NCBI GenBank assembly: GCA_021818865.1
Contig: JAKASX010000018.1
Coordinates: forward strand, 1 to 46,800
Reading direction: 5' to 3'
DNA: 46,800 bases
DNA from: Acidobacteriota bacterium
GTDB taxonomy: Bacteria > Acidobacteriota > Terriglobia > Acidiferrales > UBA7541
Of this stretch, positions 1 through 46,800 are shown one piece after another. The position numbers and the translations under genes were made by a program. How positions within the stretch are numbered: position 1 is the first letter of the stretch; each line of letters begins with the position of its first letter. The notes beneath the pieces are model-generated. The model searched no databases, was not told where the DNA came from, and saw only the letters and a program-made list of their open reading frames with translations.

Positions 1-1015
1 CGAGTTCCAACGCGCCCACGATCGTGATCGCTTCCTGCCCGTTCGGCGTGTTTCGCGTCCCGGTCACCTCCGGCACGGTGACGAGGTCCGGTGGCAGCCA
101 GCTCGCCGTGTCAATCAGCGCCCCACACTCCGGGCAAAACAGCTTTTCGCGTCCTTCTGTTCGCCCGTCGCTCGCGGTCGCTTTCGTGCCCGCCATCTGG
201 GCCCTGGCTGTTTCCACGCTTCCGTCCGCTTCGGTAGTCTGCGACCCAACGCTCAGCCGCTTCACCGCTGCTTCCGGTGTTTCCGTTCCGCAGCCGGCGC
301 ACAGGTACCGCGCCGGCTGAATCTCTTTCTGCCGCGCTTCGATTACCGTTTCCGGATGCCAGCCGTATGCCTGCCCGTCCACCACGTACCGGACGTATGC
401 TCCCACTTTCCCGCCCACCCACAGGTGAAACGACTCTTCGGCCAGCAGCTGTTCCACGCGGTTGTTCCGTTCGAGCAGTTCGATCACGTCCGTGGCCGCT
501 TTCGCCGTTGCCACGTCAATCGCGCTCGATGGCGATTTCGGCAGGAATCGCACCCGCGGCGCCGATTGACTCAACACCGCGATGATGGATTGTCCAAAAG
601 CCTGGTAGATGTTCGTGACGAATTCGTATCGCGGCAGGTCTTCCAGCGAAGTCTGGTCCGTCAGTTTCTGCTCGAACGGCAAATGCCAGTTCTGGTCGCG
701 CTCGTTCCACCACAGGTATTGCAGGCCCCGCCAGAAATAGTGCGCCTGCTTCACTCGCCGGATCTCCTCGCGCCGCGCCACTTCCGATTCCGAGCCGATC
801 CGCGTCACCAACTCTCGCAGTGTGTTTTGCAGTTCTTCGGGGAGCTGTTCGTTGTTCGGTCCGTACGGATGTGGTGTTCCGCTTTCCGCCTGTGCTTGGG
901 CGTCCGGGCCCTCCGCCGGTGCCACGTCGCCGGGCGGAAGCACGGGTTGCCCTTGTTCGGGAATCGGTCTGCGGTCCGGGGCGCCTATGCTTTGGAAGGT
1001 TTCGTTGCTTGACAC
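1..1015 (-). CDS. Phage portal-like protein, 5' part only (runs off left edge)
   Basis: Reading the minus strand from a GTG at 1015 gives 338 codons without a stop, continuing past position 1. A GGGAG ribosome site lies 5 nt before the GTG, and an in-frame stop upstream leaves no earlier start. The first 60 residues are Pro/Gln/Glu-rich and look disordered. The segment that follows, with FWRGLQYLWW and WHLPFEQ, resembles the N-terminal region of P22-like portal proteins from tailed phages and prophages. Near residues 235-290 are two CxxC pairs (CAGCG and CPECG) that could form a zinc ribbon. A portal forms the DNA-entry ring of a phage head. Its presence suggests a prophage or prophage remnant to the left. 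The family assignment is from remembered motifs, not a search; a generic phage structural protein is the alternative. Confidence 0.6.
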   Translation of the reverse strand, partial: MSSNETFQSIGAPDRRPIPEQGQPVLPPGDVAPAEGPDAQAQAESGTPHPYGPNNEQLPEELQNTLRELVTRIGSESEVARREEIRRVKQAHYFWRGLQYLWWNERDQNWHLPFEQKLTDQTSLEDLPRYEFVTNIYQAFGQSIIAVLSQSAPRVRFLPKSPSSAIDVATAKAATDVIELLERNNRVEQLLAEESFHLWVGGKVGAYVRYVVDGQAYGWHPETVIEARQKEIQPARYLCAGCGTETPEAAVKRLSVGSQTTEADGSVETARAQMAGTKATASDGRTEGREKLFCPECGALIDTASWLPPDLVTVPEVTGTRNTPNGQEAITIVGALEL

Positions 1016-1404
1016 GAGTTCTCCCGAGCCGCGTCCGTTGCCTGAGGAACGGGGCTGGTCGCCGCCACTCCGCTTCCGGACCGTTGCAAAACATCACGTC
1101 CGAAACGCGACTGCTCGCAGGCGGGCTCGTTGAGTCCGCGCCCGGCTTTCCGCTGCTGCTGCCGGACTCGGCTCGTCCTTCGCCGGGGTGGCGTCAGGAC
1201 GTCAGTATGAATCTCATAGATCGCCTCTCTGTTCCATCGAACGCTCTACGTAAAAAATTTACACACACAGGCGCGCTCCTCGGTTTTCCTCCCTTTGCAA
1301 AACGCAACGCAATTGTCCCCGGCTCCTGCTTTTGTTACGCTGAGGAAGTCTTTCTTCGCGGCTAGGCCCTTGCAGGTTTCCGCATCCGGCCTGCGAAGCG
1401 CTGC
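1016..1404. other. Non-coding stretch between portal-like gene and tRNA-Ser
   Basis: About 390 bases with no convincing gene. The minus strand could carry only tiny peptides, for example an 8-codon ORF ending near 1198. A possible tRNA promoter lies at 1313-1341. No terminase, integrase or repeat flanking the tRNA was seen. Confidence 0.5.
1313..1341 (+). promoter_or_regulatory. Possible sigma-70 promoter for tRNA-Ser
   Basis: TTGTCC at 1313-1318 and TACGCT at 1336-1341 are separated by 17 nt. The -10 matches the consensus in only three of six positions, so this is a weak call. It would give a leader of about 57 nt before the mature tRNA. Confidence 0.3.
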
Positions 1405-1494
1405 GGAGAGGTGTCCGAGTGGTTGAAGGAGCACGCTTGGAAAGCGTGTAGCCTGGTAACGGGCTCGCGGGTTCGAATCCCGCCCTCTCCGCCA
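1405..1494 (+). tRNA. tRNA-Ser (anticodon GGA), CCA encoded
   Basis: The acceptor stem GGAGAGG (1405-1411) pairs with CCTCTCC (1484-1490), followed by discriminator G and an encoded CCA (1492-1494). The anticodon stem CACGC/GCGTG closes the loop TTGGAAA, giving anticodon GGA at 1439-1441, which reads UCC and UCU. The T arm GCGGGTTCGAATCCCGC is canonical. The length of 90 nt, with a long variable arm, is typical of class II serine tRNAs. Confidence 0.97.
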
Positions 1495-1902
1495 GTTTTC
1501 AGCGCCCGCCGGCTCTCGTTTCGCCCCAAAAGCGCCCTTGTACCCCTCACACTTGCCTCCCTAAGGCCCAAAAAACTCCGCCAGCCCAACCCTCAAGGGA
1601 AAACCGAAGTACTACGCATCCCCATCATCTCAAAAGACTTATTCTCCGCTCCCTCTTTTGTAGCCCGTTACGTCAATATCTAATTGGCCCATAAGGAGTT
1701 AGCCTTTCCACAGGCCGCCCCAACTCCTGCATCTTTTCCTCTTTCTTTTGCATCTATTTACAGGTACCCTATGTGGGCCTTCAGGTTAGGTTCTTTCATA
1801 CCGTTGGGAAGTTCGTCTGATTGCCGAAGTGGGAAATGCAAGCTTCCGCGGTGATGTGGGCGACGAAAGGCATACTACGGGATTGTGTGAGGAGATTCAT
1901 TC
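1495..1902. other. Non-coding leader region upstream of rpoD
   Basis: About 400 bases without a supported gene. It is less GC-rich than its surroundings, with pyrimidine-rich tracts around 1720-1760. It presumably holds the rpoD promoter, but no clear -35/-10 pair could be fixed by eye. Confidence 0.45.
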
Positions 1903-3468
1903 GTGCTCGAACTCGAGGATAAATTGCAAGACGAAACTCACCTGCTCGGTGTAGACGAACAGGAAGAGCTTCATTACGACCGGGAACCGGAAGTCCTCGG
2001 CGCCGAACCCGCCGAATCCGAAGAGGACATCGACGCCCCGGTTGCGGCGGCTCGCACCGAGTTCACCGAGGACCCAGTCCGCGTGTATCTCCGCGAGGCT
2101 GGCGCCGCTCGCTTGCTTACCCGTGAAAAGGAAGTTGCGATCGCCAAGCGCATCGAGCGTGGCCAGAATCGCGTCCTCAAAATCGTGTCTCGTTCTCCCC
2201 TGGTTTGGAATGAAATCCTCGCAGCCGCCGAGGACGTTCGCGAACAGCGTCGTTCCATCCGCGATGTCGTGCAATTCGACGACGAGGATATGACCGAGAA
2301 GAAGCTCGAAAAGAAGACGCAGCAGGTGCTGCAACTCTTCGATCGCATCGCCGAGCATCGTCGCGTTTCGCATCAGCTCGCTTCGCGTCTCACTCGCATC
2401 CCCAAGTCCAACGCCTCGCGCCGCCGCTCCGCTCGCATTCAGCTCGCGCGCCAAGTGGTTGAAACCGGCCACTTGGTTCGCGCCTTGGATTTCACGCCGT
2501 CCGAGCGCGCCCGGCTGGTTTCGCTCCTCGAAAATACCGCCGCGGAATCGGTCCGCCTCGAGCAGGAAATCAAGCAGACCGAACGTCGCCTGCGCCAGTC
2601 GAAGGGCCAGCATGCGTCCGAGGCTCGCCGCGATCTGCACGTCCTCCGCGAGGAAGCTCGCCAGGTCGAGCTCCGCGCCGGCATCACGCATCAGCAGCTC
2701 CAGCGTGCCGTGGCCCGCGTGAAGCAGGGCGAAGCCCAGGCCCTCCAGGCTAAAAAGGAATTGACCCAGGCCAACCTCCGCCTGGTCGTGTCCATCGCCA
2801 AAAAGTACTCCCAGCGCGGCCTGCATCTGCTCGACCTGATTCAGGAAGGCAATATCGGTCTCATGCGCGCCGTGGATAAATTCGATTGGCGCCGTGGCTA
2901 CAAATTTTCCACCTACGCCACCTGGTGGATTCGCCAGGCGATCACTCGTGCCATCGCCGATCAGGCCCGCACCATCCGCCTGCCCGTCCACATGGTCGAG
3001 ACGCTCAACAAAGTCGCTCGCACCTCTCGCGAACTCGAGCAGAAAATGGGTCGTGCGCCCAAAGCCGAGGAAATCGGCCGTCGCCTGGGTCTGAAAACCC
3101 AGCAGGTGCAGCAGGTCCTCAAGGTCGCCCGTCAGCCGCTCTCGCTCGATGCTCCCATCGGCGAAGACGATACTCGTCTGGGCGATTTCATCGAGGATAA
3201 GGAAGTGCTTTCGCCGGCCGATCGCGTCGTCGAGCGCAGCCTTCGAGAGGAAACCGCCGCGCTGCTCAAGACGCTCACCCCGCGCGAGGAAAAGGTCATG
3301 CGCCTGCGCTACGGCCTCGACGACGGCCAGGAACGCACTCTCGAAGAGGTCGGTGAATCCTTCGGCCTCACGCGCGAGCGCATTCGCCAGATCGAAGTTC
3401 AGGTCCTGCGCCAGCTCCGCAACCCGAACCGCTCCGGCAAGCTCCGCGCTTTCCTCCGCACCAACTAA
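1903..3468 (+). CDS. rpoD: Primary RNA polymerase sigma factor (sigma-70 / RpoD)
   Basis: This 521-residue protein is a group 1 sigma-70 factor that directs RNA polymerase to housekeeping promoters. Region 1.2 ([11 protein letters not shown]) begins near residue 53. A charged non-conserved region follows to about residue 280. Region 2 is textbook: [16 protein letters not shown], then [19 protein letters not shown] and [19 protein letters not shown]. Region 3 contains [12 protein letters not shown]. Region 4 contains [15 protein letters not shown] and the helix-turn-helix [19 protein letters not shown]. The GTG start at 1903 has GAGGAG about 8 nt upstream. Only about 50 acidic residues precede region 1.2, so a normal region 1.1 seems to be missing or very short. 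It stands alone, closed by a strong terminator. Group 2 sigma factors are the alternative, but the complete region 2-4 set and length favour RpoD. Confidence 0.93.
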
Positions 3469-3477
3469 TCACTGGTT

Positions 3478-3506
3478 GGGGCACGCTGCCGCGTGCCCCG
3501 TTTTTT
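3478..3506 (+). terminator. Rho-independent terminator of rpoD
   Basis: A perfect 9-bp stem, GGGGCACGC (3478-3486) with GCGTGCCCC (3491-3499), has a TGCC tetraloop. It is followed by G and six T residues (3501-3506). It begins 9 nt after the rpoD stop codon. Confidence 0.93.
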
Positions 3507-3548
3507 CCTAGTGGCACCGGCGCTCCTGCCCGTGCTCCCTCAACCCTT

Positions 3549-3583
3549 AACTCTCAACTCTGAACTCTGAACTCTGAACTCCA
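3549..3583 (+). repeat. Heptad tandem repeat (AACTCTG)
   Basis: Five units of seven bases run head to tail: AACTCTC, three exact AACTCTG, then AACTCCA. They lie between the rpoD terminator and the end of the convergent kinase gene, where a length change would disturb no gene. Confidence 0.85.
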
Positions 3584-3603
3584 AACCTCAGACTCCACTC
3601 CCC

Positions 3604-4086
3604 TCACAGCTTGTATCCGATCTTCCGCAAAAATTCCTTCCGCATCCTGACGTCTTCCGCTCCCTCCACTCCCTTCGGCGGAAATCCGTCCACCACGCCC
3701 ACCACCCCGCGTCCCTGCTCCGTCCTCGCCACCAGCACTTCCAGCGGGTTCGCCGTCGCGCAGTAAATTCCGCACACCTCCGGACACTGCTGGATCCGTT
3801 CCAGCACGTTGATCGGAAATGCATTCCGTAGCAGCACCACGAAAACGTGTCCCGCGCCGATCGCCAGCGCGTTCTCGATCGCCGTCTGTTTCAGTTCCTC
3901 GTCGTTTCCTTCCGCCCGCACCAGGCACGGTCCCGACGCCTCGTTGAACGCCACGGCAAACGAACTCGCCGGCGCTGTGTTGATGAGCGCCTCGTAAATA
4001 TCTTCCGCCGTCTTGATGAAGTGTGTCTGCCCAAGGATGATGTTCGTGTCCTCGGGAATGTTCATCCGCACCGCTTCGATTTCCAT
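3604..4086 (-). CDS. Adenosine-specific kinase family protein (DUF355 / COG1839)
   Basis: The 160-residue protein reads closely like the adenosine-specific kinase family known from archaea and some bacteria. Recognisable blocks are EDTNIILGQTHFIKTAEDI, FAVAFNEASGPCLVRAEGND, AIGAGHVFVVLLRNAFPINV, IYCATANPLEVLVA and VVGVVDGFPPKGVE, with the usual C-terminal RKIGYKL. The family is described as phosphorylating adenosine to AMP, although biochemical support is limited. ATG 4086 is chosen because the alignment-like core begins with MEIEAVRMNIPEDTN; an upstream in-frame extension has no family resemblance. The gene is convergent with rpoD and divergent from the SDR gene. It lacks a signal peptide, so it is cytoplasmic. 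Confidence 0.85.
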   Translation of the reverse strand: MEIEAVRMNIPEDTNIILGQTHFIKTAEDIYEALINTAPASSFAVAFNEASGPCLVRAEGNDEELKQTAIENALAIGAGHVFVVLLRNAFPINVLERIQQCPEVCGIYCATANPLEVLVARTEQGRGVVGVVDGFPPKGVEGAEDVRMRKEFLRKIGYKL

Positions 4087-4272
4087 GGAACGCGCCTCGA
4101 AAGCAAAATGTGGTTTCTCGGGCCATCCTAGCACACCCCTCCCGTCGTCTAACTCAACTCGTAGCCGCCTTCGCGTCCTTCGCCACTTTCTTTCCTCCGC
4201 TCCTTGTGTTCTCATTTCCGGCTGGATCAAAATGCGAACGAATTGCGAAGTAAAGCAACCGGGGGAGGCCGA

Positions 4273-5079
4273 ATGAGCCGCTGGCAGAATCGCTGGGCCG
4301 TTATTACGGGAGCAAGTGCGGGAATCGGTCAGGCGTTGGGCGAGCAGCTCGCCGCTCGCGGCGCCAAGCTCGTCCTCACCGCCCGTCGCCTCGACCGTCT
4401 CGCTCAGCTCGCCCGTCAGCTCCGTTCCGAGCATTCCGCGACGGTCGAAATCTACCCGCTCGATCTTTCAAAGCCCGGCGCTCCGGCCGAGCTTTTCGCC
4501 TTCACGCACGGGAAGGGAATCGAGGTCGATCTCCTGATCAACAATGCCGGTTTTGGCGCCTACGGCGAATTCCATCAAGGCTCGCTTGACTGGCTTCGCG
4601 ATATGGTTCAGGTCAACGTCTCCGCCGTCGTCGACCTCACGCATCGCTACCTCGCCGGCATGGTCGAGCGCCGCCGCGGCGACATCATGATCGTCTCCTC
4701 CGTCGCCGCTTTCCAGCCCGTTCCCTATATCGCCTGCTACGCCGCCACGAAAGGCTTTGATCTCCTCTTTTCCGAAGCGCTCGCCGAAGAGGTCCGCCGC
4801 TACGGCGTTCGCGTTTTGGCCCTCTGCCCCGGATCAACCGATACGGAATTCATGTCTGTCGCCAAGCAGCCCGCCCGCATGTTCCGCTTCGCCGAATCCG
4901 CCGATAAAGTCGCCCGCACCGGTCTCGACGCTCTCGAAGCTGGCAGGACATACGTAATTTCCGGTTGGTGGAATTATTTCCAGACCCAAGCTCAGCGTCT
5001 TGTGCCGCGCCCCTTCGTCGCCCGTTCCGCCGCCGCCCTGCTCAGCCCCCGCGAATCCGACGCACCGGACCCGCGATAG
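4273..5079 (+). CDS. SDR family NAD(P)-dependent oxidoreductase
   Basis: A 268-residue classical short-chain dehydrogenase with a Rossmann fold. The cofactor motif TGASAGIG is near residue 14. The structural motif NNAG is in LLINNAGFGAYG. The catalytic triad appears as Ser in IVSSVAAF and Tyr/Lys in CYAATKGF (YxxxK). The pattern suits the COG0300 (DltE-like) branch, which reduces or oxidises carbonyl or hydroxyl groups on varied substrates; the substrate cannot be read from sequence. An Arg after the first beta strand (TARRLDRL) suggests NADP(H). ATG 4273 is preceded by GGGGGAGG at good spacing, favouring it over a longer in-frame ORF from 4204. The C-terminal tail holds hydrophobic and Arg-rich residues. 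It stands alone. Confidence 0.88.
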   Translation: MSRWQNRWAVITGASAGIGQALGEQLAARGAKLVLTARRLDRLAQLARQLRSEHSATVEIYPLDLSKPGAPAELFAFTHGKGIEVDLLINNAGFGAYGEFHQGSLDWLRDMVQVNVSAVVDLTHRYLAGMVERRRGDIMIVSSVAAFQPVPYIACYAATKGFDLLFSEALAEEVRRYGVRVLALCPGSTDTEFMSVAKQPARMFRFAESADKVARTGLDALEAGRTYVISGWWNYFQTQAQRLVPRPFVARSAAALLSPRESDAPDPR

Positions 5080-5341
5080 CATCGCGGACGAATCGGTACG
5101 CGTACGCTTCTTTCTCCGGCTATGCCACCCCCTCACCAAAAGCGTGGAAAAAATCGGTACGCTTTTCGCAGGTTTGCTGGTCCACGTGCGACTGAAATTT
5201 CCGGCCTCCCTGAATTCTCGGCGATACCCCTGCCGGCGTCAGCACATCAGACTATCCGCCGCCGCGCGGAACTGGTGACACCGTAAGCGTGGAGTTGGCG
5301 CGGAGTCAGGACCGTCTTGCCCCGGCCTCCACGAAAACATC

Positions 5342-5369
5342 TTGACTCCGTCTCGTACAATGTCATAAT
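5342..5369 (+). promoter_or_regulatory. Promoter of ietAS (leaderless arrangement)
   Basis: TTGACT (5342-5347) and CATAAT (5364-5369) are separated by 16 nt, each matching five of six consensus bases. The ATG of ietA begins 7 nt after the -10, which is where transcription would start. No ribosome site is visible before the ATG. Confidence 0.65.
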
Positions 5370-5375
5370 CGTCCC

Positions 5376-6557
5376 ATGAGAAACGATACACACTTCATGT
5401 CAGAGCTATTTCGTATCGTTAATGGGGCGCTTCGTCTCGATATAGACAAAGTGCGAAATTATACCGCATTTCTTGCGGACAAGCTCGAAAAATCCGGCGA
5501 CGAGGTGTCTGCCCTACGCCTGCGCAGGATGCTTGAGGAGAACGATCTCCAGCTTCGCCCAGCCGGTACGACATTCGAAAAGACACTGCCCGTCGATTCA
5601 GAGAGCCGCTTTCCACTCGTCGAACGCGTCAACCTCAAGGCTATCTCGGAGCCGCCCGTCCTGCTTTCGCAAGACCAATGGGACGTCCTAAACGAATTTC
5701 TCAGCGTCACCAGAAGTCACGCCCAGGTTGACACCACGCGTGTCTCCACGTCGCTGAGCCTCCTGATGTATGGCCCGCCGGGAACCGGCAAGAGCCGTCT
5801 CGCCCGTCATATCTCCCAGGAACTCAGCCTCGATCTGTACATCGCACGCCTGGACGGTCTGATCTCCTCTTTTCTTGGCAGCACATCGAAGAACATCCGT
5901 GCGCTCTTCGACTTCGCTTCGAAAACCCCCTGCATCCTCTTCCTGGACGAATTTGACGCTATCGCAAAACTCCGTGGCGATGGCCAGGAACTCGGTGAAC
6001 TAAAACGAGTCGTCAACAGCTTCATCCAGAATCTCGACACCCTTGGAACTCAATCGATTGTAATCGCAGCAACGAATCATCATGAATTGCTGGATTCTGC
6101 GATATGGCGGCGCTTCAGCTATCGTCTCGCCCTTGACTATCCCCCGGCAGATTTGCGACAGAAAATGTGGAAACAGTTTGTTCGGCCCCTGGAGTTCACG
6201 GTCCGTGAAATGGCGCTGCTGACTGACCTGTCGGAGGGGTTCACAGGGTCCGACATTCAGGAAGTCTGTCTGCGCCTACAGCGCCGGTGGCTTACCACAA
6301 ACAAAACTCCATCGTTGAAAGAGGCGCTTCCGATACTGCAGAACATTGCCATGGGAGAGGGGGAGGATCGCCGCTTCCTGGCGCGCCTCCGCGGCAAGGA
6401 CGAACATGCTATTGCCGCGTTCCTCCGGGAGCGGGACGCAAAATTATACAGCCATTCGGCCCTCGCCGATCTCCTTGGCGTCTCAAAGGCGACGGCGCAC
6501 CGATGGGTCAAAGGAGTAAAGACAGATGCCAGACGAAGACCGTTCGCCACTACGTGA
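5376..6557 (+). CDS. ietA: AAA ATPase of IetAS-type anti-phage pair, with C-terminal HTH
   Basis: A 393-residue AAA+ ATPase. Walker A is GPPGTGKS (133-140), Walker B is ILFLDEFD (187-194), sensor 1 is IAATN (230-234) and an arginine-finger-like WRRF follows at 244-247. A helical N-terminal region of about 90 residues may bind the partner or substrate. Residues about 360-380 (HSALADLLGVSKATAHRWVKG) read as a helix-turn-helix. The gene overlaps the subtilisin-like gene by 32 bp. An ATPase next to an S8 peptidase is the layout of the IetAS (IteAS) defence system of Gao et al. (2020). The idea that ATP hydrolysis controls the protease is inference. Codon choice is less C-rich than in neighbours, consistent with transfer. 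The second Met (5397) is an alternative start. Confidence 0.78.
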   Translation: MRNDTHFMSELFRIVNGALRLDIDKVRNYTAFLADKLEKSGDEVSALRLRRMLEENDLQLRPAGTTFEKTLPVDSESRFPLVERVNLKAISEPPVLLSQDQWDVLNEFLSVTRSHAQVDTTRVSTSLSLLMYGPPGTGKSRLARHISQELSLDLYIARLDGLISSFLGSTSKNIRALFDFASKTPCILFLDEFDAIAKLRGDGQELGELKRVVNSFIQNLDTLGTQSIVIAATNHHELLDSAIWRRFSYRLALDYPPADLRQKMWKQFVRPLEFTVREMALLTDLSEGFTGSDIQEVCLRLQRRWLTTNKTPSLKEALPILQNIAMGEGEDRRFLARLRGKDEHAIAAFLRERDAKLYSHSALADLLGVSKATAHRWVKGVKTDARRRPFATT

Positions 6558-8862
6558 ACGCCTGCCGATAAAGCTCATAATGCCAAAGCAGGGCAGCGAG
6601 CGAAAGGTCATTGGCGGCGGCGGGCAGACGAAGCCATTCCGCACCGTCGATGCCAAGTATCGAACCCGCCTGTCCAATCAGGTCTCCGCACTCCGCGATG
6701 CAATTGTTCCCCAGGTTCAGCGTACCAAAACCGCACCCATCCGCGTTAAGCTCATGCCGACGGCAGTGGCAAAGAGCCACCGGCCGGAAAACCTCTTTTC
6801 AGCGGAATCGTGCCCCATCATAGGAGCTGGACGCCTTGGCGAACTGTTTGCCAAAGCAACGCCTAAAGGATTGGAGCGTCTCACGGAGATCATCGAACAC
6901 AACAAATCCGAACGTATGGCAAAGGAACTCTCGTGCATCGAAACCATCGAGCCTGTTACTCCCGTTTTCCGTCGCGGCGGCATGGATGCCAAGGACGTGC
7001 TCCGCCGGAGTCCGCGCGGCGACCGTGGATTTATAACACGGGTCCGCTTGTTTAATTATGGTGCTGACAACGATCAGCCGAAACTCGTGGATGATTTTGA
7101 GACCGCCTGTCAGAGGCGAAACATCACGGTCAGCCGGAAGGGGTACTCCCCATCGAGCTTCACCTACCAGATCGAGTGCCGCGATGTTGAGGACGTCGAG
7201 GTACTTTCACGCGTAATCGGCGTGCGCTCGATTGTGAACATGCCCCTGATCCGCACGATCCAACCGCGCATGTTCAATCCGAAGCCGCTGCCGAAACTTC
7301 CGAGATCCGATGACGTAATCGGTGACTTTCCGGTTGTCGTTGTCGTGGACAGCGGAGTATCACATCAGATTCCTGACCTCCAGAGCTGGATCGTCGGCCG
7401 GGACTCGCAGGTCGCTCCGCAGTACCAAAACACAGATCACGGATCCTTCGTGGCCGGACTGGTCTGTTGGGGAAGCAGGCTCAACCCGACCATTGGCGGC
7501 CTCGATGACAGCCCGTGCGGCATCTTCGATCTACAGGTCCTTCCCAACTGTGACCCTGCGAAGGGGGAAGTGCTCGAACTTCTGGAATCAGAGCTTCTCG
7601 TTTCGCTCGAAGCTTCGCTCCAGGAGCACGCCAACAAGTACAAGGTATGGAATCTCTCACTCGGAACCAATGCCGTTTGCTCCCTTGACGAATTCTCCGC
7701 CCTGGCGGAGGAACTCGACAATCTCCAGGAGAAATATCAGGTGTCTTTCGTCATCAGCGCCGGCAATTACGAAACTCCGCCGTTGCTCGACTTTCCCCGT
7801 ACCAAGGCACAGCTAAACGTCGGAAGAATCACGGCCCCCGCAGACAGTGTCCTGGGGATCACCGTGGGAGCGGTCTCCCACGTCGATTACAAAAACAACG
7901 GACCGAAGGAACACCACCCATCAGCCTTTTCGCGCCACGGGGCAGGACCCAACTACATCATCAAGCCCGACCTCGTTCACTATGGAGGTTCCTGCTCGAC
8001 TGACCTCACCCACATTGCCGGTATCCGCTCGGTGAACGGGACCGGATCCGCGGAAAATATCGGAACCAGCTTTGCCGCACCGCTCGTTTCGCGAACGCTC
8101 GCGCAGATTTATCACCACATTACCCCCACACCATCTCCTGTGCTGGCGAGAGCCCTCTTGACCCATCACGCGCGCGACCCGCGAACCAGAGAGCGCGTCC
8201 CGGACGGCGACGAGAACTTCTTTGGCTTCGGGCTGCCCGCTCCTGTGCCCTACTGCCTCGAATGCACCCCGCACAGCTCCACGCTTGTCTTCGATGACGT
8301 GCTCACGCCCGGCTACTTCCTCGAATGGAAGGATTTTCCCTACCCGCACTCCCTCCACCGCGACGGTAGGTACTTCGGCGAGATATGGATGACGGTCGCC
8401 TTCTCTCCGACGCGCGGTGCGCGCTGGGGCACGGAATACTGTGAAACCCACATCGACGCGCACTTCGGCGTCTACCGCCGGCAGAAATCCCTCAAGACAG
8501 GAACCATCACAACGAAGTTTGTCGGTCTTGTACCGCCCGAGCACAAGAACCCTGGCGTTCTTTACGAGTCATATCAGGTTGAGAAGCTTCGGAAATGGGC
8601 TCCGGTCCGTACCTACCACGGAAACCTGGGAGAAAATGGAAAACCCGGCGACCAGTGGCGACTGAAACTGCAGCTTCTGACGAGGCACGGTATCGAGGGC
8701 GAGCAGGCCTTCAAACCGCAGTCCTTCTCTCTCATCATTACCATCTCTGATCCCGAAAAGAAAGTTCGCGTTTACGACGAGATGGCACAAATCGTACGAA
8801 ACCGCTTCCAGGCCCAGAATCTTACACTGCGTGCGGCAGCCCGGATTCGAGCAAGGCAATGA
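6526..8862 (+). CDS. ietS: S8 (subtilisin-like) serine protease of IetAS-type anti-phage pair
   Basis: A 778-residue protease. The catalytic triad is visible as Asp275 in VVVVVDSGV, His305 in TDHGSFVAG and Ser515 in IGTSFAAPL; the oxyanion-hole Asn414 lies in ISAGNYE. No signal peptide or membrane segment is seen, so it should act in the cytoplasm, unlike most secreted subtilases. About 260 residues precede the catalytic domain and about 220 follow it; neither part is recognised, but both fit the large IetS proteins. ATG 6526 has AAGGAG about 9 nt upstream inside the end of ietA, indicating translational coupling. The probable role is an effector released or activated on phage infection; this is inferred from the gene pair. 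Confidence 0.8.
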   Translation: MPDEDRSPLRERLPIKLIMPKQGSERKVIGGGGQTKPFRTVDAKYRTRLSNQVSALRDAIVPQVQRTKTAPIRVKLMPTAVAKSHRPENLFSAESCPIIGAGRLGELFAKATPKGLERLTEIIEHNKSERMAKELSCIETIEPVTPVFRRGGMDAKDVLRRSPRGDRGFITRVRLFNYGADNDQPKLVDDFETACQRRNITVSRKGYSPSSFTYQIECRDVEDVEVLSRVIGVRSIVNMPLIRTIQPRMFNPKPLPKLPRSDDVIGDFPVVVVVDSGVSHQIPDLQSWIVGRDSQVAPQYQNTDHGSFVAGLVCWGSRLNPTIGGLDDSPCGIFDLQVLPNCDPAKGEVLELLESELLVSLEASLQEHANKYKVWNLSLGTNAVCSLDEFSALAEELDNLQEKYQVSFVISAGNYETPPLLDFPRTKAQLNVGRITAPADSVLGITVGAVSHVDYKNNGPKEHHPSAFSRHGAGPNYIIKPDLVHYGGSCSTDLTHIAGIRSVNGTGSAENIGTSFAAPLVSRTLAQIYHHITPTPSPVLARALLTHHARDPRTRERVPDGDENFFGFGLPAPVPYCLECTPHSSTLVFDDVLTPGYFLEWKDFPYPHSLHRDGRYFGEIWMTVAFSPTRGARWGTEYCETHIDAHFGVYRRQKSLKTGTITTKFVGLVPPEHKNPGVLYESYQVEKLRKWAPVRTYHGNLGENGKPGDQWRLKLQLLTRHGIEGEQAFKPQSFSLIITISDPEKKVRVYDEMAQIVRNRFQAQNLTLRAAARIRARQ

Positions 8863-8944
8863 CCCAAATTCTGAGCAAAAAGGAGCCATGCCGGCAGACC
8901 ATGGACTAGCCCGTTGTGACAACGCCCCCGCAGGGGAGAAATAC

Positions 8945-10897
8945 CTACCCCTCGTCCATCCCTTTCGCCCGCGCCAAGTGTTCGATCACCGAAAGGTCTT
9001 CGAGTGAAGTCACGTCTCCCGTCACGTTCCCCTTTTGCGCCAGTTCCCGCAAAAGCCTCCGCATGATTTTCCCGCTCCGCGTTTTCGGCAGCGCTTGCGC
9101 AAAATGGATTTCCGCCGGCCGCGCAATCGTTCCGATCGTCGTCGCCACGTGATCGGATATCTGCTGGTGCAGTTCGTTTCCCGGTTTTTCGCCCGAGCGC
9201 AGCGTCACGAACGCCACCACCGCTTCGCCTTTCACTTCGTCCGGTCGCGCGACTACCGCCGCTTCGGCCACGGCTTTGTGGCTCACCAGCGCGCTTTCGA
9301 TCTCCATCGTGCTCAGCCGGTGTCCGGCAACCTTGATGACGTCATCCACGCGTCCCAGCACCCAGAAATATCCGTCCGCGTCCTGTTGCGCCGCGTCCCC
9401 CGTGAAGTACACGCCGGGAATGCGCTGCCAATAATCCCGCCGGAACCGTTCGTCGTCGCCGTAAATCGTTCGCAGCATGCTCGGCCAGGGCTTTTCGATC
9501 ACCAGGTACCCGGTCTCGCCCGGTTTCGTCGGTTCGCCGTCCTGATTCACCACGCGCGGCGCGATTCCCGGCAGCGGCTTCGTCGCCGATCCCGGTTTCG
9601 CCGGCGTCGCTCCCGGCAAGGGCGAAATCAGAATCGAGCCCGTTTCCGTCTGCCACCACGTATCCACGATCGGGCACCGGTTCTTCCCAATCGCTTCCGA
9701 ATACCATTTCCACGCCGCCGGATTGATCGGCTCGCCTACGCTCCCAAGCAGCCGCAAACTCGATAGATCGTGCCGGTCCGGCCACTCCCGCCCCCACGCC
9801 ATGAACGCTCTGATCGCCGTCGGCGAAGTGTAAAGGATCGTCACGCGATGCTTCTCGATAATTTCCCAAAACCGGTCTTTCGCCGGCTGGTCCGGCGCGC
9901 CTTCGTACATCACCACGGTCGCGCCATTCGCCAGCGGCCCGTAAACGATGTAGCTGTGCCCGGTCACCCACCCGATGTCCGCCGTGCACCAATACACGTC
10001 TTCTTCCCGCAAATCGAAAATCAGCCGCGTGGACCACGCGCATTGCAGCAGGTATCCCGCCGACGTGTGCTGCACGCCCTTTGGTTTCCCCGTCGTTCCG
10101 CTCGTGTACAAAATGTACAGCGGCTGTTCGCTGTCAAAAGCCGTCGCCGGGCAATTTTCCGAAGCACGCGCCACCAGCTCGTGGAACCAGATGTCTCTTC
10201 CGTCTTTCCACGCAATCGCTTCGCCCGTTCGCCGCACCACCACTACCTGTTGCACCGATGGGCAGCTCTCGATCGCCTGATCCGTCGTCGCCTTCAGCGG
10301 CACGATTCTTCCGCGTCGGTACCCTCCATCCGCCGTAATCACCACTTTCGGCTTGCAGTCCCGGATTCGGTCCGCCAGCGCCACCGAGCTGAACCCTCCA
10401 AACACGACGGAATGCACCGCCCCAATCCGAGCGCACGCCAGCAGCACCACCGGCAATTCCGGAATCATCGGCAGATATACCGCTACCGGGTCGCCCGCCT
10501 TCACCCCGAGCGATTGCAAAACATTCGCGAATCTGCACACACTCGCGTGAAGCTCGTGATAGCTGATTGCTGTCGCTTTCCCATCCTCCGATTCCCACAG
10601 AATCGCCGTCTTGTCCCCGCGTTTCGCAAGGTGCCGGTCCAGGCAGTTGTAGCTGACGTTCAGTTTCCCGCCCACAAACCACTTCGCGTGCGGCAGTTCC
10701 CATTCCAATATCTCTTTCGGCTCCTCGAACCAGTCGAGCAGCTTCGCTTGCTCCCGCCAATACCCCTCCGCGTCCTCCAGCGCCCAGCGGTACATCCGTT
10801 CGTACTCCGCCAGGGACCCCACCAGCGCCCGCTCGCGGAAACCCTCCGGCGGCGCGATAGCCTTTTCTTCGAGTACTTTGCGATTTACATCAGACAT
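8945..10897 (-). CDS. acs: Acetyl-CoA synthetase (AMP-forming)
   Basis: This 650-residue enzyme activates acetate with ATP to acetyl-AMP and then acetyl-CoA. The length and motifs match Acs: N-terminal YWREQAKLLDWFEEP, the adenylation P-loop YTSGTTGKPKG, and core blocks TADIGWVTGHSYIVYGPL and WWQTETGSILISPLPG. The C-terminal TRSGKIMRR carries the catalytic Lys610, the residue acetylated by Pat-type enzymes in other bacteria. ATG 10897 has an excellent ribosome site (GGGGAGGGG). It is a single-gene unit, divergent from the ECF sigma cassette and convergent with ietS. In this window it would supply acetyl-CoA independently of the glycolate operon. Confidence 0.96.
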   Translation of the reverse strand: MSDVNRKVLEEKAIAPPEGFRERALVGSLAEYERMYRWALEDAEGYWREQAKLLDWFEEPKEILEWELPHAKWFVGGKLNVSYNCLDRHLAKRGDKTAILWESEDGKATAISYHELHASVCRFANVLQSLGVKAGDPVAVYLPMIPELPVVLLACARIGAVHSVVFGGFSSVALADRIRDCKPKVVITADGGYRRGRIVPLKATTDQAIESCPSVQQVVVVRRTGEAIAWKDGRDIWFHELVARASENCPATAFDSEQPLYILYTSGTTGKPKGVQHTSAGYLLQCAWSTRLIFDLREEDVYWCTADIGWVTGHSYIVYGPLANGATVVMYEGAPDQPAKDRFWEIIEKHRVTILYTSPTAIRAFMAWGREWPDRHDLSSLRLLGSVGEPINPAAWKWYSEAIGKNRCPIVDTWWQTETGSILISPLPGATPAKPGSATKPLPGIAPRVVNQDGEPTKPGETGYLVIEKPWPSMLRTIYGDDERFRRDYWQRIPGVYFTGDAAQQDADGYFWVLGRVDDVIKVAGHRLSTMEIESALVSHKAVAEAAVVARPDEVKGEAVVAFVTLRSGEKPGNELHQQISDHVATTIGTIARPAEIHFAQALPKTRSGKIMRRLLRELAQKGNVTGDVTSLEDLSVIEHLARAKGMDEG

Positions 10898-10944
10898 TGG
10901 CCCCTCCCCCGCGGACGCCTGAAATGGTGGCTCAAGCCGTTAAT

Positions 10945-10974
10945 ACCCTAGGCCACCCCTTCCAGCCCGGTCAA
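10945..10974 (-). promoter_or_regulatory. Possible promoter of acs
   Basis: On the minus strand TTGACC (10974-10969) is followed after 18 nt by TAGGGT (10950-10945). The -35 is strong and the -10 is weak. It would give a leader of about 40 nt before the acs ATG. Confidence 0.4.
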
Positions 10975-11109
10975 GCCATCGCCCTTGTTTGGCCGTTGCT
11001 TGCACCCCCAGTCTTACCCCCCTCATGCGCCGCCAAAGAAAATGGAACTCCTGGCACTGCGGCAGGGAACTGTTACTGGAGGCCAGTGCAAAGCGTCTAA
11101 GTCATGTAG

Positions 11110-11760
11110 ATGAACGATTCGGCGGAGCCTCGGGACGACGTCTTGCTCGAACGGCTCGCGGCGGGCGACGAAGAGGCTTTCCGCACTCTTTATCGGCGCC
11201 ACCAGCGGCCGCTCTACCGTTTCGCCCTCCACATGACCGGTCGCGCCGAGGCCGCTGAGGAAGTTGTCCAGGAAACGTTCATGTTCCTGATTCGCGAACA
11301 CGCCAAATTCGATCCCCAGCGCGGCGAACTCGCCGCTTTTCTCTTCGGCGTTGCTCGCAATCATGTCCGCCGTCTCGCCGAATCCGACGGCCGCTATCAG
11401 GATCTGCCGCCGGGAGATTTTGAAAAACTCGAAGCCCAATCTTTCGGCTCTCGCGGCGCGGAAAATCCCGGTCCTGCCGACTCCCTCCTGCAAGCCGAAC
11501 TCACCGCCCATGTGCGTCGCGCCGTTCTCAGCCTTCCTCATCGCTATCGCGAAGTCGTCATCTTGTGCGATCTCGAGGAACTCGAATACGAACGCGCCGC
11601 TGCCATCCTCGGTTGCCCGGTCGGAACGGTGCGTTCCCGGCTGAATCGGGCCAGGGAAATGCTTGCCGAAAAGCTCCGCGCGGCGTTCGCGCCGAAACCG
11701 GCTCCGAGGTTCTCCGCTGCGCGCGTGTTCAACGCGAGGGGATGCGATGAAGTGCGCTGA
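11110..11760 (+). CDS. ECF-type RNA polymerase sigma factor
   Basis: A 216-residue extracytoplasmic-function sigma factor with only regions 2 and 4. Region 2 spans about residues 20-90 (FRTLYRRHQRPLYRFALHMT, then AEEVVQETFMFLIREH). Region 4 spans about 130-185 (LPHRYREVVILCDLEELEYE, then AAILGCPVGTVRSRLNRARE, the promoter -35 reader). The tail beyond residue 190 is Ala/Arg/Pro-rich. The stop overlaps the start of the downstream anti-sigma gene by 14 bp, the classic sigma/anti-sigma coupling. ATG 11110 has only a weak ribosome site. The signal it answers to is unknown; the linked secreted protein may be part of the response or the sensor. Confidence 0.92.
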   Translation: MNDSAEPRDDVLLERLAAGDEEAFRTLYRRHQRPLYRFALHMTGRAEAAEEVVQETFMFLIREHAKFDPQRGELAAFLFGVARNHVRRLAESDGRYQDLPPGDFEKLEAQSFGSRGAENPGPADSLLQAELTAHVRRAVLSLPHRYREVVILCDLEELEYERAAAILGCPVGTVRSRLNRAREMLAEKLRAAFAPKPAPRFSAARVFNARGCDEVR

Positions 11761-12454
11761 ATTTGCGGCAATGGTTCACGATCTCGTGCGGCCCGGCCAG
11801 CCGGATCCCGCCGTCACCGCCATTGCCCGCGCCCATGCCGAGGTCTGTCCCGCTTGCGCTTCTCGTTTGGCCGAAGCGGAGCGCCTGGCCAGGCTCCTGC
11901 GCGAAGTCTCCTCCGAGAGCCGCTCTCTGTCCGCTCCCGATGACCTTGAGTCCCGCCTGCTCGAAGCCTTTCGCGCGCAAATCCCCCCGCCTGCCCGTCG
12001 CCCCGCGCATCCGCGCCTCGCCTTTCGCTGGCCCGTCGTGTTGGCCTGGTCCGGGTCCGCTGCCGCCGCTTTCATCTTGGCTTTTGCGCTGCTGAATCGT
12101 GCTCCGGGCCGCCGTCCCTCCCCGGTGGCCCGGCCGGTTTCGGTAGCGACGGCAACGCCGCCTACTCCGGTGCCTTCTGGCCGTCAGGCCGCCGTTCCGC
12201 GTCCCGCGTCGCCTCCGCCTCCTGCTTCCGCCAACACTTCCGGCGCGCGTCTCGCCTCCAGTTTTGTTCCCGTTCCTTTTTCCGGAGGTCTGGCTCCGGG
12301 CGATTCGGCGCTGATCATTCGCGTTCAGGTTCCACGGTCCGCCCTGGCGGAATTGGGCTATCCGGTGGATGAAAGCCAGGGCAGCGGGCTCGTGCAAGCC
12401 GATCTGGTCGTAGGAGAGGATGGTTGGCCGCATGCCGTTCGCATCGTGCGATAA
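11747..12454 (+). CDS. Membrane anti-sigma factor with zinc-binding N-terminus
   Basis: A 235-residue single-pass protein. The cytoplasmic N-terminus contains MKCAEF and HAEVCPACAS, the HxxxCxxC pattern of zinc-containing anti-sigma domains that hold ECF sigma factors inactive. One transmembrane helix lies near residues 90-113 (VVLAWSGSAAAAFILAFALL). A Pro/Ala-rich linker leads to a periplasmic part ending in VQADLVVGEDGWPHAVRIVR, which resembles the final strand-turn-strand of TonB-like C-terminal domains. ATG 11747, with GAGGGG just upstream, overlaps the sigma gene. Release of the sigma factor would need a periplasmic signal. The TonB-like resemblance is weak. Confidence 0.8.
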   Translation: MKCAEFAAMVHDLVRPGQPDPAVTAIARAHAEVCPACASRLAEAERLARLLREVSSESRSLSAPDDLESRLLEAFRAQIPPPARRPAHPRLAFRWPVVLAWSGSAAAAFILAFALLNRAPGRRPSPVARPVSVATATPPTPVPSGRQAAVPRPASPPPPASANTSGARLASSFVPVPFSGGLAPGDSALIIRVQVPRSALAELGYPVDESQGSGLVQADLVVGEDGWPHAVRIVR

Positions 12455-12530
12455 GGGATTACCGTTGGCGCGCCTGCGGAATCTTTGCGGTCCGCGCCTC
12501 GGAGAATGTTCTCGGGAAGGAGTGGTTCTG

Positions 12531-13436
12531 ATGTTCCGGCAACTGTCGTCGCATAAGCTCTCGAAGGCATTCCGCGGGAATCGGGCGCGCCTCTTCGCTC
12601 TCGTGGCCTTCGCTTTCTCTCTTGCGGCCGCCGCGACTTCCTACGCGCAATTCCCTCCGCCGGTAAAGCCGCTGGCCACTCCCGGCCAATTCGGTCGGCG
12701 CTCCATGCTCCCGCAGCCCGGCCCCATGTCCGGCGTCTTTTCTTTCGTCGAACCGCTCTCCGACGTCAATAGCCACGTCGTCAAGGGCGTACCTTTCTCC
12801 GCCACCGTCGTCCGCGAAACCGTTCAGCATCTCGCGGATGGCAACGTCATCAATCACAAATCCGTCGGCACCTTCGCTCGCGACAGCAAGGGCCGCACCA
12901 GCCGCGAAATTACTCTCGATAACATCGGACCCTGGGCTTCCGCCGGCAAACCGCCAGTTCTTGTCTTCATCAACGACCCGGTCGCCCGGAAAATTTACGT
13001 CCTCGACGAAAATCGCAAAACCGTCTCCGAAATCCCCGCTTCGAAAAATAACAACTTCCGCCGTTCCATGCGTTCGCGCCGCTGGCGGCAATTCCAGAGC
13101 GACGTTCAAACCGAGTCTCTCGGCGACAAAACCATGGACGGTTTGAAAGTCGAGGGTACCCGCATCCTCCGCACCATCCCTGCCGGTCAGATCGGCAATG
13201 AAAAGCCGATCGTCATCACCACCGTGCGCTGGTATTCGCCAGAACTGCAAACCACCATCCTGCTCAAGCGCACCGACCCGCGCTTCGGCACCAACACGTT
13301 CGAGTTGACGAATATTAATCTCTCCCAGCCTCCCAGTTCTCTCTTCACCATTCCGCCCGGTTACACGGTGAGGCAGGAGAAAGGTTTTCGCGGAATGTCA
13401 GGGCCTCGTCCGGGTCCTGGCCCCGATTTTCCGTAA
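12531..13436 (+). CDS. Secreted protein of unknown function in ECF sigma cassette
   Basis: A 301-residue protein with an Arg-rich N-terminus and a hydrophobic signal segment (FALVAFAFSLAAAATSYA) ending at a likely signal-peptidase site, AYAQ-type, near residue 40. The mature part is beta-rich and polar (FSATVVRETVQHLADGNVI; GTFARDSKGRTSREITLDN) with no catalytic motif I recognise. Its overall look recalls periplasmic sensor domains such as LolA/RseB-like folds, but that is only an impression. ATG 12531 has GGGAAGGAG 8 nt upstream. It sits 76 bp after the anti-sigma gene, so probably belongs to the same transcript. It could be the extracytoplasmic sensor or the main product of the regulon. The C-terminus is Gly/Pro-rich. 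Confidence 0.7.
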   Translation: MFRQLSSHKLSKAFRGNRARLFALVAFAFSLAAAATSYAQFPPPVKPLATPGQFGRRSMLPQPGPMSGVFSFVEPLSDVNSHVVKGVPFSATVVRETVQHLADGNVINHKSVGTFARDSKGRTSREITLDNIGPWASAGKPPVLVFINDPVARKIYVLDENRKTVSEIPASKNNNFRRSMRSRRWRQFQSDVQTESLGDKTMDGLKVEGTRILRTIPAGQIGNEKPIVITTVRWYSPELQTTILLKRTDPRFGTNTFELTNINLSQPPSSLFTIPPGYTVRQEKGFRGMSGPRPGPGPDFP

Positions 13437-13478
13437 AAGTTCCTCGCGGCGACTACCCCTCCCACGGGGAAACACAAG

Positions 13479-13519
13479 CTTGGGGGCGCCAAATCTCCCC
13501 GCCCAACGGCGCCCCCAAG
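13479..13519. terminator. Perfect 12-bp inverted repeat after the ECF cassette
   Basis: CTTGGGGGCGCC (13479-13490) and GGCGCCCCCAAG (13508-13519) are exact reverse complements around a 17-nt loop. No T-run follows on either strand. Its position after the secreted-protein gene suits a transcript end or RNA-stability hairpin, but it could also be a protein-binding palindrome. Confidence 0.5.
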
Positions 13520-13602
13520 TGAGGTCTCGATCCCAACCCCCTCCGCGCTCCGTCCAACTCATCCTCGCTGCCTCCGCCATTCTCCTTTTCCGCCGCTCTT
13601 TG

Positions 13603-13608
13603 TATACT
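13603..13608 (+). promoter_or_regulatory. -10 element of the cupin gene
   Basis: TATACT lies 17 nt before the cupin ATG, with a poor -35 (TTCTCC at 13580-13585). Transcription would start around 13615, giving a leader of about 11 nt with little ribosome-site potential. Confidence 0.4.
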
Positions 13609-13625
13609 CCTCAGCAGGGCCCAAC

Positions 13626-13895
13626 ATGACGGACGTCAAAGCCCTCGAATCGCAACTCCACGCCGAAGGTTTTCTTCATACCTACGTCTGGCAGGATGCT
13701 CCTCGCGCTTTCTATCCCGATCATACCCATCCCACGGAAACCGCCCACATCATCCTCGCTGGTGAAATGACGCTCACCATCGCCGGCCAAACTGTCACCT
13801 GCCGTCCCGGCGACCGCCTCGATGTTCCCGCCGGTGCCGTCCATTCCGCGAAGATGGGCCCCGAAGGCTGCCGCTACCTGATCGGCGAGCGCTAG
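13626..13895 (+). CDS. Small cupin-domain protein
   Basis: An 89-residue single-domain cupin. The first cupin motif is seen in HTHPTETAHIILAGEMTLTI, with two His and one Glu as likely metal ligands. The second is seen in PGDRLDVPAGAVHSAKMG, with the fourth ligand His. Such tiny cupins bind a metal ion in a beta-barrel, and their functions range from enzymes to sensors, so no substrate can be proposed. There is no signal peptide. ATG 13626 follows a very short predicted leader. The gene is isolated on the plus strand between the ECF cassette and a small membrane protein. Confidence 0.88.
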   Translation: MTDVKALESQLHAEGFLHTYVWQDAPRAFYPDHTHPTETAHIILAGEMTLTIAGQTVTCRPGDRLDVPAGAVHSAKMGPEGCRYLIGER

Positions 13896-14023
13896 CCGCG
13901 AATCTGCCGGTGCCTCCATCTAAACGCCGATGACCGTTTAGGCACACTTGTTTACTGCGAATGTACTGGATGCCTCCCTCTGCCTACACTGTTCTCAATA
14001 GCGCGGCCTCGGGAGGCGCTGGC

Positions 14024-14530
14024 ATGGATTCCTATTTGATGATTACCGGTTTCACGCTTCTGGCGCTGTTGCTGCTCTTCACCGGCGGTTACATGCTCGC
14101 CAGCCCCCGGCGCTTCGCCGCTGCCTGTGAAGTCTTTGCCGCAGCCGGGAATCTGCCCAGTCTCCTGCCTCGTTCCGTCAAGAGCGCACTGTTCCAGGTG
14201 CGTGCGATTGGCCTTTTCAGTTTGGCCACTGGCCTCATTCTTGCCGCAGGCACCGTCCAATGGATGCCGTACCTCGTGCAAGCCGGTTCCGGCCAGGTCG
14301 AACTCGATTGGCTGATCGTCCCAGCGATGTTGGGCATCTCCGCCGGCTATGTGATCTTGCTCTATGGCGGTGATTGGGTCACGCGGAAATTCCTGAAGGT
14401 GGCCGACCATCCTCTGGTTCCTCAGGACCTGATTGTCGCCTTGACCTGGGAACTCCGTATCGCGGGAGTCGCCTTCACCCTGTTCGGCTTGGGCGCCGGT
14501 TCCGTCTGGTTCAGGACTTGGATCCACTGA
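14024..14530 (+). CDS. Small multi-pass membrane protein of unknown function
   Basis: A 168-residue protein with four likely membrane helices. They lie near residues 6-27 (ITGFTLLALLLLFTGGYML), 62-85 (AIGLFSLATGLILAAGTV), about 96-118 (WLIVPAMLGISAGYVILLY) and 145-163 (IAGVAFTLFGLGAGSVWF). No enzymatic motif is recognised. ATG 14024 has GGGAGG 7 nt upstream and is preferred over an upstream in-frame ATG at 13961, which would add a non-hydrophobic 21-residue extension. It is convergent with the glycolate operon and overlaps nothing. The function is unknown. Confidence 0.75.
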   Translation: MDSYLMITGFTLLALLLLFTGGYMLASPRRFAAACEVFAAAGNLPSLLPRSVKSALFQVRAIGLFSLATGLILAAGTVQWMPYLVQAGSGQVELDWLIVPAMLGISAGYVILLYGGDWVTRKFLKVADHPLVPQDLIVALTWELRIAGVAFTLFGLGAGSVWFRTWIH

Positions 14531-14583
14531 CGAGTTCGGTTCGAGTGGCCGTTTGGTTTCTCAAAACGGCCATCGCCGCGCCT

Positions 14584-15906
14584 TCACGCCCGCTCCTGCT
14601 CGATGGCCCGGTCGAGCAGTTCCACCACGTGCAAAACCTCTTGCCCGTCCCCGGCCAATTTCGCTCCTGCTCGTAACTGCAGCAGGCAGCCGGGATTCGC
14701 CGTTAAAATGACCTGCGCCGCGGTCGCGTTCACGCATTCCATCTTTTTCCGCAAAAGCGCCATTGCCGTTTCGGTCTGCGTCACGTTGTAGACGCCGGCC
14801 GATCCGCAGCACTGGTCGGAAAGCTCCATTTCCACCAGTTCCACGCCCTTAACCGCCTGGATCAGCCGCCTCGGTGCCTCGCGCACTTTCTGCCCGTGGA
14901 GCAAATGGCAGGAATCCTGATAGGTCGCTCGCAGCGGCACGCGCTGCATCGGCGCCGTCAGTCCCAGTTCATCCAGAAATTCCGTCACGTCCCTCAGCTT
15001 ATCCTCGAACCCCTTCGCTCGTTCGTGGTCCTCGGATTCCGGGCCGAATAGCAATCCATACTCCTTCATCGTCGATCCGCATCCCGCCGCGTTCGTCACG
15101 ATCGCGTCGAATCCATCCCCGCCGGCGAAAAAAACGTCCAGATTTCGCCTCGCCAGTTCCCGCGCAACGTCTCGATACCCGGCGTGTACCGCCAGCGCTC
15201 CGCAGCACCACTGTCCCTCCGGCACCACCACTTCGCATCCGTTCGCTTGTAGCACGCGAATCGTCGCGTCGTTCAGCGCCGAAAACGTCATCCTTGCGAC
15301 GCATCCCGCGAAAAACGCCACTCTCGCCCGTCGCACGCCGCGCGCGGGAAATGTCCGCGTAGTCTCGGTCGAAAAGAATTTCCGGTCGATCTCCGGCAGT
15401 AATTCCGCCCGCGTTTCGAGCCCCATCAGCTTCAGCAGGCCCGTGCTTTGCGCCAACTTTTGCATCCCCGAGCGCTGCGCCAGCCGCATCAACCCTCCAA
15501 GCGCCGCCATCCGCTTGGGGTAGGGAAGCAGTCGCCGGTAAAAAATCTCCCGCCCCAGCCGCGCCATCCCTGTGCGCCGGTACTCCCGCTCGATCCGTCC
15601 TCGCGCCAGTTCCACCAGTTTTCCGTATTCCACACCAGATGGACACGCCGTCTCGCAGGCTCGGCAATCCAGGCACCGGTCGATGTGCGTCACAAATGTC
15701 GCGTCCATCGCCATCTCGCCCGAATCCACCAGGAACATCTGCCGGATTCGTCCTCTTGGCGAATCCGCTTCCCGGCCCCACAGCCGGTAGGTCGGGCAAT
15801 GATTCAGGCACAATCCGCAATGCACGCAACGCGCAAAGTCGCGGTAATCGGCTAGCTCCGTCTCGCCCGCCTTCACCGCCATCGTTTGTTGGACTTCCGT
15901 CGCCAC
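14584..15906 (-). CDS. glcF: Glycolate oxidase iron-sulfur subunit
   Basis: This 440-residue protein is the electron-transfer subunit of glycolate dehydrogenase. Two [4Fe-4S] motifs lie near the N-terminus: CVHCGLCLNHCP and CLDCRACETACPSG. Two CCG (heterodisulfide-reductase-like) domains follow, with GCVARMTF plus WCCGALAVHAG, and SCHLLHGQK plus DQCCGSAGVYN. Electrons taken from glycolate by GlcD flavin would pass through these clusters, probably to the quinone pool. GTG 15906 is chosen because it lies 5 nt after the glcE stop with GGAGGG upstream; the longer ORF would overlap glcE, and ATG 15882 is an alternative. It is the last gene of the operon. Confidence 0.93.
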   Translation of the reverse strand: MATEVQQTMAVKAGETELADYRDFARCVHCGLCLNHCPTYRLWGREADSPRGRIRQMFLVDSGEMAMDATFVTHIDRCLDCRACETACPSGVEYGKLVELARGRIEREYRRTGMARLGREIFYRRLLPYPKRMAALGGLMRLAQRSGMQKLAQSTGLLKLMGLETRAELLPEIDRKFFSTETTRTFPARGVRRARVAFFAGCVARMTFSALNDATIRVLQANGCEVVVPEGQWCCGALAVHAGYRDVARELARRNLDVFFAGGDGFDAIVTNAAGCGSTMKEYGLLFGPESEDHERAKGFEDKLRDVTEFLDELGLTAPMQRVPLRATYQDSCHLLHGQKVREAPRRLIQAVKGVELVEMELSDQCCGSAGVYNVTQTETAMALLRKKMECVNATAAQVILTANPGCLLQLRAGAKLAGDGQEVLHVVELLDRAIEQERA

Positions 15907-15911
15907 GTCCC

Positions 15912-17309
15912 TCAAATCCCTCCGAAGAATCGACCCGGGCTCAAAATTCCCCCCGAGTCGAACGCCTGTTTTACCCTTCGCATCAGCGCCGCGTCTGGCC
16001 TCCCGCTGCCCCAGATCGTCGCTAGATTCTTTAGCCCATCCGGGCACCACGGAATCCAGCCGAACCCTTGTGCCGCTTCCGCCGCTTGCACTACCTCGCT
16101 CGCCGCCGCGGCCAGTCCCTCAAAAATGGTCCCATCGCTGGTTCCCGGCAGGAACGCTACGTAGACCACCCCTACTCCTCGCGCCAGGATCGCCGCGGGT
16201 ATTCCATGTTTTTCACCGCTTCTGCGGCCTGCGGCGAAAATTTCCCCAATTCGGCTCGGCAGGACGCTCGCGCGAACGATCGTCGCCGCGGGAGACGCTT
16301 CGAGCAGCAAAGGAATCGCCTCTCGCAGCCGCTCCTCCGCCTGTGCACGTTGCCCCTCGTCGAGCGCAATCGTTCCCGCCGCTCCGCTTTCATTCGCCAT
16401 GCGGCCAAGTTCGGCTTCGAACCGTCGCAGCACCTTCTCGCTCCCGCCGAATCCCGCCATCGCCGCCCATCCCGAGCGCGGAAGCCACGATTCCACCGGC
16501 GCCAATTCCGTTCCGTCCAGACGCGCTTGTCCGCCGAGCACTCCTGCCATCGCCGGACTTAAAATTTCCAGCGTCGCCGGAGCCACCGGCGACTGTGCGA
16601 TTCGTCGCACAAAGTCAATCGCTCCCGATTCTTCTCTAAATAACGCCAGGAACCCTCCACTTGCCTCAGCTACGGGAAACGTTTTGAAATTCAGCCGTGT
16701 CAGGATTCCCAGCGTTCCCAGCGACCCGATGAACAGTTTGTGCAGGTCGTATCCCGCGACGTTTTTCACCACGCGCCCGCCGCTCTTTGCCCGTGTCCCA
16801 TCGCCGGTGACGAATTCCGCTCCCAGCAGAAAATCCCGCGCACTTCCGTATCCTTGCCGCAGCGGCGAATCCACTCCGCTCGCCACCGTTCCGCCGATCG
16901 TCGCCCGTTTCTGGTACGGCACCGAAAGCGGCAGAAACTGCCTGTGTTCCCCGAGCAGCTTGCCCACGTCCGCCATCCGCGCTCCCGCCTCCACGCTCAG
17001 CGTCAAATCGCCCGGATCGTATCCATGCACCTTCTCGAGTCTCGTCGTCACGAGGGCCACGTCATACCGCGCCGCCGCGCCGCCCATTCCGATCTTCGTC
17101 CCCGCTCCCCGAGCCACCACGCCCAGCTTTTCGGCCGCGCACATTCGCAGAATTTCCGCTATCTCTTCCGCATTCGCCGGCCTCACCATCGCTTTCGGCG
17201 TCACGCCGTGAATCGCGTATTCTCCTGTCGCACTGGGATCGCCGCTTGTATTCGCCTCGCCCGCAATCGCCGCGAGCGATTGCGCCAGTTTTTCCTCGCT
17301 TCCACTCAT
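15912..17309 (-). CDS. glcE: Glycolate oxidase FAD-binding subunit
   Basis: A 465-residue FAD-binding PCMH-type protein. The flavin fold is shown by RPANAEEIAEILRMCAAEKL, VVARGAGTKIGMGG, VEAGARMADVGKLLGEH, ATIGGTVASGVDSP, and VKNVAGYDLHKLFIGSLGTL. The C-terminus ends in AFDSGGILSPGRFFGG, as in GlcD/GlcE relatives. It is longer than the roughly 350 residues of E. coli GlcE, with extra sequence in the middle and C-terminal thirds. It acts with GlcD and GlcF in oxidising glycolate to glyoxylate. Its ATG overlaps the glcD stop by 4 bp, indicating tight translational coupling. Confidence 0.9.
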   Translation of the reverse strand: MSGSEEKLAQSLAAIAGEANTSGDPSATGEYAIHGVTPKAMVRPANAEEIAEILRMCAAEKLGVVARGAGTKIGMGGAAARYDVALVTTRLEKVHGYDPGDLTLSVEAGARMADVGKLLGEHRQFLPLSVPYQKRATIGGTVASGVDSPLRQGYGSARDFLLGAEFVTGDGTRAKSGGRVVKNVAGYDLHKLFIGSLGTLGILTRLNFKTFPVAEASGGFLALFREESGAIDFVRRIAQSPVAPATLEILSPAMAGVLGGQARLDGTELAPVESWLPRSGWAAMAGFGGSEKVLRRFEAELGRMANESGAAGTIALDEGQRAQAEERLREAIPLLLEASPAATIVRASVLPSRIGEIFAAGRRSGEKHGIPAAILARGVGVVYVAFLPGTSDGTIFEGLAAAASEVVQAAEAAQGFGWIPWCPDGLKNLATIWGSGRPDAALMRRVKQAFDSGGILSPGRFFGGI

Positions 17310-18814
17310 CGCTGCGTTCCGCCCCGCGTCTCGGCGTCTGAACCCACGCGCTCGTTCCTCGCACCTTCAATCGGCTCGCTCGGGCCGCGTCCCATCGCCG
17401 GAGCTCGTATCTCGCCGCAACTCTTGCTGACAGGGAACAGCTTTCCAGGATTCAGCAGCCCGGAAGGATTGAACGCGCTCCGCACGCGCTTCATCAGCTC
17501 CAAATCCGTTTCACTGAAAAGCAGCGGCATCAGCCGGTCCTTTTCCATCCCCACGCCGTGCTCGCCGGTGATGGATCCGCCCAATTCCACGCACAGCGCG
17601 ATGATTTCGCTCGCCGCCGCCATTGCCCGCTCGAACGTTCCCGGCTCGCGCCGGTCGAAGCACAGCATCGGGTGCAGATTGCCGTCGCCCGCGTGAAAAA
17701 TATTCCCCACTTCGAATCCGTGTCGTTTGCCGATCTCCCCGATTCGCCGCAGCGTTTCTGGTAGTCGCGTTCTCGGAATCACCCCGTCCTGCACGTAGCA
17801 ATCGGGCGCCACTCGGCCCACCGCTCCAAACGCGTTTTTCCGCGCTTTCCACAGCGCTTCACGTTCCCGTTCGTCCTTCGCCGTTCTTACTTCGCGCGCC
17901 TTGTGCGCCCGGCACGTCTCCACCACGGCCGCCGCCTGCTCCTCGGCCGCTTCTCTGGGTCCATCCACCTCGATCAGCAGCAGCGCCCCCGCGTCGGTCG
18001 GCAATCCGGCCCGAATCCACGATTCCACCACGCGGATCGTCCATCCATCCATCATTTCGCACGCCGCCGGCGTGATTCCTCGCGCCGTCAGCGCCACAAC
18101 CGTCTCCGTCGCGTCATCGGTCGTCTCGAAAACCGCCAGCAGCGTCTTCACCGATTCCGGCAGCCGCGTCAATTTCGCCGTGATTTCCACCACCAGCCCC
18201 AGCGTGCCTTCCGATCCGACGAAGAGCCCCACCAGGTCGTAACCCGGCGCGTCGACCGCGGCTCCTCCTATGCGATACATCTCGCCGTCCGGCATCACCA
18301 CTTCAAGTCCCAAAATGTGGTTCGTCGTCACCCCGTAGCGCAGCGTGTGCGGCCCTCCCGCGTTTTCCGATACGTTTCCGCCGATCGTGCACGATTTCTG
18401 GCTCGAAGGATCGGGAGCGTATTGGAGCCCCGCCCGTGCTACCGCTCGCGAAAGCTCCAGATTCACCACTCCCGGCTCGACCACCGCCCGCTGGTTTTCG
18501 TAATCCACCGCCAGAATCCGATTCATCCGGGAAAACACCACCTGCACGCCGCCCTCCCGAGCCAGCGCCCCTCCCGAAAGCCCCGTTCCCGCGCCTCGCC
18601 CTACCATCGGCACGCCGTTTCGGTTAGACCACCGCGCGATTTCCACCACCTCGCTCTTGTTTCCCGGAAACACCACGCAATCCGGCCGTCCGGTTTCCAC
18701 CGATCCGTCGTATTCGTACAGGCGCAGCTCTTCTTCTTTCGTCAGCACCTGTTCGCGCCCAACGATTCGCTCGAGTCCCGCAATCATCCGTGGATCGATG
18801 CGCCGGCTAGGCAT
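17306..18814 (-). CDS. glcD: Glycolate oxidase catalytic subunit
   Basis: A 502-residue flavoprotein that oxidises glycolate to glyoxylate. FAD-binding motifs are PMVGRGAGTGLSGGA, PDPSSQKSCTIGGNVSENAG and APGYDLVGLFVGSEGTLG. The C-terminal catalytic part has GNIFHAGDGNLHP and GGSITGEHGVGMEKDRLM, both characteristic of the GlcD/D-lactate dehydrogenase family, then FNPSGLLNPGKLFP. A 35-residue polar tail extends beyond the normal end. ATG 18814 fits the family start; a longer in-frame ORF reaching 19216 lies inside the kinase gene and is rejected. A promoter-like pair just upstream suggests an internal start. D-lactate dehydrogenase is the alternative; glcE, glcF and glcG beside it favour glycolate. 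Confidence 0.93.
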   Translation of the reverse strand: MPSRRIDPRMIAGLERIVGREQVLTKEEELRLYEYDGSVETGRPDCVVFPGNKSEVVEIARWSNRNGVPMVGRGAGTGLSGGALAREGGVQVVFSRMNRILAVDYENQRAVVEPGVVNLELSRAVARAGLQYAPDPSSQKSCTIGGNVSENAGGPHTLRYGVTTNHILGLEVVMPDGEMYRIGGAAVDAPGYDLVGLFVGSEGTLGLVVEITAKLTRLPESVKTLLAVFETTDDATETVVALTARGITPAACEMMDGWTIRVVESWIRAGLPTDAGALLLIEVDGPREAAEEQAAAVVETCRAHKAREVRTAKDEREREALWKARKNAFGAVGRVAPDCYVQDGVIPRTRLPETLRRIGEIGKRHGFEVGNIFHAGDGNLHPMLCFDRREPGTFERAMAAASEIIALCVELGGSITGEHGVGMEKDRLMPLLFSETDLELMKRVRSAFNPSGLLNPGKLFPVSKSCGEIRAPAMGRGPSEPIEGARNERVGSDAETRGGTQR

Positions 18815-18823
18815 TCTGTGGCG

Positions 18824-18852
18824 ACTATAGTGCAAGGGAAAAAAGAGGACAA
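18824..18852 (-). promoter_or_regulatory. Internal promoter before glcD (near-leaderless)
   Basis: On the minus strand TTGTCC (18852-18847) and TATAGT (18829-18824) are 17 nt apart. The glcD ATG begins 10 nt after the -10, so the leader would be only 2-3 nt. It lies in the 92-bp gap between the kinase and glcD. Confidence 0.5.
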
Positions 18853-18906
18853 CTCTCTTGGCGAGCGGCGCTCTTCCGTCGCTCCTCGGCCGTTCTTGCT
18901 CGCGAA

Positions 18907-20217
18907 TTATTCGTGAATCAGGATGCGCAGATCGCGCAGATTGTTCCCCGTCGGCCCCGTCAGAATCGCATCGCCCAATCGCGCGAAAAAGCTGTAGGAA
19001 TCGCTTCGCCGGAAAAAATCCACCGCATCGAGTCCGGCTGCTTGCGCCCGTCCGATCGTCGTCCCGTCGGCAATCGCCCCGGCCGCCGGGCTCGATCCAT
19101 CGATTCCGTCGGTTCCCGCGCTCAGCACGGCCACCGGTCGTCCTTCGATTTTCTGCGCCGCGTAAAGCGCAAACGCCGAGTTCCGCCCGCCCATTCCATT
19201 CCCATTCACGCGGCACAGCACTTCGCCGTCGGCAATCACCGCAACCGGAAGCCCGGGATTGGCTTCCTTGTGCCGTTCGAGCAGATCGAGCAGGAAATCA
19301 ACGGACCGTTCGAGCAGCCAATCGTCCGTCGAATTGTCGCAAATCGTCGCCAGACCATGCGATTCGGCGGTTCGATGCGCCTGGTGAAACAGTTTGTGTT
19401 GATCGAGCAGCAGGAAAAATTCCGAGCGCGCGAACGCCGGGTCGCACTCTTTCGGCGTCTCACGCAGCCTCCGCCGCTCGAAGCAGTCCCGCAGCGCCCC
19501 GCTCAGATGCTCCACCACCCCGTATCGCGACGCCACTTGGTACGCGTCTTCCACCGTCGAGGGATCGGGCAGCGTCGGCCCGGACGCCAGCGCCGATTCG
19601 CACCCCGGCGGAACGTCGCTGATGGCTAGCGTGAATTTCATCGCCATCGGCGCCGCTGCCGCCATCCGCCCACCCTTCACCGCGGAAAGGTGTTTCCTTA
19701 CCACGTTGATTTCGTCGATCGAGCCGCCGCAGTTCACCAGCGTCCGATGCAGCTCTCGCATCTCTTCGAGGGAAACCCGTGAATCCAGCGGCGATTCCAC
19801 CAGCGCCGATCCTCCGCCCGAAACCAGGAAAAAGACGGTCGTGCGCTCGTCCGTTTTTTTCAAAAGGTCGAGAATCGCCCGCGCTGCGGCGAAGCTTCCT
19901 TCGTTCGGCGCCGGATGCCCCGCCAGGAAAAATTGCAGTCCGCGAATTCGCCGTGGCGGCGGCGAAGGAGCGGCCAGAATTCCCTCCAACGGGAAATCCG
20001 GCTCCAGCACTTCCGCCAGTCCTTCCGTCATCGCGCACGCCGCTTTGCCAAAGGCCACCACGCGCAGTGTCGCCGCCTCGCCCAGTTCGATTTCCTCCTC
20101 GCCAACCAGCAGCCGTTTGCCCGCACGGGCGATCTTCGCCCGCACCGCCCTTCGCGCATCCACGGCGTCGAGCGTCTGTTCGAAAATCGTTCGGGCGAGT
20201 GGTTTCAAATCGCTCAT
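18907..20217 (-). CDS. Glycerate 2-kinase (GckA / DUF4147-MOFRL family)
   Basis: A 436-residue class II glycerate kinase, which phosphorylates D-glycerate with ATP, usually to 2-phosphoglycerate. Recognised blocks are VVAFGKAACAMTEGL near residue 52, GHPAPNEGS, VFFLVSGGGSALVESP, INVVRKHLSAVKGGRMA and LAISDVPPG. The MOFRL-type C-terminus has GGRNSAFAL, VLSAGTDGIDGSSPAAGAI and TGPTGNNLRDLRI. It belongs to the glycolate operon, 22 bp after glcG, and would return carbon derived from glycolate (via glyoxylate and glycerate) to glycolysis. Glyoxylate carboligase and tartronate semialdehyde reductase, the intervening steps, are not in this window. Confidence 0.92.
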   Translation of the reverse strand: MSDLKPLARTIFEQTLDAVDARRAVRAKIARAGKRLLVGEEEIELGEAATLRVVAFGKAACAMTEGLAEVLEPDFPLEGILAAPSPPPRRIRGLQFFLAGHPAPNEGSFAAARAILDLLKKTDERTTVFFLVSGGGSALVESPLDSRVSLEEMRELHRTLVNCGGSIDEINVVRKHLSAVKGGRMAAAAPMAMKFTLAISDVPPGCESALASGPTLPDPSTVEDAYQVASRYGVVEHLSGALRDCFERRRLRETPKECDPAFARSEFFLLLDQHKLFHQAHRTAESHGLATICDNSTDDWLLERSVDFLLDLLERHKEANPGLPVAVIADGEVLCRVNGNGMGGRNSAFALYAAQKIEGRPVAVLSAGTDGIDGSSPAAGAIADGTTIGRAQAAGLDAVDFFRRSDSYSFFARLGDAILTGPTGNNLRDLRILIHE

Positions 20218-20239
20218 GGCGCAGCCGCCGCCAGTTCCC

Positions 20240-20677
20240 TCATGCTTCGCTCAGCGCCGCCGCACCGGCGCGTGCCACGTCGCTGTCTTCATCTTCCGTG
20301 CCTGCGCTCACCCCTATCGCGCCGACCACCTGTCCATCCACGATCAGCGGAATGCCGCCACGCACCGAAGTCTGTTGATCCGGCCGCGCGACGGCCAGTC
20401 CCAGCGCGACCACGAGGTTTGGCTCGCCGTCGCGCATCGGCGCGCCTGTCGCTGCGCGCCGCAGCGCCGCAGACCGCGCTTTCGTGATCGCGATTTCCAC
20501 CGAAGCCGGCTTGGCTCCGTCCATTCGTGCGAACGCCAGCAGATGCCCGCCGTCATCCACCACGGCGATGTTCATCGGCCGTTGGATTTCGACGGCGCGT
20601 CGCTCGGCCGCGGCCAGCACGGCGCGAGCCCCTTCGAGAGTTAAGCGGGGAGTATTGCGGTTCACCAGCGTCATCAT
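20240..20677 (-). CDS. glcG: GlcG/HbpS-family protein (DUF336)
   Basis: A 145-residue protein of the GlcG/HbpS family. Typical blocks are LTLEGARAVLAAAERRA, MNIAVVDDGGHLLAFARMDG, ARPDQQTSVRGGIPLIVDG and VVGAIGVSAGTEDED. GlcG accompanies glycolate genes in many bacteria and its exact role is unclear; HbpS relatives bind haem or corrinoids. There is no signal peptide, so the protein is cytoplasmic. Two adjacent ATG codons (20677 and 20674) follow GGAATCGAGGA; either may be used. It sits 47 bp after the transketolase-like gene and 22 bp before the kinase. Confidence 0.88.
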   Translation of the reverse strand: MMTLVNRNTPRLTLEGARAVLAAAERRAVEIQRPMNIAVVDDGGHLLAFARMDGAKPASVEIAITKARSAALRRAATGAPMRDGEPNLVVALGLAVARPDQQTSVRGGIPLIVDGQVVGAIGVSAGTEDEDSDVARAGAAALSEA

Positions 20678-20724
20678 TCCTCGATTCCGTCACGCGCCTC
20701 TACGGAGGGTCCGATGGAGGTTCT

Positions 20725-23238
20725 TCACGCCAGCAAGTCGCGCTGGCCCGACAAGCGGGCATCACGGTCGTGGGCGAAGCGCTGTATGGCCGCGAAGATC
20801 GACTCGGGGTCGAGGTGAGCCTCGGCAATGACCTCCGGTTCCAGGCCCCCAGTCAGCCATTGATTGTTCCAATCCGAGGTCAGCGAGTACGCGTCTGTCA
20901 GCGGTCCCAGGTTCCGAATGGGCCACACCCGCCGCGTCCCGGTGCTCACAACCATGAGATCGTAATACGCTTCGGGAGGAAGCACTGAACGGCGATACTC
21001 TTCAGGTTGCCGATCGAAGAGTTCCTCGCTCACGGCGGCGACGATCTTGACGTTCAATCCCGCTCGATCCAGGCGTGGCAACAGGCTGACGAGATTGACG
21101 GTGGAACTCGCGCCCTGCACCACGACGTAGCCGGCCCGTTGTTGGCCAGGCGCGAAATCGCGAATGACGTAGAGCCCCTTGGCCGCGGCTTGGAGCGAGG
21201 AATCGGCGAAGGCGCTGCGGTCGGCCACGGGGAAATCGGGCCGGGCGACCTCGATGGAAATGATGCCCACTTTCGGATCGCGAGCGGCAATCTCGGCGGC
21301 GGCAAAATAGCCCGGCGCCACATCGTTGAAGTCCCAGAAATTCAGGTGGATGGTTTGACCGTGCGGAAAGAGCTTCCATACCTGGGTCGCAAAGATTCCA
21401 AAGTGGGTGCGGGCATCAGCAGCCGTCTCCGGCCCGGAATGAGCGGCGAGAATGTGCAGAACCCCCATGCGGAAGCGGCTGTCCTGGTTCTGTTGGCTCC
21501 AAACGCGAGCTGGCGTATACATGAGCGGCGTAAACGCGCCATAGGTCCCGCTCATGGCCCATACCCCGGCGAACCTGTCGGGATCGACGCTGGCGCTCTG
21601 GCTCACCAGGCCGATGGCTGTCGACACGTTGCCCGCTTCCTGGATGGCGGCTTTCAGGCGTGTTCCCAGCGGATTGGTGACCGGATTGTAGTGGCCCCAC
21701 AAGCTGCCGTGCTCCATGTTGATGGACTCGGAGAGGTCGGCGGCAATCGTGAAGAAGCGGTTCCCGGTGACGTAGTTCATCCACTTGATCACTTCGGAGA
21801 TCGCCCGTCGCGTTCCGGCCACCTCGCCGGGCTTGCGGAAAAGCGTGATCGCTACTTGCCTTTCCTCCCCGGAGACTGGATTCGTGACGGCGACCTTTTG
21901 CGGCTGCGTGGGAAGGTGGGCCACGCGGAGGCGCTCGTCCAGGAAGGGATCGTGATGAATGTCGAAACGCAGAGGGAAGTCGTTCTTGACGCTGTCACCG
22001 ATCGCGACCAGCCGGTCAGCGAGCCAGTCGCCCAGACCGTCCCGGTCGAGCAGGGACATCACGACATCGATGTTGGTTTTGAACTGAATCATCCTCTCGC
22101 GGGCATCCGTGACCGGTCCCTGACGAATGCCCTCAAAGGTGACGCCATAATGCTTCTCGAAGGTGCTTGCCAGGGCCACGAAATAATCCGAGTTCATCTT
22201 CAACGAATACGGGTGGCTTGGATAGCCGATGAGTTGATCCATTCCGGCAACCTTGCCTTCGGCCGCGCCCGGCCAATACCCCTTGGTGGTATTGCCAATG
22301 ACGATGAACGGACGGCGATCGTTTTCATCCCAATCTTCCATGGTCTTGAGGGTGCCAATGATCTGGCTGTAATCATGGCCGTCCGGCAGCGTCAAGACGT
22401 TCCAACCGTATGAAGTCCACTGGTCCACAATCTGATAGCCATCAAATTTGCGGTCGACCACGCCCCCGACCAGCATGTCGTCAATACCCGCGTTGTTGTA
22501 AGACAACAGAATGCGAAGGCGCTTGCCCACCTGCAGCGCCAGAGCCTGGGTTTTGAGTTCCTGCGCGTGCCCTTCGGTCAATGCAAACTCGCCCTCCAGC
22601 GCTATCACTTTCAAAGAACTCGGAGCGCCGGCGATGTCCCAGAATGCGGCTTTGCCTGCCGAGGCAGCGATGCCAACCCCCGAGGGGCCGCCGTTCACGT
22701 CGTTCGTTGCATCGGTGCTTTCCGCATGGCCGGCGAGCGCCTTGATGCCGCGCGCCTTGGCCTGGGCGAACAAGGGATGGTCAACCAAACCGTAGTCCTG
22801 AAGGAGGTGCTTCAAAACGGCGGCGCCGCGGCGGAATCCGAGGGCGTCAACCGGTAAGATGGCCACATTCGGATCGACGTAGTAGCGGCGATCCCCGGTA
22901 GCTTTGAATTTCCGTTCGAGCGCCTGCCCCATGATCATCCACAGGGCATAGCCGGTCGGGATATTGTGCCCGCCCGCCAACATGAACTTGTCGCAAAAGG
23001 GGTGCTTCGGGCGCCGGTAGTCGTAGCGCAATCCTCCCAGTTCGGGCCCCGCCAGGTGTGCTGCGACGTTGTAGGGCGTGTAGGCCAGCGGCCCACCAAA
23101 GTGGCCCGTCTGCGCGTAGTTCCCGAGCAGCACGAGTGTCATACACGTCATGTAACCAATGTCTTCCAAAGCCCCGGGCCTGCCGATGTGCGACTCCAAC
23201 TGCTTAACCGGCGACGGCGCCGAATACGCGTTTGACAC
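20725..23238 (-). CDS. Transketolase-like thiamine-diphosphate enzyme
   Basis: An 837-residue ThDP enzyme. The N-terminal half has GHFGGPLAYTPYNVAAHLAG, a transketolase-type His site, and the cofactor segment LEGEFALTEGHAQEL followed by LLSYNNAGIDDM. The pyrimidine-binding half includes FTIAADLSESINMEHGSLWG. The length exceeds the roughly 660 residues of ordinary transketolase and approaches that of phosphoketolase or PDH-E1, but phosphoketolase hallmarks were not seen. It would transfer two-carbon units between sugars. GTG 23238 with GGAGGAGGG 12 nt upstream is preferred; the longer ORF from 23478 would run across the proS start. It is the first gene of the operon leading to glcG. The substrate is not established. 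Confidence 0.75.
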   Translation of the reverse strand: MSNAYSAPSPVKQLESHIGRPGALEDIGYMTCMTLVLLGNYAQTGHFGGPLAYTPYNVAAHLAGPELGGLRYDYRRPKHPFCDKFMLAGGHNIPTGYALWMIMGQALERKFKATGDRRYYVDPNVAILPVDALGFRRGAAVLKHLLQDYGLVDHPLFAQAKARGIKALAGHAESTDATNDVNGGPSGVGIAASAGKAAFWDIAGAPSSLKVIALEGEFALTEGHAQELKTQALALQVGKRLRILLSYNNAGIDDMLVGGVVDRKFDGYQIVDQWTSYGWNVLTLPDGHDYSQIIGTLKTMEDWDENDRRPFIVIGNTTKGYWPGAAEGKVAGMDQLIGYPSHPYSLKMNSDYFVALASTFEKHYGVTFEGIRQGPVTDARERMIQFKTNIDVVMSLLDRDGLGDWLADRLVAIGDSVKNDFPLRFDIHHDPFLDERLRVAHLPTQPQKVAVTNPVSGEERQVAITLFRKPGEVAGTRRAISEVIKWMNYVTGNRFFTIAADLSESINMEHGSLWGHYNPVTNPLGTRLKAAIQEAGNVSTAIGLVSQSASVDPDRFAGVWAMSGTYGAFTPLMYTPARVWSQQNQDSRFRMGVLHILAAHSGPETAADARTHFGIFATQVWKLFPHGQTIHLNFWDFNDVAPGYFAAAEIAARDPKVGIISIEVARPDFPVADRSAFADSSLQAAAKGLYVIRDFAPGQQRAGYVVVQGASSTVNLVSLLPRLDRAGLNVKIVAAVSEELFDRQPEEYRRSVLPPEAYYDLMVVSTGTRRVWPIRNLGPLTDAYSLTSDWNNQWLTGGLEPEVIAEAHLDPESIFAAIQRFAHDRDARLSGQRDLLA

Positions 23239-23288
23239 CAAGTTTTCCAACCCTCCTCCAGAGTGGGGTTCCAAACCTAGCGGAACGC

Positions 23289-23317
23289 ATAATAGACGAA
23301 TTGCCCCTGCCGGTAAA
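23289..23317 (-). promoter_or_regulatory. Promoter of the transketolase-glycolate operon
   Basis: On the minus strand TTTACC (23317-23312) and TATTAT (23294-23289) are 17 nt apart. The -10 matches five of six bases. Predicted start is near 23282, giving a leader of about 44 nt that includes the ribosome site. Confidence 0.6.
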
Positions 23318-23350
23318 CTCCGCGCGAGAAGGATGTCTCCTACCCTCGCG

Positions 23351-23379
23351 TTGACAACCCTCCGCCCCTTGGCTACCCT
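23351..23379 (+). promoter_or_regulatory. Promoter of proS
   Basis: A perfect TTGACA (23351-23356) is followed after 17 nt by TACCCT (23374-23379). It lies back-to-back with the divergent operon promoter, the two -35 boxes being 33 nt apart. Confidence 0.55.
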
Positions 23380-23413
23380 CGATTCTTTTCCACATCGAGG
23401 ATATTCACGGCTT

Positions 23414-24865
23414 ATGGCGGAAAAACCCATCGAACGCAAGCTGCCTTCCCGGCAGGAGGATTTCGCCGAGTGGTACAACCAGCTCGTCCTTCGCGCCGAA
23501 CTCGCCGATTACGCGCCTGTTCGCGGCTGCATGATCGTGCGCCCCTACGGCTGGACCCTCTGGGAAAATATTCAACAGGCGCTCGACCGCCGCTTCAAGG
23601 CCACCGGCCACGTCAATGCGGCCTTCCCGATGTTGATTCCCCGCAGCTTCATTGAAAAGGAAAGCAAGCACGTCGCCGGTTTCGCACCAGAGCTTGCCGT
23701 CGTCACCATTGGCGGCGGCGAGGAACTCGAGGAGCCTCTCGTTCTCCGCCCCACTTCGGAGACCATCATCGGTCACGCCTACGCCCGCTGGGTCCAGTCC
23801 TATCGCGATCTGCCCATTCTGATTAATTTGTGGAACAACGTCGTTCGCTGGGAACTGCGCACCAAGCTTTTCCTTCGCACCCTCGAATTCTATTGGCAGG
23901 AGGGCCACACCGCCCACGCCACCGCCCAGGAAGCGATCGAGGAAACCCGGCGCATGCTCGACGTCTACACCGACTTCGCCGTCAACGAAGCGGCAATCCC
24001 CGTCATTCCCGGCCGCAAATCCGATTCCGAGCGTTTCGCCGGCGCCGACCAGACCTTTTCCATCGAGGCGATGATGGGCGACGGCAAAGCTCTCCAGTCC
24101 GCCACCAGCCACAATCTCGGTCAGAATTTCGCTCGCGCTTTCGAAATCCGCTATCTCGACCGCCAGGGCCAGCTCCAATATTGTTGGACCACGTCTTGGG
24201 GCCTCTCCACCCGTTTCATCGGCGCGATCATCATGGTTCACGGCGACGATCAGGGGCTCGTTTTCCCTCCGCGTCTCGCCCCGCTCCAGGCCGTCATCGT
24301 CCCCATCTTCAAGACCGAATCGGAAAAGGAACTGACCACCGAAGCCGCCGTGAAAGTCCGCGACGCTCTCGCCAGCGCCGGCATTCGCGTGCGCTTCGAC
24401 GACCGCGACGGCGTCAGCCCCGGCTTCAAATTCAACGATTGGGAAATGCGCGGTGTTCCTCTCCGCATCGAAATCGGTCCGCGCGACGTCGCCGCTCACT
24501 CGGTCGTTCTCGCGCGTCGCGATCGCCACGGCAGGGAAGGCAAGACTCCCGCCGGCATGGAGGCCATCGTCGAAACCGTCTCCCAAACGCTCGAGGCGAT
24601 CCAGCGCTCGCTCTTCGAACGCGCTCTCGCGTTTCGCGAGCAAAACACGCGCCAGGTCAGTTCCTACGACGAGCTCAAATCCGCCGTCGAGACCGGTTTC
24701 GCATTCGCTTGGTGGTGCGGCGATGGCGAATGCGAAGCTCGTATCAAGGAAGAAACCCGCGCCACCACGCGCTGCATCCCTATCGATCAGCCCAGCGGCT
24801 CTGGTGCCTGCGTCCTCTGCGGACGCCCAGCAAAAGAGCAGGCCGTCTTCGCCCGCGCCTATTGA
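23414..24865 (+). CDS. proS: Proline--tRNA ligase (archaeal/eukaryote-like type)
   Basis: A 483-residue class II aminoacyl-tRNA synthetase charging tRNA-Pro. Motif 2 region (WNNVVRWELRTKLFLRTLEF), LVLRPTSETIIGHAYARW, and WTTSWGLSTRFIGAIIMVHG are characteristic. The anticodon-binding domain follows (VIVPIF to about residue 385). The C-terminal zinc-type domain has WWCGDGECEARIKEE and CVLCGRPAKEQAVFARAY, the signature of the short archaeal/eukaryote-like ProRS without the bacterial editing insertion. ATG 23414 gives the expected start; GAGGAT lies upstream. It is monocistronic and divergent from the transketolase operon. Confidence 0.96.
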   Translation: MAEKPIERKLPSRQEDFAEWYNQLVLRAELADYAPVRGCMIVRPYGWTLWENIQQALDRRFKATGHVNAAFPMLIPRSFIEKESKHVAGFAPELAVVTIGGGEELEEPLVLRPTSETIIGHAYARWVQSYRDLPILINLWNNVVRWELRTKLFLRTLEFYWQEGHTAHATAQEAIEETRRMLDVYTDFAVNEAAIPVIPGRKSDSERFAGADQTFSIEAMMGDGKALQSATSHNLGQNFARAFEIRYLDRQGQLQYCWTTSWGLSTRFIGAIIMVHGDDQGLVFPPRLAPLQAVIVPIFKTESEKELTTEAAVKVRDALASAGIRVRFDDRDGVSPGFKFNDWEMRGVPLRIEIGPRDVAAHSVVLARRDRHGREGKTPAGMEAIVETVSQTLEAIQRSLFERALAFREQNTRQVSSYDELKSAVETGFAFAWWCGDGECEARIKEETRATTRCIPIDQPSGSGACVLCGRPAKEQAVFARAY

Positions 24866-24866
24866 C

Positions 24867-24888
24867 GAATTTCGCTCCGGAGAAATTC
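24867..24888. other. Small hairpin after proS
   Basis: GAATTTC (24867-24873) and GAAATTC (24882-24888) form a 7-bp stem with an 8-nt loop, starting 2 bases after the proS stop. There is no T-run, so a terminator role is uncertain. Confidence 0.35.
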
Positions 24889-25043
24889 TCGATTTCCCTA
24901 TCGCGTTTTCTCGGCGGCCCGAAGAGAAGCGTCCGCGTCCCTCTTTGAAATCGCTCATTTCCCTCTTTTCCCGATTGACGGAAAGGCAACCCCAAGCCCA
25001 GTGCCCTCTTCAAATTCTAAAGACGATAAAAGGAGGGGCGTAA

Positions 25044-25772
25044 ATGGCTACGAAACCCTATGTCCTGCCTGCTTTGTTGATTCTCGGCTCCGTGTTCTCA
25101 GCGGGTTGTCTCGCAACGAGAGGATATGTCCGCTCCAGCGTGCAACCCGTCAGCTCCAAGCTCGATCAGGTCGCCACTCAGACAAATCAGCAGGGCACCA
25201 CGCTCAAGCAGACCTCGGATAAACTCGACCAGACTTCTCAAAAACTCCAACAGGATGAAACGGTCCTCTCCGCAACCAAGGAAACCGCCGACGCTGCCGA
25301 CAGCCGCTCCACCGAAGCGCTGAACGGCACGCGGCAAAATGCTCAACAGCTCTCCGACCTCAACAACACGGTTGCCAATCTCGACGCTTACAAGGTCTCG
25401 GACCAGACCGTCGTGCATTTCAGCTTCAATCGGTCGAATCTCACGTCCGATGCCAAGGCCAAGCTCGACCAGCTCGCCAGCTCAATTCAGAGCCAGTCGC
25501 GCTTTTTCATCACCGTCGAGGGCTACACCGACCAGACCGGCCCGGCGAGCTACAACGACATTCTCAGCCGCAAGCGCGCCGATAGCGTCATTCGCTATCT
25601 CGTGGCTGAGCACAATATCCCCATCTATCGCATCCACACCATCGGCCTCGGCGAAGAAAATCTGATCAATGGCGGCCGCACCCTCCAGGATCGCAAGGAG
25701 AGCCGCCGCGTCCAGGTGAGCGTTTTCGTTGCTCCCCCGCTCCCGGCGCCGAAGTCGTCTCCCACGCAGTGA
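25044..25772 (+). CDS. OmpA-family lipoprotein with coiled-coil stalk
   Basis: A 242-residue envelope protein. The signal segment ends in a lipobox-like SAGC, with Cys22 as the likely lipidation site. Residues about 30-115 are Gln/Lys/Asp-rich with heptad-like spacing (SKLDQVATQTNQQG, KQTSDKLDQTSQKLQQDE), suggesting a coiled-coil stalk similar to Lpp. The C-terminal OmpA domain (about 125-232) has VVHFSFNRSNLTSDAKAKL, ITVEGYTDQTG and LSRKRADSVIRYL, and binds peptidoglycan diaminopimelate in this family. It would tether the outer membrane to the wall. ATG 25044 has AGGAGGGG. It stands before the penicillin-binding-protein gene, a sensible envelope neighbourhood. Confidence 0.9.
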   Translation: MATKPYVLPALLILGSVFSAGCLATRGYVRSSVQPVSSKLDQVATQTNQQGTTLKQTSDKLDQTSQKLQQDETVLSATKETADAADSRSTEALNGTRQNAQQLSDLNNTVANLDAYKVSDQTVVHFSFNRSNLTSDAKAKLDQLASSIQSQSRFFITVEGYTDQTGPASYNDILSRKRADSVIRYLVAEHNIPIYRIHTIGLGEENLINGGRTLQDRKESRRVQVSVFVAPPLPAPKSSPTQ

Positions 25773-26020
25773 CGGGAAAAGAATCGCTGCCTGGGCAGTT
25801 CGTGTGGGAGGGGAAAAGTCGCGCGCGAAGCGGGTTTGGCAATGTCTGGCCCGCTTCCCGCGTGAGTCGGTTGTCCCCGGCACCGGTCGCTTGTCGGTGC
25901 GAACCGGTATGCGGAAGTTCATAGGCAAGGGAAACCGCTTGCACACCGCGGGTTCCGTGCTTCAGGTTTGCCCCATGGGCCCGTCCTCTGTTTCCATGGA
26001 AGACGCGCCCGCAACTCCAT

Positions 26021-26050
26021 CTGACGGATCGGCCTCAGGGGAAGTACAAT
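26021..26050 (+). promoter_or_regulatory. Possible promoter of the class A PBP gene
   Basis: CTGACG (26021-26026) and TACAAT (26045-26050) are 18 nt apart. The ATG is 16 nt after the -10, giving a leader of about 9 nt with no ribosome site. Confidence 0.45.
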
Positions 26051-26065
26051 GGCGTTTGCCTAGCT

Positions 26066-28681
26066 ATGCGTCGACCTGGAAAATCGCATCCCAATAAGCC
26101 CAACGCCCAAAAACGGAAAGGTCGCCTGCGCTTCCGCATTCGCTTCGATCGCGGGTTCTGGTTTTCCCGCGTCGGCCTGTCCATCATCGGTGCCGTCCTG
26201 GTGCTTTTTCTCGCCGGCACGGGCGTCTTCCTCGATTATTGGTTCCGTTTCGAACATATGATGGATCTGCGTCTCAGCGGCCAGATTTTCGGCCGCGCTG
26301 CCCAGGTCCTGAGCGCGCCCGCGCGTATCGAAGTCGGCCAGCCGTTGTCCGAACAGCAGCTCGTCGCCTATCTCCAGCGCGCCGGCTACACCGAGCAGCC
26401 TGACGATTATTCTCCCGGCTGGTATCAGGCTTCCGGTTCGTCCATCGAAATCCACCCCTCGAAATCCTCGTATTTTCAGGACACGAACGCGCTGCGCGTC
26501 GATTTTTCCGCGGGGAAAATAACCGCCATACGCCGGCTTGATAACGGTCAGATGACCACCGACGCTGAAATCGAGCCGGTTGTCATCACCACCCTGTTTG
26601 GCAGTTCGCGCGTGAAGCGCCGCGTGGTTCACTACAACGAACTCCCGCCCACGCTCATCCACGCCGTCCTCGCCGCCGAGGACAAGGACTTCTTCACCGA
26701 ATCCGCCATCGATCCCGAGCGGATCCTCGCCGCCGCCTATACGGATGTCCGCCTCGGACGCAAGGCGCAGGGCGCCAGCACGATCACCATGCAGGTGGCC
26801 CGCACCTTCTTCTTCAGCCGCGCCCGCACCTTCCGCCGGAAATTTGAAGAGACGCTGATGGCGTTCGAGCTCGAACACCATTTCACTAAGCAGCAGATTT
26901 TCGATCTCTACGCGAATCAGGTTTATCTCGGCAATCGCGGCTCTTTTTCCATTCATGGCTTCGGCGAGGCCGCTCAGGCCTATTTCGGCAAGGATATCCG
27001 CGACCTCAATCTCGCTCAGGACGCCTTCCTCGCCGGCATCATCCGCGCACCCAACTACTACGCCTCCAGCGACACCCACCCCCAGCGCGCCTACGACGCC
27101 CGTAACCGCGTCCTTCACGGGATGGTCAACGACGGTTTCATCTCCCGCGCCCAGGAACAGGCCGCTTTTCAGGATCCGCTCGTCGTCCGTCCTGCCGCGG
27201 TTTCCACCAGCGACGCTCCCTACTTCGTCGATCTGGTTCGTCAGCAGTTGCTCGATCGCTTCACAGAGCGCCAGCTCACCAGCGACGGCTATCGCGTCTA
27301 CACCACGCTCGATCCCGAGCTTCAGCATGCCGCCGTACAAGCCGTTTCCGACGGCATGAAGCTCGTAGATCAGCGCCTCGCTTGGCGTTACGCACGCCGC
27401 AAGAGGGAAGGCAAGCCCGTTTCTCGTCCGCAGGTCGCTCTTGTTGCCCTCGACCCTCAAACGGGCCACGTGCTCGCCCTCGTCGGTGGGCGCGACTACG
27501 CCAAAAGCCAGCTCGATCATGCGCTCGCTCGCCGCCAGCCCGGCTCTTCTTTCAAGCCGTTCGTTTACGCTGCTGCGCTCCTCGACGCGGTGGACGGCCG
27601 TCAACCGGTTGTCACGCCCATCACCACCGTCATCGACGAGCCCACCACGTTCAATTTCGACGGCCAGCAGTACACGCCCGATAACTACGAACATGAATTC
27701 TTCGGCGTGGTCACCGCCAAGCAGGCGATTACCCATTCGCTCAACGTCGCTACCGTCAAGATCGCCCGCATGGTCGGCTACGACTGGATTCTCCAGGTCG
27801 CCCGCCAAATGAAACTCGACGACCAGATCCAGGCGACCCCGGCCATGGCCCTCGGCGCTTACGACATGACCCCGCTCGAAGTCGCCGCCGGCTACACCGC
27901 GCTCGAGGACGGCGGCGTTCGCGCCGAACCCATGTTCATCCGCAGCGTCGTTCAGCCCGATGGCGCCGTCGCGCTGGAAAATCGTCCTCAGACCACGCCC
28001 GTGCTCGATCCACGCGTTGCTTTTGTGGTCACCACGCTCATGGAAAACGTGCTTGACCATGGCACCGGCGTCGTCGCTCGCATGATGGGCTTCGACGCTC
28101 CCGCTGCCGCCAAAACCGGCAGCTCCCACGACGGCTGGTTTGCCGGCTACACCTCGAAACTCATTTGTGTCGTTTGGGTCGGCTACGACGATAGCCGCAA
28201 TCTCCATCTCGCCGGAGCCGATTCCGCCGGGCCTATCTGGGCGGAATTCATGAAGAGCGCGCTCCAGCTTCCCGGCTACGATAATCCCCAGCCGTTCGAT
28301 CCGCCGTCGGGGGTGGTCGCGGAACAGATTGATCCTCGCACGCTCGAACTCGCCACGCCGCAGTGTCCTGATCCCCAAACCGATTACTTCATCACCGGGA
28401 CCCAACCCACTGCCTATTCCGGAGGCATCATGGCCAATGCGCCTCCGCCGGTTTCCTGGATGGCGCACATTTTTGGTGCCGGCAAGGGTCCCGCACCTCC
28501 GGTTTCTCAGTCTCAGACCCAGCACGTTTCTTCTCCCGCGCTTCAGCCTCGCCTCATGCCGGCTCCAAGTCCGACCCCGGCGAAACCCCCCGCCTCTGCG
28601 CCCCCGCAGCCGAAAAAAAAGACGTTTTTCCAGCGTCTCTTTGGTATCTTTGGAGCCAAGAAGAAGCCGTCTGGCCATTAG
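26066..28681 (+). CDS. Class A penicillin-binding protein (PBP1-type, bifunctional)
   Basis: An 871-residue peptidoglycan synthase. After a basic N-terminus, one membrane anchor lies near residues 32-55. A UB2H-like segment (about 75-170) precedes the glycosyltransferase with AAEDKDFF (Glu205) and GASTITMQVART. The transpeptidase has SSFK with Ser494, SLN at 558-560 and KTGS at 683-686. The Pro-rich tail (about 790-870) is probably disordered. It polymerises glycan strands and cross-links peptides on the periplasmic side. The UB2H-like region suggests a PBP1b-like layout in which an outer-membrane lipoprotein activates it. The TPR gene starts 26 bp later, so the two are likely co-transcribed. 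Confidence 0.94.
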   Translation: MRRPGKSHPNKPNAQKRKGRLRFRIRFDRGFWFSRVGLSIIGAVLVLFLAGTGVFLDYWFRFEHMMDLRLSGQIFGRAAQVLSAPARIEVGQPLSEQQLVAYLQRAGYTEQPDDYSPGWYQASGSSIEIHPSKSSYFQDTNALRVDFSAGKITAIRRLDNGQMTTDAEIEPVVITTLFGSSRVKRRVVHYNELPPTLIHAVLAAEDKDFFTESAIDPERILAAAYTDVRLGRKAQGASTITMQVARTFFFSRARTFRRKFEETLMAFELEHHFTKQQIFDLYANQVYLGNRGSFSIHGFGEAAQAYFGKDIRDLNLAQDAFLAGIIRAPNYYASSDTHPQRAYDARNRVLHGMVNDGFISRAQEQAAFQDPLVVRPAAVSTSDAPYFVDLVRQQLLDRFTERQLTSDGYRVYTTLDPELQHAAVQAVSDGMKLVDQRLAWRYARRKREGKPVSRPQVALVALDPQTGHVLALVGGRDYAKSQLDHALARRQPGSSFKPFVYAAALLDAVDGRQPVVTPITTVIDEPTTFNFDGQQYTPDNYEHEFFGVVTAKQAITHSLNVATVKIARMVGYDWILQVARQMKLDDQIQATPAMALGAYDMTPLEVAAGYTALEDGGVRAEPMFIRSVVQPDGAVALENRPQTTPVLDPRVAFVVTTLMENVLDHGTGVVARMMGFDAPAAAKTGSSHDGWFAGYTSKLICVVWVGYDDSRNLHLAGADSAGPIWAEFMKSALQLPGYDNPQPFDPPSGVVAEQIDPRTLELATPQCPDPQTDYFITGTQPTAYSGGIMANAPPPVSWMAHIFGAGKGPAPPVSQSQTQHVSSPALQPRLMPAPSPTPAKPPASAPPQPKKKTFFQRLFGIFGAKKKPSGH

Positions 28682-28706
28682 CCGGGCGGCCCACAGGGGG
28701 CGTTTC

Positions 28707-29588
28707 ATGAAGGCGGGCGCAGGGGCTAAGTCCGTTTTCTCGCTCTTGGCGTGTTGCATCTGCGTCTCGCCCTTTTTCGCCGTTTCCGCCCAATCGCAGC
28801 AGTACCGGCCGCAAGCCTCTCCCGCCGTCCAACCGCAATCCGTTTCCACGCCGGCTCGTCCGGTTTCTGCTGCGTCCGTCTCTCTCGCGCGTCCCATGAC
28901 GCCTTTCGAGCGCGAGGAAATGCTCGGCGATGTCTACATGATTCGGAAAATGTTTCGTCACGCCATCGCCGCATACGCGGATTTGCTGCGAGAGGAGCCG
29001 AAAAACTCCGTTCTTTTGAACAAAATCGGCATCGCTTACCAGCAACTCGACCTGCCCAAATTCGCCGAACGCTACTACAAGAAGGCTGCGAAAGCGGACA
29101 AGCGCTCCGCCATTCCCATCAATAATTGGGGCACCGTCGAATTCGGATTCCATCATTACGGCGCTGCCATCAATCGCTATAAGCACGCGATCCGCCTCAA
29201 TCCCGCCATGGCCTCCGCGTACAGCAATCTCGGCTACGCTTATCTCGCCCAAAGAAAATACAAGGCTGCCGTCCTGGCGTTTTGCCGCACGATCGTGCTC
29301 GATCCCTCCTACTTCGAGGATCGTGGCGCAGGCGGCGAAGTGATCGAATTGCGAGGCAATCAGCCGCCCGGCCTTTTCTATTACCTCCTCGCCAAATCGT
29401 TTGCCACGCTCGATGATGTTGCGAGCTGTGCCCACTATCTGAAAATGTCCCGCGACGAGGGCTACAAGAAATTCACCAACGCGCTAAAAGACCCCGCATT
29501 CAAAACCGTCCTCCGTGATCCGCGCATTCGCGCGATCTTGCTTCCTCCACCACCCGCTGCTCCCACCGACGCTCAGCCCGTTCGTTAA
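28707..29588 (+). CDS. Secreted tetratricopeptide-repeat protein
   Basis: A 293-residue protein with a signal peptide (FSLLACCICVSPFFAVSAQ). A Gln/Pro/Ala-rich linker follows to about residue 60. TPR-like helices include YRHAIAAYADLLREEPKN-type units (FRHAIAAYADLLREEPKN, KFAERYYKKAAKADKRS, YGAAINRYKHAIRLNPAM and YKAAVLAFCRTIVLDPSY). TPRs form a scaffold for protein partners. The gene follows the PBP gene by 26 bp, so it may organise envelope or wall-synthesis proteins; this is inference from context. A lipoprotein reading of the N-terminal Cys pair (ACCICV) is possible but lacks a good lipobox. ATG 28707 is chosen because the longer ORF from 28329 lies inside the PBP gene. Confidence 0.82.
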   Translation: MKAGAGAKSVFSLLACCICVSPFFAVSAQSQQYRPQASPAVQPQSVSTPARPVSAASVSLARPMTPFEREEMLGDVYMIRKMFRHAIAAYADLLREEPKNSVLLNKIGIAYQQLDLPKFAERYYKKAAKADKRSAIPINNWGTVEFGFHHYGAAINRYKHAIRLNPAMASAYSNLGYAYLAQRKYKAAVLAFCRTIVLDPSYFEDRGAGGEVIELRGNQPPGLFYYLLAKSFATLDDVASCAHYLKMSRDEGYKKFTNALKDPAFKTVLRDPRIRAILLPPPPAAPTDAQPVR

Positions 29589-29884
29589 TCGCGTTTTTCG
29601 CTTCTTTTTGCTTCATGACTGCTGTTCTCCGCTCCGTTTTTCCGCCATGGCGCGGCCGCCTCCTCCATACCGTAGTACTTTCGTTGGATTGACCGTCCTT
29701 CAGCGTTCCCGTAAACGTGAAATGGTCTTGGCAGCAGTGGTCTCGAATCCGGGTGTTTGTGCATCGGGCCTGCGGGAACAGGTTTCGCCTCGGAAATGCC
29801 AATTGTTCCGAAGTGAATCAGCAAGCTGTCGTGTGTCTGGTTTCCCGGCCGATGCGCGGTTTGGAGTCCCTTACGAACCGGACA

Positions 29885-30406
29885 ATGGCGATGTTCAGGT
29901 TGCGTCCCTCGAACCCCGTCTCGCGTGGCCGTTTGCCGGAGCGGGGAAGTGAAATGTTGGAATTTGCGTTCGTTATGACGTTTCTGATGACCCTCCTGCT
30001 GGCCATCATCAGTTTTTCCCGGGCTTACAACGTCTACCAGACGATTACGCGCGCCGCGCGCGAAGGCGCTCGCATGGCCGTTTTGCCCAGCTGCGCCACC
30101 TGCGGCAATAGCTACCTGGATCCTTCGACTGGCGTCACGCTGCAGAACAGCCAAATCTTCAGCGACTTCATCGCTCCAACCCTTCGCTCCGCGAATCTCA
30201 ATCCTGACTCTGTGTTCAATTATTCCGAAACCGTCGCCTGGCTCGATTCCGGTGACGCCGACGAGCAGTGCGGCGTGAAGATCGGTTTCGAATATCCCTA
30301 CACCTTGTGCCTGCCGTTCGCCGGTTGGCAGCTCACCACTCTCGATCTCACCACCAGCGTGCAGATGCGCCGCGAAAATCAGCCGATTGGAGCAACGTGC
30401 CCATGA
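29885..30406 (+). CDS. TadE-like pseudopilin A, tad module 1
   Basis: A protein of about 173 residues with an Arg-rich leader, then ERGSEMLEFAFVMTFLMTLL, a single hydrophobic helix typical of TadE/TadF pseudopilins. The Gly before SEMLE and the Glu at +5 form a prepilin-peptidase-type site. The following SRAYNVYQTITRAAREGARM is the TadE helix continuation. The periplasmic part contains paired Cys (SCATC) and QCGVKIGFEYPYTL, conserved in the other A-type copies. TadE-like proteins are minor pilins of Tad/Flp pili. The start is uncertain: ATG 29885 or 29891 are best, but neither has a good ribosome site. The stop overlaps the next gene by 4 bp (ATGA). Confidence 0.8.
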   Translation: MAMFRLRPSNPVSRGRLPERGSEMLEFAFVMTFLMTLLLAIISFSRAYNVYQTITRAAREGARMAVLPSCATCGNSYLDPSTGVTLQNSQIFSDFIAPTLRSANLNPDSVFNYSETVAWLDSGDADEQCGVKIGFEYPYTLCLPFAGWQLTTLDLTTSVQMRRENQPIGATCP

Positions 30407-30939
30407 GCGCCGCTCGTCTTGGCCCCTCGCGCGTTCTCGCGTCCTCGCACGGAGTCGAACTGCTGGAATTTGCTCTCGTCCTCCCGTTTCTGCTCGTCCT
30501 GCTGGTTGGAATCTGGGATTTCGGCGCTGCTTTCGCTCTGAAACAGAAAACCACCAACGCCGCGAGCGAAGCCGCGCGCATCGTCGTTTCCACGTCGTTG
30601 AGCGATGCGAATTGCACCAGCGCCACGCCCTGCGCGATCGTGGCCGCCGCCAACGCCGCCGTCCACTATCTGAACGACGCCGGCCTCAACGCTTCCTGTA
30701 TCACTCCCGGTTCACCCACCTCGACGTCAGGCCTCACGTGGACCTATTCGTGTTCGAATGGCATTTCTCTAGTGATGAATCGCGGCTACGCCGTCGCCAG
30801 CGCCGGCGGTTCCCTCCTCCCCAGCACGCAAGTGATTCTCACGTATCCCTACCAGTGGTGGCTCGCACGGTTTTTGCCGGGGTACGCCACGCCCGCCCTG
30901 GTCAAAACGCAAGTGATCATGGCCAATCTGGTCGATTGA
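30403..30939 (+). CDS. TadE-like pseudopilin B, tad module 1
   Basis: A 178-residue protein of the second TadE-like type. The N-terminus SSHGVELLEFALVLPFLLVL has Gly followed by Glu at +5 and a hydrophobic helix. The conserved neck IWDFGAAFALKQKTTNAASE follows, recurring in the other B-type copies as AWDFGSAF..KQKLTNAARE. The periplasmic part has spaced Cys residues (NCTSATPC; SCITP; YSCSNG) that could form disulfides, and ends in a VKTQVIMANL segment shared in pattern with its paralogues. ATG 30403 overlaps the A-type stop; the TadG-like gene starts 9 bp after the stop. It is probably a minor pilin or assembly factor with its A partner. Confidence 0.83.
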   Translation: MSAARLGPSRVLASSHGVELLEFALVLPFLLVLLVGIWDFGAAFALKQKTTNAASEAARIVVSTSLSDANCTSATPCAIVAAANAAVHYLNDAGLNASCITPGSPTSTSGLTWTYSCSNGISLVMNRGYAVASAGGSLLPSTQVILTYPYQWWLARFLPGYATPALVKTQVIMANLVD

Positions 30940-30948
30940 GGAGGAGAC

Positions 30949-32238
30949 GTGGCCGAAGATTCGCAGCGGGTAGGTGGGTGCGCCGAGCGAGGAGTTTCAC
31001 TGTTCCTGGTGGCCTTGTCGCTTGTGGCGATTCTCGGTGCTGCCTCGCTCGCGATCGACCTCGGCATGCTCTACGTGGCCCGCAGCCAAGCCCAGCGCGC
31101 CGCCGATGCCGCCGCCCTCGCCGGCGCGGCCGCCTTCATCAATTCCGGCTGCACCACCGCGGCCGGCGGTTGCGTCGCCGGTGGCGCCCAGGAATCGCTT
31201 GCCCGCCAGCAGGCGGAAAATGTCGGCGACGAAAACGATGTGGCGGGAGAAGCGGCCAGCATTCAGGACGGTGATGTCTCTTTCTCGTATCCCAATCCGA
31301 TGGAGCCGCAGATCACCGTCACCGTTCAGCGCACGGTCGCTCGCGGCAATGCCATTCCGCTTCTTTTCGCCAAACTTTTCGGCGCCACGTTTGGCAGCGT
31401 TTCCGCCATGGCCACCGCCGAGGCTTTCAATCCCTCCGGCGCGTCCGTTCCCGTCAGCTACGGTTGCGTCGCTCCATTTCTCGTGCCGAATTGCGATCCC
31501 GTTCACACCACTCCGCTCAGCTCCACTTGCGCCGGCGATAGCGCGGGCTATTTCATTGACCCATCCACTGGCGACGTTGCTCACCCGGGCGCCTATTCAA
31601 CTGGCGTGATTGGCGAGCCGTGGCAGCTGCATAGCAACGCCGGACCGAGCCAGTGGTATCTGGTCGCATACAACACGAATCTGGCTACGGAAATCTCTTC
31701 GGGCAACAGCAACGGCAACGGTCAAAGCGCGTCGCTTCTACGCCAATATATCTCCGAATGCGCGCCCGCCGAGGTTTCCTGCGGCCAGACCGTCAGCACG
31801 TTTAACGGCACCAGCGTCGGCCCCACGGATCAAGGCATCGACGCGAGGATCAACGCCAGCGCCGACGGTCTCGGTCAAGGGCAGGATTCGATCGATACTT
31901 CGGTTGGTCCGCCGTTTCCGATTACAGGGGGATCGAACAATCCCGATCCTTCGCTCGTCGGTCAAACCTATTACGGCCCCAGCCCATCGGGGGTTCTCGT
32001 TCCCGTCTACGACGGCCACACGCTGAATCCGGGCGGGGATACGGTTTCCGTTGTGGGCTTCATTCAGCTTTTCATTCAAGACGTCGTTCACCAGGGCAAA
32101 AGCGACCTGATCAACGCGATCGTGCTCAACGTGATGGGTTGTTCGAGCGGAGGCGACGAAACCGGCGACAGCGGAACGCCTCCCATCGCCGCTACCGGCG
32201 GCCTGCCGATTCCGATTCGCCTCATCCGCACCGATTAG
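30949..32238 (+). CDS. TadG-like protein, tad module 1
   Basis: A 429-residue protein with an N-terminal Tad domain: ERGVSLFLVALSLVAILG, then LAIDLGMLYVARSQAQRAAD and AAALAGAAAF. Typical TadG proteins continue into a von Willebrand A domain; no DxSxS MIDAS motif is seen here. Instead the rest is Gly/Ser/Asn-rich with Cys-bearing blocks (GCVAPFLVPNCDP, ECAPAEVSCGQTVS) and ends in GLPIPIRLIRTD. It would sit in the inner membrane with a large periplasmic part, perhaps at the base of a pilus. GTG 30949 has GAGGAGGAG just upstream. Strong C use on the plus strand distinguishes this copy from module 3. Confidence 0.8.
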   Translation: MAEDSQRVGGCAERGVSLFLVALSLVAILGAASLAIDLGMLYVARSQAQRAADAAALAGAAAFINSGCTTAAGGCVAGGAQESLARQQAENVGDENDVAGEAASIQDGDVSFSYPNPMEPQITVTVQRTVARGNAIPLLFAKLFGATFGSVSAMATAEAFNPSGASVPVSYGCVAPFLVPNCDPVHTTPLSSTCAGDSAGYFIDPSTGDVAHPGAYSTGVIGEPWQLHSNAGPSQWYLVAYNTNLATEISSGNSNGNGQSASLLRQYISECAPAEVSCGQTVSTFNGTSVGPTDQGIDARINASADGLGQGQDSIDTSVGPPFPITGGSNNPDPSLVGQTYYGPSPSGVLVPVYDGHTLNPGGDTVSVVGFIQLFIQDVVHQGKSDLINAIVLNVMGCSSGGDETGDSGTPPIAATGGLPIPIRLIRTD

Positions 32239-32706
32239 CAGAATCCTTGGCGGGGAGACGTGCGCGCAGGGTTGGTTGTGCGGCGCCTCGTTGTGCGTTC
32301 GGCGCACGAATCACAGGCTGGCAAAGGCCGCCGATCAACGCTCTCTTCGCCGCGCCCCGTGAGTCGCCCGCGCGGCGGGAGGAGTGGATTTGTCTTGCGA
32401 CGACTATTAGCTAAGGCTTCAATAACGGGATCGGACAGTTCCATTACGGGGTGGAATTCTTGCTGCGGGCTGTTCCCGAACGGTCCGAATTCTCCACCTA
32501 AGGTCTTCCAAATCAGCGCCCAGTTCCTGGTCCGGTAGTTGTAGAATTCCGCTCTAAATTTATTACTGCGTCAATATCTCGGAAATAACAGAAAGCGCCC
32601 GGAAGTTTTTGTCCCCCAATCACTTATCTCTGGACTTTCAACACAATCGGTCTACAATGCTGCCAATAGACGTGGGAGATTGATTCGCAGCGGGGAGAAG
32701 GAAAAA
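32239..32706. other. Intergenic region between tad modules 1 and 2
   Basis: About 470 bases with no supported gene. The second half is AT-richer than its surroundings and carries a good promoter at 32631-32658. No transposon ends or inverted repeats were seen. Confidence 0.5.
32631..32658 (+). promoter_or_regulatory. Promoter of tad module 2
   Basis: TGGACT (32631-32636) and TACAAT (32653-32658) are 16 nt apart, in an AT-richer stretch. Predicted start is near 32665, about 42 nt before the chosen TTG start of the first gene. Confidence 0.6.
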
Positions 32707-33309
32707 TTGGCCCTCATTCGTTATTTCAAATGGCATCGGTTGCATGTTTCGAAGGGGAACACTCCGTCGGCGACCGACCTGCACACGCAGCTATCCATGT
32801 CATCGCCATCTCAAGCTCGTACCCCGTCCCGCTCCCGCGAACGCGGCGCCGAAATCCTCGAATTCGCTTTCGTCCTGGGTGCTCTGCTCGCACTCATGCT
32901 CGGCATCTTCTCCTTTGCTCGTGCGTATGAGGTTTACGGAACCATCACTCGGGCCGCCCGCGAGGGCGCGCGCATGGCTGTGCTGCCGAGCTCGATCCAC
33001 GACGGAAATACCTACATAGATGGGAATCAAACCAGCGTCACGCAGGCCAATAGCCTGGTCTTTTCGCGATACATCACCCCGGCTCTCACCGCGGCCAACC
33101 TCGATCCGGAAGCGGTTATCGATTACAGCGAAACGATTGGTTGGTTGGACCCAAGCGACGCGGACCCGCAATGCGGGGTTACGATCAGTTTTAAGTATCC
33201 CTATCAGTTCTCGATCCCGTTCTTGGGCCAGGGCCTCGGCACAGTCGATATTCCCACAAGCGTCCAAATGCGCCGCGAAAATCAATCCACCACGGGGAGC
33301 TGCCCATGA
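32707..33309 (+). CDS. TadE-like pseudopilin A, tad module 2
   Basis: A protein of about 200 residues, paralogous to the A-type proteins of modules 1 and 3. The pilin-like segment is RERGAEILEFAFVLGALLAL with Gly(-1) and Glu(+5). It continues FARAYEVYGTITRAAREGAR and MAVLPSS. The periplasmic part shares DYSETIGWLDPSDADPQCGV, SFKYPYQFSIPF and VQMRREN with its relatives. The start is uncertain: TTG 32707 has GGGGAGAAGG 5 nt upstream and suits the predicted promoter; ATG 32797 and TTG 32680 are alternatives. It overlaps the B-type gene by 4 bp. Codon use is less GC-biased than in module 1. Confidence 0.8.
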   Translation: MALIRYFKWHRLHVSKGNTPSATDLHTQLSMSSPSQARTPSRSRERGAEILEFAFVLGALLALMLGIFSFARAYEVYGTITRAAREGARMAVLPSSIHDGNTYIDGNQTSVTQANSLVFSRYITPALTAANLDPEAVIDYSETIGWLDPSDADPQCGVTISFKYPYQFSIPFLGQGLGTVDIPTSVQMRRENQSTTGSCP

Positions 33310-33893
33310 AGCGCCTGTGCTTTACCTTTTGCCGTGCTCGCCGCTTAAATGCTCGTGGCGGCGAACATGGGGCTCAGCTTTTGGAGTTCGTGCTGGTCTT
33401 TCCACTGCTGGCGCTGCTGGTGGTGGGGGCATGGGATTTCGGTTCCGCATTCGTCATGAAGCAGAAGCTGACGAATGCAGCTCGCGAGGGTGCGCGGATC
33501 GTCATCTCAAACTCCATACTCGCACCCCTGTCGGGTCCATGCAGCGGCGTGACAATACCTTGCCCGATTACCACTGCCAAGAACACCGTTGCCTTGTATT
33601 TGTATAACGCAGGCATGACCGATGCCTCCTGCCTGAACTCGGCACCGGTTAGCACGCAGTACCAAATTGGACCTCCGCCGTCGGGTTTGGCGTCCTGGAC
33701 CTGGACCTGCGGCGGAATAACACTAACCATCAACCGCATGGCCAACTTGGGGACAGACACCTCGGTTTCCTTGGCCTACCCCGTGAATTGGAGCTTGGTC
33801 AATTTTATGTCAAATGTCTATCAGCAGTTCCAAGGAGCCACCGTCCAGCCCGTGCAGATCACTACCACCGTGACGATGCCGAATCTCACGTAG
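33306..33893 (+). CDS. TadE-like pseudopilin B, tad module 2
   Basis: A 195-residue B-type paralogue. The N-terminus contains EHGAQLLEFVLVFPLLALLV with Gly(-1)/Glu(+5), then AWDFGSAFVMKQKLTNAARE and GARIVISNS. It is longer than the module 1 copy, with an extra loop around residues 110-135 (STQYQIGPPPSGLASWTWTC). The final strand region ends in VQITTTVTMPNLT, like VIPDQITTHVTMQNL in module 3. Cys residues at similar spots suggest disulfides. It starts within the ATGA overlap and precedes the TadG-like gene by 20 bp. Confidence 0.83.
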   Translation: MKRLCFTFCRARRLNARGGEHGAQLLEFVLVFPLLALLVVGAWDFGSAFVMKQKLTNAAREGARIVISNSILAPLSGPCSGVTIPCPITTAKNTVALYLYNAGMTDASCLNSAPVSTQYQIGPPPSGLASWTWTCGGITLTINRMANLGTDTSVSLAYPVNWSLVNFMSNVYQQFQGATVQPVQITTTVTMPNLT

Positions 33894-33913
33894 ATACAAT
33901 AGGGAGAGCACCT

Positions 33914-35305
33914 ATGACGAAGGGGATAATCCTGCGGCGGAAGATTGAGTCCGAGCTCGGCGTCACACTGTGGCTCGTCGCCTTCGGCTTGATAGCCTTG
34001 CTTGGGGTCATGGCCTTGGCGATTGATCTGGGCCTCCTTTACGTGGCTCGCAACGAGGCGCAGCGCGCCGCTGACTCCGCGGCCCTTGCCGGCGCCGACG
34101 TTTTCTACACATCTGCATGCACCGACCTGACGGGCAGCAACGCGTGTGACTCCCAAGCCGTCCGTACAACGGCGGCGCAAGATGCGATGCTTGCCGCCGC
34201 GCAGAATTACGTCGCTGGCCAAGCCGCTTCCGTCAATTGTCCTGAATACGCCGATCCGTCTCTCGGTAGCACCAGTTGTCCCGATATTGAATTCTCGGAC
34301 CCGACGGCGAATGGCACGGAGCCCCAAATCTCTGTCACAGTGCGACGCACCGGAATCCATACGATCTTTGCGCAGGTATTCGGTGCCGGGCTCCAGTCCG
34401 TATCGGCCACGGCGACCGCTGAGGCCTACAACCCCAATGGCGGAAACACCCTGACATCGGTGTCTTGCGTCTCTCCGTTTCTGGTACCGAATTGCAATCC
34501 GACAACTAGCACATCTGGCACAATCAATAGCCTCTGCGGCTACCCCGCGGACTATTTCATGGTCCCCAACTCCACCTCGCTGAACCCAGGCGTAATCGGC
34601 GAACAGTGGGACTTGCACACAGGCGACGCGACGGCCAGCGACGCCGCTGTTCCAAGCGAGTGGTTTACCGACGCCGTGACGCCATCGCAAGGCAGCGGCG
34701 GCAGCGCCCTGGAAAACGCAATTCAGGAGTGCCAGCCGCTCACCTGCGGCGAGGGCGTGCCAGCAGTCCCGGGGAAGAAGGTCGGACCCGTGGATCAAGG
34801 ACTCCAGTCGAGGATAGGGTTGAGCCCAGACACAATCGTTGTGAACCCCAACGGAGACAACATTCCCCCGTATCAAATCTACGCTGGGGCGAGCAACCCA
34901 CTGGTCCAGGCCGGGGTGATCAGGGTGGGCGCACCCATTGACCCGTCCCAAAGCCCGTCGGTCGCCACACTCGCCGTTTATGATGGCGCGATCTGCGGCG
35001 TGGGCACCCTGCCGAACGGACAAGTACCCACAACGACGAACTCAGACTGTCTTAGCTCGGGTCAGAACGCAAACAGCATTAGCACTATGCCCAAAACGAC
35101 CGTCAACGGCCAACCTGTTTATGGCCAAGTCGTCATAGGATGGATGCAGGTGTTTATCCAGCAGGCCTCCGGCGACGCCGTTCCAACGATTATTCTCAAT
35201 ACATCGTACTGCGGAGGTGGCACGACGCCGCCAGTCGGCACCCAAGGTGCCACGCCGATACCCATCCGGCTGATCACGGGCCCCGACGCCAACTACGGGT
35301 CCTGA
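33914..35305 (+). CDS. TadG-like protein, tad module 2
   Basis: A 463-residue TadG-like paralogue. The N-terminal Tad segment reads LGVTLWLVAFGLIALLGVMA then LAIDLGLLYVARNEAQRAAD. Blocks closely shared with module 3 include NCPEYADPSLGSTSC, TIFAQVFGAG, CVSPFLVPNCNP, GEQWDLHTGDA, ECQPLTCGEG and PGKKVGPVDQG. It ends GATPIPIRLITGP. No MIDAS motif is seen, so a von Willebrand A domain seems absent. ATG 33914 has AGGGAGAG at good spacing; an upstream in-frame ORF overlaps the B-type gene. It is closer in sequence to module 3 than to module 1, so the copies did not arise all at once. Confidence 0.8.
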   Translation: MTKGIILRRKIESELGVTLWLVAFGLIALLGVMALAIDLGLLYVARNEAQRAADSAALAGADVFYTSACTDLTGSNACDSQAVRTTAAQDAMLAAAQNYVAGQAASVNCPEYADPSLGSTSCPDIEFSDPTANGTEPQISVTVRRTGIHTIFAQVFGAGLQSVSATATAEAYNPNGGNTLTSVSCVSPFLVPNCNPTTSTSGTINSLCGYPADYFMVPNSTSLNPGVIGEQWDLHTGDATASDAAVPSEWFTDAVTPSQGSGGSALENAIQECQPLTCGEGVPAVPGKKVGPVDQGLQSRIGLSPDTIVVNPNGDNIPPYQIYAGASNPLVQAGVIRVGAPIDPSQSPSVATLAVYDGAICGVGTLPNGQVPTTTNSDCLSSGQNANSISTMPKTTVNGQPVYGQVVIGWMQVFIQQASGDAVPTIILNTSYCGGGTTPPVGTQGATPIPIRLITGPDANYGS

Positions 35306-36301
35306 TGCGCCCACATCCTCCTCTGGGCGGCGCTTGGCGTTGGGATGGTGTGTACTGCCCAAGGCGATTTCCCAATCGCCCCAAACAGGGCGGTTTCTTT
35401 GAAATGCCGTCGGCTATCGACGGGATCCTTTGCCCGATTTTCACAACCACCTCATCGGAGACTCCCCGCGAAGAAGTGCGGCGCTCGAATTCAGTTGCTG
35501 CCCGTCGAGCCCTTGCGGAAATAGGGGGAAGCTGAAATTCGGATGTCAGCGCTTTTGCGTTGGGCGCGCGCTCCGACTCTTCTTCGCCTTGGCGGGCGGC
35601 CGAAACGGGACGTTCCCCGAGGACTCACCTGGCCCCAGGGCAGAGGTAGAGGCAGATCGCTCCGCGAAGAGCCCCCGGCCGTTTGGCCTTGATTCTCAGC
35701 GACGCCAGGGCGCGGATTTCCCCTCGGGGGCCTGTTGCAAGTCCGAGCAAGGCTCCATTCGGCGAAAGGAAATCCCGGCCTCTGACGCGGCCTCCGGAAT
35801 GCGCGGGACATCCTGCGTTCCGGCCACCTCAGCCTCGCTTGGGGCGTTTGGCGCTTTAGGAATTTCGAGTGCGGCTCCGGCCGAGGCTTCTTGCGCGCTA
35901 CGCTCGCTCATTCCGGTCAGCTCCCGGAGTCTTTGGGCTGGGGAAAGACTGCTATCATTCCGCCGGCGTTTCGCTGGGCCAGAGGCGACCCGCGAAACTC
36001 ATATGGGAAAATCCCCTTGGGTCAGCCGATTTCCGCCGCGTGTTGTAAGCTGCTCCGCCTGGCCTCATTGATTTGAAGGCAAGTGTTTGCCTTGTTCGCA
36101 ATACCCCGACTGCTGGATGTTGCTCGCTTGTCCCTTGCGCGCAACTCGACCCACGGAATGGGACGGTAAGACGCGACCTCATGGAACCCCAAGGCGTTAC
36201 CTCCTTCCGCAATCACAGTACTCACATTTTCGTAAAACTACCGGTCCTGTAACCGCCTCTGGAATCCTGCGTGCCAAATCACATGGCAGAGAGGCAGGAA
36301 A
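35306..36301. other. About 1 kb non-coding gap between tad modules 2 and 3
   Basis: No gene is supported. An open frame at 35430-36071 gives a low-complexity Ser/Arg/Pro/Cys-rich product with no recognised motif or ribosome site. A 7-bp hairpin (GGCGATT, loop TCCC, AATCGCC) lies at 35363-35380, 58 bp after the module 2 stop, without a T-run. The region lies near a change in strand composition and could be a rearrangement scar or the control region of module 3. Confidence 0.5.
35363..35380. terminator. Short perfect hairpin after tad module 2
   Basis: GGCGATT and AATCGCC form a 7-bp stem with a 4-nt loop. No T-run follows directly, so termination is only possible, not shown. Confidence 0.35.
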
Positions 36302-36931
36302 ATGGGGGAAAACCGTTACACCTTGTTGACAGTTGCACCGAAGCGTTGTTCTCAGGCGTTCTCCGAAGGTTACGAAGTCACGCGCAAGAGGTCTCGGGGC
36401 GCGAGACCAAATGGGGAACGCGGCACGGAAATCCTGGAATTTGCCTTCGTCTTCACGCTGCTCGCGGCGCTTGCCCTCGCCATCATGGCGTTTGCACGCG
36501 CTTACAACGTGTACCAGACGATCAATCGCGCGGCGCGCGAAGGAGCGCGAGTGGCAGCGCTGCCGAGTTCCGTTTACGACGGCAACACGTTTATTGACGG
36601 CTCGACCACCTACACCGCGCCCGATAGCCCCATTTTCACCGACTACGTCGCGCCGGCGCTCCAGGCCGCGAATCTGGGTACGAGCGCGTGCGCCAGCTCC
36701 ACCTCGATCAATTGCATCGCCAACTACAACGAGCAAATCGGCTGGCTCGATCCCTCCGGCACCACCGACAATCAGTGCGGCGTTTCGATCAGTTTCACTT
36801 ATCCCTATCAACTTTCGATCCCCTTTATAGGCGCCGGCATCGGCACGCTGAATCTGAAGGCCGACGTGCAAATGCGCCGCGAAGACCAACCGACGACCGA
36901 CAGCATATCGGGCGCCACGACGTGCCCGTGA
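36302..36931 (+). CDS. TadE-like pseudopilin A, tad module 3
   Basis: A 209-residue A-type paralogue. The pilin-like segment NGERGTEILEFAFVFTLLAA has Gly(-1)/Glu(+5), followed by FARAYNVYQTINRAAREGAR and VAALPSSVYDGNTFIDG. The periplasmic part has an insertion with Cys (CASSTSINC) and then the shared QCGVSISFTYPYQLSIPF and VQMRREDQP. ATG 36302 has GAGGCAGG upstream and gives a 40-residue basic cytoplasmic leader. Unlike modules 1 and 2, it does not overlap its B partner: 33 bp separate them. It is probably a minor pilin for a Tad-like fibre. Confidence 0.82.
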   Translation: MGENRYTLLTVAPKRCSQAFSEGYEVTRKRSRGARPNGERGTEILEFAFVFTLLAALALAIMAFARAYNVYQTINRAAREGARVAALPSSVYDGNTFIDGSTTYTAPDSPIFTDYVAPALQAANLGTSACASSTSINCIANYNEQIGWLDPSGTTDNQCGVSISFTYPYQLSIPFIGAGIGTLNLKADVQMRREDQPTTDSISGATTCP

Positions 36932-36964
36932 CGCGTCGGAACAACCGGACGAGGAGAACGACGC

Positions 36965-37486
36965 ATGGCATGGCAAACGCGATTCGCTGAACGACGGACG
37001 TGGAGAAATGATCGGGGCAGTCAGCTGGTGGAATTCGCCCTGGTCCTTCCGATTCTCTGTCTGTTGTTGGTTGGCGCTTGGGATTTCGGGTCGGCGTTCG
37101 CCATGAAACAGAAACTGACGAACGCAGCACGCGAAGGCGGGCGAATCGTCGTCTCGAACACCATTCTTCCCACCACGGCCTGCGCACCGGGGACAAACCC
37201 GCCGTGCTCGATTTCGGCCGCGGCGACGGCCGTTGCGCAATACCTGGACAATGCGGGCCTGAGCGCGTCGTGCCTTTCGTCGGCCACCGCGAGCGGAAGC
37301 TTTCCCGTATGGACGTGGAACTGCAGCAGCATCAAGCTTACGATCGATCGCGGCGTTAATGCCGGCGTTGATACCACGGTCACGTTGACGTATCCCGTGA
37401 CCTGGAGCTTGCAGAATTTCTTCGGTGTGACGGTGATTCCCGATCAGATCACCACACACGTAACCATGCAGAATTTGACCCTATGA
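36965..37486 (+). CDS. TadE-like pseudopilin B, tad module 3
   Basis: A 173-residue B-type paralogue. NDRGSQLVEFALVLPILCLL has Gly(-1)/Glu(+5), then AWDFGSAFAMKQKLTNAARE and GGRIVVSNTI. Cys residues occur as in the other B copies (TACAPGTNPPC; SCLSS; WNCSS). It ends VIPDQITTHVTMQNLTL. The reading frame overlaps the TadG-like gene by 4 bp (ATGA at 37483-37486). ATG 36965 has ACGAGGAG upstream. The close match of the neck region to module 2 supports duplication followed by divergence. Confidence 0.84.
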   Translation: MAWQTRFAERRTWRNDRGSQLVEFALVLPILCLLLVGAWDFGSAFAMKQKLTNAAREGGRIVVSNTILPTTACAPGTNPPCSISAAATAVAQYLDNAGLSASCLSSATASGSFPVWTWNCSSIKLTIDRGVNAGVDTTVTLTYPVTWSLQNFFGVTVIPDQITTHVTMQNLTL

Positions 37487-38901
37487 AACGCGCGGAGGAC
37501 GTACCGGCAATGAACGACAAGAGGCGTGGGAGCGGAACGCGTGACGACCGGGGTGCGACATTGGTTTTCGTGGCGCTCGCGCTTATCACCTTGCTCAGCG
37601 TGATGGCACTGGCCATCGACTTGGGCATTCTTTACGTGGCGCGTAGCCAGGCGCAGCGCGCAGCCGATGCCGCGGCGCTGGCCGGCGCGGACGTCTTTTA
37701 TACGGAAGGCTGCGTTTCGGGAGCGAGCGGCTGCGTGGCCGGCGGATCGCAGGAAAGCTTGGCTGCGGCGCAGGCAATCAACGCGGCTTCGCAGAACACC
37801 GTCGCGGGCCAGTCCGCTTCCATCAATTGCCCCGAATACGCCGATCCTTCGCTCGCGAGCACGAGCTGCCCGGGAATCAGCTTCGCCTACCCGAGCGCAG
37901 ACGAGCCGCAAATCACCGTCACCGTCGAGCGCAGCGGTATCCCGACGATCTTCGCACAGGTTTTCGGCGCATCCGCCGGCAGGGTGAGCGCGACGGCTTC
38001 GGCCGAAGCCTACAGTCCCGAAGGCGGCGCGGCCAATAGCACGCCCGCCTGCGTCGCGCCGTTCCTCGTCCCCAATTGCGACCCCAATCAATCCAACCCT
38101 CAAAACACGGTTTGTCCGAATTCTTCCCCCGCGGGCTATTTTGCCAATCCAAACGTGAGTCCCGTTACGCTGGACTACTCCTCGATTGGTACGCAGTGGG
38201 ATCTCCACTTCGGAAGCGCCGGCGCCAGCGATTCCGCCGCGCCGAGCGAATGGTATCTGGTGGCGATTTGGCCGAGCGGCAATCCCAGCGCCGCCGAGGA
38301 AGAAGCCGCGATTCAGGAATGCATTCCGGTGACGTGCGGCGAATCGCTGCCGGCGATTCCAGGTAAGAAAGTCGGGCCGACGGACACCGGAGTCGAGGAT
38401 AGAATCGACGCGAGCGGGCCTTCCACCGGCTGCCCCAATAACTGCAATTTCGGCCAGGGCCAGGACACGATTACCGCCGAATCCGGCCAAAGCCCTGGCT
38501 ACCAGATCTACGCCGGATCGAATAATCCGCTGGTGACGGCAGGCGACGTGACCGCCGGTTCGGCGATCGGGACGCAGCAGAGCCCGTCGGTGGTGACGGT
38601 CGCTATGTACGATGGCGCCGTTTGCGGAACGGTCGAACCGGACGGGACTGTGGAATCCACGTCGAATTCCGACTGCATCGGCCCTGGCGGCGGAAACGTC
38701 ACCGTTGTCGGCTGGATGTCGCTCTTTCTCGAAGGCTACTACCACGGAGCCACGTACGACGGCGTACAGTCCATGATCCTGAGCATCACGCCATGCGGGA
38801 GCGGGACCCTAAATGGCGGATCCGGTGGCACGCTGGCCGGCGATCTTAATAGTCCCGGCGCGACACCGATCCCGATCCGGCTCATTCAGCACGCGAACTG
38901 A
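37483..38901 (+). CDS. TadG-like protein, tad module 3
   Basis: A 472-residue TadG-like paralogue, the longest of the three. The N-terminal Tad segment is DDRGATLVFVALALITLLSV then LAIDLGILYVARSQAQRAAD. It shares NCPEYADPSLASTSC, TIFAQVFGA, CVAPFLVPNCDPN, GTQWDLHFGSAGASD, ECIPVTCGES and PGKKVGPTDTG with module 2, and ends GATPIPIRLIQHAN. No MIDAS motif is seen. The start may be ATG 37483 (overlapping the B gene) or ATG 37510, which has GGAGGA 11 nt upstream. The plus strand is G-rich here, in contrast to module 1. A hairpin follows the stop. Confidence 0.8.
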   Translation: MKRAEDVPAMNDKRRGSGTRDDRGATLVFVALALITLLSVMALAIDLGILYVARSQAQRAADAAALAGADVFYTEGCVSGASGCVAGGSQESLAAAQAINAASQNTVAGQSASINCPEYADPSLASTSCPGISFAYPSADEPQITVTVERSGIPTIFAQVFGASAGRVSATASAEAYSPEGGAANSTPACVAPFLVPNCDPNQSNPQNTVCPNSSPAGYFANPNVSPVTLDYSSIGTQWDLHFGSAGASDSAAPSEWYLVAIWPSGNPSAAEEEAAIQECIPVTCGESLPAIPGKKVGPTDTGVEDRIDASGPSTGCPNNCNFGQGQDTITAESGQSPGYQIYAGSNNPLVTAGDVTAGSAIGTQQSPSVVTVAMYDGAVCGTVEPDGTVESTSNSDCIGPGGGNVTVVGWMSLFLEGYYHGATYDGVQSMILSITPCGSGTLNGGSGGTLAGDLNSPGATPIPIRLIQHAN

Positions 38902-38907
38902 AAACGC

Positions 38908-38941
38908 CGGGCACGCGAACTGAACCCGCCTGGCGTGCCCG
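38908..38941. terminator. Inverted repeat after tad module 3
   Basis: CGGGCACGC (38908-38916) and GCGTGCCCG (38933-38941) are exact reverse complements with a 16-nt loop, 6 nt after the module 3 stop. No T-run follows. A 14-nt direct repeat (GCACGCGAACTGAA at 38889 and 38911) overlaps its left arm. Confidence 0.5.
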
Positions 38942-38976
38942 AGCGACGCTTAACTTCCGCCGCCGCGCACCAACGC

Positions 38977-38985
38977 TGGTATAAT
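38977..38985 (+). promoter_or_regulatory. Extended -10 promoter of nfeD (near-leaderless)
   Basis: TGGTATAAT is a perfect extended -10 (TGnTATAAT). The nfeD ATG begins 11 nt after it, so the leader would be about 3-4 nt. No good -35 is present, which is normal for extended -10 promoters. Confidence 0.65.
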
Positions 38986-38995
38986 CCGCGTTGAG

Positions 38996-40357
38996 ATGAA
39001 GCGGGCAGTTTTTGCGCTGCTGGCGCTGGGTGCTCTCTCGCTTTTCACGCCGCGAGCGACCGCGCAGACGCCTTCTACCGAAACGGTCATTCGCCTCAGC
39101 ATCGACGGCGAAATCGAACCGATACTCACGGAATACATCGAAAGCGGACTCGCGCGCGCGGCGCGCGAACACGCCTCGCTGGTGCTCATCCGGATGGATA
39201 CGCCGGGCGGGCTGGGCGAATCCATGCGGCACATCATCCAGGCGATTCTGCGGTCGCCGGTTCCGGTGTGCGTCTACGTGGAGCCGGACGGGGCGCGAGC
39301 GGCATCGGCGGGATTCTTCATTCTGGAATCGGCGGATATCGCGGCGATGTCGCCGGGAACGGAGATGGGCGCGGCTTCGCCGCTGCTCGAAGTGGCGGGC
39401 TATCCGGTGCAGGTGGATCCCACGCTGCGAAGGAAAATCGTCCAGGACACTTTGGCGTTTCTGCGGAGCTACGTGAGCCAGCGCGGCCGAAACGTGACGG
39501 TGGCGGAAACGGCGGTGACGAAAGCGAAGGCGTTCAGCGCGAAGGAAGCGCTGGACGACAAGCTGATCGACCTGATCGCGAATTCCGAGCCGGATCTGCT
39601 CACCCAGCTCAACGGAAAGACGATCGCGCGGTTCGATGGGTCGCAGGTGACGCTGCACCTGGGGCATCCGGTGATCGTGAACGTGGGCATGTCCGCCCGG
39701 GAACGGTTCCTGGCGCGCATCGTGCAGCCGGACGCGTTTTTCATTCTGCTGATCGTCGGCGTGCTGGGGCTCTACATCGAATTCACGCATCCGGGGCTGG
39801 TGGCGCCGGGGGTGGTCGGCGGCATCTGCATTTTGCTCGCTCTGTTTGCGATGCACATGCTGCCGGTGAATATGACGGGGCTGTTGCTGATTCTGCTGGC
39901 GATTGCGCTGTTCGTTCTGGAAGTGAACTACTCCGGGCACGGGATCCTGGGCGTGGGAGGGGTAATCGCGCTGATTTTGGGCGCGGTGATGCTGGTGCGC
40001 TCGCCGCTGACGACAGGTGGCGTGGGCCTGGGCGTGGCTTTCGGCGTGGCGATTCCGTTCGCCGTGTTTTTCATTCTGGTCGGGCGATTGCTGCTGCGGT
40101 CGTTCCGCTGGAAACCGGCGACGGGAAGCGAAGGGCTGCTGGGCGCTGTCGGCCAGGTGACCGAGCCGGTAGGGAAGGCCAAAGGGAGCGGAATGATTTT
40201 CGTCCATGGGGAATTGTGGCGCGCGATGAGCGCCGCGCGTGACGCCGCCGAGACGCCGATCCCCAAGGGCGCCTGGGTTCGCGTAGTGAAAGTGGATGGA
40301 CTAACGCTTCATGTGGAACCGGCCGAAGCGCCCGCTGCTCGGCCGGACGCGGGCTAA
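38996..40357 (+). CDS. nfeD: NfeD-family membrane serine protease (long form)
   Basis: A 453-residue long NfeD. A signal peptide (about 1-23) is followed by a ClpP-like protease domain: LVLIRMDTPGGLGESM, then GARAASAGFFILESADIAAM with the likely nucleophile Ser104, and GTEMGAASP. In the characterised relative from Pyrococcus (1510-N) a Ser-Lys dyad cleaves the C-terminus of its slipin partner. Several membrane helices follow (about 240-365), then a soluble OB-fold NfeD domain (GLLGAVGQVTEPVGKAKG, VHGELWRAMS, WVRVVKVDGLTLHVEP). The slipin gene is 18 bp downstream, the standard nfeD-slipin pairing linked to membrane microdomains and stress. Confidence 0.93.
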   Translation: MKRAVFALLALGALSLFTPRATAQTPSTETVIRLSIDGEIEPILTEYIESGLARAAREHASLVLIRMDTPGGLGESMRHIIQAILRSPVPVCVYVEPDGARAASAGFFILESADIAAMSPGTEMGAASPLLEVAGYPVQVDPTLRRKIVQDTLAFLRSYVSQRGRNVTVAETAVTKAKAFSAKEALDDKLIDLIANSEPDLLTQLNGKTIARFDGSQVTLHLGHPVIVNVGMSARERFLARIVQPDAFFILLIVGVLGLYIEFTHPGLVAPGVVGGICILLALFAMHMLPVNMTGLLLILLAIALFVLEVNYSGHGILGVGGVIALILGAVMLVRSPLTTGGVGLGVAFGVAIPFAVFFILVGRLLLRSFRWKPATGSEGLLGAVGQVTEPVGKAKGSGMIFVHGELWRAMSAARDAAETPIPKGAWVRVVKVDGLTLHVEPAEAPAARPDAG

Positions 40358-40375
40358 TCCGAGGAGGAGGTTCGC

Positions 40376-41200
40376 ATGGGTTTCGGCGAAACGCTGTTTG
40401 CGATTGCGGTGATACTGTTCCTGATCTGGCTCTTCAACTCCGTTTACGTCGTCAAGGAATGGGAGCGCGGCGTGATCCTGCGCATGGGCCGCATGTCGCC
40501 CGATATCAAAGGCGCAGGCTTGCGGATCGTCGTCTGGCCGATCGACAAGTTTTACCGGATTTCGCTGCGGATTGATACCATCGAGATTCCGCCGCAGGAC
40601 ATCATCACGCACGACAACGTCTCCGTGAAAATCAATGCCGTCTGCTATTTTCGCGTCGTCGACCCCAGACTCGCACTTTCCACCGTCCAGAATTACCTCT
40701 ACGCCACCACCCAATTGGCACAGACCACCCTGCGCAGCATCGTCGGCCAATTTGAATTCGACGAAGTCCTCTCCGAGCGCGAAAAAGTAAACGAGAAGGT
40801 GCAGTTTATCCTTGACCAGGATACCGAGCCCTGGGGTATCAAGGTGTCCAAGGTCGAGGTCAAGCAGGTGGACATTCCGGAAAACATGCAGCGCCTGATC
40901 GCCCGGCAGGCCGAGGCGGAGCGTGAACGCCGCGCTAAAATCATCGCCGCCGATGGCGAATTCCAGGCTTCGGCCAAGCTCGCCGACGCGGCCGATGTTC
41001 TGTCGAAGAACCCCATCTCGGTCGAACTGCGCTATCTCCAGACGCTGATCGACATCGGCATCACCAACAACACCACCATCGTCTTCCCGCTCCCGCTCGA
41101 TCTGGTCTCGTTTTTGCGCGGCGGCTCCTCCCATCCCACTCTCGCACCGATCGTCTCTCCCGCGCCGGCCCAAGCGCCACCGGCGGAACAAGGGAAATAG
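40376..41200 (+). CDS. Slipin (SPFH/Band 7, stomatin-like)
   Basis: A 274-residue stomatin-like protein. One N-terminal membrane hairpin or helix (TLFAIAVILFLIWLFNSVYV) precedes the SPFH domain: VKEWERGVILRMGRM, DTIEIPPQDIITHDNVSVKI, VDPRLALSTVQNYLYATTQL and GQFEFDEVLSEREKVNEKVQ. A helical region rich in Glu/Arg/Ala (RQAEAERERRAKIIAADGEF) promotes oligomerisation. The C-terminal tail is Pro/Ala-rich. It is the expected partner and likely substrate of NfeD. ATG 40376 has GGAGGAGG. Slipins scaffold membrane domains; the precise role here is unknown. The + strand is C-rich in this gene despite G-rich neighbours. Confidence 0.94.
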   Translation: MGFGETLFAIAVILFLIWLFNSVYVVKEWERGVILRMGRMSPDIKGAGLRIVVWPIDKFYRISLRIDTIEIPPQDIITHDNVSVKINAVCYFRVVDPRLALSTVQNYLYATTQLAQTTLRSIVGQFEFDEVLSEREKVNEKVQFILDQDTEPWGIKVSKVEVKQVDIPENMQRLIARQAEAERERRAKIIAADGEFQASAKLADAADVLSKNPISVELRYLQTLIDIGITNNTTIVFPLPLDLVSFLRGGSSHPTLAPIVSPAPAQAPPAEQGK

Positions 41201-41215
41201 GAAGGAAAGAACTCG

Positions 41216-41839
41216 ATGGCCGGCGGCCGCAGCAGAGGACAAAGCGAAGTCACCCTGGGTGCCGGCCACGTGATCGGCATTTTCCTGGGAGCGGTGGTGC
41301 TCTGCGGCGCGTGCTTCGCGCTGGGCTATTTCATGGGACGCGGACACGGCGTGCCGCAAGCCGCGGGATCGGCGGCTATCGCGCCGGGCGCAAGCGTGGA
41401 TAGCGACCTGACGACGAAAAAGAGCGCCTCGCCCACCCCCTCCTGGGATTTTTTCCCGAATAAATCCGGGAAAAATTCTTCCGCCACGCCCGGCCTTACG
41501 CCGGAAAAATCGCCGGAGACCCGTTCACCCGCTGCTCCACCGTCGGGCCCCATTTCGATGGCGCCGGAACCCACCGACGTCAGAATCGACCGCAAACCGC
41601 CGGTGTTGGCCACCGGAAGGCCAGGGCTTTCGCTGCAAGTGGCCGCGCTGCGCGATCGCGCCGATGCCATTTCCCTTGCCGGATTCCTGAAAAAACAGGG
41701 CTATCCCGCGTTTGCGTGGGGGCCCGGCCCCGATCGGCTGTTTCGCGTGCAGGTGGGTCCCTACGCCACCGCGCACGAGGCGCAAGTGGCGCAAACGAAG
41801 CTGGAACGCGAAGGATTCAAAAGCATCCTCCGAAAATAA
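41216..41839 (+). CDS. SPOR-domain membrane protein
   Basis: A 207-residue protein. One membrane helix lies near residues 18-41 (VIGIFLGAVVLCGACFALGY). A Ser/Pro/Lys-rich, probably disordered linker spans about 45-135. The C-terminal SPOR domain (about 137-207) reads LSLQVAALRDRADAISLAGF, LKKQGYPAFAWG, LFRVQVGPYATAHEAQVAQT and KLEREGFKS. SPOR domains bind glycan strands stripped of peptides at division septa. The gene is 15 bp after the slipin and has a GGAAGG ribosome site, so it is likely the last gene of the nfeD operon. It may link the membrane microdomain genes with the cell wall. Confidence 0.9.
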   Translation: MAGGRSRGQSEVTLGAGHVIGIFLGAVVLCGACFALGYFMGRGHGVPQAAGSAAIAPGASVDSDLTTKKSASPTPSWDFFPNKSGKNSSATPGLTPEKSPETRSPAAPPSGPISMAPEPTDVRIDRKPPVLATGRPGLSLQVAALRDRADAISLAGFLKKQGYPAFAWGPGPDRLFRVQVGPYATAHEAQVAQTKLEREGFKSILRK

Positions 41840-42397
41840 GTCGTTGGCGCAGCCGTCCCAGCTGTGTCCGCGTGATTCCTCATCCCCGGCTCGTCCCTTG
41901 TTTGCAGGGGCGCGGTTTCCGCACCCTCCGGGCCGTTGGCCGCTGATGTCTCAGGGGGGCGCGCCTGGCTCGCCGTTCGATGGCGGCTTTCACCCGCCCC
42001 TTGCCCCTTGCGCGGCTGAACGTTGGGCGCCTGCTTCGTTCTGTCTCCTTCGAGTGGACACCGCGGCACCGGTTCGCCTATACACTAGGCCTATGCGTCG
42101 CAAGCATCTACGTCAGACCTGCGCCATTCGACCATCGCCGTCCCCGCGTTCCTTGCGCCCTAAGCGCGATTGCCGTCAACGCCAGGCTGTATCACCGCGG
42201 GGGTCCTCAAACGCCTGTCATCCTGAACGAACTGAAGGATCCCCTTTGCCTCGCAGCGCGACCGCCCGGCTAGTTACGCTTCCCCGACAAGACGGTCACT
42301 CCTGGGGAGCGCGGGCAGCAACGCCGCACGCAATCGGTGCGTCGGTCTCGCCCGCCGGCGACAAATGTAGGCCAAACGCCGCTAGTCACTCCCAATC
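41840..42397. other. Non-coding region between SPOR gene and lnt
   Basis: About 560 bases with no supported gene. It contains a likely dispersed-repeat fragment at 42216-42251. The last part precedes the lnt ATG without an obvious promoter. Confidence 0.5.
42216..42251 (+). repeat. Probable dispersed repeat fragment (CATCCTGAACGAA... type)
   Basis: The sequence TGTCATCCTGAACGAACTGA followed by AGGATCCCCTTTGCCTC resembles the short repeat that, when translated, gives HPERTEGSP-like peptides and is scattered through intergenic regions of many bacteria, including Acidobacteriota. Only one copy was found in the window, so the call rests on recall. Confidence 0.5.
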
Positions 42398-43927
42398 ATG
42401 CTGAAGCGCCTCTCGCTGACGGTTCTTTCCGGCGTGTTGCTCGCGCTTTCGTTTCCCGAGCCGCATTGGGGATGGCTGGCGTGGGTGGCGCTGGTGCCAC
42501 TGCTCGTCGTGGCGCTCGATTCCGGGCCAGTGGCGGCGTTTGGGTGGGGTTTCCTGCAGGGCGTCGTGTTTTATTCCATCACGCTCGAATGGCTCTACGG
42601 CTTTTTCCGTTCCTACGGGCAAATGCTCGTATGGCAAGCGGCGGGCGTGCTGGGATTGATGGTGGTGATTCTGTCGCTGTTTACGGGCGGTTACGCGCTC
42701 GGCACGCGGCTGATGAAACGCTCGGGCGTGGGATGGGCGCTAGCGATTTCGCCCTTTTTCTGGACCGCGCTCGAGCTGGACCGCACCCTCATGCCGGTAA
42801 TCGGTTTTCCATGGAACCTGCTGGGATATTCGGTTTCGAGCAATCTGGGGCTGGTACAGGTGGTGACGCTCGGCGGCATTTACGGATTGTCGTTCATCGT
42901 GGCGAGTTACAACGCGCTCTTGCTGTGGGCGTGGCGGGCGCGCCGGGAACGCCGAAAGCAACCGGTGGTGATTTGGGCCGCGGTGAGCGCGGCGATCGTT
43001 CTGGCGGCTACGATCGGGCCGCGCCTGGTGCCGAAACCCAAGGGACGGTACACGGCGCACCTGATTCAGCTCGATATTCGGCCGCGGGTGAGTTTTCCCG
43101 CCGATTGGGAGCAGCGCAATGCCGCCCTGCTGCACGCGGTGACGGCGCTGAGCGTCAGTGCCGGCCAATCGGCTCCGGGGCTCGTGATCTGGCCGGAAGC
43201 GCCGGCGCCATTTTCGTTGCAGGACCCGAATTTCGCGGCTCGCGCGCGGCGCATCGCGCAGGAAAGCGAGAGCGATTTTCTGGTGGGAGTGGATCGCTGG
43301 CGATTTCCCTCGGGGCGCGCGGCGGAAGCCTCGAACAGCGCGGAAATGGTGGATCCCGCGGGGCAAACCGTTTTCCGCTACGACAAAATTCACCTGGTGC
43401 CGTTCGGCGAATACGTGCCGTGGCGGAAATACCTGCATTTCGCTCACGATCTGATCGGCGGAATCGGCGATTTCACGCCGGGGAAGGTTCGCGCCGTGGG
43501 ACGGCTGCCGGGCGGCAAATTTTCGGTTTTCATCTGTTACGAAGCAATTTTTCCCGACGAAATTCGCCAGTTTGCCGATCGCGGAGCCGAGCTTCTGATC
43601 AATATTTCGGACGACGGATGGTACGGCCATACCGAGGCGCTCGAGCAGCATTTGAACATGGCGCGCGTGCGGGCGGTGGAAAATCGCCGCTGGCTGCTGC
43701 GCGATACGAATACTGGGATCACCGCGGAAATCGATCCCTACGGGCGAATCCGCGCGCGGTTGCCGGCCGAAACGCGCGCCGCGCTTACGGTGCGCTATGA
43801 TTTTCGTTCCGATCGCACGCTCTATACGCGGTGGGGAGATTGGTGGCCGGATTTGGCCGCTGTCGTTTCGTGCCTGGCGCTCGCGTGGAATTTCGCTAGG
43901 CGCAAAGCGCCGGTTCCGGTACGCTAG
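42398..43927 (+). CDS. lnt: Apolipoprotein N-acyltransferase
   Basis: A 509-residue inner-membrane enzyme that adds the third acyl chain to lipoproteins. About six membrane helices fill the N-terminal 200 residues, followed by a periplasmic nitrilase-like domain. The catalytic triad is visible: Glu267 in IWPEAPAPF, Lys330 in YDKIHLVPFGEYVPW and Cys380 in FICYEAIFPDE. A final helix lies near residue 490. The conserved GFPWNLLGYS and NISDDGWYG are also present. The stop is followed after 38 bp by the prfB start. Its product would mature the OmpA-family lipoprotein encoded in the same window. Length matches E. coli Lnt (512). Confidence 0.95.
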   Translation: MLKRLSLTVLSGVLLALSFPEPHWGWLAWVALVPLLVVALDSGPVAAFGWGFLQGVVFYSITLEWLYGFFRSYGQMLVWQAAGVLGLMVVILSLFTGGYALGTRLMKRSGVGWALAISPFFWTALELDRTLMPVIGFPWNLLGYSVSSNLGLVQVVTLGGIYGLSFIVASYNALLLWAWRARRERRKQPVVIWAAVSAAIVLAATIGPRLVPKPKGRYTAHLIQLDIRPRVSFPADWEQRNAALLHAVTALSVSAGQSAPGLVIWPEAPAPFSLQDPNFAARARRIAQESESDFLVGVDRWRFPSGRAAEASNSAEMVDPAGQTVFRYDKIHLVPFGEYVPWRKYLHFAHDLIGGIGDFTPGKVRAVGRLPGGKFSVFICYEAIFPDEIRQFADRGAELLINISDDGWYGHTEALEQHLNMARVRAVENRRWLLRDTNTGITAEIDPYGRIRARLPAETRAALTVRYDFRSDRTLYTRWGDWWPDLAAVVSCLALAWNFARRKAPVPVR

Positions 43928-43965
43928 AAAAAAGGGGCGCAAGGCCCTCCAGGATGGGACACACG

Positions 43966-45136
43966 ATGACGATGATGCTCGAAGATTTGCAGCACCGCTA
44001 CGACCAGCTACAGGAACGCGTCAGGCTGGTGCGGAGCTATCTTTGACGTTGCGGAAAATCGCGCTCGTCTGACCGCCCTCGAAAAAAAGCTCGCCGAACC
44101 CGGTTTCTGGGACAAGCCCGAAGAAGCACAGCGCATCCTGCAACAAAGGAAGCAGGCGGAAGATCGCGTGGAGGCCGACAAGCGTCTGGAGCGCTGGATG
44201 GGCGACCTCCAGGCGTATCTGCACTTGGCGGCTGAGGAAGGCGACGCGCAGCAGAAGCAGCAACTGCTGGCGGAACTCGCGGGCGAACTCGATAGCGCCG
44301 ACCGGTTCGTCTCCGATCTCGAAACCCGCACCCTCCTCGCTGGCGAAAGCGACCGCCTGAACGCCATCGTCAACATCAAACCGGGCGCCGGCGGAACGGA
44401 ATCCCAGGACTGGGCGGAAATGCTGCTGCGGCTCTACCTGAAATGGGCGGAGCATCACGGATTCCGCACCGCGATTCTGGAAATCACCTCCGGCGAGGAA
44501 GCCGGAATCAAATCGGTCACGTTTCGCGTCGAGGGAGAAAACGCCTACGGGCTGCTTTCCGGCGAAAGCGGCGTGCACCGGCTGGTGCGGATTTCGCCTT
44601 TCGATCAGGCGGCGCGACGCCACACGTCCTTCGCGTCGGTCTTCGTGATTCCGGAGGTGGAGGATCGGATCGAGGTGGTGATCAAGCCGGAAGAGCTGCG
44701 CATCGACACGTTTCGCGCGGGCGGCCATGGCGGCCAGCACGTCAACATGACCGATTCCGCGGTCCGCATCACGCATTTACCCACGGGCATCGTGGCGCAG
44801 TGCCAGAACGAGCGCAGCCAGCACAAAAACCGCGAAATGGCGATGAAGGTGCTACGGTCGCGGATCTACGAATTCGAGCTGGAAAAGCGCCGCGAAGAGG
44901 CGCGGAAACTGGAAGACGCCAAGCCAGAAATCAGTTTCGGCAGCCAGATCCGGTCATACGTTTTGCAGCCGTATCAACTGGTGAAGGACCACCGGACGAA
45001 GCTCGAAATTGGAGACGTGCAGTCGGTGCTCGACGGCGAAATCGATCCGTTCATACACGCGTACCTGGTCGCGCGCCGTGCGCCCGCGCAGGCGGCAACG
45101 GTCGCGGCTGAAACGGAGGAAGAACCGGAGGATTAG
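43966..45136 (+). CDS. prfB: Peptide chain release factor 2, with +1 programmed frameshift
   Basis: RF2 releases peptides at UGA and UAA. The first frame (43966-44043, with alternative ATGs at 43954, 43972 and 43975) ends at CTT TGA C, where TGA is 44044-44046. Skipping T44044 continues in the frame 44045-45136, giving DVAENRARLTALEKKLAEPG and the rest. GGAG at 44033-44036 lies 4 nt before CTT, as in the E. coli site. The joined protein is about 389 residues. RF2 hallmarks are RISPFDQAARRHTSFAS (SPF anticodon-like motif) and RAGGHGGQHVNMTDSAVR (GGQ catalytic loop). The in-frame stop lets RF2 level control its own synthesis. The C-terminus is Glu-rich. Confidence 0.95.
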
Positions 45137-45561
45137 GCTTTGGCGTCGTCGACGATGGCGATCACGATGCGCTGCACTTGAGCGGAAAGCGCCTCGACGC
45201 CCGCTTCGGGGTAGAAACTGGCGATGACCTCCGGCAGCAATGTGCTCATGTACGTGCGGCCGCGATCCACGTAGACGGTGATGGGGCAGGGAAGCATGAG
45301 CGAGGTTTTGATGTCTTTTTGCAGAACTTCGCTGGCGAACCGCGCGTTGCAGATTTCGATGATTTTCATCGGATCGCGCGGGTAGCCCTTTTCGGCGAGC
45401 GTCGCGGCGACATCGTGGATGTGGAGCACGCGAAAGCCGTGCGCGGTGGCTGCCTGTTCGACCGCCTTGACCGCGGCGTCGAAGGATTTGGTGGTTTCCA
45501 CCGTGTACTCTATCGGTTTGTTCGTGGTACTAGTCGTTTTTTGAGGCACAGAAATCCCCAT
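45133..45561 (-). CDS. DUF302 family protein
   Basis: A 142-residue protein with the DUF302 fold. Key blocks are YTVETTKSFDAAVKAVEQAA, HGFRVLHIHDVAATLAEKGY, IIEICNARFASEVLQKD, SLMLPCPITVYVDRGRTYMS and LPEVIASFYPEAGVEAL. The conserved CNARFA and LPC segments are typical of this family, whose function is not established, although links to redox or metal contexts have been suggested. ATG 45561 is preferred for its fit to the domain start; ATG 45621 is an alternative. No ribosome site is clear for either. It is convergent with prfB, overlapping by 4 bp. Confidence 0.85.
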   Translation of the reverse strand: MGISVPQKTTSTTNKPIEYTVETTKSFDAAVKAVEQAATAHGFRVLHIHDVAATLAEKGYPRDPMKIIEICNARFASEVLQKDIKTSLMLPCPITVYVDRGRTYMSTLLPEVIASFYPEAGVEALSAQVQRIVIAIVDDAKA

Positions 45562-45691
45562 GCTTTCAAGGATTTTGATGCAAGAAAGCTGCCAATTGGC
45601 GAGACCGCCCTTTTGCCGCAAAATGCGGCTTGAAAAGAGGCGCGGCCGCGATTCCGCTTCTCGCTGAGGCGTGGTGCGGCGGTGCGCGAAA

Positions 45692-45726
45692 GGGTGATTT
45701 GCCGCCGAATGCGGGGCAAATCACCC
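45692..45726. repeat. Perfect 12-bp inverted repeat
   Basis: GGGTGATTTGCC (45692-45703) and GGCAAATCACCC (45715-45726) are exact reverse complements around an 11-nt loop. It is about 130 bp upstream of the DUF302 start and about 270 bp upstream of metK. No T-run; role unknown. Confidence 0.8.
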
Positions 45727-45883
45727 ATTCATCGGTTCGGTTTCGTATAGTTCGATTGGCCGAAACTTGCCCGGCATCAGAGCTCGGCGGCGAGGGTTGA
45801 CGAGAGCGGCGCGATTGAGCGTCGCGCTTCAGCCTTGATTTTTCGCCGTTCGCGCTGCTCCCAAGCCCTTTTGCCGCAATGCG

Positions 45884-45912
45884 TTGACACTCGCGGAATG
45901 CGTGTGCTAGTT
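45884..45912 (+). promoter_or_regulatory. Promoter of metK
   Basis: A perfect TTGACA (45884-45889) is followed after 17 nt by CTAGTT (45907-45912), preceded by TGTG. Transcription near 45919 would give a leader of about 75 nt. Confidence 0.55.
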
Positions 45913-45933
45913 TGAGTTTTCTTACGTTAAGGC

Positions 45934-45970
45934 GTCCGCAGAGAGCGGGTGTGGCCCGGACCAAAGTCCG
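45934..45970 (+). promoter_or_regulatory. Possible switching hairpins in the metK leader
   Basis: Three short elements can pair in two ways: GTCCG (45934-45938), CGGAC (45957-45961) and GTCCG (45966-45970). The second can pair with the first or, with loop CAAA, with the third, just 10 nt before the AAGGAGG ribosome site. It does not fit a SAM riboswitch consensus I know. Confidence 0.3.
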
Positions 45971-45993
45971 CAACAAACCCAAGGAGGATCAGC

Positions 45994-46800
45994 TTGGCTT
46001 CCAGCCCCAAGAACTATCTTTTTACGTCAGAATCGGTGACGGAAGGCCACCCCGATAAAATTGCCGACCAGATTTCCGACGGCGTGCTCGACGCCGTGAT
46101 GCAGGACGATCCGGCAGGGCGTGTGGCGTGCGAAACGCTCGTGACCACCGGCTTGGTTGTCGTAGCCGGAGAAATCACCACCTGCTGCCATCTCGATTAC
46201 ACCGACATCGCCCGCAACGTCATTCGCGACGTCGGCTACACGCGCGCCAAATTCGGCTTCGACGCCGATACGTGCGCGGTGGTTTCGGCCGTGAAGCGCC
46301 AATCGCCAGACATCGCCATGGGAGTGGATACGGGTGGCGCGGGCGACCAGGGCTTGATGTTCGGTTACGCTTGCGACGAAACCGAAGAGCTGATGCCCAT
46401 GCCGATCATGCTGGCGCACCGCCTCACGCGGCGCCTTTCCGAAGTGCGGCGCAGCGGCGTGGTCGGGTTCCTTCGGCCTGACGGCAAATCGCAGGTAACG
46501 GTTCAATATGTGGATGGGCGCCCGGCGCGCGTGGATACCGTGGTGGTTTCCACACAGCATTCCGACAGCGTTTCGAACCGCGACCTGCACGACGCCATCC
46601 TCTACGAAGTGATTCGGCCGATGATTCCCGAATACATGATGGACGATCGGACGAAAGTGCTGATCAATCCGACCGGGCGATTTGTGATTGGCGGACCGAT
46701 GGGAGACGCGGGCGTCACGGGACGCAAAATCATCGTGGATACTTACGGCGGCTACGCGCGGCACGGCGGCGGCGCGCTTTCGGGCAAGGACCCGACCAAG
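45994..46800 (+). CDS. metK: S-adenosylmethionine synthetase, 5' part (cut by right edge)
   Basis: The first 269 codons of MetK, which makes S-adenosylmethionine from methionine and ATP. N-terminal [20 protein letters not shown], the central [13 protein letters not shown] with GVDTGGAGD, and [20 protein letters not shown] are diagnostic, and [20 protein letters not shown] (phosphate-binding region) ends at the edge. The TTG at 45994 has AAGGAGG 7 nt upstream and gives the standard N-terminus. About 115-130 residues are missing compared with the normal length of around 385-400. The gene has its own promoter and leader. Its product feeds methylation and polyamine or cofactor pathways. Confidence 0.96.

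Follow-up and report, generated by a model that had tools for sequence, protein, structure and literature searches.

The three modules and their neighbours

The window analysed here is a stretch of 46,800 bases that makes up one entire contig (C137) of the metagenome-assembled genome (MAG; G000) of an uncultured acidobacterium, which has 3.97 Mb and is 95% complete and in 165 contigs. Between positions 29885 and 38901 it carries nine open reading frames, all co-directional on the + strand, which form three tandem TadE-TadE-TadG modules, each encoding two TadE-like minor pilins (A and B) and a large TadG-like minor pilin (C). Module 1 consists of A1 (29885..30406, start codon uncertain; Pfam TadE, E=3.2e-13), B1 (30403..30939, overlapping the A1 stop; E=3.6e-13) and C1 (30949..32238; Pfam Tad, E=1.3e-9). 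Module 2 consists of A2 (32797..33309, with a probable start further upstream at TTG 32707; E=2.3e-10), B2 (33306..33893; E=3.1e-14) and C2 (33914..35305; E=6.2e-11), and module 3 of A3 (36302..36931; E=5.5e-10), B3 (36965..37486; E=2.5e-15) and C3 (37483..38901; E=4.2e-9). The TadE domain (PF07811) is thus present in all six A and B proteins (E 5.5e-10 to 2.5e-15) and the Tad TadE/G-like domain (PF13400) in all three C proteins (E 4e-9 to 6e-11), in every case above the gathering score; in NCBIfam, TadE-family matches were sub-threshold only. Coding sequences overlap or are nearly contiguous within each module, and the stop/start overlaps of A1/B1, A2/B2 and B3/C3 suggest translational coupling. 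The motif QCGV..F.YPY occurs in A1, A2 and A3, and AWDFGSAF..KQK in B2 and B3, so that the common order, coupling and motifs described in the first-pass annotation of this DNA all check out.

On the left, the modules are preceded by genes for a class A penicillin-binding protein (PBP1; 26066..28681, + strand; Pfam Transgly/Transpeptidase) and a TPR protein (28683..29588, + strand, start uncertain; Pfam TPR), and on the right they are followed by nfeD (38996..40357, + strand; Pfam NfeD) and an SPFH/stomatin-like gene (40376-41200, + strand), identified by reading its sequence. PBP1 and nfeD are syntenic across the family, and the TPR gene adjoins nfeD directly or nearly so in genomes that have no modules. 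Other neighbours encode prolyl-tRNA synthetase, an OmpA-family protein and apolipoprotein N-acyltransferase. Among the window genes scanned we found no ATPase, secretin, platform protein or prepilin peptidase, in line with the earlier remark that Tad ATPase, secretin and peptidase are missing here. The G+C content of the modules resembles that of the flanks and composition is uniform; no RNA families were found in 28600-39400, and tblastn searches of the inter-module gaps for remnants of further sets returned chance-level matches only.

Protein identity between modules is 51-60% for A, 45-58% for B and 45-55% for C, and for every gene the highest value is that between modules 2 and 3 (A 60%, B 58%, C 55%). 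At the DNA level, similarity is reduced to patches, mostly of 65-77% identity, so that this is an old multiplication and no mis-assembled repeat. Separate trees of the A, B and C proteins show modules 2 and 3 as sisters (support 100/99 for C, 98/97 for B, only 89/65 for A). The closeness of modules 2 and 3 had been noticed for the TadG-like gene; it holds there and extends to both TadE-like genes. Module 1, in turn, forms one orthologous clade across four species (C tree, 100/99). Of the tandem triplication first proposed, the three tandem modules stand, but a simple triplication does not: module 1 has been kept vertically, modules 2 and 3 are sisters, and the genome holds six sets in all.

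Turnover at the PBP1/TPR-nfeD site

In sister genera of the family, nfeD comes next after PBP1 and the TPR gene, either immediately or beyond a short gap or a single other gene. No TadE or TadG was detected at this site in the sister-genus genomes L146, L147, L149-L153 and L156-L158, where the interval reads clearly, nor in L145, L148, L154, L155 and L159-L161, where it is longer or partly missing. In four congeners (G001-G004), by contrast with these, the site is filled with differing mixtures of sets, and module 1 is kept in three of them (G001, G003 and G004; C1 orthologues 70%, 89% and 65% identical, respectively). In G003, module 1 (85% identical to the window for A1, 84% for B1) is followed by a non-orthologous A-B-C set, mX, with best BLAST identities of 34-43%, then by a C3 fragment of 181 residues, 83% identical to the 3' part of C3 and cut off on its 5' side by a stop, and then by nfeD. 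In G004, module 1 is followed by a set of the type C6B6A6 described below, by another A-B-C set named mY, by an unrelated island and then by a second C6B6A6-type set; in G001, module 1 and a C6-type set occupy the site as far as the contig reaches; and in G002, where the interval is split between two contigs, C6-type sets lie at both of its ends. The tad locus of G003 matches a public MAG, YF1.bin127 (L073).

These relatives also bear on whether the triplets could stem from assembly error, the circumstance in which the first-pass annotation would have expected them to be absent elsewhere. Independent MAGs carry the flanks and module 1 contiguously and in the same order, and in G003 module 1, another module and the C3 remnant follow one another without a break; added to composition uniform with the flanks and to copies only 45-60% identical at the protein level, this makes an assembly or binning artefact a negligible prospect, even for a window that is one whole contig of a MAG in 165 pieces. 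The G003 fragment groups as C3 in the tree (100/99) and modules 2 and 3 are sisters, so that these two modules must have separated before G000 and G003 did; G003, judged from this pseudogene remnant, has since lost most of module 3.

Module 2 is preceded by a leader (32600..32742, + strand) that comprises a predicted sigma70-like promoter (TGGACT-16-TACAAT, 32631-32658), a Shine-Dalgarno-like GGGGAGAAGG and the first codons from TTG 32707. Over 142 bp this leader is 90.1% identical between G000 and G003, and the 5' part of the same intermodule gap is 59% identical. Since the Shine-Dalgarno sequence and the first codons lie within the conserved leader and are kept in G003, TTG 32707 is the likelier start of A2. 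The genes behind the leader are only 57% (A2/AX), 50% (B) and 51% (C) identical in DNA between the two genomes; for comparison, paralogues stand at 62% (A2/A1) and 54% (C2/C1), and orthologous DNA of the same two genomes at 83-85% in module 1 and 88% in nfeD. We read this as a set having been replaced behind a promoter that was kept, the alternative being very fast divergence in place. The promoter core precedes mY in G004 with the same spacing, and weaker forms of it precede C6-type sets in G001 and G002. A generic promoter and terminator scan found sites no more numerous than in shuffled sequence, so it is on conservation between species that the prediction of the slot-2 promoter stands.

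As part of the probable explanation developed below, we regard the interval between PBP1/TPR and nfeD as a genus-specific accessory site at which sets have been duplicated, lost or replaced, in one case behind the conserved promoter leader. More tentatively, and with clear doubt, the site might be a dedicated tip-cassette locus, where entire sets, sometimes behind a conserved promoter leader, are swapped as units, so that lineages of the genus re-tool the tip of a single Tad pilus by replacing cassettes. If true, this would be a route of diversification for which we found no description in Tad pili.

A single Tad machine and six sets

The search of the genome for tadABC and tadV that the first-pass annotation had proposed revealed the complete set at a single locus, on contig C41, away from the window. 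This locus encodes a TadE-TadE-TadG set of its own (A4 B4 C4), TadV (peptidase A24), RcpC/CpaB, the secretin CpaC, CpaE, the sole TadA of the genome and two T2SSF proteins, TadB/TadC. It also includes a Flp-like pilin match of 30.8 bits, just under the 32.2-bit cut-off, and a 515-residue membrane protein without Pfam matches, and a sigma54-type activator gene lies a few genes upstream. A further set of this type, the fifth (A5 B5 C5), stands by itself on C164, preceded by a proton-pumping pyrophosphatase-like gene. The sixth is of another type, has the order G-E-E (C6 B6 A6) and lies on C37. There are thus six sets, five of them of one type, to one TadA. In the A, B and C trees, a group formed by the window sets and that of C164 is separated from the sets of tad loci with support of 96/93, 97/95 and 99/99, the last with L074 included. 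Two more loci with PilB/GspE-type ATPases, on C19 and C59, represent T4aP/T2SS-type machines.

TadE, TadF and TadG are the minor pilins known in Caulobacter as CpaJ, CpaK and CpaL, and a tad locus usually has one such set. The genes studied here resemble these minor pilins in their Pfam TadE and Tad domains, in their class III leaders and in the equivalent set within their own tad locus, and depart from the usual count in their number per TadA. The leader G|xxxxE is kept in 10 of the 10 A and B proteins of the five same-type sets (in the window, G|SEMLE, G|VELLE, G|AEILE, G|AQLLE, G|TEILE and G|SQLVE). None of the C proteins has it, Glu5 being missing, a trait that they share, as an analogy only, with GspK of type II secretion, which lacks Glu5 and sits at the very tip.

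Across relatives, the sets go with the machine. TadA was found in 12 of 13 genomes with TadE or module genes against 1 of 13 without (26 scored; Fisher p 3e-5, a value that overstates independence because the genomes are related). The only genome with the genes in which no TadA was found is G001, a fragmented MAG that has module 1. Another 20 genomes, selected for TadE, all carry TadA, and in the genus each of the four genomes in which TadA was found has a single one.

Candidate tip complexes and alternative explanations

A structural model of C1 (pLDDT 76, pTM 0.57, moderately confident) predicts a helix (residues 9-66), a pilin-like head (~67-160) and a distal domain (~161-420) that closes with the PIPIRLI motif as its C-terminal strand; this motif is conserved across sets. 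The A1 model (pLDDT 81) is pilin-like, a short helix and a small sheet accompanying a long helix. Neither model had a significant match in fold searches: the best Foldseek E for C1 was 0.11; in VIA-align, C1 reached Z of at most 6.3, with unrelated enzymes, and 4.4-4.9 with PilA-type pilins, and A1 at most 6.3, with 4.7 for a Thermus type IV-like pilin. The C profile likewise found nothing among PDB sequences. Measured on the three regions of the C1 model (helix/head/distal), the module 1 orthologues of G000 and G004 are evenly conserved at 67/67/67% identity, while the paralogues stand at 62/48/43% (modules 1 and 2), 62/58/42% (modules 1 and 3) and 62/62/44% (module 1 and C164). Between paralogous sets in general, the filament-embedding helix is thus kept at ~62% and the distal TadG domain at ~38-44%; the drop relative to orthologues is significant in the distal region (p 1e-7, modules 1 and 2) and not in the helix (p 0.7). 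A helix that is kept, and a distal domain that differs from one set to another yet stays conserved among orthologues of a set, argue for a base held to a common partner and an end that is set-specific. Outer domains that diverge faster than a membrane-type helix are partly expected for any pilin.

We suggest, as the probable explanation, that the window sets encode minor-pilin complexes that can replace one another at the tip of a single Tad pilus, a hair-like surface filament. Each A-B-C set would form a heterotrimeric complex at the tip, with C placing its large distal domain at the filament end, and the C41 machine would cleave, prime and extrude all sets. The set within the C41 locus would be the default. 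The three sets of the window and that of C164 would be alternatives to it, of like type, with a common helix for docking in the filament but unlike distal domains on the exposed side, and would thereby probably alter what the pilus tip binds. With three divergent sets and one filament machine, the cell may be able to equip a given filament with different tips. The first-pass annotation had already proposed that such sets may build alternative minor-pilin tips on one machine, and the single Tad locus, the tracking of TadA by TadE, the kept leaders and the diversified distal domains all favour the idea, its functional part being drawn from analogy with the Kil pilus of Myxococcus xanthus.

The sets could instead be redundant paralogues, retained through dosage or drift as equivalent pilus-priming complexes of unchanged tip specificity, which we think unlikely. 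Their shared architecture and conserved PIPIRLI strand would suit such equivalence, as would the decay of module 3 in G003, which shows at least one set to be dispensable. Module 1, however, is intact in four species, the window reading frames are intact despite 40-55% protein divergence, and paralogues diverge selectively in the exposed part where orthologues do not. It is improbable, too, that the sets build a separate structure, be it a pseudopilus of their own or the tips of the C19 and C59 machines of T4aP/T2SS type. The window sets do lie on another contig than the C41 locus, in a genome with two other PilB/GspE-type ATPase loci, but the TadE and TadG families are Tad-specific, their presence tracks TadA, and the C41 locus itself has a set of the same type.

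The closest precedent for interchangeable tips is the Kil (Tad) pilus of M. xanthus, in which four paralogous KilL/M/N sets (Tip1-4), homologues of TadE/F/G, are partly redundant and interchangeable; genetics showed any one set to be sufficient for polymerisation, tip efficiency depends on the prey, and other Tad pili were proposed to be customised likewise (Herrou et al. 2025, PMC12075869). The acidobacterial sets, known from their genes, are alike in that several divergent three-gene sets, partly dispersed from the machine locus, accompany one Tad-type machine, and in that the large protein has a variable distal domain. They differ in belonging to another phylum and in standing as three tandem sets at one site that turns over between species. 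The same gene logic, with several TadE/F/G-like sets per Tad-like machine (PMC12075869), could mark a Kil-like contact-killing weapon with prey-specific tips and a needleless T3SS, as in Myxococcus, but we find this very improbable: a search of the 95% complete genome with PF00771 (FHIPEP/SctV) returned no export gate, with positive controls matching, and Kil-tip profiles were found only in Myxococcota (PMC12075869). A second parallel for alternative tip sets on one filament machine comes from M. xanthus, where three PilY1/minor-pilin clusters prime one T4aP and their differential expression is proposed to accessorise the tip (PMC7541494, PMC9109919); unlike the window sets, these belong to a type IVa system, with a PilY1 adhesin and different gene families.

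The literature searched contained nothing relevant on Tad pili in Acidobacteriota. What is new is that such sets occur in this phylum, that they stand in tandem and that they turn over at one fixed site. Interchangeable tips would extend the principle of one Tad machine with many tips, demonstrated so far in predatory Myxococcus, to a phylum abundant in soils and largely uncultured, and the site, seen empty, with several sets, with a decayed set and with a replaced set, offers a comparison series for how pilus tips gain new specificities. TadE occurs in 66 of 121 genomes of the class. Ours leads with 12 matches, and of the six genomes that reach at least six, four belong to the genus. A phylum sample in which the other 18 positive genomes had one copy each had given the impression that only this genus is multi-set, a view that we dropped on the TadE survey: beyond the genus, G326 combines one TadA with eight TadE matches that lie in at least three pairs, and G335 (9% contamination) has three tandem TadG-TadE-TadE sets and one more, again with one TadA. 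Set multiplication has hence happened more than once, and these independent genomes from other families of the class suggest that it is recurrent.

Remnant, start site and island around the tandem sets

In the congener genome G003, a pseudogene remnant of C3 lies between another set and nfeD (L132:16756-17379) and matches this TadG-like protein over its C-terminal part at 83% identity. Starting A2 at its first ATG, as done here, probably makes the gene too short, since the frame 5' of the first ATG (window 32680-32797) is open and conserved, with several synonymous changes relative to G003 in the codons from TTG 32707. Pilin sets in another congener, G004, flank an island (L135:3406-7727) encoding an uncharacterised nucleotidyltransferase, an HPr-kinase-C-like protein and an asparagine synthase, which resembles a lasso-peptide-type biosynthesis cluster.

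Sets elsewhere in the Terriglobia

Three tandem TadG-TadE-TadE sets, in the order G-E-E, occur in another family of the class (L162:3867-11933, contig C339 of G335, a MAG with 9% contamination); sets 1 and 2 are sisters (51/56/45%) and set 3 is divergent. In stretches L078, L079, L082-L084 and L086-L091, from other Terriglobia, an A-B-C set directly follows a TadV-type prepilin peptidase gene, and these examined stretches gave no match to any other Tad core gene. We compare this peptidase gene with KilA of the Kil system, which is required to mature some Kil tips.

A membrane protein of the Tad locus

Between the TadE-TadE-TadG set and Flp/TadV of the Tad locus on contig C41, a multi-span membrane protein of 515 residues is encoded (L035:9750-11297). 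Without a match in Pfam, it is kept at the same place in the Tad loci of the genus and of G025, and is possibly a glycosyltransferase acting on pilin.
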